From Steroidobacteraceae bacterium (GTDB lineage: Bacteria > Pseudomonadota > Gammaproteobacteria > Steroidobacterales > Steroidobacteraceae), in assembly GCA_029266835.1 (NCBI GenBank), contig JAQSWD010000005.1:62001-126000 (forward strand): 64,000 bases of DNA. The letters run 5' to 3'. A program made the translations under genes and the position numbers. This document shows, piece by piece, positions 1-64,000 of the stretch; positions within the stretch are counted from its first letter, which is position 1, and each line of letters opens with the position of its first letter. The notes under the pieces are model-generated. The model was not told the DNA's origin, ran no database searches, and was given only the letters and a program-made list of their open reading frames with translations.

Positions 1-139
1 CGTCAGCGCTGCCGGGTATGTTGAAAGTGACCACTCCGCCGGGCACGGCCGAGACCCGCGGTGCGACGAACCCGGCCGCGTACGCGGCGGGCGCCGCGAG
101 CAACAGCCACGCGAACACGTGAACCAGGGAACTACGCAT
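1..139 (-). CDS. N-terminus of a secreted protein (MRSSLVHVFAWLLLAAPAAYAAGFVAPRV...), partial; possibly M23-type peptidase by usual neighbourhood
   Basis: Reverse-strand reading gives a signal peptide. The ATG overlaps the xseA stop (ATGCGTAG). Runs off the window edge. Confidence 0.5.
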   Translation of the reverse strand, partial: MRSSLVHVFAWLLLAAPAAYAAGFVAPRVSAVPGGVVTFNIPGSAD

Positions 140-1544
140 CTTCATCCGTCACCTGCTTGTAGACCGTCGCACGCAATCTTCCTTTCGACAGGCGCGCTTC
201 GATCTCGGTTCCCGCGGGGGCCTGTGACGCGTCTCGCAGAAGTTTGCCGTTGTCGACGCGGGTGACCACGGCGAATCCGCGGCCGATCGTCGCCAGCGGG
301 CTCACGGCATCCAGCGTGCGCGCGGACAAGGCCAGGCGCTGTTCGAGTTTCCCCAAACTACCGGCGAAGGCCGTGACCATGCGCTGTCGCAGCGTCGCGG
401 CTCGAGCGCACAGCACCTCCAGGCGATGCCGTGGATTCTCTCGCCACATCCGCGTGCCGAGATTCTCGAGCCGTTGGCGCTGGTGAAGCAGGCTGCCGCG
501 CAAGGCGGAGCGTAACCGCATGTCGAGGTCGTCGAGGCGCTGCGCGTGTTGCGCCAGTCGCGCGCCGGGATGCGACACCTGCAGGCGCTGCGACAAGCCG
601 CCCAGCGCCAGCGCCTGGGCGCGCACCGCGCGCCCCATGGAAGCCGCGAATCGCACCTGGAACTGCGCAAGCATTTCCAGCCACGCGGCCTTGTCGGGCA
701 CCGCGGCCAGTGCCGCGGCCGAAGGCGTGGGGGCGCGCACGTCCGCGACGAAATCCGCGATGGTCACGTCCACTTCATGGCCCACGCCGGAGATGGTGGG
801 CACGCGAGACGCGGCAATGGCGCGCGCGACGCGTTCATCGTTGAAACACCAGAGATCCTCCAGTGATCCGCCACCCCGGGCGACGATGAGCACGTCGCAC
901 TCCCGGCGCCGCGAAGCGGCCTCGATGGCACGCACGATCTCTGGCACGGCGGCCGCGCCTTGCACGGCGGTGGGATAGATGAGCACCGCGGCGGCCGGGA
1001 AACGCGCCCGGAGTACTCTCAATATGTCGTGAATGGCCGCGCCGGTGGGCGATGTGACCACGCCGATGCGCCGCGGAACCGCAGGCAGTGGCCGCTTTCG
1101 TTCCGCGGCGAAAAGGCCTTCGGCGGCCAGCCTGGTCTTGAGCTTTTCGAACTCTCGCTTGAGCGCGCCTTCTCCAGCCTCTTCGAGATGTTCGACGATG
1201 AGCTGATATTCGCCGCGCGGCTCGTAAAGGCCGACGCGCGCCCGCGCGAGTACGTGCATGCCCTCCTTGGGCCGGAATCGCAGCAGGGAATTGCGCTGCC
1301 TCCACATCGCGCAGCGCACCTGCGCCTGGGCGTCCTTCAGCGAGAAATACCAATGGCCAGAGGCGGGTGCGGCAAAATTCGACAATTCCCCTTCCAGCCA
1401 GAGGACGGGCAAACCCGATTCCAGAAGGAGCCGCACTTCTTTATTGAGCCGCGAGACGGTGTAGACGTCGCGAGTGGCACCGACGGACTGAGCGGGGAAC
1501 AGCGGTAGATCGTCGGAGGGGCTCACGCGGCCATTGTAAGCCAT
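132..1544 (-). CDS. xseA: Exodeoxyribonuclease VII large subunit
   Basis: N-terminal OB fold (VYTVSRLNKEVRLLLE...LWLEGELSNF) and GGGSLEDLWCFNDE / SGVGHEVDVTIADFVADVRAPTPSAAA motifs. Confidence 0.96.
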   Translation of the reverse strand: MAYNGRVSPSDDLPLFPAQSVGATRDVYTVSRLNKEVRLLLESGLPVLWLEGELSNFAAPASGHWYFSLKDAQAQVRCAMWRQRNSLLRFRPKEGMHVLARARVGLYEPRGEYQLIVEHLEEAGEGALKREFEKLKTRLAAEGLFAAERKRPLPAVPRRIGVVTSPTGAAIHDILRVLRARFPAAAVLIYPTAVQGAAAVPEIVRAIEAASRRRECDVLIVARGGGSLEDLWCFNDERVARAIAASRVPTISGVGHEVDVTIADFVADVRAPTPSAAALAAVPDKAAWLEMLAQFQVRFAASMGRAVRAQALALGGLSQRLQVSHPGARLAQHAQRLDDLDMRLRSALRGSLLHQRQRLENLGTRMWRENPRHRLEVLCARAATLRQRMVTAFAGSLGKLEQRLALSARTLDAVSPLATIGRGFAVVTRVDNGKLLRDASQAPAGTEIEARLSKGRLRATVYKQVTDEDA

Positions 1545-1597
1545 CGCGTATGGGCCATCGCGTAGCCATCGCTATGGGCCATGGCCATCGGGCCCCG
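1541..1597. repeat. Imperfect tandem repeat (~24 bp unit) overlapping the xseA start
   Basis: Reverse strand: ATGGCCCATAGCGATGGCTACGCG / ATGGCCCATACGCGATGGCTTACA. Confidence 0.7.
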
Positions 1598-1625
1598 GCA
1601 TACTTGCGGCCAGAGGGAGGACTGC

Positions 1626-3056
1626 ATGATCAGAAAGGGGTTCGCGGTAGCGCTTCTATTGGCGTGTTCGATGGCTCTGGCTGCCGGGACGCCACTATCC
1701 GACGAGGCACTCACGCCAGCGGCGATGCTCGGGCTCGCGCAAAAACCGCGCGCGGAGTTCGTCGCCGAATGGGAGCGGCGGTGGCAGCGTTCGAGAGAAG
1801 CCCTTCCGGATGACGCGGCCAGGCCCGACGCCCTCACGAAGCTGCAGTTCCAGTATGCGCAGGGCCGCGTGATGTATCCCTTCTTCCATTGGCGCGAGTC
1901 GGACGACGCGCAGATCGAGGCCGATCCCGACCTCGCGCAAGTCCTCGACGCGTTGCCGCGCATCGATTCGCGCCTCTGGGAATTCCGCGAAGTCCGGGAC
2001 TTCGTCGACGCGCGATTGCAGGCCTCGGCTCGCAGGCATCTCGCCGCCGACGAGGATCTTGCGCGGGGCGATGCCCGCTGGTTGCGCGCCAAATTGCGCG
2101 CGCTGGACGAGGCGTTGCCGGACGCAACGCTCTGGATGCGAAAGGCCACCGACCTCATCGCACAGCACGTAGAGGACGACGGAGCCGCGGGCATCGAGCA
2201 GGCCATCGGCGGCTGGCGAGCGAAATCGCCGCCGCCCGAATTCGCGCAGCGCATCGCGCAGGCGATCGCCGCGGATCGCGCTCACGCGGCGGGTGTCCGC
2301 ACCTTCGAATATCGCACCGTGAGCGGCGTTCCGCTGCGACTCCATGTCCTGCAACCTGCGCGTCCGCGCGCCCGGCCCGCACCGGCCATGTTATGGCTGC
2401 ACGGCGGCTCGGCTACCGAGGGCACGTGGTGGCACTCGCCTGTGACGACGCGCGCGCTGCTCGATGCGGGCGTCACGGTGGTCGCCGTGGAACTCACGAC
2501 GGGCAACCGCTTCGATCGCGACGCCGACCAGGTGACGGACGCGGCCGCCGCGTACACCTTCGTTCGCGCGAACGCGCGAAAGATGGGCGTGGACGCGCGC
2601 CGCATCGGCGTCGCCGGGTTTTCCTCGGGCGCGTCGGTGGCGCTGTTGTTAGCCACGCGCGGCGCAGCGCCCGCGTCCGCCGACAACGCGACCGCAGAGC
2701 GTTCCGCACGCCCCGCCGCGGTGGTCGTGAGCGGCGCGTGCGCCGATCCGCTGAGCGAGGCGTCGGATGGCTACTTCCGGAAGTCCGTGGGCGCCTCCCG
2801 AGACCCCGCCGACCTGTCGCCCATCGCGCGCGTGCGGCCGGGCGGGCCGCCCATCCTCGCGGTACACGGCACGGCGGATGAGTTCTGCCCCCATGCCGAC
2901 ATGGCGAGATTCGCCGGGAAATATCGCGAGTCGGGCAGCCCGATCACGCTGGTCAGCGTCGAGGGCGCGCCGCATTTCTTCGGCTTTTTCCACGAGGAGG
3001 GCAAGCGCCGGCAGGCCGCGGCCATTGTCGAAGCGCTCGATCGCTGGGAATGGTGA
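1626..3056 (+). CDS. Secreted alpha/beta hydrolase (prolyl-oligopeptidase/esterase-like)
   Basis: Signal peptide; [22 protein letters not shown] nucleophile elbow, late Asp/His ([19 protein letters not shown]). Confidence 0.8.
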
Positions 3057-3132
3057 AACCGGCGAGAGGCGGTTTACCCGGGCGGGCGTGATGCGTACAA
3101 TCCCGCATCGTCGGCTACCCCCTGACACTCCC

Positions 3133-4596
3133 ATGCGAATTCTTGAAGAAGCGTTGACCTTCGACGACGTTCTCTTAGTCCCGGCTTATTCGGAAATCCT
3201 GCCGCGCGAAGTAGACCTCGGAACGCGTCTCACCAAGGGCATCAAGCTCAATCTGCCGCTGGTGTCCGCCGCCATGGACACCGTCACCGAAGCCCGCCTC
3301 GCCATCACCATGGCCCAGGAAGGCGGCATCGGCATCATCCACAAGTCCATGACCGTCGACGGCCAGGCCGCCGAAGTCGCCCGCGTCAAGAAGTTCGAGA
3401 GTGGCGTGATCCGCGATCCGATCACGGTGCCTCCCGAGATGACCATCCGCCAGGTCATCGAACTAACTAGATCGAAGGGCATCTCGGGCGTACCGGTGGT
3501 GCAGGGTTCGAGGGTGATGGGCATCGTCACGCACCGCGATCTGCGCTTCGAAGAGAAGCTCGACGCGCCCGTGTCCTCGGTGATGACACCCGCGGAACGC
3601 CTGGTCACTGTGCGCGAGAACGCGCCGAAGGAAGAGGTGCTCCTGCTGCTGCACAAGCACCGCATCGAGAAGGTGCTGGTGGTGAACGGCGACCAGGAAC
3701 TGCGCGGCATGATCACCGTGAAGGATTTCCAGAAGGCCAAGGAATTCCCCCGCGCCTGCAAGGATCCCTCCGGCCGCCTGCGCGTGGGCGCGGCTGTGGG
3801 CACCGCGGCGGACACGATGGAGCGCGTCGCGGCGCTGCGTGAAGCCGGCGTGGACGTCGTCGTCGTGGACACCGCCCACGGCCACTCCAAGGGCGTGCTA
3901 GACACCATCCGCAAGATCAAGGCCAGGTACGGTGACCTGCAGATCATCGGCGGCAACGTCGCCACGGCGGACGCCGCGCGCGATCTCGTGAAGGCCGGCG
4001 TGGATGGTATCAAGGTGGGTATCGGCCCCGGCTCCATCTGCACCACGCGAATCGTGGCTGGTGTCGGAGTGCCGCAGATTTCCGCGGTCTCGAACGTGGC
4101 AGGCGCCGTGGAGAACCAGGTGCCCGTCATCGCGGACGGTGGCATCCGCTTCAGCGGTGATATCGCCAAGGCCATCGTCGCCGGCGCGGATGCCATCATG
4201 ATCGGCGGCCTGTTCGCCGGCACGGAAGAGTCCCCGGGAGAGGTCGAGCTCTACCAGGGCGGTTCATACAAGTCATATCGCGGCATGGGCTCGCTGGGCG
4301 CCATGAGCGAGCGTCACGGCTCGGCGGACCGTTATTTCCAGGACACGGCTTCGGAACTCGAGAAGCTGGTGCCGGAAGGCGTCGAAGGGCGCGTGCCTTA
4401 CAAGGGCAGCCTCGTGTCCATCCTGCATCAGCTGGCCGGAGGCCTGCGCGCGGCCATGGGTTACACGGGCAGCAAGAGCATTTCGGAAATGCGCTCGCGG
4501 CCCAAGTTCGTGCGCGTCACGGGCGCGGGCATGCGCGAGAGCCATGTGCACGACGTGCAGATCACCAAGGAAGCACCGAACTACCGCGTTTCCTGA
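3133..4596 (+). CDS. guaB: Inosine-5'-monophosphate dehydrogenase
   Basis: [25 protein letters not shown] pair, [20 protein letters not shown]; the 2767 ORF start is over-extended, ATG at 3133. Confidence 0.97.
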
Positions 4597-4653
4597 GGTC
4601 GCCGAAAACGCGTGGGGTGGCGCACGGCGCCAAAAAATTTTGAGGCAAATTCA

Positions 4654-6261
4654 ATGAGCAGCGCTGTGGCCCCCGCGACGAATCCGCAAACCGACATCCA
4701 CTCCTCGCGCGTCCTGATCCTCGATTTCGGCGCGCAGTACACGCAGTTGATCGCGCGCCGCGTGCGCGAGCTCGGCGTCTACTGCGAGATCCTGCCCTGG
4801 GACATCACCAGCGACGATGTTCGCAAGTGGAAGCCCAAGGGCATCATCCTCTCGGGCGGACCCGAGTCGGTCACCGACAAGGAGCCGCCGCGCGCGCCGC
4901 AGGCCGTGTACGAACTCGGTGTGCCCGTGCTGGGCATCTGTTACGGCATGCAGACCATGGCGCAGCAGCTGGGTGGCCGCGTGGTCACGTCCAACAAGCG
5001 CGAGTTCGGCTACGCCGAAGTCACCAGCGTCTCGGCCAACAAGCTGTTCGATGGCGTGTTCGACCGCCAGGATGGGCAGGGCCGCGGCGTGCTCGACGTG
5101 TGGATGAGCCACGGCGACAAGGTGGATTCCCTGCCGCCCGGTTTCACCGCCATCGCCAGCTCCGGCAATGCGCCGCTGGCCGCCATGGCCGATGAATCGC
5201 GCAAGTTCTACGCCGTGCAGTTCCATCCCGAAGTCACGCACACGCTGCAGGGCAAGGTGCTGCTCGAGCGCTTCGTGCGCGAGATCTGCGCCTGCGAACC
5301 GCTGTGGAGCGTGGGCAACATCATCGAAGACGCGATCGCGCGCGTGCGCGCGCAGGTGGGCAAGGGCAGGGTGCTGCTGGGCCTTTCCGGCGGCGTGGAT
5401 TCCTCGGTGGTCGCTGCGCTGCTGCACAAGGCCATCGGCGATCAGCTGGTCTGCGTGTTCGTGGACCATGGCCTGCTGCGCCTGAACGAAGGCGACGCCG
5501 TCATGGAGATCTTCGCCCGCAATCTCGGCGTCAAGGTCATCCGCGTGGATGCCGAGAAACGCTTCCTCGACGCGCTGCGCGGCGAGAACGACCCCGAGCG
5601 CAAGCGCAAGATCATCGGCGCCGAGTTCGTGAAGGTGTTCGACGAGGAGTCGCACAAGCTCGAGGGCGTGGACTGGCTGGCGCAGGGCACTATCTACCCG
5701 GATGTCATCGAGTCCGCGGGCAGCAAGACCGGCAAGGCACACGTGATCAAGAGCCACCACAACGTGGGTGGCCTGCCGCCGAACATGCGCATGAAACTCG
5801 TAGAGCCGCTGCGCGAGTTGTTCAAGGACGAAGTGCGCAAGCTCGGTGTCGAGCTCGGCTTGCCGCGCGAGATGGTGTATCGCCATCCGTTCCCGGGCCC
5901 TGGCCTGGGTGTGCGCATCCTGGGCGAGGTGCGCAAGGACTATGCGGACCTTCTGCGCCAGGCGGATCACATCTTCATCGAAGAACTGCGCCGCCACGAT
6001 CTCTACGACAAGACGTCACAGGCGTTTGCGGTGTTCCTGCCCGTGCGGAGCGTGGGTGTGATGGGTGATGGCCGACGCTATGACTACGTGGTGAGCCTGC
6101 GTGCCGTGGAGACCATCGACTTCATGACCGCGCACTGGGCGCGGCTGCCGTACGACTTCCTCGATGTGTGCTCGCGGCGCATCGTCAACGAGGTGAAGGG
6201 CATCTCGCGCGTGGTGTACGACATCTCGGGGAAGCCGCCGGCCACGATCGAGTGGGAGTAG
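4654..6261 (+). CDS. guaA: GMP synthase (glutamine-hydrolysing)
   Basis: GATase (GICYGMQ), [20 protein letters not shown]-terminal [27 protein letters not shown]. Confidence 0.97.
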
Positions 6262-6265
6262 TTGA

Positions 6266-7645
6266 GTGAGTGTGCGGGCCGCGCTATCCACCCTGAGCTT
6301 GCTCGTCGCGCTTACGGGATGCGGGGGAGGCGACGGACGAGAAGGCTCGTCGAACGGACCACCGCCCACCACCGTTCCGCCGCCACCGCCTCCACCGCCA
6401 CCGCCACCACCCGCGCCAGCGCCACTCGCGGACGTCGTTTTCCTCTATCGCTTTCGGAACGACGCACTCGCAGGTGGCGGCGGCGGCACGCAACCCAATG
6501 GCCCGCTTCTGCAGGCCAGTGACGGCAACTTTTACGGCACTACCCTCTCGGGTGGAAAGTTAGCGTGTCCGCCGGGCGAGTCGCGCTACTGCGGGGTGAT
6601 CTTCAAGATGACGCCGGCAGGCGAGAAGTCCGTCTTGTATTCATTCGGTTCCATGCCGAATGATGGGTTTGCCGCGAGCGGCCGCTTGATACAAGGCAAG
6701 GACGGCGCCTTGTATGGCGTCACCGCGCTGGGTGGCGAATATGGTGGTGGCGGGACGATTTTCCGCATAACGCTCAACGGCGATTACACCGTGTTGCATT
6801 CCTTCGGCGCACCGGACGAAGGCTACGTCCCTTTTGGCGGGCTCACCGAGGCCAGCGATGGCAACTTCTACGGCGTTACCACGAATGGCGGCACGAACCA
6901 TTGCTTCCAGATTCCGGTGGCTGGTGGAAACTGCGGCACGATCTTCCGCATGACGCCGGACGGCGTCGTGACGCAGCTGTATTCCTTCGGTGGCTCGATC
7001 ACCGATGGGGTGGAACCGATGCACCCGCCCATCGAAGCCAGCGACGGAAATTTCTATGGAACGACCATCACCGGTGGCGCCAATAACTGCGGTATGTCCG
7101 GAGGCATCAACAACTGCGGCACGGTCTACCGGATGACACCGGCAGGTGAGGTCACGTTTCTGCATTCATTCGGTTCGTCCACGCAGGACGGGATAGCGCC
7201 GATGGGAGCGCTGATACAGGCCGGCGACGGCGCCTTGTATGGGACCACTCCATCGGGCGGTGGCGGCGAGTGCCTGTCCACAAATGGCTGCGGGACCATT
7301 TTCCGAATCACCCTGGCGGGCGAAATCACGACAGTGCATGCATTCGCGCTCACCTCCGTACAGCAGGGATATGGCCCATCGCCAAACTTGACGATGGGCG
7401 CTGATGGCAACATCTATGGTTCAACGGTATCAGGAGGCGACGGCCCACGAGGTTCGCAAGGCACGGTGTTTCGGATCGGGCTCGATGGAAGCAAGACCAC
7501 GCTATATTCGTTTGGTGAGGCCAATGTGGAACCCGGCCATCCTGAGGGTGGTGTGATCCAGGGAAGCGACGGCGCTTTCTATGGCACGACTCTCTATGAC
7601 GGCCTTTTCCCCAGCGGCACGATCTTCAAGCTGACGCTGCGATAA
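6266..7645 (+). CDS. Lipoprotein-like, proline-run tether followed by GloVer/TIGR03803-type tandem repeats
   Basis: LVALTGCGGG lipobox, long Pro run, repeats of DGNFYGTTxxGG...CGTIFRMTPAGEVTxLYSFG. Confidence 0.8.
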   Translation: MSVRAALSTLSLLVALTGCGGGDGREGSSNGPPPTTVPPPPPPPPPPPPAPAPLADVVFLYRFRNDALAGGGGGTQPNGPLLQASDGNFYGTTLSGGKLACPPGESRYCGVIFKMTPAGEKSVLYSFGSMPNDGFAASGRLIQGKDGALYGVTALGGEYGGGGTIFRITLNGDYTVLHSFGAPDEGYVPFGGLTEASDGNFYGVTTNGGTNHCFQIPVAGGNCGTIFRMTPDGVVTQLYSFGGSITDGVEPMHPPIEASDGNFYGTTITGGANNCGMSGGINNCGTVYRMTPAGEVTFLHSFGSSTQDGIAPMGALIQAGDGALYGTTPSGGGGECLSTNGCGTIFRITLAGEITTVHAFALTSVQQGYGPSPNLTMGADGNIYGSTVSGGDGPRGSQGTVFRIGLDGSKTTLYSFGEANVEPGHPEGGVIQGSDGAFYGTTLYDGLFPSGTIFKLTLR

Positions 7646-7736
7646 GATCCAGGTCGCTCCCTCAGCCGCGACCCAGCGCCGCGACCGCCTCACGCTTCGA
7701 TGCCGCGTTCGTAGCCCGTGGTCTGCTTCAAGCGTG

Positions 7737-8338
7737 CTAACGACTTCTTTCCCGCTGCGCACTCGCGACCGCGTGCGCCAGGTAGCTGGTTGCCTCGTCC
7801 AGATCCCCATGGAGCTCGCACCGGGCGCCCTTGGCATCGCAGCGACGCTGCACATCGACCAGATGAGCCAGGCGGCGATTGGCTTTCTCCACGTTCCCGT
7901 CCATGAGCTCCAGCAGGGCCACCCGGTAGTGATCTGCGAGAGCCCGATCATGTAGATCTGCCATTCCTTGTTGTGGCAGGTGCGCTCGCGGATCTGGTCG
8001 GGGTTCTGCGGCAGATGGTGAATGCCGGGATCGGCCGCCGCACCACGCATCGAAGATCTGTCGGCTTCGACCAGGCCTTCCCTGAACGCGGCTTCCTGCT
8101 GCAAGGCGACGCGGCGGATACAGGCCTTGTTCTTCCGGAACTCGACTTCTGCGGTGGCGAAATCGCCGCTCAGGAATGCATCCAGCGCCCGATCGCGACG
8201 CCAGGCCTCGACGACGATCTGCTGTTGTTCTTCGTCCGGCGTGGAAGCCGATGCTCCGGCTGACGCCGCGCCGGGTTCGGAATATCCGAAAGCCACGCCG
8301 CCATTCATCAGGGCCACGATCAAGATGAGCTTCTTCAT
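7737..8338 (-). pseudogene. Secreted TPR-like protein interrupted by a frameshift
   Basis: MKKLILIVALMNGGVAFG... (frame of 7502..8368) continues as ADHYRVALLELMDGNVEKANRRLAHL...AHAVASAQRERSR* in the frame of 7737..8696; break at a GAGAG run 7938-7942. Confidence 0.6.
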
Positions 8339-8381
8339 ATGAGCACTCCTTTTCGCCAGCAGACCCAATGGGTACGGTTAG

Positions 8382-10557
<2,176 letters not shown>

Positions 10558-10602
10558 GTCGAGGAACAGTCGCGCACCATCGGTAGCGGATCAGCGCGCC
10601 AT

Positions 10603-10953
10603 TCAGTCGGAGCTCTCGACGAAGACTCGCAGCCTCTGGAGCGTGCCGTCCCATTGCAGGGAGATTTGATCGAGATATCGCTGCACCTGCGCCAGGCGGC
10701 GGGTCTGCAATCGCCAGATGCATTCCCGTCCGTCGCGGTCGCTGCGCACCAGACCCGCATCCTCGAGCGCGCGCAGATGTTTGGTGACGGCCTGTCGCGA
10801 CACGTCTGCGCTGCCCGTCAATCGGGCGATCGAGGCCGGCCCCTCGCGACACAGATGCGCCACGATGCGCAGCCGGGTTTCATCCCCGAGCGCCGCAAAC
10901 ACGGGTGCGGCGTCGGCGAACGCCCCACGTGCGTGCCCCGGCGAGCTAACCAT
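10603..10953 (-). CDS. ArsR-family transcriptional regulator
   Basis: FAALGDETRLRIVAHLCREGPASIARLTGSADVSRQAVTKHLRALEDAGLV wHTH. Confidence 0.9.
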   Translation of the reverse strand: MVSSPGHARGAFADAAPVFAALGDETRLRIVAHLCREGPASIARLTGSADVSRQAVTKHLRALEDAGLVRSDRDGRECIWRLQTRRLAQVQRYLDQISLQWDGTLQRLRVFVESSD

Positions 10954-11440
10954 TCGCCGGCAGAACCAGGAATTTCGCGATGAGGCGGGTCTGCATTTCC
11001 CACCCGCCTTCGTTGTCCGCGAAGGCTTTGGCGCGACGCTCGAGCGGTACGCGATCGAAGCCACTCTCGGTGATCATCAGCAGCGTGCCTTCGGGAGCGT
11101 CTGCCAGTGTGAAAGTGACGGTGGTCATCTGCTCTTCGGGGGTGCCTGGCTGGACCGCGTCGCCGCCCGGATGCCATCGAAACGAAAAATGAGTCATGGG
11201 TTCGATGCGCTCGACATGGAAGTCGCAGGCCACGCCGGCCCACGGTTCCTGCATCCTGGCGACTTCCGGGTCGACTTGGGTCGGCGTGATGTGTCCTGCG
11301 ACGCGCTGGCCCGCGACGAAAGGCCCTTGCAATGTCACGCCGAACCACCGGCCGAATTGCGAGGAGTCGGAGATCGCCTGCCACACTCGTTCGCGAGTGG
11401 CGCGCAACACAATTTTCTTCTCGATTCGGTCGGTCTGCAT
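10946..11440 (-). CDS. SRPBCC/AHSA1-domain protein
   Basis: MQTDRIEKKIVLRATRERVWQAISDSSQFGRWFGV; overlaps the ArsR start, so probably co-transcribed. Confidence 0.88.
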   Translation of the reverse strand: MQTDRIEKKIVLRATRERVWQAISDSSQFGRWFGVTLQGPFVAGQRVAGHITPTQVDPEVARMQEPWAGVACDFHVERIEPMTHFSFRWHPGGDAVQPGTPEEQMTTVTFTLADAPEGTLLMITESGFDRVPLERRAKAFADNEGGWEMQTRLIAKFLVLPANG

Positions 11441-11452
11441 GATGGCTTCCAT

Positions 11453-11515
11453 GTGCAACCTGAAGGTTGCACGTTATAGACCGCGCGGGAGTAAAGTGCA
11501 ACCATAAGGTTGCGC
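11453..11515. promoter_or_regulatory. Paired dyads GTGCAACC-N4-GGTTGCAC and GTGCAACC-N4-GGTTGCGC (candidate ArsR operators)
   Basis: 11453-11472 is a perfect 8+8 palindrome; 11496-11515 repeats it with one arm mismatch; centres 43 bp apart, directly upstream of the SRPBCC-ArsR pair. Confidence 0.75.
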
Positions 11516-11534
11516 GTCGCCGGCGCCCCGGCTG

Positions 11535-12674
11535 TCAGCGGCGACCCAGGGCGGCGACGGCATCGTAAGCCGGCTTCCTGTTCAGCTTCCGATCGAACAG
11601 CAGCGGATAGTTGGTCCGGCCGCGCACCGGGAAATTGTTCTTCCACGACTCGCCGTCGTGCATGCCCCAGAAAGTGACCCGCTGAATCTTGTCGCGATGC
11701 TTGAGCAGTAGTTCGAAGAACCGCTTGTAGCGATCGATCTGCTGCTGCTCCACTTCTTTCGGCAACCCGTCGACATAGGGATTGAGTTTGTCGGCGTATT
11801 TCTCGACGGCCGAGATCTCGGCGCCGGTGAAGGCCGATGGCCGCGGCAACACATCGATTTCGAGTTCGGTCACGTGCACCTTCAAACCCAGCGCGGCGAT
11901 CGCTTCGATGCTGGCCTCGTATTCGCGCAAGTCCGGATAGTCGAGGCCGATGTGCCCTTGGAATCCGACGCCGTGAATAGGGATGCCGCGGCGCTTGTAG
12001 TCGCGAATCCGCTCTGCGAGGAAGTTGCGTCGGCCGGGGTTGTGCTCGTTGTAGTCGTTATAGATGAGATGCGCCTTGGGGTCGGCGTCATGCGCGAGCT
12101 GAAAGGCTCTTTCCATGTAGGTGGGGCCGAGAATCTTCAGCCACTGCGTCTGGCGCCAGCCTTTCTCATCCTCGTCGATGGCTTCGTTGACCACGTCCCA
12201 AATGCCGATCCGGTTGCGATATCGCCCGACGACCGTGGCGATATGGTTCTCCATTCGCGCCGTCAGGCGCTCCTTGGAAACGGGATTTCCACTCTCATCG
12301 AGGAAAACGGATCTCGGCACCTGCGAGTGCCACACGAGCGTGTGTCCGACGATATGCATGCCATGGTTCGTACCAAAATCCACGAACTGGTCCGCCGGCG
12401 CCCAGTTCCAACGATCGTCGTCAGGATGAATCTGCACCCATTTCATGCAGTTTTCCGCGGTGATCGAGTTGAACTCGCGGGCGATCAAGTCGCGTTGTGT
12501 GGAATCGGAGTCCTCCAGCGTGCGCCGGTTGATTGCCGTGCCCACCAGGAAATCGCCCTTGAATGCGTCCTTCAATCCCGACTCGCGAGCCGCAGCATGC
12601 ACGGCCCCCGAGCGAATGGTCAGTGCGGTGACGGCGGCGGCCAGGGACGTGAAACGGCGACGTGAAATCGGCAT
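11535..12674 (-). CDS. Endo-1,4-beta-xylanase, GH10
   Basis: HTLVWHSQVP, WDVVNEAIDE (acid/base), HVTELEIDV (nucleophile), RRRF-containing signal. Confidence 0.95.
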   Translation of the reverse strand: MPISRRRFTSLAAAVTALTIRSGAVHAAARESGLKDAFKGDFLVGTAINRRTLEDSDSTQRDLIAREFNSITAENCMKWVQIHPDDDRWNWAPADQFVDFGTNHGMHIVGHTLVWHSQVPRSVFLDESGNPVSKERLTARMENHIATVVGRYRNRIGIWDVVNEAIDEDEKGWRQTQWLKILGPTYMERAFQLAHDADPKAHLIYNDYNEHNPGRRNFLAERIRDYKRRGIPIHGVGFQGHIGLDYPDLREYEASIEAIAALGLKVHVTELEIDVLPRPSAFTGAEISAVEKYADKLNPYVDGLPKEVEQQQIDRYKRFFELLLKHRDKIQRVTFWGMHDGESWKNNFPVRGRTNYPLLFDRKLNRKPAYDAVAALGRR

Positions 12675-12780
12675 CGTTGGCGAGCCCGTGCAGAGGGAGG
12701 TTCTGCATTCAAACCCACTTGTCTGTACGCGACAAGATGTTCTGCGCTGTGTCGGAAACCACTCCGAGATGCTGCAGCAT

Positions 12781-13248
12781 TCAGCCGTGCTTGTCGGGCC
12801 GTGAGACGGGTGGCTGCACGGACCAATCCGCCGGCTGGTCATCCTGGTCAGCCTCGCCCTCGTCGAAACTCTGGTGGATCTTGCCGGGCTTGTGATGCGC
12901 CGGCGCGTAGATCGCGTAGATCTGCATCGGCTCATCGCCGATGTTAGTGACGTTGTGCCAGGTGCCCGCGGGCACGAGGATGCACCAGCCGTCCGACACT
13001 TCCTTGTCGAACAGGAGCTGATCCTTGGCGGGGCCCATCTGCAAGCGGCCACGCCCGCCGTCCAGGCGCAGGAACTGGTCGGTGTCCGGATGCGCTTCGA
13101 GCCCGATGTCCCCGCCGACGGGAATCGACATCAAGGTGACCTGCAGGTATCGGCCGCTCCAGACCACGGTACGGTAGTTCTCGTTTTCGAGCGTCGCGTG
13201 CTCGAGGTCGAACGATTGCGGCTGCGGGCCGATGTCCTTGATGGTCAC
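12781..13248 (-). CDS. Cupin-domain protein
   Basis: IGLEAHPDTDQFLRLDGGRGRLQ...VPAGTWHNVTNIGDEPMQIYAIY; probable GTG start. Confidence 0.82.
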   Translation of the reverse strand: MTIKDIGPQPQSFDLEHATLENENYRTVVWSGRYLQVTLMSIPVGGDIGLEAHPDTDQFLRLDGGRGRLQMGPAKDQLLFDKEVSDGWCILVPAGTWHNVTNIGDEPMQIYAIYAPAHHKPGKIHQSFDEGEADQDDQPADWSVQPPVSRPDKHG

Positions 13249-13411
13249 GAGGTCTCCTTGGAGTTGGCGTCTGCGCGGGTACGTCGCGGATTGCCTCACA
13301 AGTGCCAATTCAGCGCCATCAGCGCGTGATGGCGCCAGTGTAGGAGAGGGCTACGCGGGCGGGACCTGCCGTCCGGGGTGGGCAACTGAGCGGGATAAAG
13401 TGCCGCAGCTG

Positions 13412-15286
13412 TCAGCGGAACAGGGCCACGAAGGCCGCCGTCGCCTGCTGTACCAATGCCGGCTGCGTCAGTCTGAGCACCTGAACGGCCAGGTACGACG
13501 CGAAGAGCACAGCGGTGATCCACAAGCCGACATTGCCGCGCCGCAGAGCCTCGAACATCAGCCTGGGTTCGCGAACGAAGGCCGAAGGCGACAACCGGCT
13601 GAGCAGTTGTGATTCGATCTCCGCCTGCGGATACAGGTGTCGGCCTCGCGGGTCGATGATCTGCACCAGGTCGCGGCCCACCAGCAAGGTACGGCGGCTC
13701 ACCCGCACGTCCGCCCAAGGTGACTCGACGAGAGTGCCCGAGCCCGGGTCATAGCTCAGCGAGTCGCGCGTGATGCCGATGCGCCGCCGATGCAATCGCC
13801 CAACGTTGCGGGCGATGAATGCCGTGAACAACACGAGAATCAGTATCAGCGTGCCGGTAAAGAACGCCCCGATGCGACCGATCGGCGAGCCCAGGTCCCG
13901 GTCCGCCATCAAGTAGACCAGCACGGCGCTACACAGGACCGTATAGGCCGCGATGAGCCACGGCGCGCGGCCCGCGCGCTTGAGAAACGCCGCGTCCGGC
14001 GAGACCCAGACCGGCTCGCGACCGAGCGGAGCCGCGGGCGTGCTGACTGGCGCGAGTGTGCCGGCTGCCGACCACTTCTCCGCCCGCTGTCGGCGCAGTT
14101 CGAAAATCACCACCAGCAACGCCGTGAGCACGCCAGCGGCAATCACGCCGAACGACAGGTACTGCAGGTTGCGCTGGACCTCGCGCTCCGACTCGATGGC
14201 CGCGAGCTGCTGCTGAAAATCCGCGGGTCCCCACGCTCCCGCGAGCTTTCCCTGCAACGTCGCGCGGTGCACGCGAGCCAGGCGAGCATCGCTGATCAGC
14301 ACCGCTGCGCCGGCTTGGATCAGCTCTATGGGATCGGCGTCGGCAGGCAGCTCGATGCGCGCGAGCGTGCGTCCATCGGCTCCGTAGCGGATGACGTCTC
14401 CGTCGCGCATGCCATCGCTCATCTGCACGACCCACCATTCGCCGGTGCTGGTATGCAGCAGGCTCGCGGGCCAGACGCGATCCACGCGGGCCGGCGGTCG
14501 CGCGTAGCGTTTCACGGTGTTGGCGGAATCGATGGCGGTATTCAATACCGGCGTGCCGCGCCGGGCCAGGTCGACGCTGCGCGTGTTGCAGTTTGCGCGC
14601 GCGATCGTCGCACCCGCATGGGTGCGCAGCAGGGTTTCGCTTTCGTCGGGCGCGGAGAGCGCCACGCGCGCAATCCGGAAATTGTTGGTGTCGGCGATGT
14701 AGAGATCGCTTCCGTCGGCGACGATGCCATTGGGAAAGCACAGCGGCAGCGGTTGCGTGCGCGTCGGCCCGACCAGGCTGCCGTCCGCCTTGAAGACGAG
14801 CACGCGATGAGCCTCGGAATCGGTGACGAAGATGCGGCCGCCGCCGAAGGCCACGCGGTGCGCGCGGCGAAAGATGCGATCGCCGGGCTGCGCGGCCTTC
14901 AGGGCTGCCGAGCAACGGCGCGCCGACAGATCGCAGCGGTACAGCATGCCCGTCGCGTCATCACCCAGGTACCAGTCGCGGCCGTCCGAAGAGACAGACA
15001 TGATGGGCCCGCGCAAGCCGAGATCCTCTGCGGAAAGGCTCGAGGTGCGCGCTTCGCCGGCATCGATCAGGAATACCTTGCTGCCATTGGCCAGCAGAGT
15101 CTCCCCCGACGCATTGCGAGCGATGAGCGTAGGCGCCACGGCGCGGGCCATTGCTCCGGAGAAATGAAACTCGAGAAGCAATCCGCCGATGATGCCGGCC
15201 AATGCCAGCAGCGCCAGCCGCTGGGTCGAGGCGGGTGCGTTCCGCCAGTCGGAAGGATGCGGTTTGCCGGCCATGGTCGCATTCAA
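13412..15286 (-). CDS. Membrane protein with NHL/beta-propeller-like extracytoplasmic region
   Basis: N-terminal TM, repeat segments (FPNGIVADGSDLYIADTNNFRIARVAL), several C-terminal TM segments. Confidence 0.6.
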   Translation of the reverse strand: MNATMAGKPHPSDWRNAPASTQRLALLALAGIIGGLLLEFHFSGAMARAVAPTLIARNASGETLLANGSKVFLIDAGEARTSSLSAEDLGLRGPIMSVSSDGRDWYLGDDATGMLYRCDLSARRCSAALKAAQPGDRIFRRAHRVAFGGGRIFVTDSEAHRVLVFKADGSLVGPTRTQPLPLCFPNGIVADGSDLYIADTNNFRIARVALSAPDESETLLRTHAGATIARANCNTRSVDLARRGTPVLNTAIDSANTVKRYARPPARVDRVWPASLLHTSTGEWWVVQMSDGMRDGDVIRYGADGRTLARIELPADADPIELIQAGAAVLISDARLARVHRATLQGKLAGAWGPADFQQQLAAIESEREVQRNLQYLSFGVIAAGVLTALLVVIFELRRQRAEKWSAAGTLAPVSTPAAPLGREPVWVSPDAAFLKRAGRAPWLIAAYTVLCSAVLVYLMADRDLGSPIGRIGAFFTGTLILILVLFTAFIARNVGRLHRRRIGITRDSLSYDPGSGTLVESPWADVRVSRRTLLVGRDLVQIIDPRGRHLYPQAEIESQLLSRLSPSAFVREPRLMFEALRRGNVGLWITAVLFASYLAVQVLRLTQPALVQQATAAFVALFR

Positions 15287-15451
15287 GCCGATTCAGGCTG
15301 CGCCGTATGCGAGCCGCATCACACTGGCCGCAGCCCGCTGCGACCGCGGTAGCTAGAAGGACGCGCCGGCGGGGCTGCGGCCCCGGATCAAGCCAAGCGC
15401 CCGGACTGGATAGACGTCGGGGAGCAGGGCGCGTCGCGACCGCAGCCTCGG

Positions 15452-18406
15452 TCAGCGTCCCGCCGCCCGGGTGCGGATGGCATACAGACTCGTGCGCGCG
15501 CCGATGTACAGCGTGCGCCGATCGGGCCCGCCGAATGCCAAACTACCTGGCCGCTCGGGGACCTCGAGCACCCCCAACGGCTTTCCATTGCGGTCATAGA
15601 TCCATACCTGGCTTTCGGCGATGTACACATTGCCGGCGGTATCCGTCACCACCGACGAGCCGCCGCGCTCGTTGAAGACGGTGCTGCCGAGTTTGCCATC
15701 CGCACCGAGTGTCACGCGATAAGTGCGGCCATCATCTTCACTGGTCAGGTAGTTGGACGTGGCCGGCACGAAGGGCGCCAGCTGAGAGCTCTGCAGCAGC
15801 GGCCGCCAGGTGCCGCCGGCCATGATCGCGGTGCGGCTGTCCGGTGCGTAGAAGTACCCGCGATGTTCGTTCGCCACGGGATGCACGATGGCGGTATTGC
15901 TCCGCGGCCGATACACGTAACCGCGGCGTTCCATCATGTCCTGCATCACGGACATCTGATTGTGGATACCGACCGGTAACAGCAGCGTCGTCTGCGGCAG
16001 CGCCTCCGCGGTCTCCGCGACGGCCTCGGCGGGGCCAGGCGTGGTCGAGCTCAACCGATGGACGGCGCGCTCGTTCGCGATCGCCAGCAACGTCGAGGGT
16101 GCGACGAAGCCCAACACCTGCGGCTGGCCCTTGATCTCGGCCAGCACCTCGGCGTCACGCTTTGCGGCGTTCCAGCGATAGATTTTTCCCTTGGCCGCAT
16201 CGGTGAAGAAGACCGTGCCGTGGTCATCGACGGTCATGCCCGACGCATTGCTGAAACCGCTCTTCAGCAGCTGCAACGTCCCACCGAACACCGAGGCCGG
16301 TGCCGGCTGGTCACGCCGTTCCCTCGCACCCGCATTCACCGCGAAGCGCGTGAAGAAATGCGAGCGCACGAATGCGCCGTTGGCTTCGTTGTAAACCGCG
16401 TTGTCGAAGGCCAGCCGCGTCTGGCTGAACACCTTCATGTTGTCGAACTCGATGCCGTTGGAGCGGCGCACCAGGATGGCGTAGGTCTTCGGCAGCACGT
16501 TGCGCGACACGCGATACATGTACGTGTTCGCGAACAGCAGGTCCTTCGAATCCTCGATGTCGATGGCATAGGCATTGGCGCCGGCCGGGTTTTCCTCCTC
16601 GGTCTGGAATGCGTACATCTCCCAGTTGCGCACCTTGTGGAACTCCGACTCCACGCGGAAGTGATGCTCGACCGACATCTGGTAGATCTTTCCGGGCGTG
16701 TCGGTGTTCTCGACGCGAAGGCCGATGCGCGCGTTGATGCCATGCGGCCAGTTGTTGCGGAAGATGCCGCCGCCGCCGTTGGTGACCAGCAGGTCCGCGG
16801 CGGACGGCGAGAACTCGAACCGCGGTCTGACTACCGGCGCGGCCGTCGAAGACGAGGGGCGACGGGGCGGGCCGAACCCACGAAATCCCGATCCGAAAAA
16901 TCGCTGGCCCGGGAAGGATATGTCGTCGAGCAAAGAATCCTTCCCGGCCATCCAGACCACGCCGGCCGCGCGCGGATTGAACGTGCCCGTGGTGACGGTG
17001 AGGGCGCGCACGATGTTACGGCCGCCCTTGGGCGCTACAATGATCCCCACCGGATCGCCCTCTCCGCCAAAGGCGGGTGAGCTGTCGAGCAGAGAAATCT
17101 GCGTGGTGGCGGGGTTGAGCCCGATGAGCACCGTCTCCGGCTTCAATACGAGCGGGCGGCTCACGCGATACGTGCCGCTCGGGAAAAACAGCACGTCTTG
17201 CTTCGCGATGGCCGCGACCAATGCATCAGTGTCATCCGTCTGGCCATCACCCTTCGCGCCCAGCGTGCGCACATTCGCCCAGCGATCCATGGCGGGAGTC
17301 GCGGGAATGTCAGTCGGGATCGGCTGCCCCGCCTTCGCGAGTGCGCGCGCCCGGTGGCGGGTCGCGATGCCGTTCTCGCGGCCATCGGCGCCGATCATGA
17401 GGCCCTGCGTGAAGCGATCCACGACGTAGTGCCGCGCGGGTGCCGCCAGCGGATTCTCGCCGGCGAAGAAACGCGGCACGTCGCTGCACGTGGTGTTCAC
17501 CAGCGTCACCGCGGAGTGCGCGTTGCGGGCGTTGCCCGCGACGAATGCCGCGTCGCGGATGTTGTGCATCCACAGATCGCGCCCGTAAAGCTGCTCGACC
17601 TGCCCGGGCGCGATCTGCAGCGCCACCGGCATGTTCGAGAAGCTCACGCGGATGACCGTGAAGCCCGCTTCCTGTGTGTGGATCGCTGCCGCGCGTTGGT
17701 TCGTGAAAGTCGAATCCATGAGCAGGAACTGCCACACAGGCGCGGTACGCTTCGTGATGATGCCGTATTCGCCGCCATCGACGTGGATGTCGCTGGCCTG
17801 GTTGCCGATGTCCTCCACGGCCGCGCGCGCCGTGCCGACCCGGAAATTCATGTGCGTGAGTTCGCTGTGCTGCGCGACATGGAAGCGGATGGCAACGGCG
17901 GCCGGGTTGCCCTCCCGCAAATCGAAATCGATGTTGCTCATGCCACTGAAGAAGGTGAATTCGGAGGCATCGACAATGGGCTGCCCGGCGTCGGGCCGAT
18001 TGTCGGCGAAGTGGACCATGTAGCGGCCTGCGCCTTCCTGGAACCCCGGCGTGTGCGGGCCGAGCACGAACACCGGGCGCGTGGCGCCGTAGCCGAGCAG
18101 ACGGATGCCCTGCCAGACATGGACGGTCTTGCCGAGCCGATACCGACCCTCGGGGATCAGCAGTACGCCGGCGCCCGTGGTTTCCTGCACCTGGTCGATC
18201 GCGCGTTGAAGTGCGTCCGAATCATCGCCGATGCCGTCGCCGTGTGCGCCGAAGGCTGGCTTCGTGAAATCCACCGCGCGCGGATCATCCGGCCGAACCG
18301 GGTAGAACGACGCGGCTTGAACCGCGCCTGACCAGACGAAGAGGGCGACGAGCAGGCCCATCAACGAAGTGCGGAAGCTGCGCGCTGGCTTGAAGAGAAC
18401 TTTCAC
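15452..18406 (-). CDS. Secreted protein with two pectate-lyase-3-like beta-helix modules and a C-terminal NHL/SMP-30-like propeller
   Basis: FGAHGDGIGDDSDALQRAIDQ and LGAKGDGQTDDTDALVAAIAKQ...FFPSGTYRVSRPL; later SGMTVDDHGTVFFTDAAKGKIYRW; GTG start at 18406 before the signal peptide. Confidence 0.72.
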   Translation of the reverse strand: MKVLFKPARSFRTSLMGLLVALFVWSGAVQAASFYPVRPDDPRAVDFTKPAFGAHGDGIGDDSDALQRAIDQVQETTGAGVLLIPEGRYRLGKTVHVWQGIRLLGYGATRPVFVLGPHTPGFQEGAGRYMVHFADNRPDAGQPIVDASEFTFFSGMSNIDFDLREGNPAAVAIRFHVAQHSELTHMNFRVGTARAAVEDIGNQASDIHVDGGEYGIITKRTAPVWQFLLMDSTFTNQRAAAIHTQEAGFTVIRVSFSNMPVALQIAPGQVEQLYGRDLWMHNIRDAAFVAGNARNAHSAVTLVNTTCSDVPRFFAGENPLAAPARHYVVDRFTQGLMIGADGRENGIATRHRARALAKAGQPIPTDIPATPAMDRWANVRTLGAKGDGQTDDTDALVAAIAKQDVLFFPSGTYRVSRPLVLKPETVLIGLNPATTQISLLDSSPAFGGEGDPVGIIVAPKGGRNIVRALTVTTGTFNPRAAGVVWMAGKDSLLDDISFPGQRFFGSGFRGFGPPRRPSSSTAAPVVRPRFEFSPSAADLLVTNGGGGIFRNNWPHGINARIGLRVENTDTPGKIYQMSVEHHFRVESEFHKVRNWEMYAFQTEEENPAGANAYAIDIEDSKDLLFANTYMYRVSRNVLPKTYAILVRRSNGIEFDNMKVFSQTRLAFDNAVYNEANGAFVRSHFFTRFAVNAGARERRDQPAPASVFGGTLQLLKSGFSNASGMTVDDHGTVFFTDAAKGKIYRWNAAKRDAEVLAEIKGQPQVLGFVAPSTLLAIANERAVHRLSSTTPGPAEAVAETAEALPQTTLLLPVGIHNQMSVMQDMMERRGYVYRPRSNTAIVHPVANEHRGYFYAPDSRTAIMAGGTWRPLLQSSQLAPFVPATSNYLTSEDDGRTYRVTLGADGKLGSTVFNERGGSSVVTDTAGNVYIAESQVWIYDRNGKPLGVLEVPERPGSLAFGGPDRRTLYIGARTSLYAIRTRAAGR

Positions 18407-18656
18407 GGCGATGGTGTTCCGGCTGGGTGAGAACAGCGAACGAGGCTTGCCGGCGAGGATATCGCGTGACGGCGCCTCCTGGAGCAGACGCACTTGTCGG
18501 CCTTTACCTATACGAGCCGTGCTCCTGCGCTCGGCGCTCGCGCCTCGGCCAAGCGCCAGCGGTGATCCACAATCTGCCACAGCGTGCCGAGGAAATCGCC
18601 GAGCGCACCTGCTACAGCAAGCATCACGGCGCTGCTGACGATGCATCCCGAGGCCG

Positions 18657-19667
18657 TCAGAAATTCACGATGGCCTTGATGACGGAATCCATCCCCGCGA
18701 TGAGTTCGGGAATCCGCCGCGGCGCGTCGGCCGCGTCGATACTGTGCGTGTGCAGGGCCCGGGTCGGAATCGAGCCGTCGCGGATGCGGCCGATCACTTG
18801 CGCGAAGTCCTCATCGAGTGCGTTCCTGCTCGCGAGCAGCGTGGTTTCCCGTTTGTGGAACTCGGGGTCCGGAAAGGCGATGTCGTCCTTGACGACGCTG
18901 ACCAGCACATAGCTCCCGGCGTGCGCGACATAGCGAAGGCCGGCGGACATCGCCGCGGCATTGCCCGACGCATCGAACACGCATGAGAACATCTCGCCGC
19001 CCGTGAGCTCGCTCAGGCGTTCGTGTTCCGTGCCATCCGCGTGCACCGTGCTGTCGATGGCCAGGTGGACCCCGGCGAGATCCAGACGGCTGCGACGTGT
19101 ATCCATGAGGGTGACCGCAGCGCCGGTCATGCGCGCGAACAGGCTCACGGCGATCCCGATCGGCCCCGCGCCGACCACCAGCACCCGATCGCCAGCGCCA
19201 GGCTGTCCGCGGCGGACCGCATGCGCACCGATGGCCAGGAACTCCACCATGGCGGCCTGCTCGAGACTCAAGCCCGCTGCGTCGATCACCGCGCTCTCGG
19301 GCACCGACAGGACCTCGCGCATCCCGCCGTCCACATGGACGCCAAGCACCTTCAGTGCAACGCAGCAGTTTGGCCTGCCACTGCGGCACGCGATGCAGGT
19401 GCGGCAGGGCAGGTAGGGATTGATCGTCACCCGCTGACCGGGTTTGAGCCGGGAGTCCGGCGCCGCTTCCAGCACTTCTCCCGCGAGCTCGTGCCCCATC
19501 ACGCGGGGATAAGTCAGGAAGGGTTGTTTGCCCGAGAAGATATGGTAGTCGGTGCCGCAGAGGCCGACTCGCCGGATACGGATCAGGACATCACCGGCCG
19601 CGCGGGCCGGGATCTGGCTGGAGGTCAGCGAGAGGTGGAACGGTTTTTCGCAAACAATGGCTTTCAA
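18657..19667 (-). CDS. Zinc-dependent alcohol dehydrogenase (MDR family)
   Basis: GLCGTDYHIFSG, GHELAGEV, CRTCIACRSGRPNCC structural Zn site, VVGAGPIGIAVS. Confidence 0.92.
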   Translation of the reverse strand: MKAIVCEKPFHLSLTSSQIPARAAGDVLIRIRRVGLCGTDYHIFSGKQPFLTYPRVMGHELAGEVLEAAPDSRLKPGQRVTINPYLPCRTCIACRSGRPNCCVALKVLGVHVDGGMREVLSVPESAVIDAAGLSLEQAAMVEFLAIGAHAVRRGQPGAGDRVLVVGAGPIGIAVSLFARMTGAAVTLMDTRRSRLDLAGVHLAIDSTVHADGTEHERLSELTGGEMFSCVFDASGNAAAMSAGLRYVAHAGSYVLVSVVKDDIAFPDPEFHKRETTLLASRNALDEDFAQVIGRIRDGSIPTRALHTHSIDAADAPRRIPELIAGMDSVIKAIVNF

Positions 19668-19818
19668 GGTGCTGCTCCGCCGGCGTAGCCAGGATGAACG
19701 GCCCTATTGTTGCGCAAATGAAAGTAACTTGCGCTAATAGAAGCTGACGGAAACGAGGCATGGGCATGATGTGATGCGAGATAGTCGCAAACCAGCGCCG
19801 TGGTAGCGCGCTGACGAA

Positions 19819-20952
19819 TCAGGCCACGCGCAACTGGTCGCGCCCACCGCGCTTGGCTTCGTAAAGAGCCTGATCCGCACGCGTGAGCACGCTGTCGAGC
19901 GTATCCGTGATCCGGATACTCGCGATTCCGCACGACACGCTGACCTTGAGACCCGGAGCGATCTCGGACCAGTCCGCGGACGACACGGTGCCGCGAACAC
20001 GTTCGACGAGGCGTGCTCCCGACAGTTCGTCCGCTCCCTGCAGCAGCAACACGAATTCCTCACCGCCATAACGGCCTACGACATCCGATGTGCGCAGGCA
20101 TTGCCGGATGCAATCGACCACACGGCGCAGGACCTTGTCGCCCGCCATGTGGCCGAACCGGTCGTTGATGGATTTGAACCAGTCGAGGTCGATCATGGCC
20201 ACGCAGGAAGGAATGCCTCCGCGCGCGTTGCGCTTCAACGATTTTTCGATGAGCGGCACGATCGCGCGGCGGCTCAATGCACCGGTCAGCGGATCGCTCG
20301 CGGCCAGTTGCTCGGCGTCGTTCTTCGCCTGGCCCAGTGCCCAGTTGACCTTGTACAGCCTCATGCGCATCGCGGAGCCGTAGTAGCCCAACATGGTGGT
20401 GCGCAGCGCGATCAGGGCGAAGCTGACCGTCAGCAACAGCAATTCCAACCGGCTGGGATTGACGATGCCCAGCGCCGGATGCGCAGGCACCATGAGAATG
20501 ATGCCGAATCCGATGAATGCGACCAGCCAGGACAGCAGCGCCGCCCGCAGCTCGATTCGCAAACTGCCGAAAGCGAACACGATGGACACGGTGCCTATGA
20601 AAAGAGGAGCCAGCTGCGGCGCCAGCGCGGCGCCCAGTATTTGCGCGAGTACGGCGTAGCCCATCTGCCAGGCCACGAGTTGGGGATCTGGCCGGCGCTC
20701 CACGTCCGCAAACCAGTGAATGAGCGAAAAGAGTACGAGATGACCCAGGCCAACGGCGCCATACACGCCGACGACCCAGCCCTCGATCGTGCCGGCCAAG
20801 GCGAACAGACCGTACATGATGGTGTCGATCAGGTAACTGAGCCCGATCGCGCCGACCAGGATCACGCGATACAGGCGCCGGCTCTTGTCGCGGTCGAGGC
20901 CGGTCCGCCGTTGCAGCTTCTCGAGCCAGATTTCGTCCAATCCAATCTGCAT
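19819..20952 (-). CDS. Diguanylate cyclase (membrane sensor + GGDEF)
   Basis: Multiple TM segments; DPLTGALSRRA, MIDLDWFKSINDRFGH, RYGGEEFVLLL. Confidence 0.93.
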   Translation of the reverse strand: MQIGLDEIWLEKLQRRTGLDRDKSRRLYRVILVGAIGLSYLIDTIMYGLFALAGTIEGWVVGVYGAVGLGHLVLFSLIHWFADVERRPDPQLVAWQMGYAVLAQILGAALAPQLAPLFIGTVSIVFAFGSLRIELRAALLSWLVAFIGFGIILMVPAHPALGIVNPSRLELLLLTVSFALIALRTTMLGYYGSAMRMRLYKVNWALGQAKNDAEQLAASDPLTGALSRRAIVPLIEKSLKRNARGGIPSCVAMIDLDWFKSINDRFGHMAGDKVLRRVVDCIRQCLRTSDVVGRYGGEEFVLLLQGADELSGARLVERVRGTVSSADWSEIAPGLKVSVSCGIASIRITDTLDSVLTRADQALYEAKRGGRDQLRVA

Positions 20953-21123
20953 CTGGGATTCCGCTGATGCCCGCCCTCGGCGCGGAATGCGCCGGTTCGC
21001 CTTCGTATCGACTGGAATATCCCGGGGCTTGAGCGCGCCACCTCCGGCACGCGGCGTACTTCACGTTTCGCGCCTTCCCTCCATCCCTTGGCATGCAGCC
21101 CGGCAGTTTGATATCACACTGCC

Positions 21124-22107
21124 ATGCAATACAAAGAACTGGGTCGAACAGGGTTCGAGGTCTCCAGCATCAGTTTCGGTGCCTGGGCCATCGGTGGCAC
21201 ATGGGGTGAAGTGGATGATTCCGAGGCCATGCGCTGCCTGCATCGCGCGCTGGACCTGGGGGTCAATTTCTTCGACACGGCTGATGTATATGGGGACGGA
21301 CACAGCGAGCGACTCCTGGCGCGTCTGCGCCGGGAACGCAGCGATCCATTCTGGGTAGCCACCAAAGTCGGCCGGCGCTCGAGTCCGCACGTCAAGGAAA
21401 GCTACACGCGAGAGAACTTGACCCGATACGTGGAGCGCTGCCTGAAGAATCTCGAGGTGCAGTCGCTGGACCTCGTGCAGATCCACTGTCCGCCCACCGA
21501 TGTCTACTACATGCCCGAAGTCTTCGGCGTGTTCGACGACCTGGTGAAGGCCGGCAAAGTGAGGTTCTATGGCGCCAGCGTCGAGCGCGTGGAGGAAGGA
21601 CTGAAGGCGCTGGAGTATCCCGAATTGCAGACGCTGCAGGTGATATTCAACGTCCTGCGCCAGCGCCCCGCGGAACTCCTGTTCCCGCGGGCGGCGGAGC
21701 GCAAGGTCGGCATCCTGGCGCGGCTGCCACTCTCGTCAGGCATGCTCACCGGCAAATTGACCAGCGCCACCCGCTTCCACCCGGACGATCACAGAGCCTT
21801 CAATCGTGAAGGAGCGGCGTTCGACAAGGGCGAGACGTTCTCGGGCTTCGACTACGAGCGCGGCTTGCAGGTGGTAGAGAAATTACGCGGCTTGTTGCCC
21901 ACCGGCATGACTTTGCCCGAGCTCGCGCTACGTTACATCGCGTCTTTTCCAGCCGTAACCTGCTCTATCCCGGGCGCACGGCGCGTCGAGCAAGTCGAGC
22001 AGAACGTGGCGGCAGGCTCGAAGGGAGCGCTGGATGAAGGTTTGCTCGCCACACTCGCGCAACTCTATGTGAGCGACGTCAAACCATTCGTTCACCATCG
22101 TTGGTGA
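21124..22107 (+). CDS. Aldo/keto reductase
   Basis: LGRTGFEVSSISFGAWAIGG, FFDTADVYGDGHSERLL, LVQIHCPP. Confidence 0.92.
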   Translation: MQYKELGRTGFEVSSISFGAWAIGGTWGEVDDSEAMRCLHRALDLGVNFFDTADVYGDGHSERLLARLRRERSDPFWVATKVGRRSSPHVKESYTRENLTRYVERCLKNLEVQSLDLVQIHCPPTDVYYMPEVFGVFDDLVKAGKVRFYGASVERVEEGLKALEYPELQTLQVIFNVLRQRPAELLFPRAAERKVGILARLPLSSGMLTGKLTSATRFHPDDHRAFNREGAAFDKGETFSGFDYERGLQVVEKLRGLLPTGMTLPELALRYIASFPAVTCSIPGARRVEQVEQNVAAGSKGALDEGLLATLAQLYVSDVKPFVHHRW

Positions 22108-22262
22108 CACCTGTCCTCGCCAGGGCCGACGCAGGTGCCCGTTTTCAGCGACCGCCGCTTCGGTGGCGGCCATAGAGCTTCGGCGGGAGCGTGACGGTGC
22201 TCCTTCTCGAGTTGCGCCCAGGCCGACCATTTCAACGCCAGCCGAAGCAGCCAGACCGCCGG

Positions 22263-23633
22263 TCAAACGTGATGCAATGCCTCTCGGGCGACCTGCATGG
22301 ACTCCTCATGCGGTAGGTCCCGCGCCCGCGTCAGCAGCGACAGATTGAAGTCATTGCGCGGCTTGCGCGACAGGCGCTCCTCGATCAATGCCCTGGCCAG
22401 CGAACGCCGGCCTGCGCGCAATGCGGCTTCGGTCACGGTGAGGTGCAGGAGGTCGCGCTGCGCGTGACTCCCGCCGAAACGCTGGGCGTGGGCGCGGACG
22501 CGCTGCAGTTCGTCGATGGCCACCTCGTAGTCTCGCCGCTCGAAGGCGCACAGGGCATTCGCCATCGGCAACCCCACTTCGCGGCTCATCATTCCATTGG
22601 TATCGGAGCGGCGGGCCGCCGCTTCGAGAGCGGACAGGATGCGCACCACCTGGCGATGGTTGCCGGTCGCGAGAAAAGCCATGATGGCGTGCACGTCGTT
22701 GAACGCGTAGTAACCTTCGTCGCCCAGCGCTTCCCAGCTCGCCGCCAGTTCGGTCCAGCGATCACCGGTGTCGACATTGCGCAGCCGCAGGCGCCACAAC
22801 ATCGCCGAGGCATCCACCATTTCGCCCGCGACACGCGTCGACTGTGGGCGGATGCAGGAGTCGTAGACCTCGAGCGCGGCCGCGTAATCGCAGTTGTCGG
22901 CGTGAAAGAGCGCGAGGTGCCAGTAGTTGTGAAAGGCGAAGAAGTTGTGCTCGCGCCATCCGAGCGCCGTGCGGTTGATCCAGTCGACGCCCGACTGGTT
23001 CTGGCCGCGCATCTCGAACACGTGCGCAACGGAATGGACTGCCCAGACGTCGGCGGGGTTGAGCTCGACGGCGCGCCGGCCCAGTGCTTCCGCTTCATCG
23101 TAGGCGCCGCACTCCTCGAGACCGAAGGCATACATGCCGAGCACCTGGCCGCGCCGGGCATCCAGGTCGGGCCACGCGTGCAAGACCTGGGCGGGTCGGT
23201 CGCGCAGCATCGTCGAGTTGCCCAGCAGGAAATCGAACAGGTGCGCGAACTGCAAGGCCAGCAGGTCGCGCGGATATTCGGCGCAGATGTCGCCGTAGAG
23301 TTTCGCGGCGCCGGCGAAATCGCGCGACAGCCAGGCATGGGCCGCGCCCAGGTGCATGCGCTCGCGTTCGACCGCGTGGCCGATGTGACGCCCCGCGGCG
23401 TCGAGAGCGGAGGCGATGCCGCTTTCCGCACCGAGCTCGCTCGTGGTCGCGAGCAACCCTGCCTTGAAGCAATGCCCCATCACGAACGACGGATCGTTTG
23501 CCAGCGATTCATCGATCGTGGCCATGGGATCGCCCCGGTATAACGCCAGCTGCCCGACGGCGCGTTCGTAGAAATCCAGCGCCGTGCGATTGCCGGCCGA
23601 TACCTTGTTACCGAAGCTGTCAACGAGTTTCAT
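22263..23633 (-). CDS. TTC38-like tetratricopeptide-repeat protein
   Basis: Alpha-helical repeats; HSVAHVFEMRGQNQSGVDWINRT...HNYWHLALFHAD motif. Confidence 0.72.
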   Translation of the reverse strand: MKLVDSFGNKVSAGNRTALDFYERAVGQLALYRGDPMATIDESLANDPSFVMGHCFKAGLLATTSELGAESGIASALDAAGRHIGHAVERERMHLGAAHAWLSRDFAGAAKLYGDICAEYPRDLLALQFAHLFDFLLGNSTMLRDRPAQVLHAWPDLDARRGQVLGMYAFGLEECGAYDEAEALGRRAVELNPADVWAVHSVAHVFEMRGQNQSGVDWINRTALGWREHNFFAFHNYWHLALFHADNCDYAAALEVYDSCIRPQSTRVAGEMVDASAMLWRLRLRNVDTGDRWTELAASWEALGDEGYYAFNDVHAIMAFLATGNHRQVVRILSALEAAARRSDTNGMMSREVGLPMANALCAFERRDYEVAIDELQRVRAHAQRFGGSHAQRDLLHLTVTEAALRAGRRSLARALIEERLSRKPRNDFNLSLLTRARDLPHEESMQVAREALHHV

Positions 23634-23662
23634 GAGGGTCTCCAGTGTCGTCCTGACCTGAA

Positions 23663-23697
23663 GGCGTGACGGTGCGAGGAACAATGTTCCCCGCTGG
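23663..23697. promoter_or_regulatory. Conserved block with perfect dyad GGAACA-A-TGTTCC (copy A)
   Basis: ggcgtgacggtgcgaggaacaatgttccccgctgg; dyad at 23678-23690. Confidence 0.7.
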
Positions 23698-23701
23698 GGC
23701 T

Positions 23702-26700
23702 TCACCCCGGCTGGTAGCTGCAGAACGAGCCCGTATGGACGGCCCATTCCAGGTGGCGGCCGGCGGCCGGGCATTCCCGTGCAATGCGATCGATGGCGTG
23801 TTTGAGGCGCCGCTGCACGTTCACGCGCGCACGCTCGACATTCGAGCCCGCGCGCCGCGCCCGGCCACCCAGGCCGAAGGCCCGCGACAGTTCGGTGCTC
23901 AGCACTTCGAGTTCTTCGCGCGCGGCTTCAGCGGCCGCCGAGTCGTGCCGGCTCTCGGCGTCCTCGATCTCGGCGCGGAGCGACTCCACCCGCTGGCGGT
24001 AATCGCGGCGCGCGCGCTCGTCCAGCAATTCACCACAATCACCGGAATCGACGACCTCACCTTCTTCCGAAGGGCCGGCGAGATCCAGAACGTGAATTTC
24101 GCGGCCCGGCATGGACATCAGTTGCGACAGCATCTGCATGCCACGACTGTCGCGCAGCCGGAATTCACGGCCTTCGCACGCACATACCCAGACTTCACCG
24201 TCGCGCGACAGGCGGAAATAATCCACGGCAGGCAGTCCTGCCGACGATTCCGAGGGCGCCTCCGTCTTCTCCAAGGCTTGCCCGAGCTCGCAGGTGCGGA
24301 CCCTTTCGCCAAGCTCGCCCAGGCGTAGCTCCGAGGCAATGGCGCGCGCCTCGTCGAGCAGTTGCGCACTGCGAGGCGGCTCGTCGCCCGCCTTGCGCAA
24401 GGCCTCCACCCATTCGACCGCGATACGCGCCAGCCAAGGCCGCGCGCCCATGCGGCGTGCGGTTTGCAGCGCGGATTCGAAATACTCATGGGCGGCCTGC
24501 GTCGCACCCAGGAACGCGGCGAGATGGCCGAGGCCACGTGCCACCGGGCCCATCCACCGCAGCCCCATCATTCCCCAATGCCCGCAACGATCACGATACG
24601 GCGCGATCCAATCGTGGGCCAGGCGCGCCAGCCTCTCATCCCGCATCGCCACGAGATATTCACCGACGCTCGACAAGGCGCCCATGTCCGAGAAGCGGAC
24701 GATGTCGCGCAGATATTTTTCGTCGATGGCGCCGGGATCCGGGGCGCGGCCCAGCGCCACCACGCCGGTCGCCAGCAGGTTGGGTTTCAAATAGAGATCG
24801 GACTGCGGCAGATTGGCGCATTGGCGCTCGAGCTGCGTATACAGATCGGCGAGCCTGTCGCGATCGCAGGTGATCTCCGCGAGCTCGAACTGCTGCACGA
24901 GCAGTGTGAGGCTGGCGTTGGTGTCCTGCGCGTGTTCGGCAAACTTCCGCGCGCGCGCGAGCGCGGCATGGGCCTGCGGAAAATCGCCGCGCGTGGTGGC
25001 GCGCATCGCGACCAGGGACGCGGCGGTCCACTGGTAGTGAGGCAGGCGAAGCTGTCCGGCCACCGACTCGCATTGCTCGATGGCGTCGTCGAGGGTGGCG
25101 GCGTCCGCGAGCTCCATCGCATCGACGGCGGAGCGCATGTAACCGCGCATGCATTCGGGAACGTCGCCGAGCTGGCGGGCGAGACGCACGTATTCCTGGT
25201 TGAGCGCCAGCCGCTCGACCGGATCGCCCAGGTCCATGAGAGCCGAGATCGCGCTGCGCAGCGTCTTCAGCAGGGTGTCGGGCTGGCCGTTCGAGCGCGC
25301 GATGCGGATCGCCTCGCGCGCCAGGGCGGCAGGTTCCGCGGGGTCCGCCGCCGGCTGCATGGCGCCGGCGAGGCGCGCCTGCAGGCGCGCGCGCCGGTCA
25401 GTATCGCGTGCCGGCATGCGCGCAAGCGCGCTCTGAAGTAGTTTGACCAGGCGCGCGTCGACCTTGCCGAACGTGAAGATGTTTCCGTAGGTCAGCGCGG
25501 CGTCGGCGAGCAGCTCGGCGTCATTGCCAGCTTCGCCGATGTGAAACGCCTCGGTGCTGTTGCGGCGGCCGGCGTCGAGATCGCCGGCGCGGATCTGCAC
25601 GGCAGCGAGGTCGAGCAGCAGCCGGCCGCGTGAAGCTGCCGCGTCCTGGTCGCCCAGCAGGGTGAGCGCGCGGCTCAGGCATACCGCCGCGTCATCGAAG
25701 GCGTGACGCGCCTCGGCCTCCTGTGCGGCCCGCCGCCACGCGGCCACCGCCTCCGGGCGGGCACCGTCGCCGGATTCTTCCAGGTGTTGGGCCAGCGCCG
25801 CCCACGGCAGCACGGCCTGTGGGTCGGCACGCGCCTGCATGCGCTGCGCTTCCTGCTGGTGAAGCGCGCGCCGCTCCGCTGGCGACAGTGATTCGTGAAA
25901 CGCCTCGCGAACCAGCATGTGCTCGAAGCGCAGGCTTCCCGAGGAGTCCTGTTCGATCAGGCGCGAGGCGAGCGCGGGTTGCAGCCGCTCGTGCAGTTCG
26001 TCCGCCGCGCATCCCGCGGACTTGGCCAGAACCGCCGGATGAAAACTGCGGCCCAGCACCGAAGCCATGCCTAACAGCTCGCGCGTGGCCGGCGGCAGGT
26101 CGGCCGCGCGCTCCAGGATGGCCATGCGCATGCTCGCGGGCGCGCGGCGCAAACTACCGCGAGCCTGGTAGAGCTCCACCACTTCCGCGAGGTACAGAGG
26201 GTGGCCCTCGGTCAAGGTCACGAACTCGGTGAGTTGCTGCTCGAGAGGACGCGCGCCGGTGCAGGAGGTCACGTACTCGCGTACTTCATCGCGATCGAGC
26301 CGCCGCAATCCAAGCTGGATCGAGCCGCGGCGCAGCCGCGCGATGATGTTGCCGATGCGAGGGCGCTGGATCTCCGCGTCGCGGAAGGTGCCGATCACCA
26401 GCGCGCGCGAGCCGTGCAGCTGGCGCATCACGAACTCGAGCAGCGCGAGTGAATCGGCGTCGGTCGCGTGCAGGTCTTCGAGCACGAGCACCAGTGGCGA
26501 GTGAGCGGATGCGCACACCAGCAGCGTCGACACGGCATCCATGAGCCGGAAGCGCGCCTGTTCCGGTTCGAGCCGCGCGGGAAGGAGCGACGCCTCGGGT
26601 ACCAGCTCGGGGACGAGTTCGCCGATGGGCGTCATCAGATGGGGATGTTGGGCCAGCGCGGCGCGGCCACAGTCCTGCCCCAGGATGGACCGCAACACCT

Positions 26701-26989
26701 GGATCCACGTCCAGTAAGCCGGTGCGCCCCCGGCCTCCCATGCGAACCCCCAGTGGATGGGCACGCCAGCCTGCGAGGGCAGGGTGGCGAACTCGGCTAA
26801 CAAGCGGCTCTTGCCGATGCCGGGCTCGCCGCTCACCAGGCAAAGCGTGCCGCGGCCGCCGCACGCCGCGTCGAGCGCGCTGGCCAACGCCGCCCGTTCG
26901 CGGGAGCGGCCGACAAAAACGCGGCCATGGCGGGTTGCTGCTTCGGCGTGCAATGAAGGGTTCTCCAGCGATCCGTGCGAAGTGGCCAC
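23702..26989 (-). CDS. Large AAA/STAND-like ATPase with helical repeats and conserved C-terminal module
   Basis: VFVGRSRERAALASALD, SGEPGIGKSRLLAEFA (Walker A), LVLVLEDLHATDADSLALLEF (Walker B); C-term FRLRDSRGMQMLSQLMSMPGREIHVLDL...RARVNVQRRLKHAIDRI...HTGSFCSYQP; GTG start. Confidence 0.82.
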   Translation of the reverse strand: MATSHGSLENPSLHAEAATRHGRVFVGRSRERAALASALDAACGGRGTLCLVSGEPGIGKSRLLAEFATLPSQAGVPIHWGFAWEAGGAPAYWTWIQVLRSILGQDCGRAALAQHPHLMTPIGELVPELVPEASLLPARLEPEQARFRLMDAVSTLLVCASAHSPLVLVLEDLHATDADSLALLEFVMRQLHGSRALVIGTFRDAEIQRPRIGNIIARLRRGSIQLGLRRLDRDEVREYVTSCTGARPLEQQLTEFVTLTEGHPLYLAEVVELYQARGSLRRAPASMRMAILERAADLPPATRELLGMASVLGRSFHPAVLAKSAGCAADELHERLQPALASRLIEQDSSGSLRFEHMLVREAFHESLSPAERRALHQQEAQRMQARADPQAVLPWAALAQHLEESGDGARPEAVAAWRRAAQEAEARHAFDDAAVCLSRALTLLGDQDAAASRGRLLLDLAAVQIRAGDLDAGRRNSTEAFHIGEAGNDAELLADAALTYGNIFTFGKVDARLVKLLQSALARMPARDTDRRARLQARLAGAMQPAADPAEPAALAREAIRIARSNGQPDTLLKTLRSAISALMDLGDPVERLALNQEYVRLARQLGDVPECMRGYMRSAVDAMELADAATLDDAIEQCESVAGQLRLPHYQWTAASLVAMRATTRGDFPQAHAALARARKFAEHAQDTNASLTLLVQQFELAEITCDRDRLADLYTQLERQCANLPQSDLYLKPNLLATGVVALGRAPDPGAIDEKYLRDIVRFSDMGALSSVGEYLVAMRDERLARLAHDWIAPYRDRCGHWGMMGLRWMGPVARGLGHLAAFLGATQAAHEYFESALQTARRMGARPWLARIAVEWVEALRKAGDEPPRSAQLLDEARAIASELRLGELGERVRTCELGQALEKTEAPSESSAGLPAVDYFRLSRDGEVWVCACEGREFRLRDSRGMQMLSQLMSMPGREIHVLDLAGPSEEGEVVDSGDCGELLDERARRDYRQRVESLRAEIEDAESRHDSAAAEAAREELEVLSTELSRAFGLGGRARRAGSNVERARVNVQRRLKHAIDRIARECPAAGRHLEWAVHTGSFCSYQPG

Positions 26990-27072
26990 ATCGCCAATCG
27001 GGGGCGCGATCCTACTTCATGCGCCCCCTTCTTCGATAGGACGGGTGAGGGCAGACGAGAGTGGATAGGCAG

Positions 27073-27107
27073 GCGGACGGGCCGATCACGAGGATCGGCC
27101 CGTCCGC
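27073..27107. terminator. Perfect 14-bp hairpin downstream of the 27127..27798 gene
   Basis: GCGGACGGGCCGAT-CACGAGG-ATCGGCCCGTCCGC; no clear T-run. Confidence 0.6.
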
Positions 27108-27126
27108 TCGGCCACTTCCGATGCGC

Positions 27127-27798
27127 TCAGCCGATCGAGTGTGGATCGAGCGGCAACCGCGCCTGCGCAGGGAGGGTCACCGCGACCTCGAAGTTCCGCG
27201 CAACGAACGTCGCCTTCGGGCTGATCACGCGCGCGTTGGCCAGATCCGCGTACGCGGCACCGGTGTCGCCCGCCAGCCAGTTCATCACCGCGCGGTTGGA
27301 GTAGGCAGCCGCGGCGATCTCGTTGGCCTGACGGACCTGGCTTCGATCCGACAGTTTGACGGACGAGCGATTCCGCGCGGCCATGTCAACGGCCGCGTCA
27401 CACGCCGACCGGGCATCCGTCCAGTTGTGCTGCAGCGAGCGCAGCACGCACAGGTTCGTTTGTTCGCGCGCCGAGTGCACACGATCACCGATCTGGCGGC
27501 TGGCCTTCTCGATGCGGCCGTCGACGAGCGCCTGACCGCCCGGCGCGTCCAGGAAGCTGGCGAGCACCAGAGACTGGCGCGTTTCAGCCACGCAGCGAGT
27601 GGACTTGGACAGGTCGCGCCGGGGCAGCATGATCGACTTGCCCGGAGGCCCACCGTGACGAATCCGGGCCTTGCCGTCCGTGGTGCACGCTGCGGCGCTG
27701 GAGGCGCCGGCATCCGCCGCGGCAACGAAATTCGTCGCCGCGAAGTTGCACAGCAGGACGAGGGTGGCCGATGCCACGAGAGACTTGTGAGGGAACAT
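27127..27798 (-). CDS. Secreted small TPR-like protein of unknown function
   Basis: Signal peptide MFPHKSLVASATLVLLCNFAATNFVAAA; NEIAAAAYSNRAVMNWLAGDTGAAYADLANARVI. Confidence 0.65.
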   Translation of the reverse strand: MFPHKSLVASATLVLLCNFAATNFVAAADAGASSAAACTTDGKARIRHGGPPGKSIMLPRRDLSKSTRCVAETRQSLVLASFLDAPGGQALVDGRIEKASRQIGDRVHSAREQTNLCVLRSLQHNWTDARSACDAAVDMAARNRSSVKLSDRSQVRQANEIAAAAYSNRAVMNWLAGDTGAAYADLANARVISPKATFVARNFEVAVTLPAQARLPLDPHSIG

Positions 27799-27838
27799 GA
27801 CAATTACTCCTTGAAGGTTGGTTGGTTTCCAATCCAGA

Positions 27839-27873
27839 GGCGTAACGGTTGCCGGAACATTGTTCCGCGTTGG
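27839..27873. promoter_or_regulatory. Conserved block with perfect dyad GGAACA-T-TGTTCC (copy B)
   Basis: ggcgtaacggttgccggaacattgttccgcgttgg; dyad at 27854-27866; gapless alignment to copy A. Confidence 0.7.
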
Positions 27874-28025
27874 TGTGAAGGGACCGACATGCCGCCGGCT
27901 TCGCTGGACAAAGTCCAGATCAGGAGGTCAGGCGGCCGACGTCGGCGAAGCGAACGGCTGTTGACGCGTGGTATACGAAGTCGGCGGCAAGGTGCCCGCG
28001 ACGATCCAAGGGGAGTGAGCAGACG

Positions 28026-28769
28026 ATGAGCAGAGTGTCGATAATTGCACTTTGGTGCGCATTGGCCATGACGCAAGCGTTCGCGCAGGATGCGCCCACT
28101 CCAGGTGGCGCTTACATCGGCTACTACCAGGAAAGTCCGGTCACCAATCCGGAGGATCCGGTCCCCGGTGCTATCTACTTGCGGTTGCCCGCCACCGATG
28201 GAGCCTTCTCGGGCGACATGTACTTCACGTACGTGGGCTGCCAGAGCAGCAACGTCGGCAGCGTGTCGGGCCGCAAATCCGGCGCGGCGCTTTCGGGCAA
28301 CTGGTCAGGCAGCGTGGACGACTCCGCGCAGCGCGGTGCTTTCACGGGCTCGTTTGACGCCGCGAACGGCTTCTACACCGGCACCTATGACAACGCGGGC
28401 GGCAAGCAGCACCGCGATCTCAGTCCCTGCATCGAGTACTACATCGCTCCCGGGGGCACCTGGGCGCTGTTTCCCGTCGAGCGCAATCATCCCGCGGGTT
28501 TCGAGATCCGAGTGACACCCAATGCCGCGCGCTGGGCGCGCAATCCGCAGGCCGGGGGTTCCCTGGTGACCATCTTCGATGCCGCTATGCTGGCTTCCGC
28601 GCAGGGCAACGCCATCGTCTCGCAGACTCTGCTGGATTCCGACTCGCACATTTTCAGCCTGAGCCAGGTCACGCTGGTTCGAGGGCGCGAATACGTGCTG
28701 TCGGTCGCCGTCATTGATGCAAGCGCTGAGCGGCTGGCCTTCGGCAGCAGGCGTTTCGTCGCGCAGTAG
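28026..28769 (+). CDS. Secreted hypothetical protein
   Basis: Signal peptide MSRVSIIALWCALAMTQAFAQ; no recognised domain. Confidence 0.6.
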   Translation: MSRVSIIALWCALAMTQAFAQDAPTPGGAYIGYYQESPVTNPEDPVPGAIYLRLPATDGAFSGDMYFTYVGCQSSNVGSVSGRKSGAALSGNWSGSVDDSAQRGAFTGSFDAANGFYTGTYDNAGGKQHRDLSPCIEYYIAPGGTWALFPVERNHPAGFEIRVTPNAARWARNPQAGGSLVTIFDAAMLASAQGNAIVSQTLLDSDSHIFSLSQVTLVRGREYVLSVAVIDASAERLAFGSRRFVAQ

Positions 28770-28859
28770 GAGAACTCCTCCCACGGCCCGCGCCGGCTGG
28801 ACTAAAGTTACCGGATCGAACAACAACACCGCCGCCGGCTGTTTCGCAGGGAGATCTGA

Positions 28860-30158
28860 GTGGAAGCCTTTACGCGAGTGCTCTTTGGCCTCTTCGGCCT
28901 GGCGACGCTCATCGGCATCGCCTGGCTGTTCTCGAACAACAAGCGCCGCATCGACTGGAAGCTGGTGGCCACCGGCGTCGGGTTGCAGATCGGCTTTGCC
29001 GCCCTGGTGCTGCTGGTGCCCGGCGGCAAGGACGTGTTCGACGCCATCGGCCGCGGCTTCGTGAAAGTGCTGAGTTTCGTCAACGAAGGCAGCCGGTTCA
29101 TCTTCGGCAGCCTGATGGACGAGAAGACCTTCGGTTTCATCTTCGCCTTCCAGGTGCTGCCGACCATCGTGTTCTTTGCCGCCCTGATGGGCGTGCTCTA
29201 TCACCTCAACGTGATGCAGACGGTGGTGCGCGGCATGGCGTGGGTCATCACCAAGGTCATGCGCGTCTCGGGCGCGGAAACCACCAGCGTCTGCGCCAGC
29301 GTGTTCATCGGCCAGACCGAGGCGCCGCTGACCGTGCGGCCTTACATTTCCAGGATGACCGAATCGGAGCTGATCACGATGATGATCGGCGGCATGGCGC
29401 ATATCGCGGGCGGCGTGCTCGCGGCGTATGTGGGCATGCTGGGCGGTGGTGACCCCGAGGCGCAAGCTTTCTACGCGAAGCATCTGCTGGCCGCGTCCAT
29501 CATGGCCGCGCCGGCGACCATGGTGATCGCCAAGATCCTCATCCCGGAAACCGGCGAGCCGCTCACGCGCGGCACCGTGAAGATGGAAGTGGAGAAAACC
29601 ACGGCCAATGTCATCGATGCGGCGGCCTCCGGCGCCGGCGATGGCTGGCGCCTGGCGCTGAACATCGGCGCCATGCTGCTGGCCTTCATCGCGCTGATCG
29701 CGCTGCTCAACTGGCCGCTGACCTGGCTGGGCGAAGTCACTGGCATCGCGGCTGCCCTGGGCAAACCCACGGACCTCGCCACGATCTTCGGTTACATCCT
29801 CGCGCCGCTGGCCTGGGTGATCGGGACCCCCTGGGACGATGCGCAGGTGGTGGGCAGCCTCATCGGCCAGAAGATAGTCATCAACGAGTTCGTCGCATAC
29901 CTGCAGCTCGCCGGAATCGTCAACGGCGGCGTCGACGGCGTGACGCTGAGCGACCAGGGCCGCCTCATCGCCACCTATGCGTTGTGCGGTTTCGCCAACT
30001 TCAGTTCCATCGCCATCCAGATCGGCGGCATCGGCGGCCTTGCACCGGAGCGGCGCAAGGACCTGGCACGCTTCGGCCTGCGGGCGGTGCTGGGCGGGTC
30101 GATCGCGACGTTCATGACGGCGACGATTGCGGGTGTGTTGACCTGGTTCGGCAGCTGA
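28860..30158 (+). CDS. Concentrative (NupC-type) nucleoside transporter
   Basis: SVFIGQTEAPLTVRPYI, GGMAHIAGGVLAAYVGMLGG, ALCGFANFSSIAIQIGGIGGLAPERR; GTG start after GGGAGA. Confidence 0.92.
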   Translation: MEAFTRVLFGLFGLATLIGIAWLFSNNKRRIDWKLVATGVGLQIGFAALVLLVPGGKDVFDAIGRGFVKVLSFVNEGSRFIFGSLMDEKTFGFIFAFQVLPTIVFFAALMGVLYHLNVMQTVVRGMAWVITKVMRVSGAETTSVCASVFIGQTEAPLTVRPYISRMTESELITMMIGGMAHIAGGVLAAYVGMLGGGDPEAQAFYAKHLLAASIMAAPATMVIAKILIPETGEPLTRGTVKMEVEKTTANVIDAAASGAGDGWRLALNIGAMLLAFIALIALLNWPLTWLGEVTGIAAALGKPTDLATIFGYILAPLAWVIGTPWDDAQVVGSLIGQKIVINEFVAYLQLAGIVNGGVDGVTLSDQGRLIATYALCGFANFSSIAIQIGGIGGLAPERRKDLARFGLRAVLGGSIATFMTATIAGVLTWFGS

Positions 30159-32113
30159 TTCGCCAGGTCGTGGTGCGCGCGGGGTCCGGCTCGCAATTCA
30201 CGCTTGTCGTGATCGTAGGCAAAGTGCTTCGCCGAGCCGTCCGGCAGGAGGATCGTCGCACGATCCGCTTCCAGCCAGGCGTAATTGCGGTCGAACTGCA
30301 TCATGGCGCGTGGCTTCAAAACCGGGGCGGCATTGCCGAACTCCGGCAATGTGCGGGTGAGATCGCGCCCCACGAAGGGATGTTCACTATCTACTCCGAG
30401 CAATGACAGCAGCGTGGGCGCCAGGTCGATCTGGCTGGCCACCGACGTGATCTGCAGCGGCGCGATGTCCTTTCCGAGGATCACGCCGGGAATGTGAAAC
30501 TTGTCGATGGGCACCAGGTCATCGCCGTACACGCGGGTGTCGTGATCTGCGACGACCATCATCACCGTGTCCCCCCAGTAATCGCTTCTCCGAGCCCGGT
30601 CGACGAACTGGCCCATCGCGAAGTCCGCGTACCTGACAGCGTTGTTGACGGTCTGCTTCTCGGCATCCACGAGCGGGATGCGCCCGTCGGGAAATTCGAA
30701 CGGCGTGTGATTCGACGAGGAGAATACGAGCAGAAAGAATGGTTGCTCGGCGGCGTCCAGCGCCGCGATACGCTGGTGAGCCATGTCGAACAGGTCCTCG
30801 TCCGACACGCCCCAGCTGCCAACGAAGCTGGGCTGCTTGAAATGCTGCCGGTCGACCACCGTGCCGAAGCCGTTGCCGAGGAAGAACCCACGCATGTTGT
30901 CGAAATGCGATTCCCCGCCATACACGAACTCGCTGCGATAACCTGACTTGCGTAACACGGAAGCCAGCGTGGCGAAGTCCCGCTGCGACTTCGACAGTTT
31001 TACGGTGCTTTGCGCGGGAGTTGGCGGAAAGCCCGCGACCACGGCCTCGATACCGCGTACGGATCTCGTGCCGGTGGCATACAGCCTCTGGAACCAGATG
31101 CCTTCATCGCCGAGCTGGTGAAAATACGGCGCAATGGGTTTTCCACCGAGGCGCTCGACAAAACCGGCGCCGAGACTTTCCTCGAGCACGATGACGAGAT
31201 TGCGGGGCCGGTCATGCCGCACCGTCGCGATGTGCCGATGCAGCGTCGGTAACGACGTGGAGATGAAGTCGCCTGGCGCCACGCCCATGCCGAGGCGCAC
31301 GTGCTCGATCATCTCGCTGACGGGCATCCTGCCGTACATGTCGCTCGAGTGGCTTTCGTTCTTCATGCCGTACACGGCGGTCAGCACCGAATAGGCCGAG
31401 TTGGCCACGAGGCTGTTCACCATGGCGTCGTCGCAGAACGCGAAGGTGGACAGATTGGCGGGCCGATGCTGGAAGCTCGAGCGGATCATGAGTACCAGCA
31501 GCGCGACCACCAGTGGCCAGGCCAGCAACACGGTACGCCGGCTCCACGGCCGCGTCGCGCAACCACATTGGTGGAAGTGGCGCATCGTCCAGATTGCCGT
31601 GCCCGCCACTGCCACCAGCGCTGCGATCAACGGCAGGCGATAGCCGCCCCAGAGCATGGCCAGCACTTCTCGCGGATATTGCAGGTACTCGACAAACAAC
31701 CGGTTCGGGCGGCCGTCGAATTCCACCAGGAACTGCGGTGTCGCCAGCTCCAGGAACAGCATCGCGAGCAGGCTCGCCGCGAACCACCAGGTGCAGGCGC
31801 GCACCCAGACCGGCACGCGGTTCGCGACGGCGAAGATGGGCAGCAGCAGCACCATGGGAGCTGCGAACAGTCCGGCCGTCATCAGGTCGTTTCGGGCGCC
31901 TTGCAGCAGCACATGCGCCCAGGAGTCGGTCGCGGCAACGCGTGGCCATTGCCACCCGATCAGCGCCGCACGCGACAGGCCGAGCAGCAGAACGCTGAGA
32001 GCAACGAATCGCACGACGGGCGAATACGGGCCGAGATGGCGGCTGGGCCATTGCCAAGCGCGCAGGGCCTGCATCGAGCGGTGGACGCGAGGCAGCGCCA
32101 GGGGAGTGTTCAT
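29975..32113 (-). CDS. LTA-synthase-like membrane sulfatase
   Basis: TM segments then RPRNLVIVLEESLGAGFVERLGG, GTRSVRGIEAVVAGFPP, MMVVADHDTRVYGD. Confidence 0.85.
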   Translation of the reverse strand: MNTPLALPRVHRSMQALRAWQWPSRHLGPYSPVVRFVALSVLLLGLSRAALIGWQWPRVAATDSWAHVLLQGARNDLMTAGLFAAPMVLLLPIFAVANRVPVWVRACTWWFAASLLAMLFLELATPQFLVEFDGRPNRLFVEYLQYPREVLAMLWGGYRLPLIAALVAVAGTAIWTMRHFHQCGCATRPWSRRTVLLAWPLVVALLVLMIRSSFQHRPANLSTFAFCDDAMVNSLVANSAYSVLTAVYGMKNESHSSDMYGRMPVSEMIEHVRLGMGVAPGDFISTSLPTLHRHIATVRHDRPRNLVIVLEESLGAGFVERLGGKPIAPYFHQLGDEGIWFQRLYATGTRSVRGIEAVVAGFPPTPAQSTVKLSKSQRDFATLASVLRKSGYRSEFVYGGESHFDNMRGFFLGNGFGTVVDRQHFKQPSFVGSWGVSDEDLFDMAHQRIAALDAAEQPFFLLVFSSSNHTPFEFPDGRIPLVDAEKQTVNNAVRYADFAMGQFVDRARRSDYWGDTVMMVVADHDTRVYGDDLVPIDKFHIPGVILGKDIAPLQITSVASQIDLAPTLLSLLGVDSEHPFVGRDLTRTLPEFGNAAPVLKPRAMMQFDRNYAWLEADRATILLPDGSAKHFAYDHDKRELRAGPRAHHDLANQLPNQVNTPAIVAVMNVAIDPPSTARRPKRARSLRRSGARPPMPPIWMAMELKLAKPHNA

Positions 32114-32358
32114 GATCGACCATCCGCCTTCGCATGCTGACTGTCACGGACAGGCGCATGCTTGTTGTACTTGTCTTGTCGCCCCCATGCCCGGCGGTCG
32201 CCTGGCAGCGAACGACGGCGCCCTCACATCTGCGAAGGCCGCGCTGGGTTCGCCCGGCTAGACTAGCGTTGCCCCGCACAATTTGCGCGGGTTTTCGTGC
32301 ACCAGTCCTTTTGGAAGGGATCGGGTCTGTCTTATTCACACATGCGGAGTTCGGCCTG

Positions 32359-32931
32359 ATGGTCCGGCCACTCAATCCAACCGGACCGGCGCAGAGGCCT
32401 TTGCGCGCGCATTCGGACAGGGAGCTCGCGACGGAATTCCAGCGCGCACTCGACACCGGCGACGGCGTCGCCGGCGCGCACTGTGTCCACGAGCGCTGGA
32501 TGCGCGGCGAGTTCGCCGAGCGCATCGACGCGGCGCTGGAGATCCTCTGGAAGCGGGCCGGGGAATCCATTCCCGACTGGCTTCCGATGCGTTACGTCAG
32601 CTGGCTGCCCACCGCGTACGAGATCAGCGGCAGCTTCAAGGCAAGCGCCGGCCGCTCGAACATCTACCTGGTACTGCTGGACTATTCCGATCGTCGCGGC
32701 GACGACCACGGGGTGTACGTCGGCATGAGCCGGTATTCGCCGGCGCAGCGCTTCGACCAGCACAAGGCCGGAATCCGCGCTGCCGGCAGTGTGCTCAAAC
32801 GCGGCATCGAGGTACTGACGGGGCCGACGCTTCATCTGCAGCACATCAGGCGAGCCGATGCCGCGCGAATCGAAAAAGCGCTGGCCGAAGCGCTCTCGGA
32901 TGCCGGGATCCGGGTCGAAGGTGGCCACTGA
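32359..32931 (+). CDS. Hypothetical protein with C-terminal GIY-YIG-like region
   Basis: YLVLLDYSDRRGDDHGVYVGMSRYSPAQRFDQHKAGIRA...RIEKALAEAL. Confidence 0.55.
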   Translation: MVRPLNPTGPAQRPLRAHSDRELATEFQRALDTGDGVAGAHCVHERWMRGEFAERIDAALEILWKRAGESIPDWLPMRYVSWLPTAYEISGSFKASAGRSNIYLVLLDYSDRRGDDHGVYVGMSRYSPAQRFDQHKAGIRAAGSVLKRGIEVLTGPTLHLQHIRRADAARIEKALAEALSDAGIRVEGGH

Positions 32932-32952
32932 CCGGCTGGAACCCGGCGCCGA

Positions 32953-33123
32953 CTAGTTGTCGTGCTCGCGACGTTCCTGTTCCTCGATCCGGAGATTGCG
33001 CTGTCTGGCGCGCTCGAGCACTTCTGGCGAGCCCATGGGTCGACGCCAATTCCTCAGCAGCGAAGTGAGGCCGCCGACGAGAATGGCGGCGACGATGATC
33101 AATGCGATGACAAACTTCGTCAT
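32953..33123 (-). CDS. Small single-TM protein (56 aa)
   Basis: Read from sequence (below the ORF-track cutoff): MTKFVIALIIVAAILVGGLTSLLRNWRRPMGSPEVLERARQRNLRIEEQERREHDN*. Confidence 0.55.
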   Translation of the reverse strand: MTKFVIALIIVAAILVGGLTSLLRNWRRPMGSPEVLERARQRNLRIEEQERREHDN

Positions 33124-33233
33124 GTGTGGGTTCCTCGCCGGACTTTAGTACGGACCTGGCGTCGCCGCTGTAGTCCTGCGCCGCGCGGCTGGTGAGATTG
33201 CGCGTGCCGAGGCTCGGGTGCACGCTGCATCCC

Positions 33234-34070
33234 ATGACACGAACCACGAGGATTGCCAGTGACGCCGTGCCGGTGCTGGGTCAGGGCACCTGGCAACTCG
33301 GTGACCGCCCGGCGAAACGCCAGCAGGAAATCGCCGCGTTGAGACTGGGCATGGAACTGGGACTCACGCTGATCGACACCGCTGAACTCTATGGGGATGG
33401 CGCGTCCGAAGACCTGGTAGGCGAGGCCATCTCGGGCAGGCGCGACGGATTGTTCCTGGTCACCAAGGTCCTTCCGGGCAATGCCTCGAGCCGAAAGAAG
33501 ATCGTCGCGGCCTGCGAAGGCAGCCTGCGGCGGCTGCGCGTGGATCATGTCGACCTGTACCTGCTGCACTGGCGGTCGGGAGAGGACTTGCCCGTGACGG
33601 TGGCGACCTTCAACGAACTTGCCGACTCCGGAAAAATCCGCCACTGGGGCGTGAGCAATTTCGATGTCGACGATCTCGCGGAACTGCGTTCGATTCCGGG
33701 AGGTGATCGCGTGGCCTGCAACCAGGTCCTTTACAACGTCTCGCGCCGCGGAATCGAGTTCGACCTGCTGCCGGACGCGAGAGCACGGGGACTGAACGTG
33801 ATGGCCTATACGCCGATCGAACAGGGGCGCATTCTCGGAAACTCCGCGCTGGCGGAAATGGCGAGCAGGCACGACGCGACGCCAGCGCAGATCGCGCTGG
33901 CCTGGACGGTCCGCCAGGATGGTGTCATCGCCATTCCGCGCGCGAGTTCGCCGGAGCATGTCCGCGAAAACGCGGCCGCTTCGCGCATTCAGCTCACGGA
34001 CGGGGATCTTGCCGCCATCGATCGCGCTTTTCCGCCGCCGAAGAAGAAGCGCGCGCTGGAGATGATCTGA
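33234..34070 (+). CDS. Aldo/keto reductase
   Basis: [55 protein letters not shown]. Confidence 0.92.
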
Positions 34071-34073
34071 CGC

Positions 34074-34508
34074 CTAACTTTCGAACGTGACCTTCACGGA
34101 CTCCGACGAATAGTTCGCCGGGCCGTGATAGACGACCTCGATGTTATTGCCATCCGGGTCGATCACGAAGGCGCCGTAGTAGCCAGGATGGTAGGGGCGT
34201 TCCCCCGGAGCGCCATTGTCCTTGCCGCCGGCGGCGAGCGCCGCCTTGTGGAAGAGATCCACGACCTCGCGGCTCTTTCCCTGGAAGGCCAGATGTACGC
34301 GTCCGGTGAGTTCGCCCACCGCGGCCGGGCTCTGCTTGTTCGATATGAACAGCTCGTCGGCCCAGATGTGGTCCTCGGCTTCGCCGCCCAATGGAATCTT
34401 CAGCACGTCGAACACGGCCTTGTAGAAGCGTTTGCTTGCGGCGATGTCCTTCACCACCAGCTGTACGTGATCGATGAGCCGGCCGCGATGCAGTTCCATG
34501 GTTTCCAT
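34074..34508 (-). CDS. VOC-family (glyoxalase/bleomycin-resistance-like) protein
   Basis: LIDHVQLVVKDIAASKRFYKAVF...GYYGAFVIDPDGNNIEVVYHG. Confidence 0.92.
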   Translation of the reverse strand: METMELHRGRLIDHVQLVVKDIAASKRFYKAVFDVLKIPLGGEAEDHIWADELFISNKQSPAAVGELTGRVHLAFQGKSREVVDLFHKAALAAGGKDNGAPGERPYHPGYYGAFVIDPDGNNIEVVYHGPANYSSESVKVTFES

Positions 34509-34587
34509 TGGTCGCTCCGTGTCTGGATTCTTTCGACGCTAACACCGCGCCAAGGTGTCCCGGTGTCAGACAACGGGCCTGTTGTCA

Positions 34588-34617
34588 TACATAGCAGTGC
34601 AATGTATAACAGTGCTC
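34588..34617. promoter_or_regulatory. Tandem direct repeat ATACATAGCAGTGCA / ATGTATAACAGTGCT over the PadR start
   Basis: Two adjacent ~15-bp units; also contains ATACAT-N9-ATGTAT. Confidence 0.5.
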
Positions 34618-34973
34618 GGTATGGAGAATTGCGCGTGGAATTGAACAAGGATCTCGTTGCCGCATCGGCGACGCCGCTGGTCCTCGCCATCCTCGCGGAA
34701 GGCGAAAGCTACGGTTACGCCATCATCAAACGAGTGGCCGAACTGTCCGGCGGCGAATGGCAATGGACCGACGGCATGCTCTATCCAGTTCTGCATCGCC
34801 TTGAGCGGCAGCGGCTGGTGTCGGCCAAGTGGGGCGAGTCCGAGACGGGACGCAAGCGCAAGTACTACCGCATCACGCGTGACGGTCTCGCGCAGCTCGA
34901 CTTGCAGCGCCAGCAGTGGCGCGTGGTCGACCGGACCTTGCACGGCATCTGGGCCAAGGCCAGCCTCGCATGA
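34602..34973 (+). CDS. PadR-family transcriptional regulator
   Basis: LVLAILAEGESYGYAIIKRVAELSGGEWQWTDGMLYPVLHRLERQRLV. Confidence 0.92.
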   Translation: MYNSARYGELRVELNKDLVAASATPLVLAILAEGESYGYAIIKRVAELSGGEWQWTDGMLYPVLHRLERQRLVSAKWGESETGRKRKYYRITRDGLAQLDLQRQQWRVVDRTLHGIWAKASLA

Positions 34974-36328
34974 GCGCCCTCGGCCCCGATACTGAAAACC
35001 AGATCGCGCAATGGCGTGAATACTTGCGCCGCCGCGCGGCCATTCACGGCTCGGATGTCGCCGAGCTGGAGGACCATCTGCGCAGCCAGGTGTCCACGCT
35101 CATGGTCAGTGGCCTCGATGAGCAAGAGGCCTTCCTCGTCGCCGTGAAGCGCATGGGAAGCCTCGACGGATTGTCGCGCGAGTTCGCGCGCGAGCATTCC
35201 GACCGTTTGTGGAAGCAATTGGTGGTGTTGTCCGAGCGCAGTGACGGCGGTTCGCGCGATGACCATTTCCTGGTGGTGGTGCTGCTGGCGATTGTCGCGG
35301 CGCTTGCCATCAAACTGCCAGCCTTGTTCGGCGTATCGATGGATGGCGGCGAGGAAGTCTACTTCCGCAATGCCGGCGTGCTCGTGCTGCCGCTGCTCAC
35401 GGGGTACTTTGCGTGGCGGCGCAGACTGTCACTGGTGGCCCTGGTCTGGCTGGCGCTGGGCTTCCTGGTCGCGGCGTTGTTCGCGAATCTTTATCCATTC
35501 AGTGAACGAAGCGACACGCAGGTACTGTCGATACTGCACCTGCCAATCGCGTTGTGGTTCGCGGTGGGTGTCGCGTACGTCGGCGGAAGCTGGTTCTCCA
35601 GCACCCGCCGCATGGATTTCGTGCGATTCAGCGGCGAGCTTTTCATCTACTACGTGCTGATTGCGCTCGGCGGCGGTGTGCTGGCGGCATTCACCGTCAT
35701 GTTGTTCTCGTCCATCGGCAAGGAGCCCGATGAATTCGTCGGGCTGTGGCTGGTTCCCTGTGGAGCCGCGGCCGCGGTCATCGTCGGCTCCTGGCTGGTG
35801 GAGGCCAAACAAAGCGTCATAGAGAACATGGCGCCCGTGCTCACGCGGTTGTTCACGCCGTTGTTCGCGCTGGTCTTCCTTGCCTTCCTGGTCACGTCGA
35901 TGTGGTCCGGTAACCCCGTGGACCTGCGACGCGATCTGCTCATCGCGTTCGACCTGCTGCTCATTCTGGTGGTGGGCCTGGTGCTGTACTCGGCATCGGC
36001 GCGCGACCCGCGTGCCGCGCCCGGCTTCTCCGACATCATGCAGCTGGTGCTCATCGCCAGTGCGATTGCCGTCGACGCCGTCGCGCTCGCGGCCATCGCC
36101 GGGCGTATCTCGGAATTCGGGTTCACGCCGAACCGTATCGCGGCATTGGGGGAAAACCTCATCCTGCTGTTGAACCTCGCGGGCTCTGGCTGGTTCTACG
36201 CACGATTCCTGCGGGGGCAGGGTTCGTTCACGGATCTCGAGCGATGGCAGATCGCCTTCCTGCCGATTTACTGCGGCTGGGCGGCTTGCGTGGTCGTTGG
36301 ATTTCCGCCGATGTTCGAATATCGGTGA
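34970..36328 (+). CDS. Membrane protein with permease-prefix-like N-terminus (DUF4153-type)
   Basis: ATGA overlap with PadR; N-terminal ELEDHLRSQVSTLMVSGLDEQEAFLVAVKRMGS; many TM helices. Confidence 0.7.
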   Translation: MSALGPDTENQIAQWREYLRRRAAIHGSDVAELEDHLRSQVSTLMVSGLDEQEAFLVAVKRMGSLDGLSREFAREHSDRLWKQLVVLSERSDGGSRDDHFLVVVLLAIVAALAIKLPALFGVSMDGGEEVYFRNAGVLVLPLLTGYFAWRRRLSLVALVWLALGFLVAALFANLYPFSERSDTQVLSILHLPIALWFAVGVAYVGGSWFSSTRRMDFVRFSGELFIYYVLIALGGGVLAAFTVMLFSSIGKEPDEFVGLWLVPCGAAAAVIVGSWLVEAKQSVIENMAPVLTRLFTPLFALVFLAFLVTSMWSGNPVDLRRDLLIAFDLLLILVVGLVLYSASARDPRAAPGFSDIMQLVLIASAIAVDAVALAAIAGRISEFGFTPNRIAALGENLILLLNLAGSGWFYARFLRGQGSFTDLERWQIAFLPIYCGWAACVVVGFPPMFEYR

Positions 36329-36364
36329 AGCTGTCACACTGCCGCGAGTCACGCGGAGGTAGCC

Positions 36365-37852
36365 ATGAGCCCATTCATTCCGCCACTGCCGGACCTCGAT
36401 GCCGGCGGCCAGCGTCTTCCGATCAAGCTCGATTCCACCTCCAACGGTGAGTTCGCGCCCATTCCCCTCGACGCGTCGCACAAGCATGCCAACCAGCTCG
36501 CAAGCGACTGGGCCACGGAGCTGGCGCGCAAGCTGGGCAAGACCCGGCGTGCCTTCCTCACGACGCTGAGTGGCGCCGCCTCCACGCTGCTGGCGTTCAA
36601 TGCGGCGCACGCGCGTGCCGGACGCAACGGGGGCTTTTTCGAAATCTCGAACGAAGCGACGACGGATGCGCAGCTCGCGGCCGAGCAGCTGGGTAAACGC
36701 GAATTCATCTTCGACGTGCAGGGGCATTTCGTGAACCCCGCCGGTGCCTGGACGAAGCAACTGCCGCCCGGCGCGAAGCCGCTGCAGTTTCCGTCCACCA
36801 GTTGCGACCTGTCCAAACTACCCGGCGAACGCAGCTATCTCAACTGCATAGGCCCCGACCAGTTCGTCAAGGACGTCTTCCTGGATTCGGACACGGATCT
36901 CATGGTGCTGAGCTTCGTACCCTCCACGCGCGAATCCGAACCATTGACCATCGAGGAAGCCAGCGCCACGCGCGGCATCGTCGAGAAGCTGGAGGGTTCG
37001 CAGCGGCTGATGCTTCATGGCCGGGTGAATCCCAATCAGCCCGGCGACGTCGAAGACATGGAGCGCCTGAAGGAATTCGGCGTGGTTGCCTACAAGACCT
37101 ACACGCAATGGGGCCCGAGCGGCGCCGGATTCTGGATGACCGATGACGTGGGTGTGGCCTTCGTCGAGAAGGCGCGGAAGTTAGGCGTGCGCAACATCTG
37201 CATCCACAAGGGCCTGGATTTCGGGCCCAGGAGTTATGAACACTCGACTTGCCGCGATATCGGCCCGATCGCAAAGCAGTTTCCGGACATGAACTTCCTG
37301 ATCTATCACTCGGGTTTCGTTTCAAGCAAACCCGAGGGGCCTTACGATCCGGCCCGCACCGATGGCATCGACGCACTGATCACGTCCGTGCAGAAGGCGG
37401 GCGTCAAACCCAACACCAACGTGTACGCCGAGCTGGGTTCCACGTGGCGCTTCGTGTCCATGCGCGACCCGGACTCCGCCGCGCACGCCATGGGCAAGCT
37501 CTTCAAGCATATCGGCGCGGACAATGTGCTCTGGGGCACGGACTCCATCTGGTACGGCTCGCCACAGGACCAGATACAGGCTTTCCGCGCCTTCCAGATT
37601 TCCGAGGCGCTGCGCGACCAGCATGGTTACCCGCTCATCACGCCGCAGTTGCGCGCCAAGGTGTTCGGGCTGAACGCCACCCGGCCGTACAAACTCGCGG
37701 CCGACGAACTGAAGCGTTTCACGGCGCGCGACCGCGTGGCGGTGGCGAAGGCCGAGTACTCCGAACGGCCGAATCCTTCATTCGCCACTCATGGCCCGCG
37801 GACGCGGCGCGAATTCCTGAACCTGCGCGCCTGGCATGGTGGTGAGCCCTGA
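36365..37852 (+). CDS. Amidohydrolase-type metal-dependent hydrolase, Tat-like signal
   Basis: TRRAFLTTLSG; DVQGHFVNP; HKGLDFGPRSYEH; NVLWGTDSIWYG. Confidence 0.78.
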   Translation: MSPFIPPLPDLDAGGQRLPIKLDSTSNGEFAPIPLDASHKHANQLASDWATELARKLGKTRRAFLTTLSGAASTLLAFNAAHARAGRNGGFFEISNEATTDAQLAAEQLGKREFIFDVQGHFVNPAGAWTKQLPPGAKPLQFPSTSCDLSKLPGERSYLNCIGPDQFVKDVFLDSDTDLMVLSFVPSTRESEPLTIEEASATRGIVEKLEGSQRLMLHGRVNPNQPGDVEDMERLKEFGVVAYKTYTQWGPSGAGFWMTDDVGVAFVEKARKLGVRNICIHKGLDFGPRSYEHSTCRDIGPIAKQFPDMNFLIYHSGFVSSKPEGPYDPARTDGIDALITSVQKAGVKPNTNVYAELGSTWRFVSMRDPDSAAHAMGKLFKHIGADNVLWGTDSIWYGSPQDQIQAFRAFQISEALRDQHGYPLITPQLRAKVFGLNATRPYKLAADELKRFTARDRVAVAKAEYSERPNPSFATHGPRTRREFLNLRAWHGGEP

Positions 37853-37875
37853 GCGTCGCACGTTACACTCGCCGC

Positions 37876-38580
37876 ATGAACAAACTTGCCTGGTCTGCGG
37901 TCGTCGTTGCCGTTCTTGTCATTCCTCTTCTGGCCGGATGTTCGCGCTCTCCGGATGCTCCGGCGCCTGCGGCCGGCTCGCCCGCCGCCGAAGCGCCAGC
38001 GCCGGAGCCAGCGGCGGAACCGGCGCCGGCGCCTGCCGATCTGCAGGCGCGGCTGATCCGACCGGACTCGCCCGTCATGGGTCCGGCCACCGCGCCCGTC
38101 ACCATCGTCGAATTCCTCGATCCGGCCTGCGAAGCCTGCCGTGCTTTTGCGCCCGTGGTGAAGCAGGTGATGTTCCTGTACCCCAATGAAGTGCGCGTGG
38201 TCGCGCGCTTCGCGGACTTCCATCCCGGGTCGGACGAGGCCATCCGCATACTTCTCGCGGCTCGGGAGCAGGACAAGTTCGAAACCGTGCTTGCGGCCTT
38301 GTTCGATGGCCAGGACCAGTGGGCCGCGCATCATTCGCCCAATGTGGCGGAGGCCTGGAAGATCGCCATTGCCGCCGGGTTGAACGAATCGCGCGCGCGC
38401 AAGGTCGCCCAGTCCGACGAGGTGTCCCAGCGGCTGCGCGAGGAGGGCGAAGACATCGTGGCCCTGCAGGTATCACGTACGCCCACGTTCTACGTGAACG
38501 GCAAGCTGCTCCAGGAGTTCGGCGCCCAGCAGCTCATGGAGCTCGTTACCTCGGAAGTGAAGGCGGCCGCGTCTAACTAA
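37876..38580 (+). CDS. DsbA-like thioredoxin-fold lipoprotein (CEAC)
   Basis: LLAGCSRS lipobox; Ala/Pro-rich linker; EFLDPACEACRAFAPVVKQV; VSRTPTFYVNGKLL. Confidence 0.85.
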   Translation: MNKLAWSAVVVAVLVIPLLAGCSRSPDAPAPAAGSPAAEAPAPEPAAEPAPAPADLQARLIRPDSPVMGPATAPVTIVEFLDPACEACRAFAPVVKQVMFLYPNEVRVVARFADFHPGSDEAIRILLAAREQDKFETVLAALFDGQDQWAAHHSPNVAEAWKIAIAAGLNESRARKVAQSDEVSQRLREEGEDIVALQVSRTPTFYVNGKLLQEFGAQQLMELVTSEVKAAASN

Positions 38581-38619
38581 CGGGAACTTCACGCGGATCC
38601 GGCTGCTCCAACCGCGTTC

Positions 38620-39576
38620 ATGTCCGCCAACGGGTCTCACAACCTCGCCATCCACGCGCGCGGCCTGGCCAAACGCTTCGGCGACCTGCGCGCCGTCGAT
38701 GGCATCGACCTCGACGTGCCGCGCGGCATGATTTACGCCATTCTCGGTCCCAATGGCGCGGGCAAGACCACGCTGATGCGCATGCTGGCCACGCTTGCGC
38801 ATCCCGATGCGGGCACGGCCAGCGTGATGGGCCATGACCTCGCGTCCCAGCCGCAGCGGGTGCGGGGCGAGATCGCCATGACGGGGCAGTTCGCCTCGCT
38901 CGACGAAGACCTCACAGGCCGCGAGAACCTGGTGATGCTGGCCCGGCTCTGGGGCTTTCGCGGGCGTGGCGCCCGCGAGCGCGCGGACCATCTGCTCGCG
39001 GCTTTCGAGCTCACGGATGCCGCTGTCAAACAGGTCAAGGACTACTCGGGCGGCATGCGCCGCCGCCTCGACATCGCGGCGTCGCTGATCGTCACGCCGG
39101 GGGTGTTGTTTCTCGACGAGCCCACCACCGGCCTCGACCCGGTGGCGCGCAAGAGCGTCTGGCGCATGATCCGTGCGCTGGCCGGTTCCGGCGTGACCGT
39201 GCTCCTCACTACCCAGTATCTCGACGAGGCGGATCAGCTCGCCGCGCGCATCGCCGTCATCGATCATGGCAGGAAGATCGCGGAAGGCACGTCGCGCGAG
39301 CTCAAGGCGGCCACGGGCTCGGGATTCCTGCACGTGGCACTGGTCGACCCCACCCGGCTCGAAGAGGCGGCGACGCTTCTCGAATCGAAGTTGGGCGCCG
39401 CCGTTCAGCGCAGCGCCGAGGGCGCCACGCTGGCCGTGATCGCCCGCACCACCCGGGATGCCAACCTGGCGTTGGCCGCATTGCTCGATGCCGGCATCGA
39501 GCTCGCGGACTTCTCCATGGGCAGCCCCAGCCTCGACGAGGTGTTCTTCTCGCTCACCGGGAAGGGGCAGGCATGA
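38620..39576 (+). CDS. ABC transporter ATP-binding protein (DrrA-like)
   Basis: [42 protein letters not shown]. Confidence 0.94.
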   Translation: MSANGSHNLAIHARGLAKRFGDLRAVDGIDLDVPRGMIYAILGPNGAGKTTLMRMLATLAHPDAGTASVMGHDLASQPQRVRGEIAMTGQFASLDEDLTGRENLVMLARLWGFRGRGARERADHLLAAFELTDAAVKQVKDYSGGMRRRLDIAASLIVTPGVLFLDEPTTGLDPVARKSVWRMIRALAGSGVTVLLTTQYLDEADQLAARIAVIDHGRKIAEGTSRELKAATGSGFLHVALVDPTRLEEAATLLESKLGAAVQRSAEGATLAVIARTTRDANLALAALLDAGIELADFSMGSPSLDEVFFSLTGKGQA

Positions 39577-40361
39577 CTGACTTCCACCAGGCGGCGCGAC
39601 CTCCGGCCCCATCGAAACTGTCGAACGCGCTGGTGTTCGGCTGGCGCGCGGTGCTCAAGTTCAAGCACGTACCCGAGCAGCTGTTCGACCTGGTGATGAC
39701 TCCCATCATGTTCACGCTGCTATTCACCTTCGTGTTCGGCGGCGCGCTGGCGGGTTCGCCCGGTGAATACCTGCAGTACTTCGTGCCGGGCATTCTCGTG
39801 CAGACCGTGATGTTCAACGCGGTGTACTCGGGCATGGGCCTGTCCACCGACCTTGGCAAGGGGCTGTTCGACCGCTTCCGTTCGTTGCCCATCTGGTCGC
39901 TGTCGCCGTTCGCGGGCCTCATGGTGGGTGACGTGCTGCGTCACGTGATCGCCGGCGGCATCATCCTGACCATCGGGTTGCTGCTGGGTTTCCGGCCCGC
40001 CGCCGGCATCCTCGGTGTACTCGGGTCTTTCGCGCTGCTCATCATGGTGGGCTTCGGCATGGGCTGGATATTCATCGTGCTGGGTCTGCTGATCCGCACG
40101 CCGATGACGGTGATGACCATCGGTTTCAGCGCGTTATTTCCGCTGGTGTTCGCGTCCAACATCATGGTGAACCCGGAGACCATGCCGGGCTGGTTGCGCG
40201 CGTTCGTCGAGGTGAACCCCGTGTCCCTCACGACCACGGCGATGCGGGGGCTCATGAGCGGCGGAGTGACCGCCGGGGAACTGGGCAGGGCATTGATCGC
40301 ACCGGTGGCGCTCACGCTGGTGCTCGCGCCCGTGACCCTGCGGCTCTACCGCAGGCAGTAG
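39573..40361 (+). CDS. ABC-2-type permease (DrrB-like)
   Basis: ATGA overlap with the ATPase; six TM-type hydrophobic segments; YLQYFVPGILVQTVMFNAVYSG. Confidence 0.92.
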   Translation: MTDFHQAARPPAPSKLSNALVFGWRAVLKFKHVPEQLFDLVMTPIMFTLLFTFVFGGALAGSPGEYLQYFVPGILVQTVMFNAVYSGMGLSTDLGKGLFDRFRSLPIWSLSPFAGLMVGDVLRHVIAGGIILTIGLLLGFRPAAGILGVLGSFALLIMVGFGMGWIFIVLGLLIRTPMTVMTIGFSALFPLVFASNIMVNPETMPGWLRAFVEVNPVSLTTTAMRGLMSGGVTAGELGRALIAPVALTLVLAPVTLRLYRRQ

Positions 40362-40390
40362 TTTGCCCGCGGCGCGTCCGGCCGCGTCAT

Positions 40391-40423
40391 TCGTGCCACG
40401 TTACTCGTGCCACGTTACTCGTG
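40391..40423. repeat. 14-bp tandem repeat (TCGTGCCACGTTAC x2 + partial) over the 3' end of the 40415 gene
   Basis: tcgtgccacgttac tcgtgccacgttac tcgtg. Confidence 0.85.
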
Positions 40424-41251
40424 GAATAGCGGCCCGTCGCCGAACACCCGGAACCACTTGGTGATGATGACCTTGTGACCGCGGGTCACAGGTTCGCCGG
40501 CATGCTGGGTGTTTTCGTTGGGCGTGCCATCGGGCTTCTGATTGTTCCAGAGCACCGCCATGCCCAGCTTGGGTTGCACGGCGTAGTCGATGGCGGTGAA
40601 GCGGGTCGCGCCGCCTTCCATGCCATCGTTCAGGTACACCATGAACGTCCATGTGCGGTTGCCGCGCACGCCGGCGTAACGCTGGTACACGGGTGTGCCT
40701 GGTTCGAAGTAATCGCAGTGCGCCTTGAACTGCTGGCCCACGTCGTAGCGCTGCGCCTGGATGCCCTCGGAGTACGCAGCGCGGATTCCCAGCGTGCGGC
40801 AGATCTTGTCGTCGATGCTCGTGGCGACCGGGCTCTTGAGATGGCACAGGTCCGCGGTGGTGCTGGTGCGGAAGGCGTCATCCTTCACCACGTACGCCAG
40901 CGTCGAAGGCCGCAGATGATGCGCGCACAACGCCACCAGCCTGGCGCACTCCTTGGCGCTGAGGAAATCGTCGAGCAGGTACAGGTCCAGCTTGTCGGTA
41001 TCCACCTTGCGCAGGTTGGGCGGCGCACGCCGCAGCAGCGGCGGATTCGCGACGCCCTGCTGGTTCGCATCTCCGCGCGGCCGCATGGCCTCGAACCCCG
41101 TGAGGATGGCCAGATCCGTGTAACCCATGCCGCGCAGCGCTTCCACGGTTTCGGCCATGTCGGTGGCGATACGCATGCGGTCCTGCAGCCATTTCAGGCG
41201 GCTGGGTTCGAGCTCGTGCCGCTCGGGCAGGGGAGAATTCATGCGACTCAT
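40415..41251 (-). CDS. Prolyl 4-hydroxylase-type 2OG-Fe(II) oxygenase
   Basis: QFKAHCDYFEPGTPVYQRYAGVRGNRTWTFMVYLNDGMEGGATRF...NTQHAGEPVTRGHKVIITKWFR. Confidence 0.9.
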   Translation of the reverse strand: MSRMNSPLPERHELEPSRLKWLQDRMRIATDMAETVEALRGMGYTDLAILTGFEAMRPRGDANQQGVANPPLLRRAPPNLRKVDTDKLDLYLLDDFLSAKECARLVALCAHHLRPSTLAYVVKDDAFRTSTTADLCHLKSPVATSIDDKICRTLGIRAAYSEGIQAQRYDVGQQFKAHCDYFEPGTPVYQRYAGVRGNRTWTFMVYLNDGMEGGATRFTAIDYAVQPKLGMAVLWNNQKPDGTPNENTQHAGEPVTRGHKVIITKWFRVFGDGPLFHE

Positions 41252-41352
41252 TTATCACAGGCGCGCGCGCTGGCGCCAGAAACGAGAAAGGCGCGACGGA
41301 CTCGACCGGCGCGCCTTCCACGTTCAGCTCTCGTGAGCTGCGAGGGGCTCTG

Positions 41353-44300
41353 CTATCTGATTGGCTTCCAGTTCACGCCGATGTAGTAGCGGCGGCCGGG
41401 CCAGCCGAGTTCCGACAGGCGGAACCGGTTACCCGCATACGAGATGGCCGCCTGGTCCGTGAGGTTCTTGGCCTCCACGTAAATGGACAGCTCCTCCGGC
41501 TTGATGCGCCAGGTGAACTTGGCATCGAGGTAATCCTCGCCGGCGCGGAACACGGGGTTGCCGCTGCGATCCGCGGCGCTTGCCAGCCAGTCGGTGCGCG
41601 AGTTCCACGCTACGCGAGCGTTCACGGGTCCCTTGTCGTAGTACAACACCAGATTGAAGGTGTCCTTCGACAGGCCAGGGAAGGGCAGCGGCGATCCGTC
41701 GAGCTGGCTGAACAGGCCGACGTCCTTGGCTTCGCTGAAGGTGTAGTTCGCCAGGCCACCGAAGCCCGACGCCCATCCCGGCAGGAAGGTGAACGGCGCC
41801 TGCACCGACGCTTCGATGCCCTGCGTCTTCGCACCTGCGCCATTGATCGGCATGGTCACGTCGAACAACGTGCCGTTGCCGAAGAAGTCGACGTCGCGCA
41901 CCAGCGTGCGTCCGACGATGAAGGTGTCGATGTCCTTGTAGAAGCCGCCGAGGCGCATCTCGACTTCGTCGGTGGGGTAGTACGCGAACTCGAGGTCGTA
42001 CGACTTGGCGCGGTACGGCTTGAGCGCGGGATTGCCGGCCGTGCAGTCGTCGGCATCGGTATCACCCGAGAAATCCGGGCGCGTGTCGATGAGGCAGTTA
42101 GCCGCGGGCGCAATGTCCTGGATCGACGGCCGTGACATCAGCTCGGCGAAACCGAGGCGGATGTTGAAGTTCTCCTTGATCTCGAGCTGCAGGTTGGCGC
42201 TGGGCAGCGTATCGGTGTATTCACGGTCGATGGCCACGTAGGCGTTGCCCACGGTGATGTCCGTAAAATTGGCGGGGTTCGTGGGCGTGGGCGCCAGCTG
42301 GCGGATGCGGTGCGTGTACACGCCGGCCGCCGACGTCTCGGTCCTCACCTGGCGAACGCCGGCGTTGCCACGCATGCGGATGCCGAACAACTCCGTGTCG
42401 ACGTTCACCTTGAAATACTGCGCGGAGGCATCTTCAGTGATGTCGTGGCCGGGGATCTGCTTGATCAGAGTGCCATTCACCACCGCCTCGCGCACACCCT
42501 CGTGGTTGAACTGCGAGACGTCGAAGATTTCGGCCAGGTCGTCGAACACCGGAACGCGCCAGCCGCTGGGAATTCCCGCCGGGGCGTCGTAGCCGCCATA
42601 GAAGGTGCCGGGGCTGGGTCCATCGCGGCCCAGCGCATCCAGGAAAGTGGCCGTGTTCCAGGCGTAGGTGAGGAAATGCGCGTTGATGCCGGTGCCCGAG
42701 GTGACCGTGTTCGGCTGCGTGCCCGGCGCGAGGTTGGCGGTGAGGTTGATGTTCTTCGACGGCACGTTGAGACCGGTGGCGCGGTCGAGGAATCCGCCAC
42801 CGCCGTAGAACAGCGAACTGGTGTCGCGGATCTGCACGCCGGTCTCGAAGCTCGAAATGACCGGCCAGTCAGTCTTGAAGTCCAGGTCCAGCGTGTGGTT
42901 GCGCTCCTCGAGCTCGGACTCCGAGGGACGGTACTGCAGCTGCATCGTGTAATAGACGTTGTCGTCGTCCATCGTCAGGCCGGCCGGGAAATTGAAATGC
43001 GGCACGCCCTGCGAGTCGAGCTGCACGCCGAAACCCGGTATGCGCGCCGTGAAGTTGGCGCTGTTGGTCTCATCGAAGCGGTCGCTTTCCGCGATGGATG
43101 AGCCCAGGGTGGCCTCGAACTTTTCCGAGCTGTACTTGTAGCCCGCCGACGTCCAGCGGGTCTCGTTCTCGAGGTCGAAGCCGCGCGAGGACGTACCGAA
43201 GGCGGCGTCGTTGCCCGGGGCGGTGTTGGCGACCGTGTAGCCCACCACGTGGTGATCCACCACGGTCACGTTGGAATTGGCGGCCAGCGAGTCGTAGACG
43301 TTGTTGGTGACGGTCGACACGCGATTGACCCCGGTGAAGTCCGTGCCGAAGTTGTGGTCGTTGAGGAACTGGTCGCGCTTGGCGAGCGCCGTTTCCACCC
43401 ACACGTTCTGGTTCTCGTTGATCTTGTATTCGAGCGTCAGCTGCGCCGAAGAGCGCTTCTCGTTGCGATACCAGATGCCGTAGCGCGGGATGCGCGGGCT
43501 GTAGTCCCACCATTGCTGGCGGCACAGGTCGCGATCCGCCTGCACGGTGAATGCGGCCACGCATCCGGCTTCGGTGGTCTGGGCGGCGAAGGCGGCGTTC
43601 TGGCTTTCGATGGTCTTTTCCGGAGATTCATCCCAGTCGCCGAGACGAACCCACTCGGTATTGCGCAGGTAATCCTGGCGCGTGTTCACCTCGTCGTAGG
43701 TGACATTGGCAATGACGCCGAAGCGGCCATCGAACAGCTGCGTGGCGGCCGTGAGATTGGCGCGCGGTGTCCAGCCTCCCATGGTGGTGAGTTCCTGGGC
43801 TTCCGCGGACACCGAGAAGAGCGGTTCGGCGAGTTCCAGCGGCTTGCGCAGCTCGATCTTCACCGTGCCGCCGATGCCGCCTTCGGTGATGTCGGCCGTC
43901 GAACCCTTGATGACGTCGACGGTTTTGATGAGTTCGGAGGCCAGTTCGCGGAAATCCGCCTGGCGCTGGTTGCTGCCGGGACCGCCTGCGCTGATCACGC
44001 TCATGCCGTTGATTTCGACTCGATTCAGCGCCGGGTCCACGCCGCGGATCGAGATGGCCACGCCTTCGCCGAAGTCGCGCGACAGCTGCACACCGGTGAC
44101 GCGTGAAAGCGCCTCGCCGATGTTCTTGTCGGGGAACTGTGCGATGTCTTCGGCGACGATCGAATCGGACACCGTGCCGGCCGCGCGTTTGCGCTCGATG
44201 CCGGTCTTGAGGCTCTGACGTGTGCCGCTGACCAGCACCGTCTCTATCTCTTCCGCCGATGTCGCGGGCTTCTCCGCGGATTGGTCAGCCGCCTGCGACC

Positions 44301-44394
44301 AGGCGGTATTCGCGGTGACGCTGATGGCCAGCGCCGCAAGACCGTTGATGAAATCAGAGTGACCGAACTTCCGCTGACGCGATGAATTCCGCAT
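41353..44394 (-). CDS. TonB-dependent receptor (TIGR01782-like)
   Basis: VLVSGTRQSLKTGIERKRAAGTVSDSIVAEDIAQFPDKNIGEALSRVTGVQLSRD plug; C-terminal ..RRYYIGVNWKPIR. Confidence 0.94.
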   Translation of the reverse strand: MRNSSRQRKFGHSDFINGLAALAISVTANTAWSQAADQSAEKPATSAEEIETVLVSGTRQSLKTGIERKRAAGTVSDSIVAEDIAQFPDKNIGEALSRVTGVQLSRDFGEGVAISIRGVDPALNRVEINGMSVISAGGPGSNQRQADFRELASELIKTVDVIKGSTADITEGGIGGTVKIELRKPLELAEPLFSVSAEAQELTTMGGWTPRANLTAATQLFDGRFGVIANVTYDEVNTRQDYLRNTEWVRLGDWDESPEKTIESQNAAFAAQTTEAGCVAAFTVQADRDLCRQQWWDYSPRIPRYGIWYRNEKRSSAQLTLEYKINENQNVWVETALAKRDQFLNDHNFGTDFTGVNRVSTVTNNVYDSLAANSNVTVVDHHVVGYTVANTAPGNDAAFGTSSRGFDLENETRWTSAGYKYSSEKFEATLGSSIAESDRFDETNSANFTARIPGFGVQLDSQGVPHFNFPAGLTMDDDNVYYTMQLQYRPSESELEERNHTLDLDFKTDWPVISSFETGVQIRDTSSLFYGGGGFLDRATGLNVPSKNINLTANLAPGTQPNTVTSGTGINAHFLTYAWNTATFLDALGRDGPSPGTFYGGYDAPAGIPSGWRVPVFDDLAEIFDVSQFNHEGVREAVVNGTLIKQIPGHDITEDASAQYFKVNVDTELFGIRMRGNAGVRQVRTETSAAGVYTHRIRQLAPTPTNPANFTDITVGNAYVAIDREYTDTLPSANLQLEIKENFNIRLGFAELMSRPSIQDIAPAANCLIDTRPDFSGDTDADDCTAGNPALKPYRAKSYDLEFAYYPTDEVEMRLGGFYKDIDTFIVGRTLVRDVDFFGNGTLFDVTMPINGAGAKTQGIEASVQAPFTFLPGWASGFGGLANYTFSEAKDVGLFSQLDGSPLPFPGLSKDTFNLVLYYDKGPVNARVAWNSRTDWLASAADRSGNPVFRAGEDYLDAKFTWRIKPEELSIYVEAKNLTDQAAISYAGNRFRLSELGWPGRRYYIGVNWKPIR

Positions 44395-44703
44395 GTCTTG
44401 CGCCCTCCCCCGAGTGCATTGTTTCTGGAGCGTTTACGACGTTGTTGCGGACCGCGGCCAAACGCTGGACCGCGAACCGGATGCCGCTGGCACGGCGGTG
44501 AATTTTCCTTGCTCGACTCGCGGCGGATTTCCCCCGCGTCAACCTGGGTCCGAGTGACGATTACTTATGATCGTATTTGATTGTTTTTGATCTTCACCAA
44601 ACGGCATACCGGTGTCAACACCGATATCGGTTCCAGCAGCGAGGCCTGCTTTCGCCGATATGGGCGATATATGCATCTGGATATACCAAACAAGCAAAAT
44701 CGA

Positions 44704-45684
44704 TCATCGCCCTCCCAGGCGCCAACGCAGGGGAGACAGCGGAGGCGGGCGTTTCGCACGGCGCAAGGCCGACCGGGCGGGGAACCGGAAGTCCCCTTCG
44801 GCGCGCGCGATCCCCAGCTTCTGTCGGAGCCGGTCAGCGTCGAAGGGCGCGCGCACTTTCACGTCATTGTCGAAGTAGCAGAACACGTCACAGGAGGCGC
44901 GCCCGTGCGGTTCACGACGGGAGGTGGGACCGGCGTGTCGTGCATCACGGGGATCGCGTCCCCGCGACCACGCGCGGATGCGTTCGGCCCAGCGATCCAG
45001 CGCCGCATCGGTATATCCGCTCGCATACAACTCCTTGTCGCCATGCAGCCGCAGGTACATGAAGTCGGAAGTGATGTCTTCGATCAACGGCCACTTGCCG
45101 GCGGTGTCCGCGACCACGAGCGCGATCTGGTGTTCGCGCAGCAGGGCGATGAATTCCGGCGTCGCGAAGCTGTCGTGGCGGATTTCCACGGCGTGGCGCA
45201 GCGGCCGGGTCGCATCGATGCGCAGCACCGAGCGGCCGTGCATGCGTGAATCACGACTGCGAGCCAGCTTCAGCGCCTGCGCGGTGTCGGCGGGCAGCAG
45301 CCGGAAAAAGTGCGCGAAGCGATCGGCGTCGAAGCGCATTGACGGCGGGAACTGCCAGAGAAGGGGTCCCAGTTTCTCGCGCAGGGCGAGCACGCCGGAG
45401 GCGAAGAAGTTGGCCAGCGGCTTGCGTACATTCTTCAGCCGCAGGATGTGGGTGACGTATCGCGGACCTTTCACGCTGAACAGGAACCCCGGCGGCGTGG
45501 CGTCGTACCAGGCCTTCCAGCTGGACGGAGACTGCAGCGAGTAGAAAGACCCGTTGATCTCGACGCTGGAAAACGCGCGGGAGGCGAATTCCAGTTCGCG
45601 CTGCTGGGTCAGACCGGGTGGATAGAAGATTCCGCGCCACGGCTCGTAACGCCACCCGGAGATCCCGATTCGCACGTCGGCCAT
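44704..45684 (-). CDS. DUF72 family protein
   Basis: RIGISGWRYEPWRGIFYPPGLTQQRELEFASRAFSSVEINGSFY; LRLHGDKELYASGYTDAALDRWAERI...CYFDNDVK. Confidence 0.92.
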   Translation of the reverse strand: MADVRIGISGWRYEPWRGIFYPPGLTQQRELEFASRAFSSVEINGSFYSLQSPSSWKAWYDATPPGFLFSVKGPRYVTHILRLKNVRKPLANFFASGVLALREKLGPLLWQFPPSMRFDADRFAHFFRLLPADTAQALKLARSRDSRMHGRSVLRIDATRPLRHAVEIRHDSFATPEFIALLREHQIALVVADTAGKWPLIEDITSDFMYLRLHGDKELYASGYTDAALDRWAERIRAWSRGRDPRDARHAGPTSRREPHGRASCDVFCYFDNDVKVRAPFDADRLRQKLGIARAEGDFRFPARSALRRAKRPPPLSPLRWRLGGR

Positions 45685-45742
45685 GCGGTCACGGTAGCGC
45701 CGAGTCCTCGCGCCACTTGTAGGAAACGAACCGGAACGTGGA

Positions 45743-47563
45743 TCAGCCCACGCGATCGGTGGCGCGCCGCCCAGTGAGCTCCGCCAGCGCGGACCGCAAC
45801 TCGCGGATGCGCGGCGGCTTGCCCAGCAGGCGATCCACCTGTGGCGGGCGCTCCTGATCGTGGGCCACGTGCTGGCCCCAACCGGTGAGCAGGATGATGG
45901 GCGTGCCGGGCGACATGCCTCGCACGCTGGCCACGACCTGCCGGCCATCCACGTAGGGCATGCCGAGATCGGTGATCAGGATATCGAAAGGCTTGCCGCG
46001 CTTCTGAGCCTCGCCGAATGCGTCGATGCCAGCCTGGCCGCCATCACTGGTCGTCACCTTGTGTCCTTCGTCCTGAAGCGCGCTGCGCAGGGACTCGAGC
46101 AATGCCGGGTCATCGTCGACCAGCAGCACTCGCAGGCTGCGCGACGCGAACTGCGGCATGAGATGGCGTCCGGAGTTCGCGGCGACCGACGAACCGGTGC
46201 GGAAGTTCAGGCGGAAAGCGCTGCCCTTGCCCAGCGCACTGTCGATTTCGAGGCCGGCGCTGTGGCGCTTGGCCATGCCGTACACCATGGCGAGCCCGAG
46301 GCCGGTGCCGCGGTCGCCCTTGGTGGTGAAGAAAGGTTCGAGACAGCGGCGGCGAGTGTCTTCATCCATGCCCACGCCGGAGTCGCTCACCTCGAGTTGC
46401 ACCGCCGAACCGACATGCCGCGTGCGGATGTCGATGCGGCCGCCCTCGGGAAGCGCGTCCACGGCATTGAAGATGAGATTGGTCAGCGCGTCGCGTATCT
46501 CGTTCTCCGCGCCGCGGATGATGCCGAGGTCGGGCGCCAGGTCGGCCTCGAGCTCGATCATGACGCCGCGCTGCTGCGCGAGGTCGTTCCAGCGCGCGCG
46601 CGTGAGATCGACGACCTGCTGGACGAGGGGGTTGAGGTCCACGTCCGCGAGCTGCAGCTCGTCCTCGCGCGGACGGTAGAACTCGCGCATGCGGCCCACG
46701 GTCTGTGCCACGTCGTCGATGGCGCGCGAAATCGCGGTGAGATATCCGCGCGCTTTCTCGCTGAGCGGCTCGCGCTCGAGCAAGGCCTCGGCGTAGAGCG
46801 AGATGGGCGAGATGGCGTTGTTGATGTCGTGGGCGATGCCGCTGGCCATCTGCCCCAGGGCGCGCAGGCGTTCCTGCTGAATGAGCGCATTCTGGGCCTG
46901 GCGCAGCGCCTCGTTGCTCTGCTCGAGTTCGCGAGTACGCAGGCTGACGCGGCTCTCGAGCTCATGCGTGAGCTGCTGCAGTTCCTGGTTGGTTTCGTGC
47001 AGCGTGTCGCGCGTGCTGCCGAGCTCACGGTTTCGCTGGATGGCGGCTTCGTAGGTCGAAAGCAGCAGATTGAGGATCTGCAGCCGATCGGCGGTGATGA
47101 AATGTTTCCGCCCGCTGAACATGATCTCGAGGCCCATGCCCGGCTGTTCGCTGTGCCGCATCTGGCTGTTCACCAGCACGGACTGGATGCGCCCGATCAG
47201 ATGTTCGGCGTCATAGGGCTTGAGCACGAAATTGTCGGCGCGGCATTCGAGACCGCGGATCACATCGTGCGGGTCCGACAGCGTGGTGACCAGTATCACC
47301 GGCACGTCGTTGAGCTTCGGGTCACTCTTGATGTGCGAGCAGAGTACGTCGCCGTTCATCTCCGGCATGATCACGGCGCTGATGATGAGGTGCGGCTTCT
47401 CGCGCCTCGCCATCTCGAGAGCGACACGTCCATTGGGCGCGCTGACGACTTCGAACCCCTGGCCCTCGAGGATGTGCGTCAGCTGTTGCGCCTGCGTTGG
47501 ACTGTCTTCGGCGATGAGTACGCGGCGAGGTTCGGCGATGCTTCCGGTTGTGCTCATGTCCAC
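45743..47563 (-). CDS. Hybrid histidine kinase, REC-HisKA-HATPase-REC
   Basis: N-term receiver-like, GIAHDINNAISPI H-box, GDRGTGLGLAMVYG, C-term receiver VLLVDDDPALL...DILITDLGMPYVDG. Confidence 0.94.
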   Translation of the reverse strand: MDMSTTGSIAEPRRVLIAEDSPTQAQQLTHILEGQGFEVVSAPNGRVALEMARREKPHLIISAVIMPEMNGDVLCSHIKSDPKLNDVPVILVTTLSDPHDVIRGLECRADNFVLKPYDAEHLIGRIQSVLVNSQMRHSEQPGMGLEIMFSGRKHFITADRLQILNLLLSTYEAAIQRNRELGSTRDTLHETNQELQQLTHELESRVSLRTRELEQSNEALRQAQNALIQQERLRALGQMASGIAHDINNAISPISLYAEALLEREPLSEKARGYLTAISRAIDDVAQTVGRMREFYRPREDELQLADVDLNPLVQQVVDLTRARWNDLAQQRGVMIELEADLAPDLGIIRGAENEIRDALTNLIFNAVDALPEGGRIDIRTRHVGSAVQLEVSDSGVGMDEDTRRRCLEPFFTTKGDRGTGLGLAMVYGMAKRHSAGLEIDSALGKGSAFRLNFRTGSSVAANSGRHLMPQFASRSLRVLLVDDDPALLESLRSALQDEGHKVTTSDGGQAGIDAFGEAQKRGKPFDILITDLGMPYVDGRQVVASVRGMSPGTPIILLTGWGQHVAHDQERPPQVDRLLGKPPRIRELRSALAELTGRRATDRVG

Positions 47564-47666
47564 CCCGCTCCCGCCTGTGGAATCCCGCCTGACACTCCCA
47601 CGCCGCCGCCGCCCGGGAAGCCACGGGCGATGTGCTCACGATGAGCGATTCAACAAACAGTAGTAG

Positions 47667-48086
<420 letters not shown>

Positions 48087-48108
48087 CGTGCGGCGAAAAC
48101 AGGAGTCG

Positions 48109-49461
48109 ATGATGAAAAGAGTAGTGGCTGCGCTGGCCATGCTGGCGCTGACGAATGCCGCGTCCGCCGGGCCGAAGCATGCCGAGTCGATCTTCGACGG
48201 CAAGACGCTCAAGGGCTGGAAGCAGCTCAACGGCGCCGCGGACTACCAGGTCGTCGATGGCGCCATCGTCGGCACGACCAAGGCCGGTGTGCCCAACAGT
48301 TTCCTGGTCACCGAGAAAACCTTTGGTGACTTCGTGCTGGAGTTCGACGTCCGCCAGGACGTGGGGCCCGCGAATTCCGGCGTGCAGTTCCGCAGCCTGT
48401 CGACGCCGGAGTTCGAGAACGGCCGAGTGCATGGCTACCAGACCGACATCGACCCCAGCCCGCGCCAGTGGAGTGGCCAGATTTACGAGGAAGCCCAGCG
48501 CGGCTGGTTCTCCACCGGAGAAACGAATCCAGCCTCCAAGGCTTTGTACAAGTTCGGCCAGTGGAACCATTACCGCGTCGAAGCCATCGGCCCGCGACTG
48601 CGTGTCTGGATCAACGATGGCGCCGTGGCCGATGTGATCGACGACGCGACCAGGGAAGGCTTCATCGGTCTGCAGGTGCATTCCATCAACAAGCCAGAGG
48701 AAGCGGGGCGCACGGTGAGCTGGCGCAAGCTCACGGTACAGACCAGGAATCTCAAACCGAAACCGCCGATGGGCATTTTCATCCGCAACAACATTCCGAA
48801 CGATCTGAATGCTGAAGAAAAGGCGCAGGGGTGGCGGCTGCTCTGGGATGGCAAGACGGCCGCAGGTTGGCGCGGCGCGCGTGCTGAAGGCTTCCCGGCC
48901 CAGGGCTGGTCGATGGCGAACGGCGAGCTGTCGGTGCTGCCCAAAGGCCGCGGCGGCGACATCATGACCGAGGAAGAATTCGGCGCCTTCGAATTGCAGA
49001 TGGATTTCAAAGTGAGCACCGCCGCGAACAGCGGCATCTTCTACCTGCTCACCTCGCCGCATGATCCTGCGAGTGGCGCGCCCAACGGACTCGAGTTCCA
49101 GATTCTCGACGACGAACGTCATCCCGATGCCAGGATCGGCGCTGACGGCAACCGCACGCTGGCTTCGCTGTACGACATCTACCCGCGCGCCAAGCTCATG
49201 ACCAACGTGGGCATCGGACCCAGGGTCGACGCCTGGCAGCATGCGCGCATCGTGGCGCGCGCCGATGGCAGCGTGGAGCACTGGTTGAACGGCGTGAAGG
49301 TGCTCGAATTCCAGCGCGGCTCGAACGACTACCGCGCGCACGTGGCGGCGAGCAAGTTCAAGAACACGCCGGGGTTCGGCGAGGCGCCAAAGGGGCGCAT
49401 CCTGCTGCAGGATCACGGCGATGCCGTGAGTTTCCGCAGCATCAAGATCAAGCCGCTCTGA
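48109..49461 (+). CDS. Secreted protein with two DUF1080 (3-keto-disaccharide hydrolase-like) domains
   Basis: SIFDGKTLKGWKQLNGAADYQVVDGAIVGTT and LLWDGKTAAGWRGAR...NSGIFYLLTSP; signal peptide. Confidence 0.88.
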   Translation: MMKRVVAALAMLALTNAASAGPKHAESIFDGKTLKGWKQLNGAADYQVVDGAIVGTTKAGVPNSFLVTEKTFGDFVLEFDVRQDVGPANSGVQFRSLSTPEFENGRVHGYQTDIDPSPRQWSGQIYEEAQRGWFSTGETNPASKALYKFGQWNHYRVEAIGPRLRVWINDGAVADVIDDATREGFIGLQVHSINKPEEAGRTVSWRKLTVQTRNLKPKPPMGIFIRNNIPNDLNAEEKAQGWRLLWDGKTAAGWRGARAEGFPAQGWSMANGELSVLPKGRGGDIMTEEEFGAFELQMDFKVSTAANSGIFYLLTSPHDPASGAPNGLEFQILDDERHPDARIGADGNRTLASLYDIYPRAKLMTNVGIGPRVDAWQHARIVARADGSVEHWLNGVKVLEFQRGSNDYRAHVAASKFKNTPGFGEAPKGRILLQDHGDAVSFRSIKIKPL

Positions 49462-50217
49462 TCATTCCTTCGCGACCATGGTCTCGGGGATCACGGTCTC
49501 GAGAATGGCCGCGAACTGGGAGACGCGTTCGACGAACTGCACGGTCTCGCGGCCATTGGCATAACCGCGCTTCACGCGCGTGTGCCAGACGGGGTCGGAC
49601 AGCCGGTGCAGGTTGGCGCGCACGTCCGACCACCGGTCGGGGTTCTTCTTGCGCATCTGAGTGATGATGCGTCCGTCCTCGAGATGGCCGATGCCCATGT
49701 TGTAGGCGGCAATGGCCAGCCAGGTCCGGTCCGGGTCATGAATCCGCTTGGGGATGCGCTCCTTCATATAAGAGAGGTAGCGGGCGCCGCCCATGATGTT
49801 CTCGTCGGCCGCGAACACGTTCTTTACACCCATCTTCGCGGCGGTGACAGGCATGAGCATCATGACGCCCTGCGCGCCTGCGGGCGAAACGGCCGAGGGT
49901 CGCCACCTCGATTCCTGGTAACCCAGCGCGGCGAGCAGGCGCCAGCTCAATCCCGTATCGCGGCTCGCGGCTTCGAAGGAGGGGCGCAGCGCCGGCAGGC
50001 GGGTTTCGATGTGCTTGTGAAAATCGGCCGCCAGGCGGCGCGGAAGCCGGGCCCGTTGCAAGCCAGGGTGCTCAGCGTGGCCGGGTGGGGCAGGCGGCGC
50101 CTTGGGCGGACTGGAGGCTCGTGCGGCCGTCCCCAGGGACGAGCCAATGGCTGCCAGGGCCAGTGCCACGAACCCACGCCGGTCGGTCAGCTTTTTACGC
50201 CCCTTGGCTTTGGTCAT
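49462..50217 (-). CDS. Lytic transglycosylase (SLT domain)
   Basis: LLAALGYQESRWRPSAVSPAGAQGVMMLMPVTA...NIMGGARYLSYM...AIAAYNMGIGHLED. Confidence 0.9.
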   Translation of the reverse strand: MTKAKGRKKLTDRRGFVALALAAIGSSLGTAARASSPPKAPPAPPGHAEHPGLQRARLPRRLAADFHKHIETRLPALRPSFEAASRDTGLSWRLLAALGYQESRWRPSAVSPAGAQGVMMLMPVTAAKMGVKNVFAADENIMGGARYLSYMKERIPKRIHDPDRTWLAIAAYNMGIGHLEDGRIITQMRKKNPDRWSDVRANLHRLSDPVWHTRVKRGYANGRETVQFVERVSQFAAILETVIPETMVAKE

Positions 50218-50287
50218 CGCTCGGCTAGAATACGCGCCCCGCGAGGGACGGCCCTAATTTTGACGGGAACCGTCTGCTGGTTCACGC

Positions 50288-50380
50288 GGAGAGGTACCGA
50301 AGCGGTCATAACGGCGCCGACTCGAAATCGGATGGTCGGGTAATTCCGGCACGTGAGTTCGAATCTCACCCTCTCCGCCA
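50288..50380 (+). tRNA. tRNA-Ser (anticodon CGA)
   Basis: GGAGAGG/CCTCTCC acceptor, GCCA end, anticodon loop CTCGAAA, long variable arm, GTGAG-TTCGAAT-CTCAC T-arm. Confidence 0.95.
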
Positions 50381-50383
50381 TTT

Positions 50384-50468
50384 AGCTTTGCAGAGCAAAG
50401 CTGGACAGATTGCCGCCGGCAATCTGGCCCCTCGCGTCAGCGAGGGGTGAGGGGCGGTCCCCCGCCCC
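50384..50468. repeat. Array of four consecutive perfect hairpins immediately 3' of tRNA-Ser
   Basis: AGCTTTGC-AGA-GCAAAGCT (50384-50402); CAGATTGCC-GCC-GGCAATCTG (50406-50426); CCCCTCGC-GTCA-GCGAGGGG (50428-50447); GGGGCGG-TCCC-CCGCCCC (50451-50468). Confidence 0.9.
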
Positions 50469-50472
50469 GAAC

Positions 50473-50484
50473 AATCTCACCCTC
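50473..50484 (+). repeat. 12-nt direct copy of the tRNA-Ser 3' region (AATCTCACCCTC)
   Basis: Identical to 50362-50373 inside the tRNA. Confidence 0.6.
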
Positions 50485-51697
50485 GGTGGGTCACCGTTCT
50501 TATCTCTTCGCTCCTCTTCTGCAGGAAAGCCCTCTCCCTCCCGTTCTCGCACCTCTCGATCGCCCGCCTGTAAGACAACCCCGCCTCTTCAAACCTCCCC
50601 AACCTTCGCAGCAGATCCGCGCGCACCGCATGCCACAGGTGATACCGATCCAGGTCGAGCTCATCCACCAGAATCAATGCCTTCTCAGGCCCTTCCAGTT
50701 CCGCCACCGCCACCGCGCGATTCATCGCGATCACCGGGTTCGGCGTCAGCGCCATCAACTGATCGTAGATCGTCACTATCTGCCGCCAGTCCGTGACTCG
50801 CGCATCCTGCGCATCGCTGTGCACGGCGTTGATGGCTGCCTGCAACTGGTAAGGCCCGGGACGATTGCGCGCGAGACAGGCGCGCAGCAGCGATTGGCCT
50901 TCCTCGATGCGCGCACGATCCCACAGATTCCGGTCCTGATCGGCAAGCCGCACCAGCGCGCCATCGGCATCGCCGCGAGCCGCGCGCCGCGCGTCCACCA
51001 GCAGCATGAGCGCCAGCAGCCCCGCGACTTCGGGGTCGTCGGGCAGGAGCTGCAGCAACGTGCGACCCAATCGTAGAGCCTCGTCCACCAGTTCCTGCCG
51101 CTGCAGGTCGTCGCCGCCAGTGGCGCTGTATCCCTCGTTGAAGATGAGATACACCACGGCCAGCACGCTGCCGAGACGCGAGGGCAGGTCGTTGGCATCG
51201 GGCACGCGGTAGGGAATGCCCGCGGCCCGGATCTTCGCCTTCGCGCGCGTGATCCGTTGCGCCATCGTGGGTTCGGGCACGAGGAAGGCGCGCGCGATCT
51301 CGCCGGTAGTCAGGCCGCCGATCAGACGCAGGGTCAGCGCGAGCTGCGCTTCCACGGCCAGCGCGGGGTGGCAACAGGTGAAGATCAGGCGCAGTCGATC
51401 GTCCGGCACGTCATGCTCCTCGTGCGGCGCGTTTTCCAGCAGGTCGATCGCGGCGCGCTGACGCTCATCGCGCGAAGCCTCGCGGCGCAGCCGGTCGATG
51501 GCGCGGTTGCGCGCGGTGAGGATGATCCAGCCAGCCGGCGAGGGCGGAACGCCGCTCGCCGGCCAGTGTTCCAGCGCCGATGCGAAGGCATCCTGCACGG
51601 CTTCCTCGGCCAGCGAGATGTCGCCCAGCTGGCGCACCAGCACCGCGACGGCCCGGCCATATTCGCGGCGAAAAACCTGTGCGACATCGACGCTCAT
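50477..51697 (-). CDS. ECF sigma factor of the DUF6596/SigJ-like class
   Basis: GDISLAEEAVQDAFASALEHWP, GWIILTARNRAIDRLRRE, LRLIGGLTTGEIARAFLVPEPTMAQRITRAKAKIR, C-terminal helical extension. Confidence 0.92.
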   Translation of the reverse strand: MSVDVAQVFRREYGRAVAVLVRQLGDISLAEEAVQDAFASALEHWPASGVPPSPAGWIILTARNRAIDRLRREASRDERQRAAIDLLENAPHEEHDVPDDRLRLIFTCCHPALAVEAQLALTLRLIGGLTTGEIARAFLVPEPTMAQRITRAKAKIRAAGIPYRVPDANDLPSRLGSVLAVVYLIFNEGYSATGGDDLQRQELVDEALRLGRTLLQLLPDDPEVAGLLALMLLVDARRAARGDADGALVRLADQDRNLWDRARIEEGQSLLRACLARNRPGPYQLQAAINAVHSDAQDARVTDWRQIVTIYDQLMALTPNPVIAMNRAVAVAELEGPEKALILVDELDLDRYHLWHAVRADLLRRLGRFEEAGLSYRRAIERCENGRERAFLQKRSEEIRTVTHRG

Positions 51698-51710
51698 CGA
51701 TATCCGCCGC

Positions 51711-52067
51711 CTACGGCGCGTGGTTGTCGAAGAATGGCCGCACCTCGATGGGCACGCCGATGGCCTGGGCGAGCTTGCGGCCCCAGTCCAGCGCTTCATC
51801 CAGGTCCGTGGCTTTCACGACGCTGATGCCGCCGATCTGCTCCTTGCTTTCGATGAAAGGACCGTCGGTGGTGACGATGCCGCCACCCTGGTGCCGCAGC
51901 ACGGTGGCCGTGTTGGCGGGATACAGACCGCCGCCGAAAACCCAGGCGCCGGCCGCCTGCATCTCGCTGTGCACGGCTTGCACGTCCCGCATGATCTTCT
52001 TCAGGGCCTCCGGCGGCGGCTGCGTGCTGCCGGCCGGGTAACAAACGCTGAGCAGGTACTGTTTCAT
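51711..52067 (-). CDS. YciI/DGPF-domain protein
   Basis: MKQYLLSVCYPAG...VTTDGPFIESKEQIGGISVVKATDLDEALDW; paired with the ECF sigma factor. Confidence 0.92.
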   Translation of the reverse strand: MKQYLLSVCYPAGSTQPPPEALKKIMRDVQAVHSEMQAAGAWVFGGGLYPANTATVLRHQGGGIVTTDGPFIESKEQIGGISVVKATDLDEALDWGRKLAQAIGVPIEVRPFFDNHAP

Positions 52068-52239
52068 GATGTTGTTTCCTCCTGCCCCTGAAACGAATGG
52101 GGCAACCCTGATTCGACAGTCCCACGGTCTGTCGGCATCCGACTATGCGCATCGGTGTCTGGCGCAACTTAAGGCCATGGGCGAAGGGTTGCTAGCGTGT
52201 GATCGCGAGGGATCGCCCATTCACACGAGGAGAACAGTC

Positions 52240-52497
52240 ATGCCGAATCGAGAACCCAGGCCGGGACAGGACCAGAAGAGCCGCAATCCGGGAACCTTGC
52301 CATCCGACGACGACGAGACGCTGGACGCGGATCCGGTCCGCGCCGACCAGCAGCCGATGAGTGAAGAGCAACGACGCCAGGCGATGAACCCGAACCAGGA
52401 CGGACGCCGCCGGCCTGAAGAGAACATCGAGCAGATCGAAGGGGAGGAAGCGGAAGACGACGAGGACGAATCGGACGGAATTTCGCAGAGGCCCTGA
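52240..52497 (+). CDS. Small acidic hypothetical protein (85 aa)
   Basis: ATG after AGGAGAA RBS; strongly charged, low-complexity. Confidence 0.5.
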   Translation: MPNREPRPGQDQKSRNPGTLPSDDDETLDADPVRADQQPMSEEQRRQAMNPNQDGRRRPEENIEQIEGEEAEDDEDESDGISQRP

Positions 52498-52539
52498 TGC
52501 AGCTGGCGCGGTCGCCGCGTTAGCGCGGCGACCGCCCAC

Positions 52540-53871
52540 TCAGGCGGCGTCGTGCTGCGTGCTGCCGCCGTCGGCTTCGCGGGCGGCGGTCTCGTAATTG
52601 TGTGCGAAGGTTTCCACGAAGATGTGGGGCAGGGCGCCGGCTTGCATGTCGCAGAGACTGCGATAGAAATCCCCGTACAGCTCCCAGTTGCCCATGGTCT
52701 TGCGGCGCGCGCTGCGCTCAAAACGCGTCGCGAGGTCGCGCGGGTCCAGCCGCCCCACGAAGTCGATGAACGCGGCGCGCATGGCTTCGAGCGTGGCTTC
52801 TTCGTGCTGCCGCGAACCCGCGAAAGTTTCGCGCAACCACTGGACCGCGTCGAAGCGCCGGCTGTCATGTGCCTTCAGCAGTTCCTGGATGAGTTCTTCG
52901 ACGGTGTGCCGCTCCAGTGAGGGGAGCAGGTCGGCGGGGGGCTTCTGGTAGTTCACGCGCAGCTTGCTCCGCTGCGCTTGCTGGCTGCGGTTGCTTTCCT
53001 TGAGACCCAGCAGCGACTCACGCAGCAGCTGGCCGGCGAGATGCAACATGCGCGCGTGCGCGTCCACGGGCAGCGATTCCAGGCCGATGCCTGCGCCGCG
53101 GCAGAACGCCTGCAGGCCCGGCGTGTTGTTCACGGCCGCTGAAGCAGGTGCGGCTTCAGCTACCGGCGCGGATGCTGCATTGGTCGGCGGTGACACGGGC
53201 ACGGTGGGCGGCATCTGCGCAGCTTTCTCGCGCTGCGTGCGTTCCGCGGCGCGCGCCAGGCGTGCGATGCGCCGAGCGACGGCTTCGGAATCCACGTCGA
53301 GCTCCGGCGCGGTGGAAGGCTCGCGCTGCATGTCCTGCGTCTGCATCAGCGCGCGCGTGCGGGAAGACACGGCCTGGCCGAAAGCATTCACGGGCTTGAG
53401 TTCGTCGCTGGAAAGATCGTTGCTGGCCTCGAGCAGATTCTCGAGGCGCAGGCTGGCGCCGAGGTCCCGCGGCGGCGGCATGCGCTTGCGCCGCGTGCTG
53501 GTGGAGCCGGTGGCGTACAGCGCACTGTCGTCCAGCGTGAAATCGGTGGCGGAATCGATCTGCACCTGCACGTGGTATTCGCCGATGCGCAGGATGTCGC
53601 CGCTCTTGAGCTCATGCGGGTTCTGGCCGCCGAGAGGCTTGTCGATATCGTTGATGTAGGTGCCATTGCTGCTGGTGTCCTGCAGCAGGTACCGGCCCTT
53701 GTGGAAAACGATGCGCGCGTGGCGTCCGGAGACGTAACGCATATCGTCGGGCAACACCCAGTCGTTCTCGGCGGAGCGTCCAATGCTGCCTCCCGAGACT
53801 CCGAAAACGAACGAACTCTTGTCGCCCATTCGATGGCGATGTTCACTGATGACGCGCAATCTGAGCGCCAT
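52540..53871 (-). CDS. FHA-domain protein, TagH-like (T6SS-associated)
   Basis: FHA: GGSIGRSAENDWVLPDDMRYVSGRHARI...QDTSSNGTYIND; C-term MGNWELYGDFYRSLCDMQAGALPHIFVETFAHNYE. Confidence 0.82.
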   Translation of the reverse strand: MALRLRVISEHRHRMGDKSSFVFGVSGGSIGRSAENDWVLPDDMRYVSGRHARIVFHKGRYLLQDTSSNGTYINDIDKPLGGQNPHELKSGDILRIGEYHVQVQIDSATDFTLDDSALYATGSTSTRRKRMPPPRDLGASLRLENLLEASNDLSSDELKPVNAFGQAVSSRTRALMQTQDMQREPSTAPELDVDSEAVARRIARLARAAERTQREKAAQMPPTVPVSPPTNAASAPVAEAAPASAAVNNTPGLQAFCRGAGIGLESLPVDAHARMLHLAGQLLRESLLGLKESNRSQQAQRSKLRVNYQKPPADLLPSLERHTVEELIQELLKAHDSRRFDAVQWLRETFAGSRQHEEATLEAMRAAFIDFVGRLDPRDLATRFERSARRKTMGNWELYGDFYRSLCDMQAGALPHIFVETFAHNYETAAREADGGSTQHDAA

Positions 53872-53949
53872 TTACTGCCCTCTGAGCCCTAGCTTCCCGC
53901 GGCTCATACGTGTATGAAGGGGCAGGTTAACGCCCCCCTACTCCTCTAG

Positions 53950-54291
53950 ATGGCATCCAGTCACATTTTCAAGATTATGTTCGTGAACCAGGGCAAGGTT
54001 TACGAGATATACGCCCGCAAAGTGGGCCAGGGTCGCTTGTTCGGGTTCATCGAAGTCGAGGAGCTGGTCTTCGGGGAACGCTCCACCGTGGTCCTGGACC
54101 CGGGCGAGGAGCGCATCAAATCCGAGTTCGCCGGGGTCAAGTGCACCATGCTGCCCATGCACAGCATCCTGCGCATCGACGAAGTGAAGAAGCAAGGGCA
54201 GGCCAAGATCAGCGCGCTCGAAGCTGGTGGCAACATCGCCCAGTTCCCGTTGTCGATGTATCAGCCTGCGGGTGGCGAACCGAAGAAGTAG
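53950..54291 (+). CDS. DUF1820 family protein
   Basis: IFKIMFVNQGKVYEIYARKVGQGRLFGFIEVEELVFGERSTVVLDPGEERIKSEF. Confidence 0.88.
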   Translation: MASSHIFKIMFVNQGKVYEIYARKVGQGRLFGFIEVEELVFGERSTVVLDPGEERIKSEFAGVKCTMLPMHSILRIDEVKKQGQAKISALEAGGNIAQFPLSMYQPAGGEPKK

Positions 54292-54562
54292 CTTGGCGCC
54301 GGTCCGTGAATGTTCGGCGACGACGAGATCACGTTGTTAGGCGTGTGCTTCGTGGCTCGGTTCCGACGACTTCGTGACAAGACAGAAAATTGATCTGTCG
54401 ACCGGGCGATGCCTTCCCTGGAGCCGACCTCCCGGGAGGAGTCAACACCCCCGGCAATGGCGAACAGGCGCCATTTCCCTGCAAATCCCCGCTTGAAAGG
54501 CTGTCCGGGAAGGGAAAATGCGGCCATGCGACCGCCCGAGTCCGGTAGAATTCGCGGCCCCA

Positions 54563-57500
54563 ATGATCGAGCTCCCCGGCGCACTCGCAGTCTCCGATTT
54601 CCGCATCGCCAAACTGCGTCCCGCGCTTGAATCCATTCAGCCCGGGCTCGGCGCCGTCAGCGCCCGATTCATCCATTTCGTCGACGTTTCGCGCGATATG
54701 CAGCCGCGGGAACAGGCCCTGCTCGAACGGTTGCTGACGTACGGGCCGCGCGAAGCCGCGGGGGCCAAGCAGGTCTTGGGCGCGGAACTCATCGTGGTAC
54801 CGCGCTTCGGCACCATCTCGCCCTGGTCCAGCAAGGCCACCGACATTGCGCATGTCTGCGGCCTCGACGCCGTGACGCGCATCGAGCGCGGCATCGTCTG
54901 GACGCTGGCCACGCCGAAGCAACTTCCGACCGACGATCTGCGCGCGCTGGCCGCGCCACTGTTCGACCGCATGACCGAGACCGTGCTGCTGTCGCGTGAT
55001 GAAGCGGTGCGTCTGTTCGCGCACGAGCCGACGCGTCCGCTGCGCACCGTGTCGCTGGCATCCGGCCGCGACGCGCTGGTCAAGGCCAACACCGATCTCG
55101 GGCTCGCCTTGTCGGATGACGAGATCGACTACCTGGTGAAGAACTTCGCGGCGATGAAGCGCGACCCCACCGACGTCGAGCTCATGATGTTCGCGCAGGC
55201 GAATTCCGAACACTGCCGCCACAAGATCTTCAACGCCGACTGGGTAATCGACGGCGAGAAGCAGCCGAAGTCGCTGTTCGCCATGATCCGCAACACGCAC
55301 GCGAAGAACCCCAAGGGTGTGCTCAGCGCCTACCGCGACAACGCGGCCGTCATCGAAGGCCCGCTGGGCAAGCGTTACTTCCCGAATCCCGAGACCGATG
55401 TCTACGGCGCGATCGACGAGCCCATCGACATCCTGATGAAGGTGGAAACGCACAATCATCCCACCGCGATCTCACCGTTCCCCGGCGCGGCCACCGGTTC
55501 GGGCGGCGAGATCCGCGACGAGGGCGCGACCGGACGGGGCGCCAAGCCCAAGGCCGGCCTCACAGGATTCTCGGTGTCGCATCTGCGCATTCCCGGTGCC
55601 GAGCAGCCCTGGGAGAAGGCGCCGCTGTCGAAGGAGCTGGGCAAGCCCGACCGAATCGTCTCGGCGCTCGACATCATGATCGAGGGGCCCATTGGCGGCG
55701 CCGCGTTCAACAACGAATTCGGACGACCCAACATCGCGGGCTATTTCCGCACGTTCGAACAATCGGCCGCGGGTGATGTGCCCAGCCGCGTACGTGGTTA
55801 TCACAAGCCCATCATGATCGCCGGCGGCATGGGCAATGTGCGCCGCAAGCACGTCGAAAAAAGCGAGATTCCGGTCGGCGCGAAAGTCGTGGTGCTCGGC
55901 GGCCCGGCCATGCTCATCGGGCTGGGCGGTGGCGCGGCGTCGTCGGTGAATAGCGGCGCATCGAGCGCGGATCTCGACTTCGCTTCCGTGCAGCGGGGCA
56001 ATCCGGAAATACAGCGCCGCGCGCAGGAGGTCATCGACCGCTGCAGCGCGCGCTGGAACCAGAATCCCATCCTGCTCGTGCATGACGTGGGCGCCGGTGG
56101 TTTGTCCAATGCCGTGCCTGAAGCCGTGGCGCACACCGAGGGGCGCGGCGCGGTCATCGATCTGCAGGCGATTCCGAACGACGAGCCCGGCATGTCGCCC
56201 ATGGAACTGTGGTGCAACGAGTCGCAGGAGCGCTACGTGCTCTGCGTCGATGCGGCCAGGCTCGAGGAGTTCGCGAAGATCTGCGAACGCGAGCGTGCGC
56301 CCTTCGCGGTGATCGGCGAGATCAACGACACCGGCGTGCTGGTGCTCGAAGACCGGAAGAACCAGACGCGCCCGGTGGACATGCCGCTGGAAGTGTTGCT
56401 GGGCAAGGCGCCGAAGATGCTGCGCGACGTGAAGAAACTCGCGCCGCCGCAGGTGCCTTTCGCCGCCGACAAGATCGATCTGCGCGAGGCGGCGTACCGG
56501 CTGCTGCGCTTCCCGGCCATCGCCGACAAGACCTTCCTCATTTCCATTGGCGATCGCACCGTGGGCGGCATGATCAGCCGCGACCAGATGGTGGGCCCGT
56601 GGCAGGTGCCGGTGGCGGACGTGGCCGTTACCATCTCCGACTACTTCGGCCACACCGGCGAAGCGATGGCCATGGGCGAGCGCACGCCGGTGGCCGTGCT
56701 CGACGCCCCGGCCTCGGGCCGACTCGCGGTCGGCGAGTCGCTGACCAATATCCTGGCCGCCGACATCGGTTCGCTGTCGAACGTTCGTCTCTCGGCCAAC
56801 TGGATGGCGGCTTGCGGCGAACCCGGCGAGGACGCCGCGCTGTACGCGACGGTGCACGCCGTGGGTGAAGAATTGTGCCCCGCGCTCGGCATCGCCATCC
56901 CGGTGGGCAAGGACTCGCTGTCGATGAAAACGGTGTGGAACGACGGCGGTACGAAGAAGTCCGTGGTCGCGCCGGTATCTCTCATCGTCACGGCGTTCGC
57001 ACCGGTGGGCGACGTCCGCAAGACCTGGACGCCGCAACTGCGCACCGACTTCGGCGCCAACGTGCTGCTGCTCGTCGATCTTGGGCGCGGCGCGAATCGT
57101 CTCGGCGGCTCTTCACTGGCGCAGGTGCATGGCGAACTGGGTGCCACGCCCCCGGACCTCGCCGATCCCAAACTGCTGACCGGACTGGCCGCCGCGCTGG
57201 CCGAAGCCCGCGCGCAGAACCTGGTGCTGGCGTACCACGATCGTTCTGATGGCGGCGTGTTCGCGACCCTGGTCGAGATGGCGTTCGCAGGGCATTGCGG
57301 TCTGGACATCAAACTACCGCCGGGTCGGAACGGCGCGGCGGGTGCGCTGTTCAGCGAAGAGCTGGGCGTGGTCCTGCAATGCAAGGGCGAACACGCTGGT
57401 GCTCTGCAATCCATCTTCGTGCGCCACGGCCTGGGTGATTTCACGCATGCCATCGGTTCAGCCACGCGCGACCTGCGGGTGCGCGTCGAGGCCGCGGGTA

Positions 57501-58471
57501 AACGTCTCGACGAGAGCTGGGAAGACCTGCGCCGCGCCTGGTCGGAAGTGTCGTTCCGCATGCGCGAGTTGCGCGACGAGCCGGGTTGCGCGCGCGAGGA
57601 ATTCGCCGCCGCCACCGACAGTGGCGCGCCAGGGCTCAACGTGGCCTTGACGTTCGATCCCGACGAGGATATCTCGGCGCCGTTCGTCCATACCGCGCGT
57701 CCGAAAGTCGCGGTGCTGCGCGAGCAGGGTGTGAACAGCCAGATCGAAATGGCCGCGGTGTTCGAGCGCGTGGGCTTCGAGTCACACGACGTGCACATGA
57801 CCGACGTGTTGTCGGGGCGCGTGAAACTCGCTGGTTTCAAGGGCCTGGTGGCCTGCGGCGGCTTCTCGTACGGTGACGTGCTGGGCGCGGGCGAGGGGTG
57901 GGCCAAGTCCATCCTGTATCACGCCGCGACGCGCGCCGCGTTCGAGGAATTCTTCGCGCGCCAGGACACTTTCACGCTGGGTGTGTGCAACGGTTGCCAG
58001 ATGTTCGCCGCGCTCAAGGAGATCGTACCGGGCGCCGCCAACTGGCCGCGCTTCGTGCGCAACCGTGGCGAACAGTTCGAGGGCCGGTTCTCGTTGCTGG
58101 AGCTGCAGAGCTCGCCGTCGATTTTCCTGGCTGGCATGGATGGCTCGATGTTGCCGATCGCGGTGGCGCATGGCGAAGGTCGTGCCGAATTCGCCAATGA
58201 GGCCGACGCTCGCGCTTTCTCCGACAGCGGGCTGGTGTCCGCGCGCTACATAGAAGGCAATCGCAAGGTGGCGACTACCTACCCGGCGAACCCGAATGGT
58301 TCACCCTTCGGTATCGCGTCGATCACCAACGAAGATGGCCGCGTCACGCTGACCATGCCGCATCCCGAACGCTCGTTCCGCTACGCACAGAATTCCTGGC
58401 GGCCGGATGGTGTGGGCGAGTACAGCGGCTGGTACCGCATGTTCGCCAATGCGCGCAGATGGGTGGGCTGA
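54563..58471 (+). CDS. purL: Phosphoribosylformylglycinamidine synthase
   Basis: [13 protein letters not shown]...[44 protein letters not shown]-terminal GATase [10 protein letters not shown]. Confidence 0.97.
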
Positions 58472-58561
58472 CGGTGCCGGGTGGGGAAAGCGGGGAAAAG
58501 TGACGGCGCTCAGCCATCACGCCACCCGTCACTTTTCCCCGCTTTCCCCACCCGGCACCGT
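58471..58561. terminator. 36-bp perfect inverted repeat (19-nt loop) between convergent genes
   Basis: ACGGTGCCGGGTGGGGAAAGCGGGGAAAAGTGACGG (58471-58506) is the exact reverse complement of 58526-58561. Confidence 0.85.
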
Positions 58562-59236
58562 GCGCTGCTCCTGCACGAAGAACCGCCGCACTTTCATGGC
58601 GTGCTGCAGTCGGCCTTTGCGCACGTAGGCCTGGTACAGGAAATCCTTCATCACCTCGAGCAGCACCGCCGCCTGGTAGGTGTTGATGAACGGCAGGTCC
58701 ACCACGGGGTCGGCGCTGCCTGTGAAGATGATGCGCATGACCACGGCGAAGGTCTCTTCCTCGATGTCCGCCATCTCGCGCACGTCGGACAGCGAATCGA
58801 ACAGCCGTAGTTTGGTCGGGTTGCCGAGATCGGCGAAGGTGACGGCGGCCGCGCGACGGCACATGGAGGCAAAGGCCTGGAACTGGTTGTGCGAATAGCA
58901 GACCAGCGCCTCGCGGAAGAAAGTCTCCACGTCCTCGGGCACGTAGTTGAAGGCGAACTTCTCGATGGGCCTTTCGACGTCGAAGGCCTGCGGCGCGAGC
59001 TCGACGCGATTGCTGGCGAAGGCGCGCGTGGCATAGCGCAGGAACACCGGCGCGTTGCAGGCGAGACATCGCAGCACCACGCCCACGGAACGAGGCTTCT
59101 GCAAAAGCAACTCGTCGAACGTGGGCATGGCCTGCGGAGCCATGCGCGAGAACGCGTGACAGTGCGGGCAGTTGCGCGCCGTCTCACGCTCACCACCAAA
59201 GTGCATCGCGCCCGTCGAGTCGATGAACACGTTCAT
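58529..59236 (-). CDS. DUF4145-like protein with N-terminal Zn-ribbon-like CxxC pairs
   Basis: NCPHCHAF...LRCLACNAP; EKFAFNYVPEDVETFFREALVCYSHNQFQAFASMCRRAAAVTFADLG. Confidence 0.7.
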   Translation of the reverse strand: MNVFIDSTGAMHFGGERETARNCPHCHAFSRMAPQAMPTFDELLLQKPRSVGVVLRCLACNAPVFLRYATRAFASNRVELAPQAFDVERPIEKFAFNYVPEDVETFFREALVCYSHNQFQAFASMCRRAAAVTFADLGNPTKLRLFDSLSDVREMADIEEETFAVVMRIIFTGSADPVVDLPFINTYQAAVLLEVMKDFLYQAYVRKGRLQHAMKVRRFFVQEQRTVPGGESGEK

Positions 59237-59264
59237 CAGAACCGGCCCCGGCCGCCGCCGGAAG

Positions 59265-60941
<1,677 letters not shown>

Positions 60942-61069
60942 GGTTCGAAAGAAGGGTCCGTGAAAAAGGGGCTGAAACGGCGCGGAATTCTACATCCACG
61001 GAGCAATTCCCTGTGCTACGTTTGCCGCGCCCGCAGTCCGGCAGAACATCGAAAACACAGGGAGAAGGG

Positions 61070-62053
61070 TTGTCCGTTCAAGCCTCATCGGTGCTGCTGG
61101 TGGCCGGCGAACGCATCGCGCGTTACGGGTTTGGCGATGGCCATCCCTTCGGTCCCGACCGGCATGCCGCCTTTCTCGCGGAATTCTCCAAGCGGGGCCT
61201 CGATCGACGCGTGCGCGTGCTCGAGACGCGCGCCGCCACGCGCGAGGAATTGCAATCCTTTCACACCTCTCGCTACCTGGATTTCGTCGCCGAGCGCTCG
61301 CGCACCGGTGAGGGTTATCTCGATGCCGGCGATACGCCGGCGTGGCGGGGCGTCTATGAAGCCGCCGCCGACGTAGTCGGCGCCACGCTGCTCGCCGCCG
61401 ATGAAATCATGGCCGGGCGCTCGCGTCGCGGTTTCGTCCCCATCGCCGGCCTGCATCACGCCGCGCGTGATGGCGCTGCCGGTTTCTGCGTGTTCAATGA
61501 CTGCGGGGTCGCGGCCGAGATGCTTCGCCGCAAGCACGGCCTGAAGCGCATCGCCTATGTGGACATCGATGCGCATCATGGCGACGGCATGTACTACGGC
61601 TTCGAGGACGACCCTGACCTGATCTTCGCCGACATCCATGAGGATGGCCGGTATCTCTATCCCGGTACCGGTCGCGCCGACGAAGTGGGTAGCGGCGCCG
61701 CGGCCGGCTCCAAGCTCAACATCCCCATGGCGCCCGGCGCCGATGACGCGGCCTTCGAGGCGGTCTGGCCACGCGTGCTGGCGCATGTGCGCAAGTTCGA
61801 GCCCGAGTTCATCCTGCTTCAGGCGGGCGCCGACAGCGTGGAGGGTGACCCCATCACTCACATGCGGTTCACGCCGGCGGCTCACCAGCGAGCCGCCCAC
61901 GATCTGGCCCTGCTGGCCGACGAGCTGGGTCATGGCCGGGTGCTGGGAACCGGCGGCGGCGGCTACAACCGCATCAATCTGGCCCAGGCCTGGACAGGGG
62001 TTGTACAGGGATTGGTAGGGGCGGGCGTTCCCGCCGCTCATAAACACAACTAA
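61070..62053 (+). CDS. Histone-deacetylase/acetoin-utilisation (AcuC)-like deacetylase
   Basis: GDGHPFGPDRHAAF, GLHHAARDGAAGFCVFND, YVDIDAHHGDGMYYGF, LGTGGGGYN; TTG start is tentative. Confidence 0.88.
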   Translation: MSVQASSVLLVAGERIARYGFGDGHPFGPDRHAAFLAEFSKRGLDRRVRVLETRAATREELQSFHTSRYLDFVAERSRTGEGYLDAGDTPAWRGVYEAAADVVGATLLAADEIMAGRSRRGFVPIAGLHHAARDGAAGFCVFNDCGVAAEMLRRKHGLKRIAYVDIDAHHGDGMYYGFEDDPDLIFADIHEDGRYLYPGTGRADEVGSGAAAGSKLNIPMAPGADDAAFEAVWPRVLAHVRKFEPEFILLQAGADSVEGDPITHMRFTPAAHQRAAHDLALLADELGHGRVLGTGGGGYNRINLAQAWTGVVQGLVGAGVPAAHKHN

Positions 62054-62131
62054 TAGGCGGTTTCCCCCAGAAATCTGGGCATATCCAGTACAATTCGCGG
62101 CCCCCGGAAATCACCCCGCGAGGCCCAATCC

Positions 62132-63388
62132 ATGTTCCGTACCGCGATGACCATCGGTGGTTTCGACCCCGAGCTCGATACCGCCCTCAAGAACGAGCGC
62201 CAGCGCCAGGAAGATCACATCGAACTGATCGCCTCGGAAAACTACGCCAGCCCGCGCGTTCTCGAGGCCCAGGGGTCGGTGCTCACCAACAAGTACGCCG
62301 AAGGTTATCCGGGCAAGCGTTATTACGGCGGTTGCGAGTTCGTCGACGTGGCGGAACAGCTCGCCATCGATCGCGCCAAGAAGCTCTTCGGCGCGGACTA
62401 CGCCAACGTGCAACCGCACTCGGGTTCACAGGCCAACGCGGCCGTGTACCTCGCGCTGATCAACCCGGGCGACACCATCCTCGGCATGAGCCTCGATCAC
62501 GGCGGCCACCTCACGCACGGCGCCAAGGTCAACTTCTCGGGCAAGATCTTTCGCGCCGTGCAGTACGGCATCCGCCCGGACAACGGCGAGATCGACTACG
62601 ACGCGCTGGCCGCGCAGGCGCTGGCCGAGAAGCCCAAGGTGATCGTCGCGGGTTTCTCCGCCTACTCGCGTTACCTCGACTTCAAGAAATTCCGCGAGAT
62701 CGCCGATTCCGTCGGCGCCTATCTGTTCGTCGACATGGCGCATGTCGCCGGGCTCGTGGCCGCGGGTGAATACCCGAACCCGGTGCCGTACGCCGATGTG
62801 GTCACCAGCACCACTCACAAGACGTTGCGTGGCCCGCGCGGCGGCCTGATCCTCGCGCGCGCCAACGAGGCGCTGACCAAGAAATTCAACTCGCTGGTGT
62901 TCCCGGGCACGCAGGGCGGGCCCCTCATGCACGTGATCGCGGCCAAGGCCGTCGCGTTCCTCGAAGCGCTGCAGCCGGAGTTCAAGGAGTACCAGAAGCA
63001 GGTGGTCGCCAATGCGCGCGCCATGGCGGCGAGGCTCCAGAAGCGCGGTTACAAGATCGTCAGTGGCGGCACGGACAACCATCTCTTCCTGCTCGATCTG
63101 TCCGACAAGCAGATCAACGGCAAGGAAGCCGACGCCGCGCTCGGCAAGGCGCACATCACGGTGAACAAGAACTCGGTCCCGAATGATCCGCGTCCGCCCA
63201 TGGTCACCAGCGGCATCCGCATTGGCAGCCCGGCCGGCACCACGCGCGGCTTCAAGCAGGTCGAGTTCGAGCAGATCGCCGACTGGATCGCGGACATTCT
63301 CGATGCCAACGGCAGCGACGCCGCCATCGAGAAGGCGCGCGCCCAGGTGTCGGAGCTGTGCCGTCGATACCCGGTATATGGTCCATGA
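62132..63388 (+). CDS. glyA: Serine hydroxymethyltransferase
   Basis: [60 protein letters not shown]. Confidence 0.97.
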
Positions 63389-63436
63389 AAGAATGGGGTG
63401 GCTGAGGAGTCGCCCCGCGTGTAGTTAGGGCCGGTC

Positions 63437-63982
63437 ATGTATTGTCCGTTCTGCGCGCATACCGAGACCAAGGTGAACGACTCGCGCCTCGCGGCCGAGG
63501 GCGCGCAGATCCGCCGCCGGCGCGAGTGCCTGCAATGTGGTGAGCGCTTCACCACGTTCGAGACCGCCGAATTGCTCATGCCCATGGTCATCAAGAGTGA
63601 CCAGCGGCGCGTGCCCTTCGACGAGAGCAAGCTGCGCAACGGGCTGGCCAAGGCGCTGGAAAAGCGCCCGGTCAGTGGTGAATCCATCGAGGAAGCCGTG
63701 GGCCACATCACGCGCAAGCTGCGCGGGCTCGGCGAACGCGAAGTGACTTCGCGGCAGATCGGCGAAATCGTCATGGAGGAACTGCACAAGCTGGATGAAG
63801 TGGCCTACGTGCGCTACGCCTCGGTGTATCGCCACTTCCAGGACGTGGAAGCCTTCCGCGAGGAAATCGACCGGCTGCGCCATCGCCGCGGCCGCATTCC
63901 CAGCGAAGACCAGCTCGAATTGCTGCCCGGCGAGTCACCGAGGTCGCGGCAGAACCGGGACAAGGGCAAGACCGAAACATGA
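63437..63982 (+). CDS. nrdR: Transcriptional repressor NrdR
   Basis: [42 protein letters not shown] Zn-ribbon + ATP-cone. Confidence 0.96.
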
Positions 63983-64000
63983 AGTTCAGTGCCTTCGAAG

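Follow-up and report, generated by a model that had tools for sequence, protein, structure and literature searches.

A palindromic three-part operator accompanying a STAND/TPR-type ATPase in a Steroidobacteraceae bacterium and in distant bacteria: a putative regulator-operator pair

In a Steroidobacteraceae bacterium, two genes that flank the gene for a large ATPase are each preceded by a closely similar palindromic block. This arrangement raises the question of whether the blocks are operators and, if so, which protein reads them. The locus lies in a stretch of 64,000 nucleotides that was analysed as a whole and is called the window here; its features are listed in Table 1. The ATPase whose gene lies between these two is likely to have the palindrome and its flank as its cognate operator (probability about 0.82), with the binding itself, the sign of the regulation and the inducer being inferred.

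An earlier note, made from the sequence alone, had placed the two blocks at positions 23663-23697 and 27839-27873 and described a gapless alignment and a perfect 6+1+6 dyad. All of this held: the blocks align without gaps, 27 of 35 positions are identical, and GGAACAWTGTTCC is present in each. On the minus strand both blocks read GGAACAWTGTTCC-N4-ACCGTYACGCC, equivalently GGAACAWTGTTCC-N7-GTYACGCC, and they end 29 bp before the start codon of the TTC38-like gene and 40 bp before that of the secreted-protein gene. The open reading frame of the former could begin further upstream; the start at 23633 fits a ribosome-binding site and the operator. On the opposite strand, some 160 bp away from operator 2, lies a divergent gene for another predicted secreted protein without a Pfam family (28026-28769), which could share the regulatory region.

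Such a pair might also arise by chance, or by duplication of a promoter that has no regulatory role. Perfect 6+1+6 dyads are common in the 64-kb window, where many repeated dyads were listed, and a duplication would align the flanks as well. This explanation is all but excluded. The exact 13-bp palindrome was observed twice in the 4.1-Mb assembly, with the copies 4.2 kb apart, versus 0.05 occurrences expected from size and composition; with the palindromes in register, 15 of the 22 flank positions agree (P = 7e-5). Comparative data already contradict it too, as the block was recovered beside orthologues of the ATPase in other genera. With up to three mismatches allowed, the 28-mer has no occurrence other than these two in the assembly, which is 87% complete; extra copies in the missing part are not excluded. 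In 58 relatives the bare palindrome occurred eight times, in unrelated sequence and every time without the flank. A REP/MITE repeat element was also considered and rejected, because the genome holds just two copies. The sole palindrome with one mismatch in the genome is GGAACAATCTTCC at locus L018 (G000:C151:10297-10309).

Table 1. Positions of the putative regulator, its domains, the putative operators and the proposed target genes in the window
Feature	Coordinates	Strand	Description and basis
Putative regulator	23702..26989	minus	STAND/TPR-type ATPase, 1095 aa, GTG start, C-terminal CT module
P-loop NTPase domain	26411..26917	minus	AAA_16 (PF13191), residues 25-193; Pfam match
CT module	23702..24268	minus	Predicted DNA-binding part, residues 908-1095 with stop codon; co-occurrence with operator
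Operator 1 (putative)	23663..23690	minus	GGAACATTGTTCC-N7-GTCACGCC; in the gap from the ATPase stop codon to the TTC38-like gene
Operator 2 (putative)	27839..27866	minus	GGAACAATGTTCC-N7-GTTACGCC; precedes the secreted-protein gene
Target gene 1 (proposed)	22263..23633	minus	TTC38-like TPR protein, 456 aa; TPR_14, E=1e-7
Target gene 2 (proposed)	27127..27798	minus	Predicted secreted TPR-like protein, 223 aa; no Pfam family

The length of 1,095 aa that had been given for the ATPase also held. Its AAA_16 match is strong (E=3e-25; 90 bits vs a cut-off of 32.6), and the Walker A motif, GEPGIGKS at residues 54-61, is intact. No TPR was matched by Pfam in the window protein; its orthologues gave weak MalT-like TPR matches (36.7 bits vs a curated cut-off of 45). 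Neither Trans_reg_C nor BTAD was detected by Pfam in the window ATPase, and no C-terminal GerE/LuxR HTH (PF00196) was matched in it or in its orthologues. Its last 180 residues or so, termed the CT module, matched no Pfam or NCBIfam family. Assignment to the TOMM system kinase/cyclase fusions (TIGR03903) was rejected, since the match was confined to the ATPase region and reached 113.9 bits vs a curated cut-off of 705.75. A strong GC-rich inverted repeat (cggacgggccgatc...gatcggcccgtccg, 27070-27112) separates the secreted-protein gene from that of the ATPase; it is probably a terminator and suggests that the ATPase gene has its own promoter.

The ATPase was not found in other genomes of the genus, nor in nearly all of the relatives sampled. 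Full-length orthologues are present in two genera of another family (genomes G1040 and G1178, with 38% and 35% identity). When the 28-mer, with three mismatches or fewer, was sought in 396 genomes of the order, 13 sites outside the window were returned; most resembled chance matches, and three stood out, two in G1040 and one in G1178. One operator follows the stop codon of the orthologue by 74 bp in G1040 and by 9 bp in G1178, and in each case faces a fatty-acid hydroxylase gene that is unrelated to the target genes of the window. In G1178 the hydroxylase gene is followed by a homocysteine S-methyltransferase gene; in G1040 the latter lies 0.55 Mb away with its own copy of the operator. The operon is thus split in G1040 and both halves have kept the operator, a classic sign of a common regulator. 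At the G1178 site (L167:9971-10013), a GTTAC box flanks the dyad on both sides (GTTACGCC and GTTACATC), and a symmetric operator form with four half-sites may exist.

Relatives of CT occur in Actinomycetota, Chloroflexota, Myxococcota, Pseudomonadota, Bacteroidota, and Binatota; none was found in the phage collection or the viral contigs searched. The module is C-terminal in STAND-TPR proteins and in TolB-TPR proteins (Halomonas, Chelativorans, Bacteroidota); it is N-terminal, ahead of the ATPase domain, in a small number of Myxococcota/Binatota proteins. CT therefore changes position and partner among proteins, as expected of an effector domain. The loci with the swapped CT-ATPase architecture are L040:9001-9576, L042:5113-5673, and L082:7565-8137.

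The gap after the CT gene of locus L050 contains CTTACAATGTAAG-N7-CTTACGC, and this sighting prompted a scan of all CT loci. When the dyad was combined with NTYACGC[CA] at spacers of 0-24, 23 matches were obtained at spacer 7, and 1-10, mostly 1-6, at the others. With [CG]TYACGC[CA], 20 matches fell at spacer 7 vs 0-4 at each other spacer from 0 to 15; control DNA gave 0-3 matches per spacer, including two at spacer 7, one of which should be L166, the true G1040 operator that had not been removed from the controls. The final pattern matched 18 times in 66 CT loci (1.03 Mb), compared with 0.1 per shuffle, and had no match in 111 control loci (0.73 Mb). It was tuned on the same CT loci, and the spacer scan with [CG]TYACGC[CA] is the fairer test. 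The sites that emerged only once the pattern was fixed include those in L023 and L024 and a second one in L044. A generic pattern that left out the ACGC box and asked only for a dyad and a repeated half-site was dropped as too noisy, and repeated 6-bp dyads within CT loci proved to be noise.

What these results show is the operator itself, how it is built, that it co-occurs with CT genes and which way it points. It consists of the 13-bp dyad, a 7-bp spacer and a third half-site; the half-sites of the dyad are 8 bp apart, and the third is 20 bp from the first. Versions with CTCACATCGTGAG or CTTACAATGTAAG adjoin CT genes in Halomonas, Chelativorans, Bacteroidota, Myxococcota, and Actinomycetota. 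Within 150 bp of the end of a CT gene lie 13 of the 18 final-pattern sites, all 13 of which point away from that gene and into the next. The operators accompanying the window ATPase and its two orthologues have a dyad with GGAAC and a third half-site that reads GTYAC; the remaining operators have CTCAC, CTTAC or GTTAC at all three half-sites or nearly so. Between the CT gene and a TTC38-like gene in L041 (9526-9558), two three-part sites overlap on opposite strands (CTCACATCGTGAG... and GTCACTGCGTGAG...). No recognisable operator was found at most actinobacterial and Chloroflexota CT loci, and no strict site at the plasmid CT loci of Nonomuraea and Streptomyces that served as a test set; two plasmid loci used to test the actinobacterial clade had no operator. 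The CT proteins of such clades may possibly use another site. The operator was not found in viral contigs, and a literature search did not find the operator words in a bacterial context.

Operator presence follows the phylogeny of the module. On a tree of 64 CT modules, two clades have the operator throughout, namely a supported one with 12 of 12 members (95/93) and the clade of the window with 3 of 3 (99/85); outside these two full clades it occurs in G095 alone, and a large actinobacterial clade and Chloroflexota are without it. Its distribution requires three changes on the tree vs 14.5 with shuffled labels, and none of 500 shuffles was as low. This bears on the proposal, made in the earlier note, that both genes are controlled through this operator by the ATPase or else by an unlinked factor. 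In the second version, an unlinked dimeric transcription factor would bind the palindrome. Ordinary dimeric regulators typically have a 6+1+6 dyad as their site, and neither Pfam nor NCBIfam recognised a DNA-binding domain in the ATPase. However, the operator tracks CT genes across phyla while the targets change, and its presence is complete in two CT clades, making an unlinked factor very unlikely. The ATPase is instead favoured as the regulator because the operator follows its orthologues and CT genes although the neighbouring genes differ. The comparative evidence thus supports the ATPase option, in the absence of binding data.

A further alternative is that the block is an ECF-type sigma promoter, with GGAAC as -35 and CGTY as -10. 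GGAAC...CGTY does resemble ECF promoters, and the element is located 30-40 bp before the start codons. However, the gap between GGAAC and CGTY is 14 bp, and the usual spacing of ECF promoters is 2-3 bp longer. Perfect dyads are not expected in a sigma element, both arms of the dyad change together in related sites (CTCAC/GTGAG, CTTAC/GTAAG), and the position of the proposed -10 reads TGTT in G1040 and GGTT in G1178. A sigma promoter is therefore very unlikely, and it was rejected on the short spacing and the co-varying dyad arms between clades.

Which part of the ATPase would contact the operator can be inferred from its relatives. STAND-TPR-CT and TolB-TPR-CT proteins have only CT in common and are accompanied by the same operator layout; thus, CT most likely reads the DNA. 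The C-terminus had been thought to look winged-helix-like, and support for this is weak: hhalign of CT against the SARP winged helix of relatives gave P = 0.08, and the top Foldseek match, the SARP domain of AfsR at rank 1, had a weak E=0.13 and a poor superposition. No significant PDB match was found in the structural search with the CT models, and a PDB sequence search gave nothing usable, its matches being helical chance similarity. The predicted secondary structure is EEE-H-H-(coiled coil)-H-H-E, i.e. strands, two helices, a coiled-coil pair, two helices, and a hairpin; two AlphaFold2 models had pTM values of 0.55 and 0.63. A helix motif tracks the half-site, with VNV[QR]RR accompanying GGAAC and, typically, VTWRIR accompanying CT[CT]AC. 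For this reason, the predicted helix 143-165 of the CT model may be regarded as the best candidate for a recognition helix, although it was predicted by a model and there are no binding data.

STAND proteins with TPR sensors are known to switch from a closed ADP form to a multimerising ATP form (PMC6468293), and activation by AfsR involves its engagement of a site overlapping the -35 element (PMC10936776). If MalT and AfsR are taken as analogues, the TPR region of the ATPase would sense an unidentified inducer, the P-loop module would swap ADP for ATP, and the protein would multimerise. Its CT modules would then bind the three-part site, i.e. two inverted half-sites and, 7 bp further, a third one that is directly oriented ([CG]T[TC]AC and then GCC). 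That CT binds directly, that the effect is activation, that a multimer binds and that an inducer acts are all inferences. The operator, just upstream of the target start and pointing at the target gene, would overlap the -35 region, so activation appears likelier than repression.

The ATPase might also bind the operator and repress its targets, e.g. until an inducer releases it. A dyad near a promoter is a classic repressor layout as well, and no clear -10 element was found at the operators. On the other hand, MalT and AfsR, which are STAND/TPR regulators of like architecture, are activators (PMC10936776; for the switch of the MalT family, PMC6468293), and repression is considered unlikely. 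The preference for activation rests on analogy and position alone, without expression data.

The genes facing the operators are mostly those of two enzymes. A fatty-acid hydroxylase gene is faced in L023, L047, L050, L051, L063, G1040, and G1178, and a homocysteine S-methyltransferase gene in L044, L045, L067, and G1040 and, as judged by eye, probably in L024; the latter gene is second in the operon in L047, L050, and G1178. A methyltransferase follows the operator in L028 and a LuxR-type protein in L168. Among the sites found later, that of L023 faces the hydroxylase and the second site of L044 faces the methyltransferase. These target families were not found near CT genes without the operator, and a literature search found nothing that joins fatty-acid hydroxylase and homocysteine S-methyltransferase with such a regulator. 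In L041 (Actinomycetota), CT gene, operator and TTC38-like gene (39% to that of the window) are in the same order as in the window. The name TTC38 comes from the earlier note; only the TPR repeats and the homology of the window and L041 genes were confirmed.

The earlier note had also held that its hypothesis would be refuted if relatives carrying these genes lacked the block upstream. On its face this is the case, as TTC38-like and secreted-gene homologues without the block exist. The secreted protein has homologues in 28 other genomes of the bacterial family, without the operator where checked and, as read by eye, mostly behind a LysR-type gene. Of the 14 closest TTC38-like homologues checked in the family, 13 are divergent from an open frame that looks like a SARP-type regulator; Trans_reg_C and BTAD were confirmed in one of these regulators, L109. 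Nearly all relatives whose homologues lack the block are without the ATPase too, and most of the closest TTC38-like homologues there have a SARP/BTAD regulator of their own; the element thus goes with the regulator rather than with the target. The idea of a site tied to the target genes was rejected, because homologues of both exist in the family without it. TTC38-like genes are thus found time and again next to large regulators that differ in DNA-binding type. In L103-L115 and L133-L151, most TTC38-like homologues have TTCACG direct repeats 11 bp apart upstream, in agreement with the published SARP rule (PMC10936776). An extra CTCACG and then TACAAA often occur in these upstream regions, and some genomes have a second copy of the repeat elsewhere.

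Several known regulators resemble the proposed system in part. The SARP/BTAD regulators in the window's family are also large and adjoin the TTC38-like gene, and their half-sites likewise contain TCACG; unlike the window ATPase, they have N-terminal Trans_reg_C and BTAD, a divergent gene order and 11-bp direct repeats. AfsR and other large SARPs (SARP-NOD-TPR activators) share with the window ATPase a NOD ATPase, TPR and a DNA-binding effector, the last two being inferred here, and the AfsR site, like the window operators, is close to the start codon and probably over the -35 region. However, AfsR has an N-terminal OmpR-type domain with BTAD and binds 11-bp direct repeats (PMC10936776), whereas in the window system the putative effector is C-terminal and the site is a dyad with a third half-site. 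SARP-type direct repeats spaced by 11 or 22 bp are not the layout of the window operator. MalT and other LAL proteins likewise combine NOD, a TPR region and a C-terminal effector, the last two being putative in the window protein. MalT carries a C-terminal LuxR-type HTH, and CT is unrelated in sequence to the MalT effector. TolB-TPR-CT relatives match the TolB-TPR part of HilA (residues 19-338 of L050 vs profile positions 122-436); unlike HilA/CadC-type regulators, they are without the N-terminal winged helix and have CT at the C-terminus.

The known kind to which the window protein is assigned is that of STAND/TPR transcription regulators, and CT may conceivably be a new DNA-binding family. 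In all likelihood, although without binding data, the window unit belongs to a wider and apparently undescribed set of regulator-operator pairs. A bolder reading, which we favour only by a narrow margin, is that CT is an undescribed DNA-binding module of STAND-TPR and TolB-TPR regulators in several phyla that reads a three-part operator, and that its ancestral targets were fatty-acid hydroxylase and homocysteine S-methyltransferase. In the lineage of the window, the half-site would have changed from [CG]TYAC to GGAAC, the presumed recognition helix would have shifted alongside, and the regulator would have been redirected to TPR-type genes. A regulator family without a domain model is now matched to an explicit and testable DNA site. 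The common site ties the regulator to the two enzymes in unrelated bacteria and points to a regulon, so far undescribed, that would link the metabolism of membrane lipids with that of methyl groups. The switch of half-site in step with the helix motif amounts to a natural experiment on the joint change of an operator and its reader. In G715, a 151-aa open frame (L026:1459-1914) contains the C-terminal half of CT only, and this half may possibly be a separate domain.
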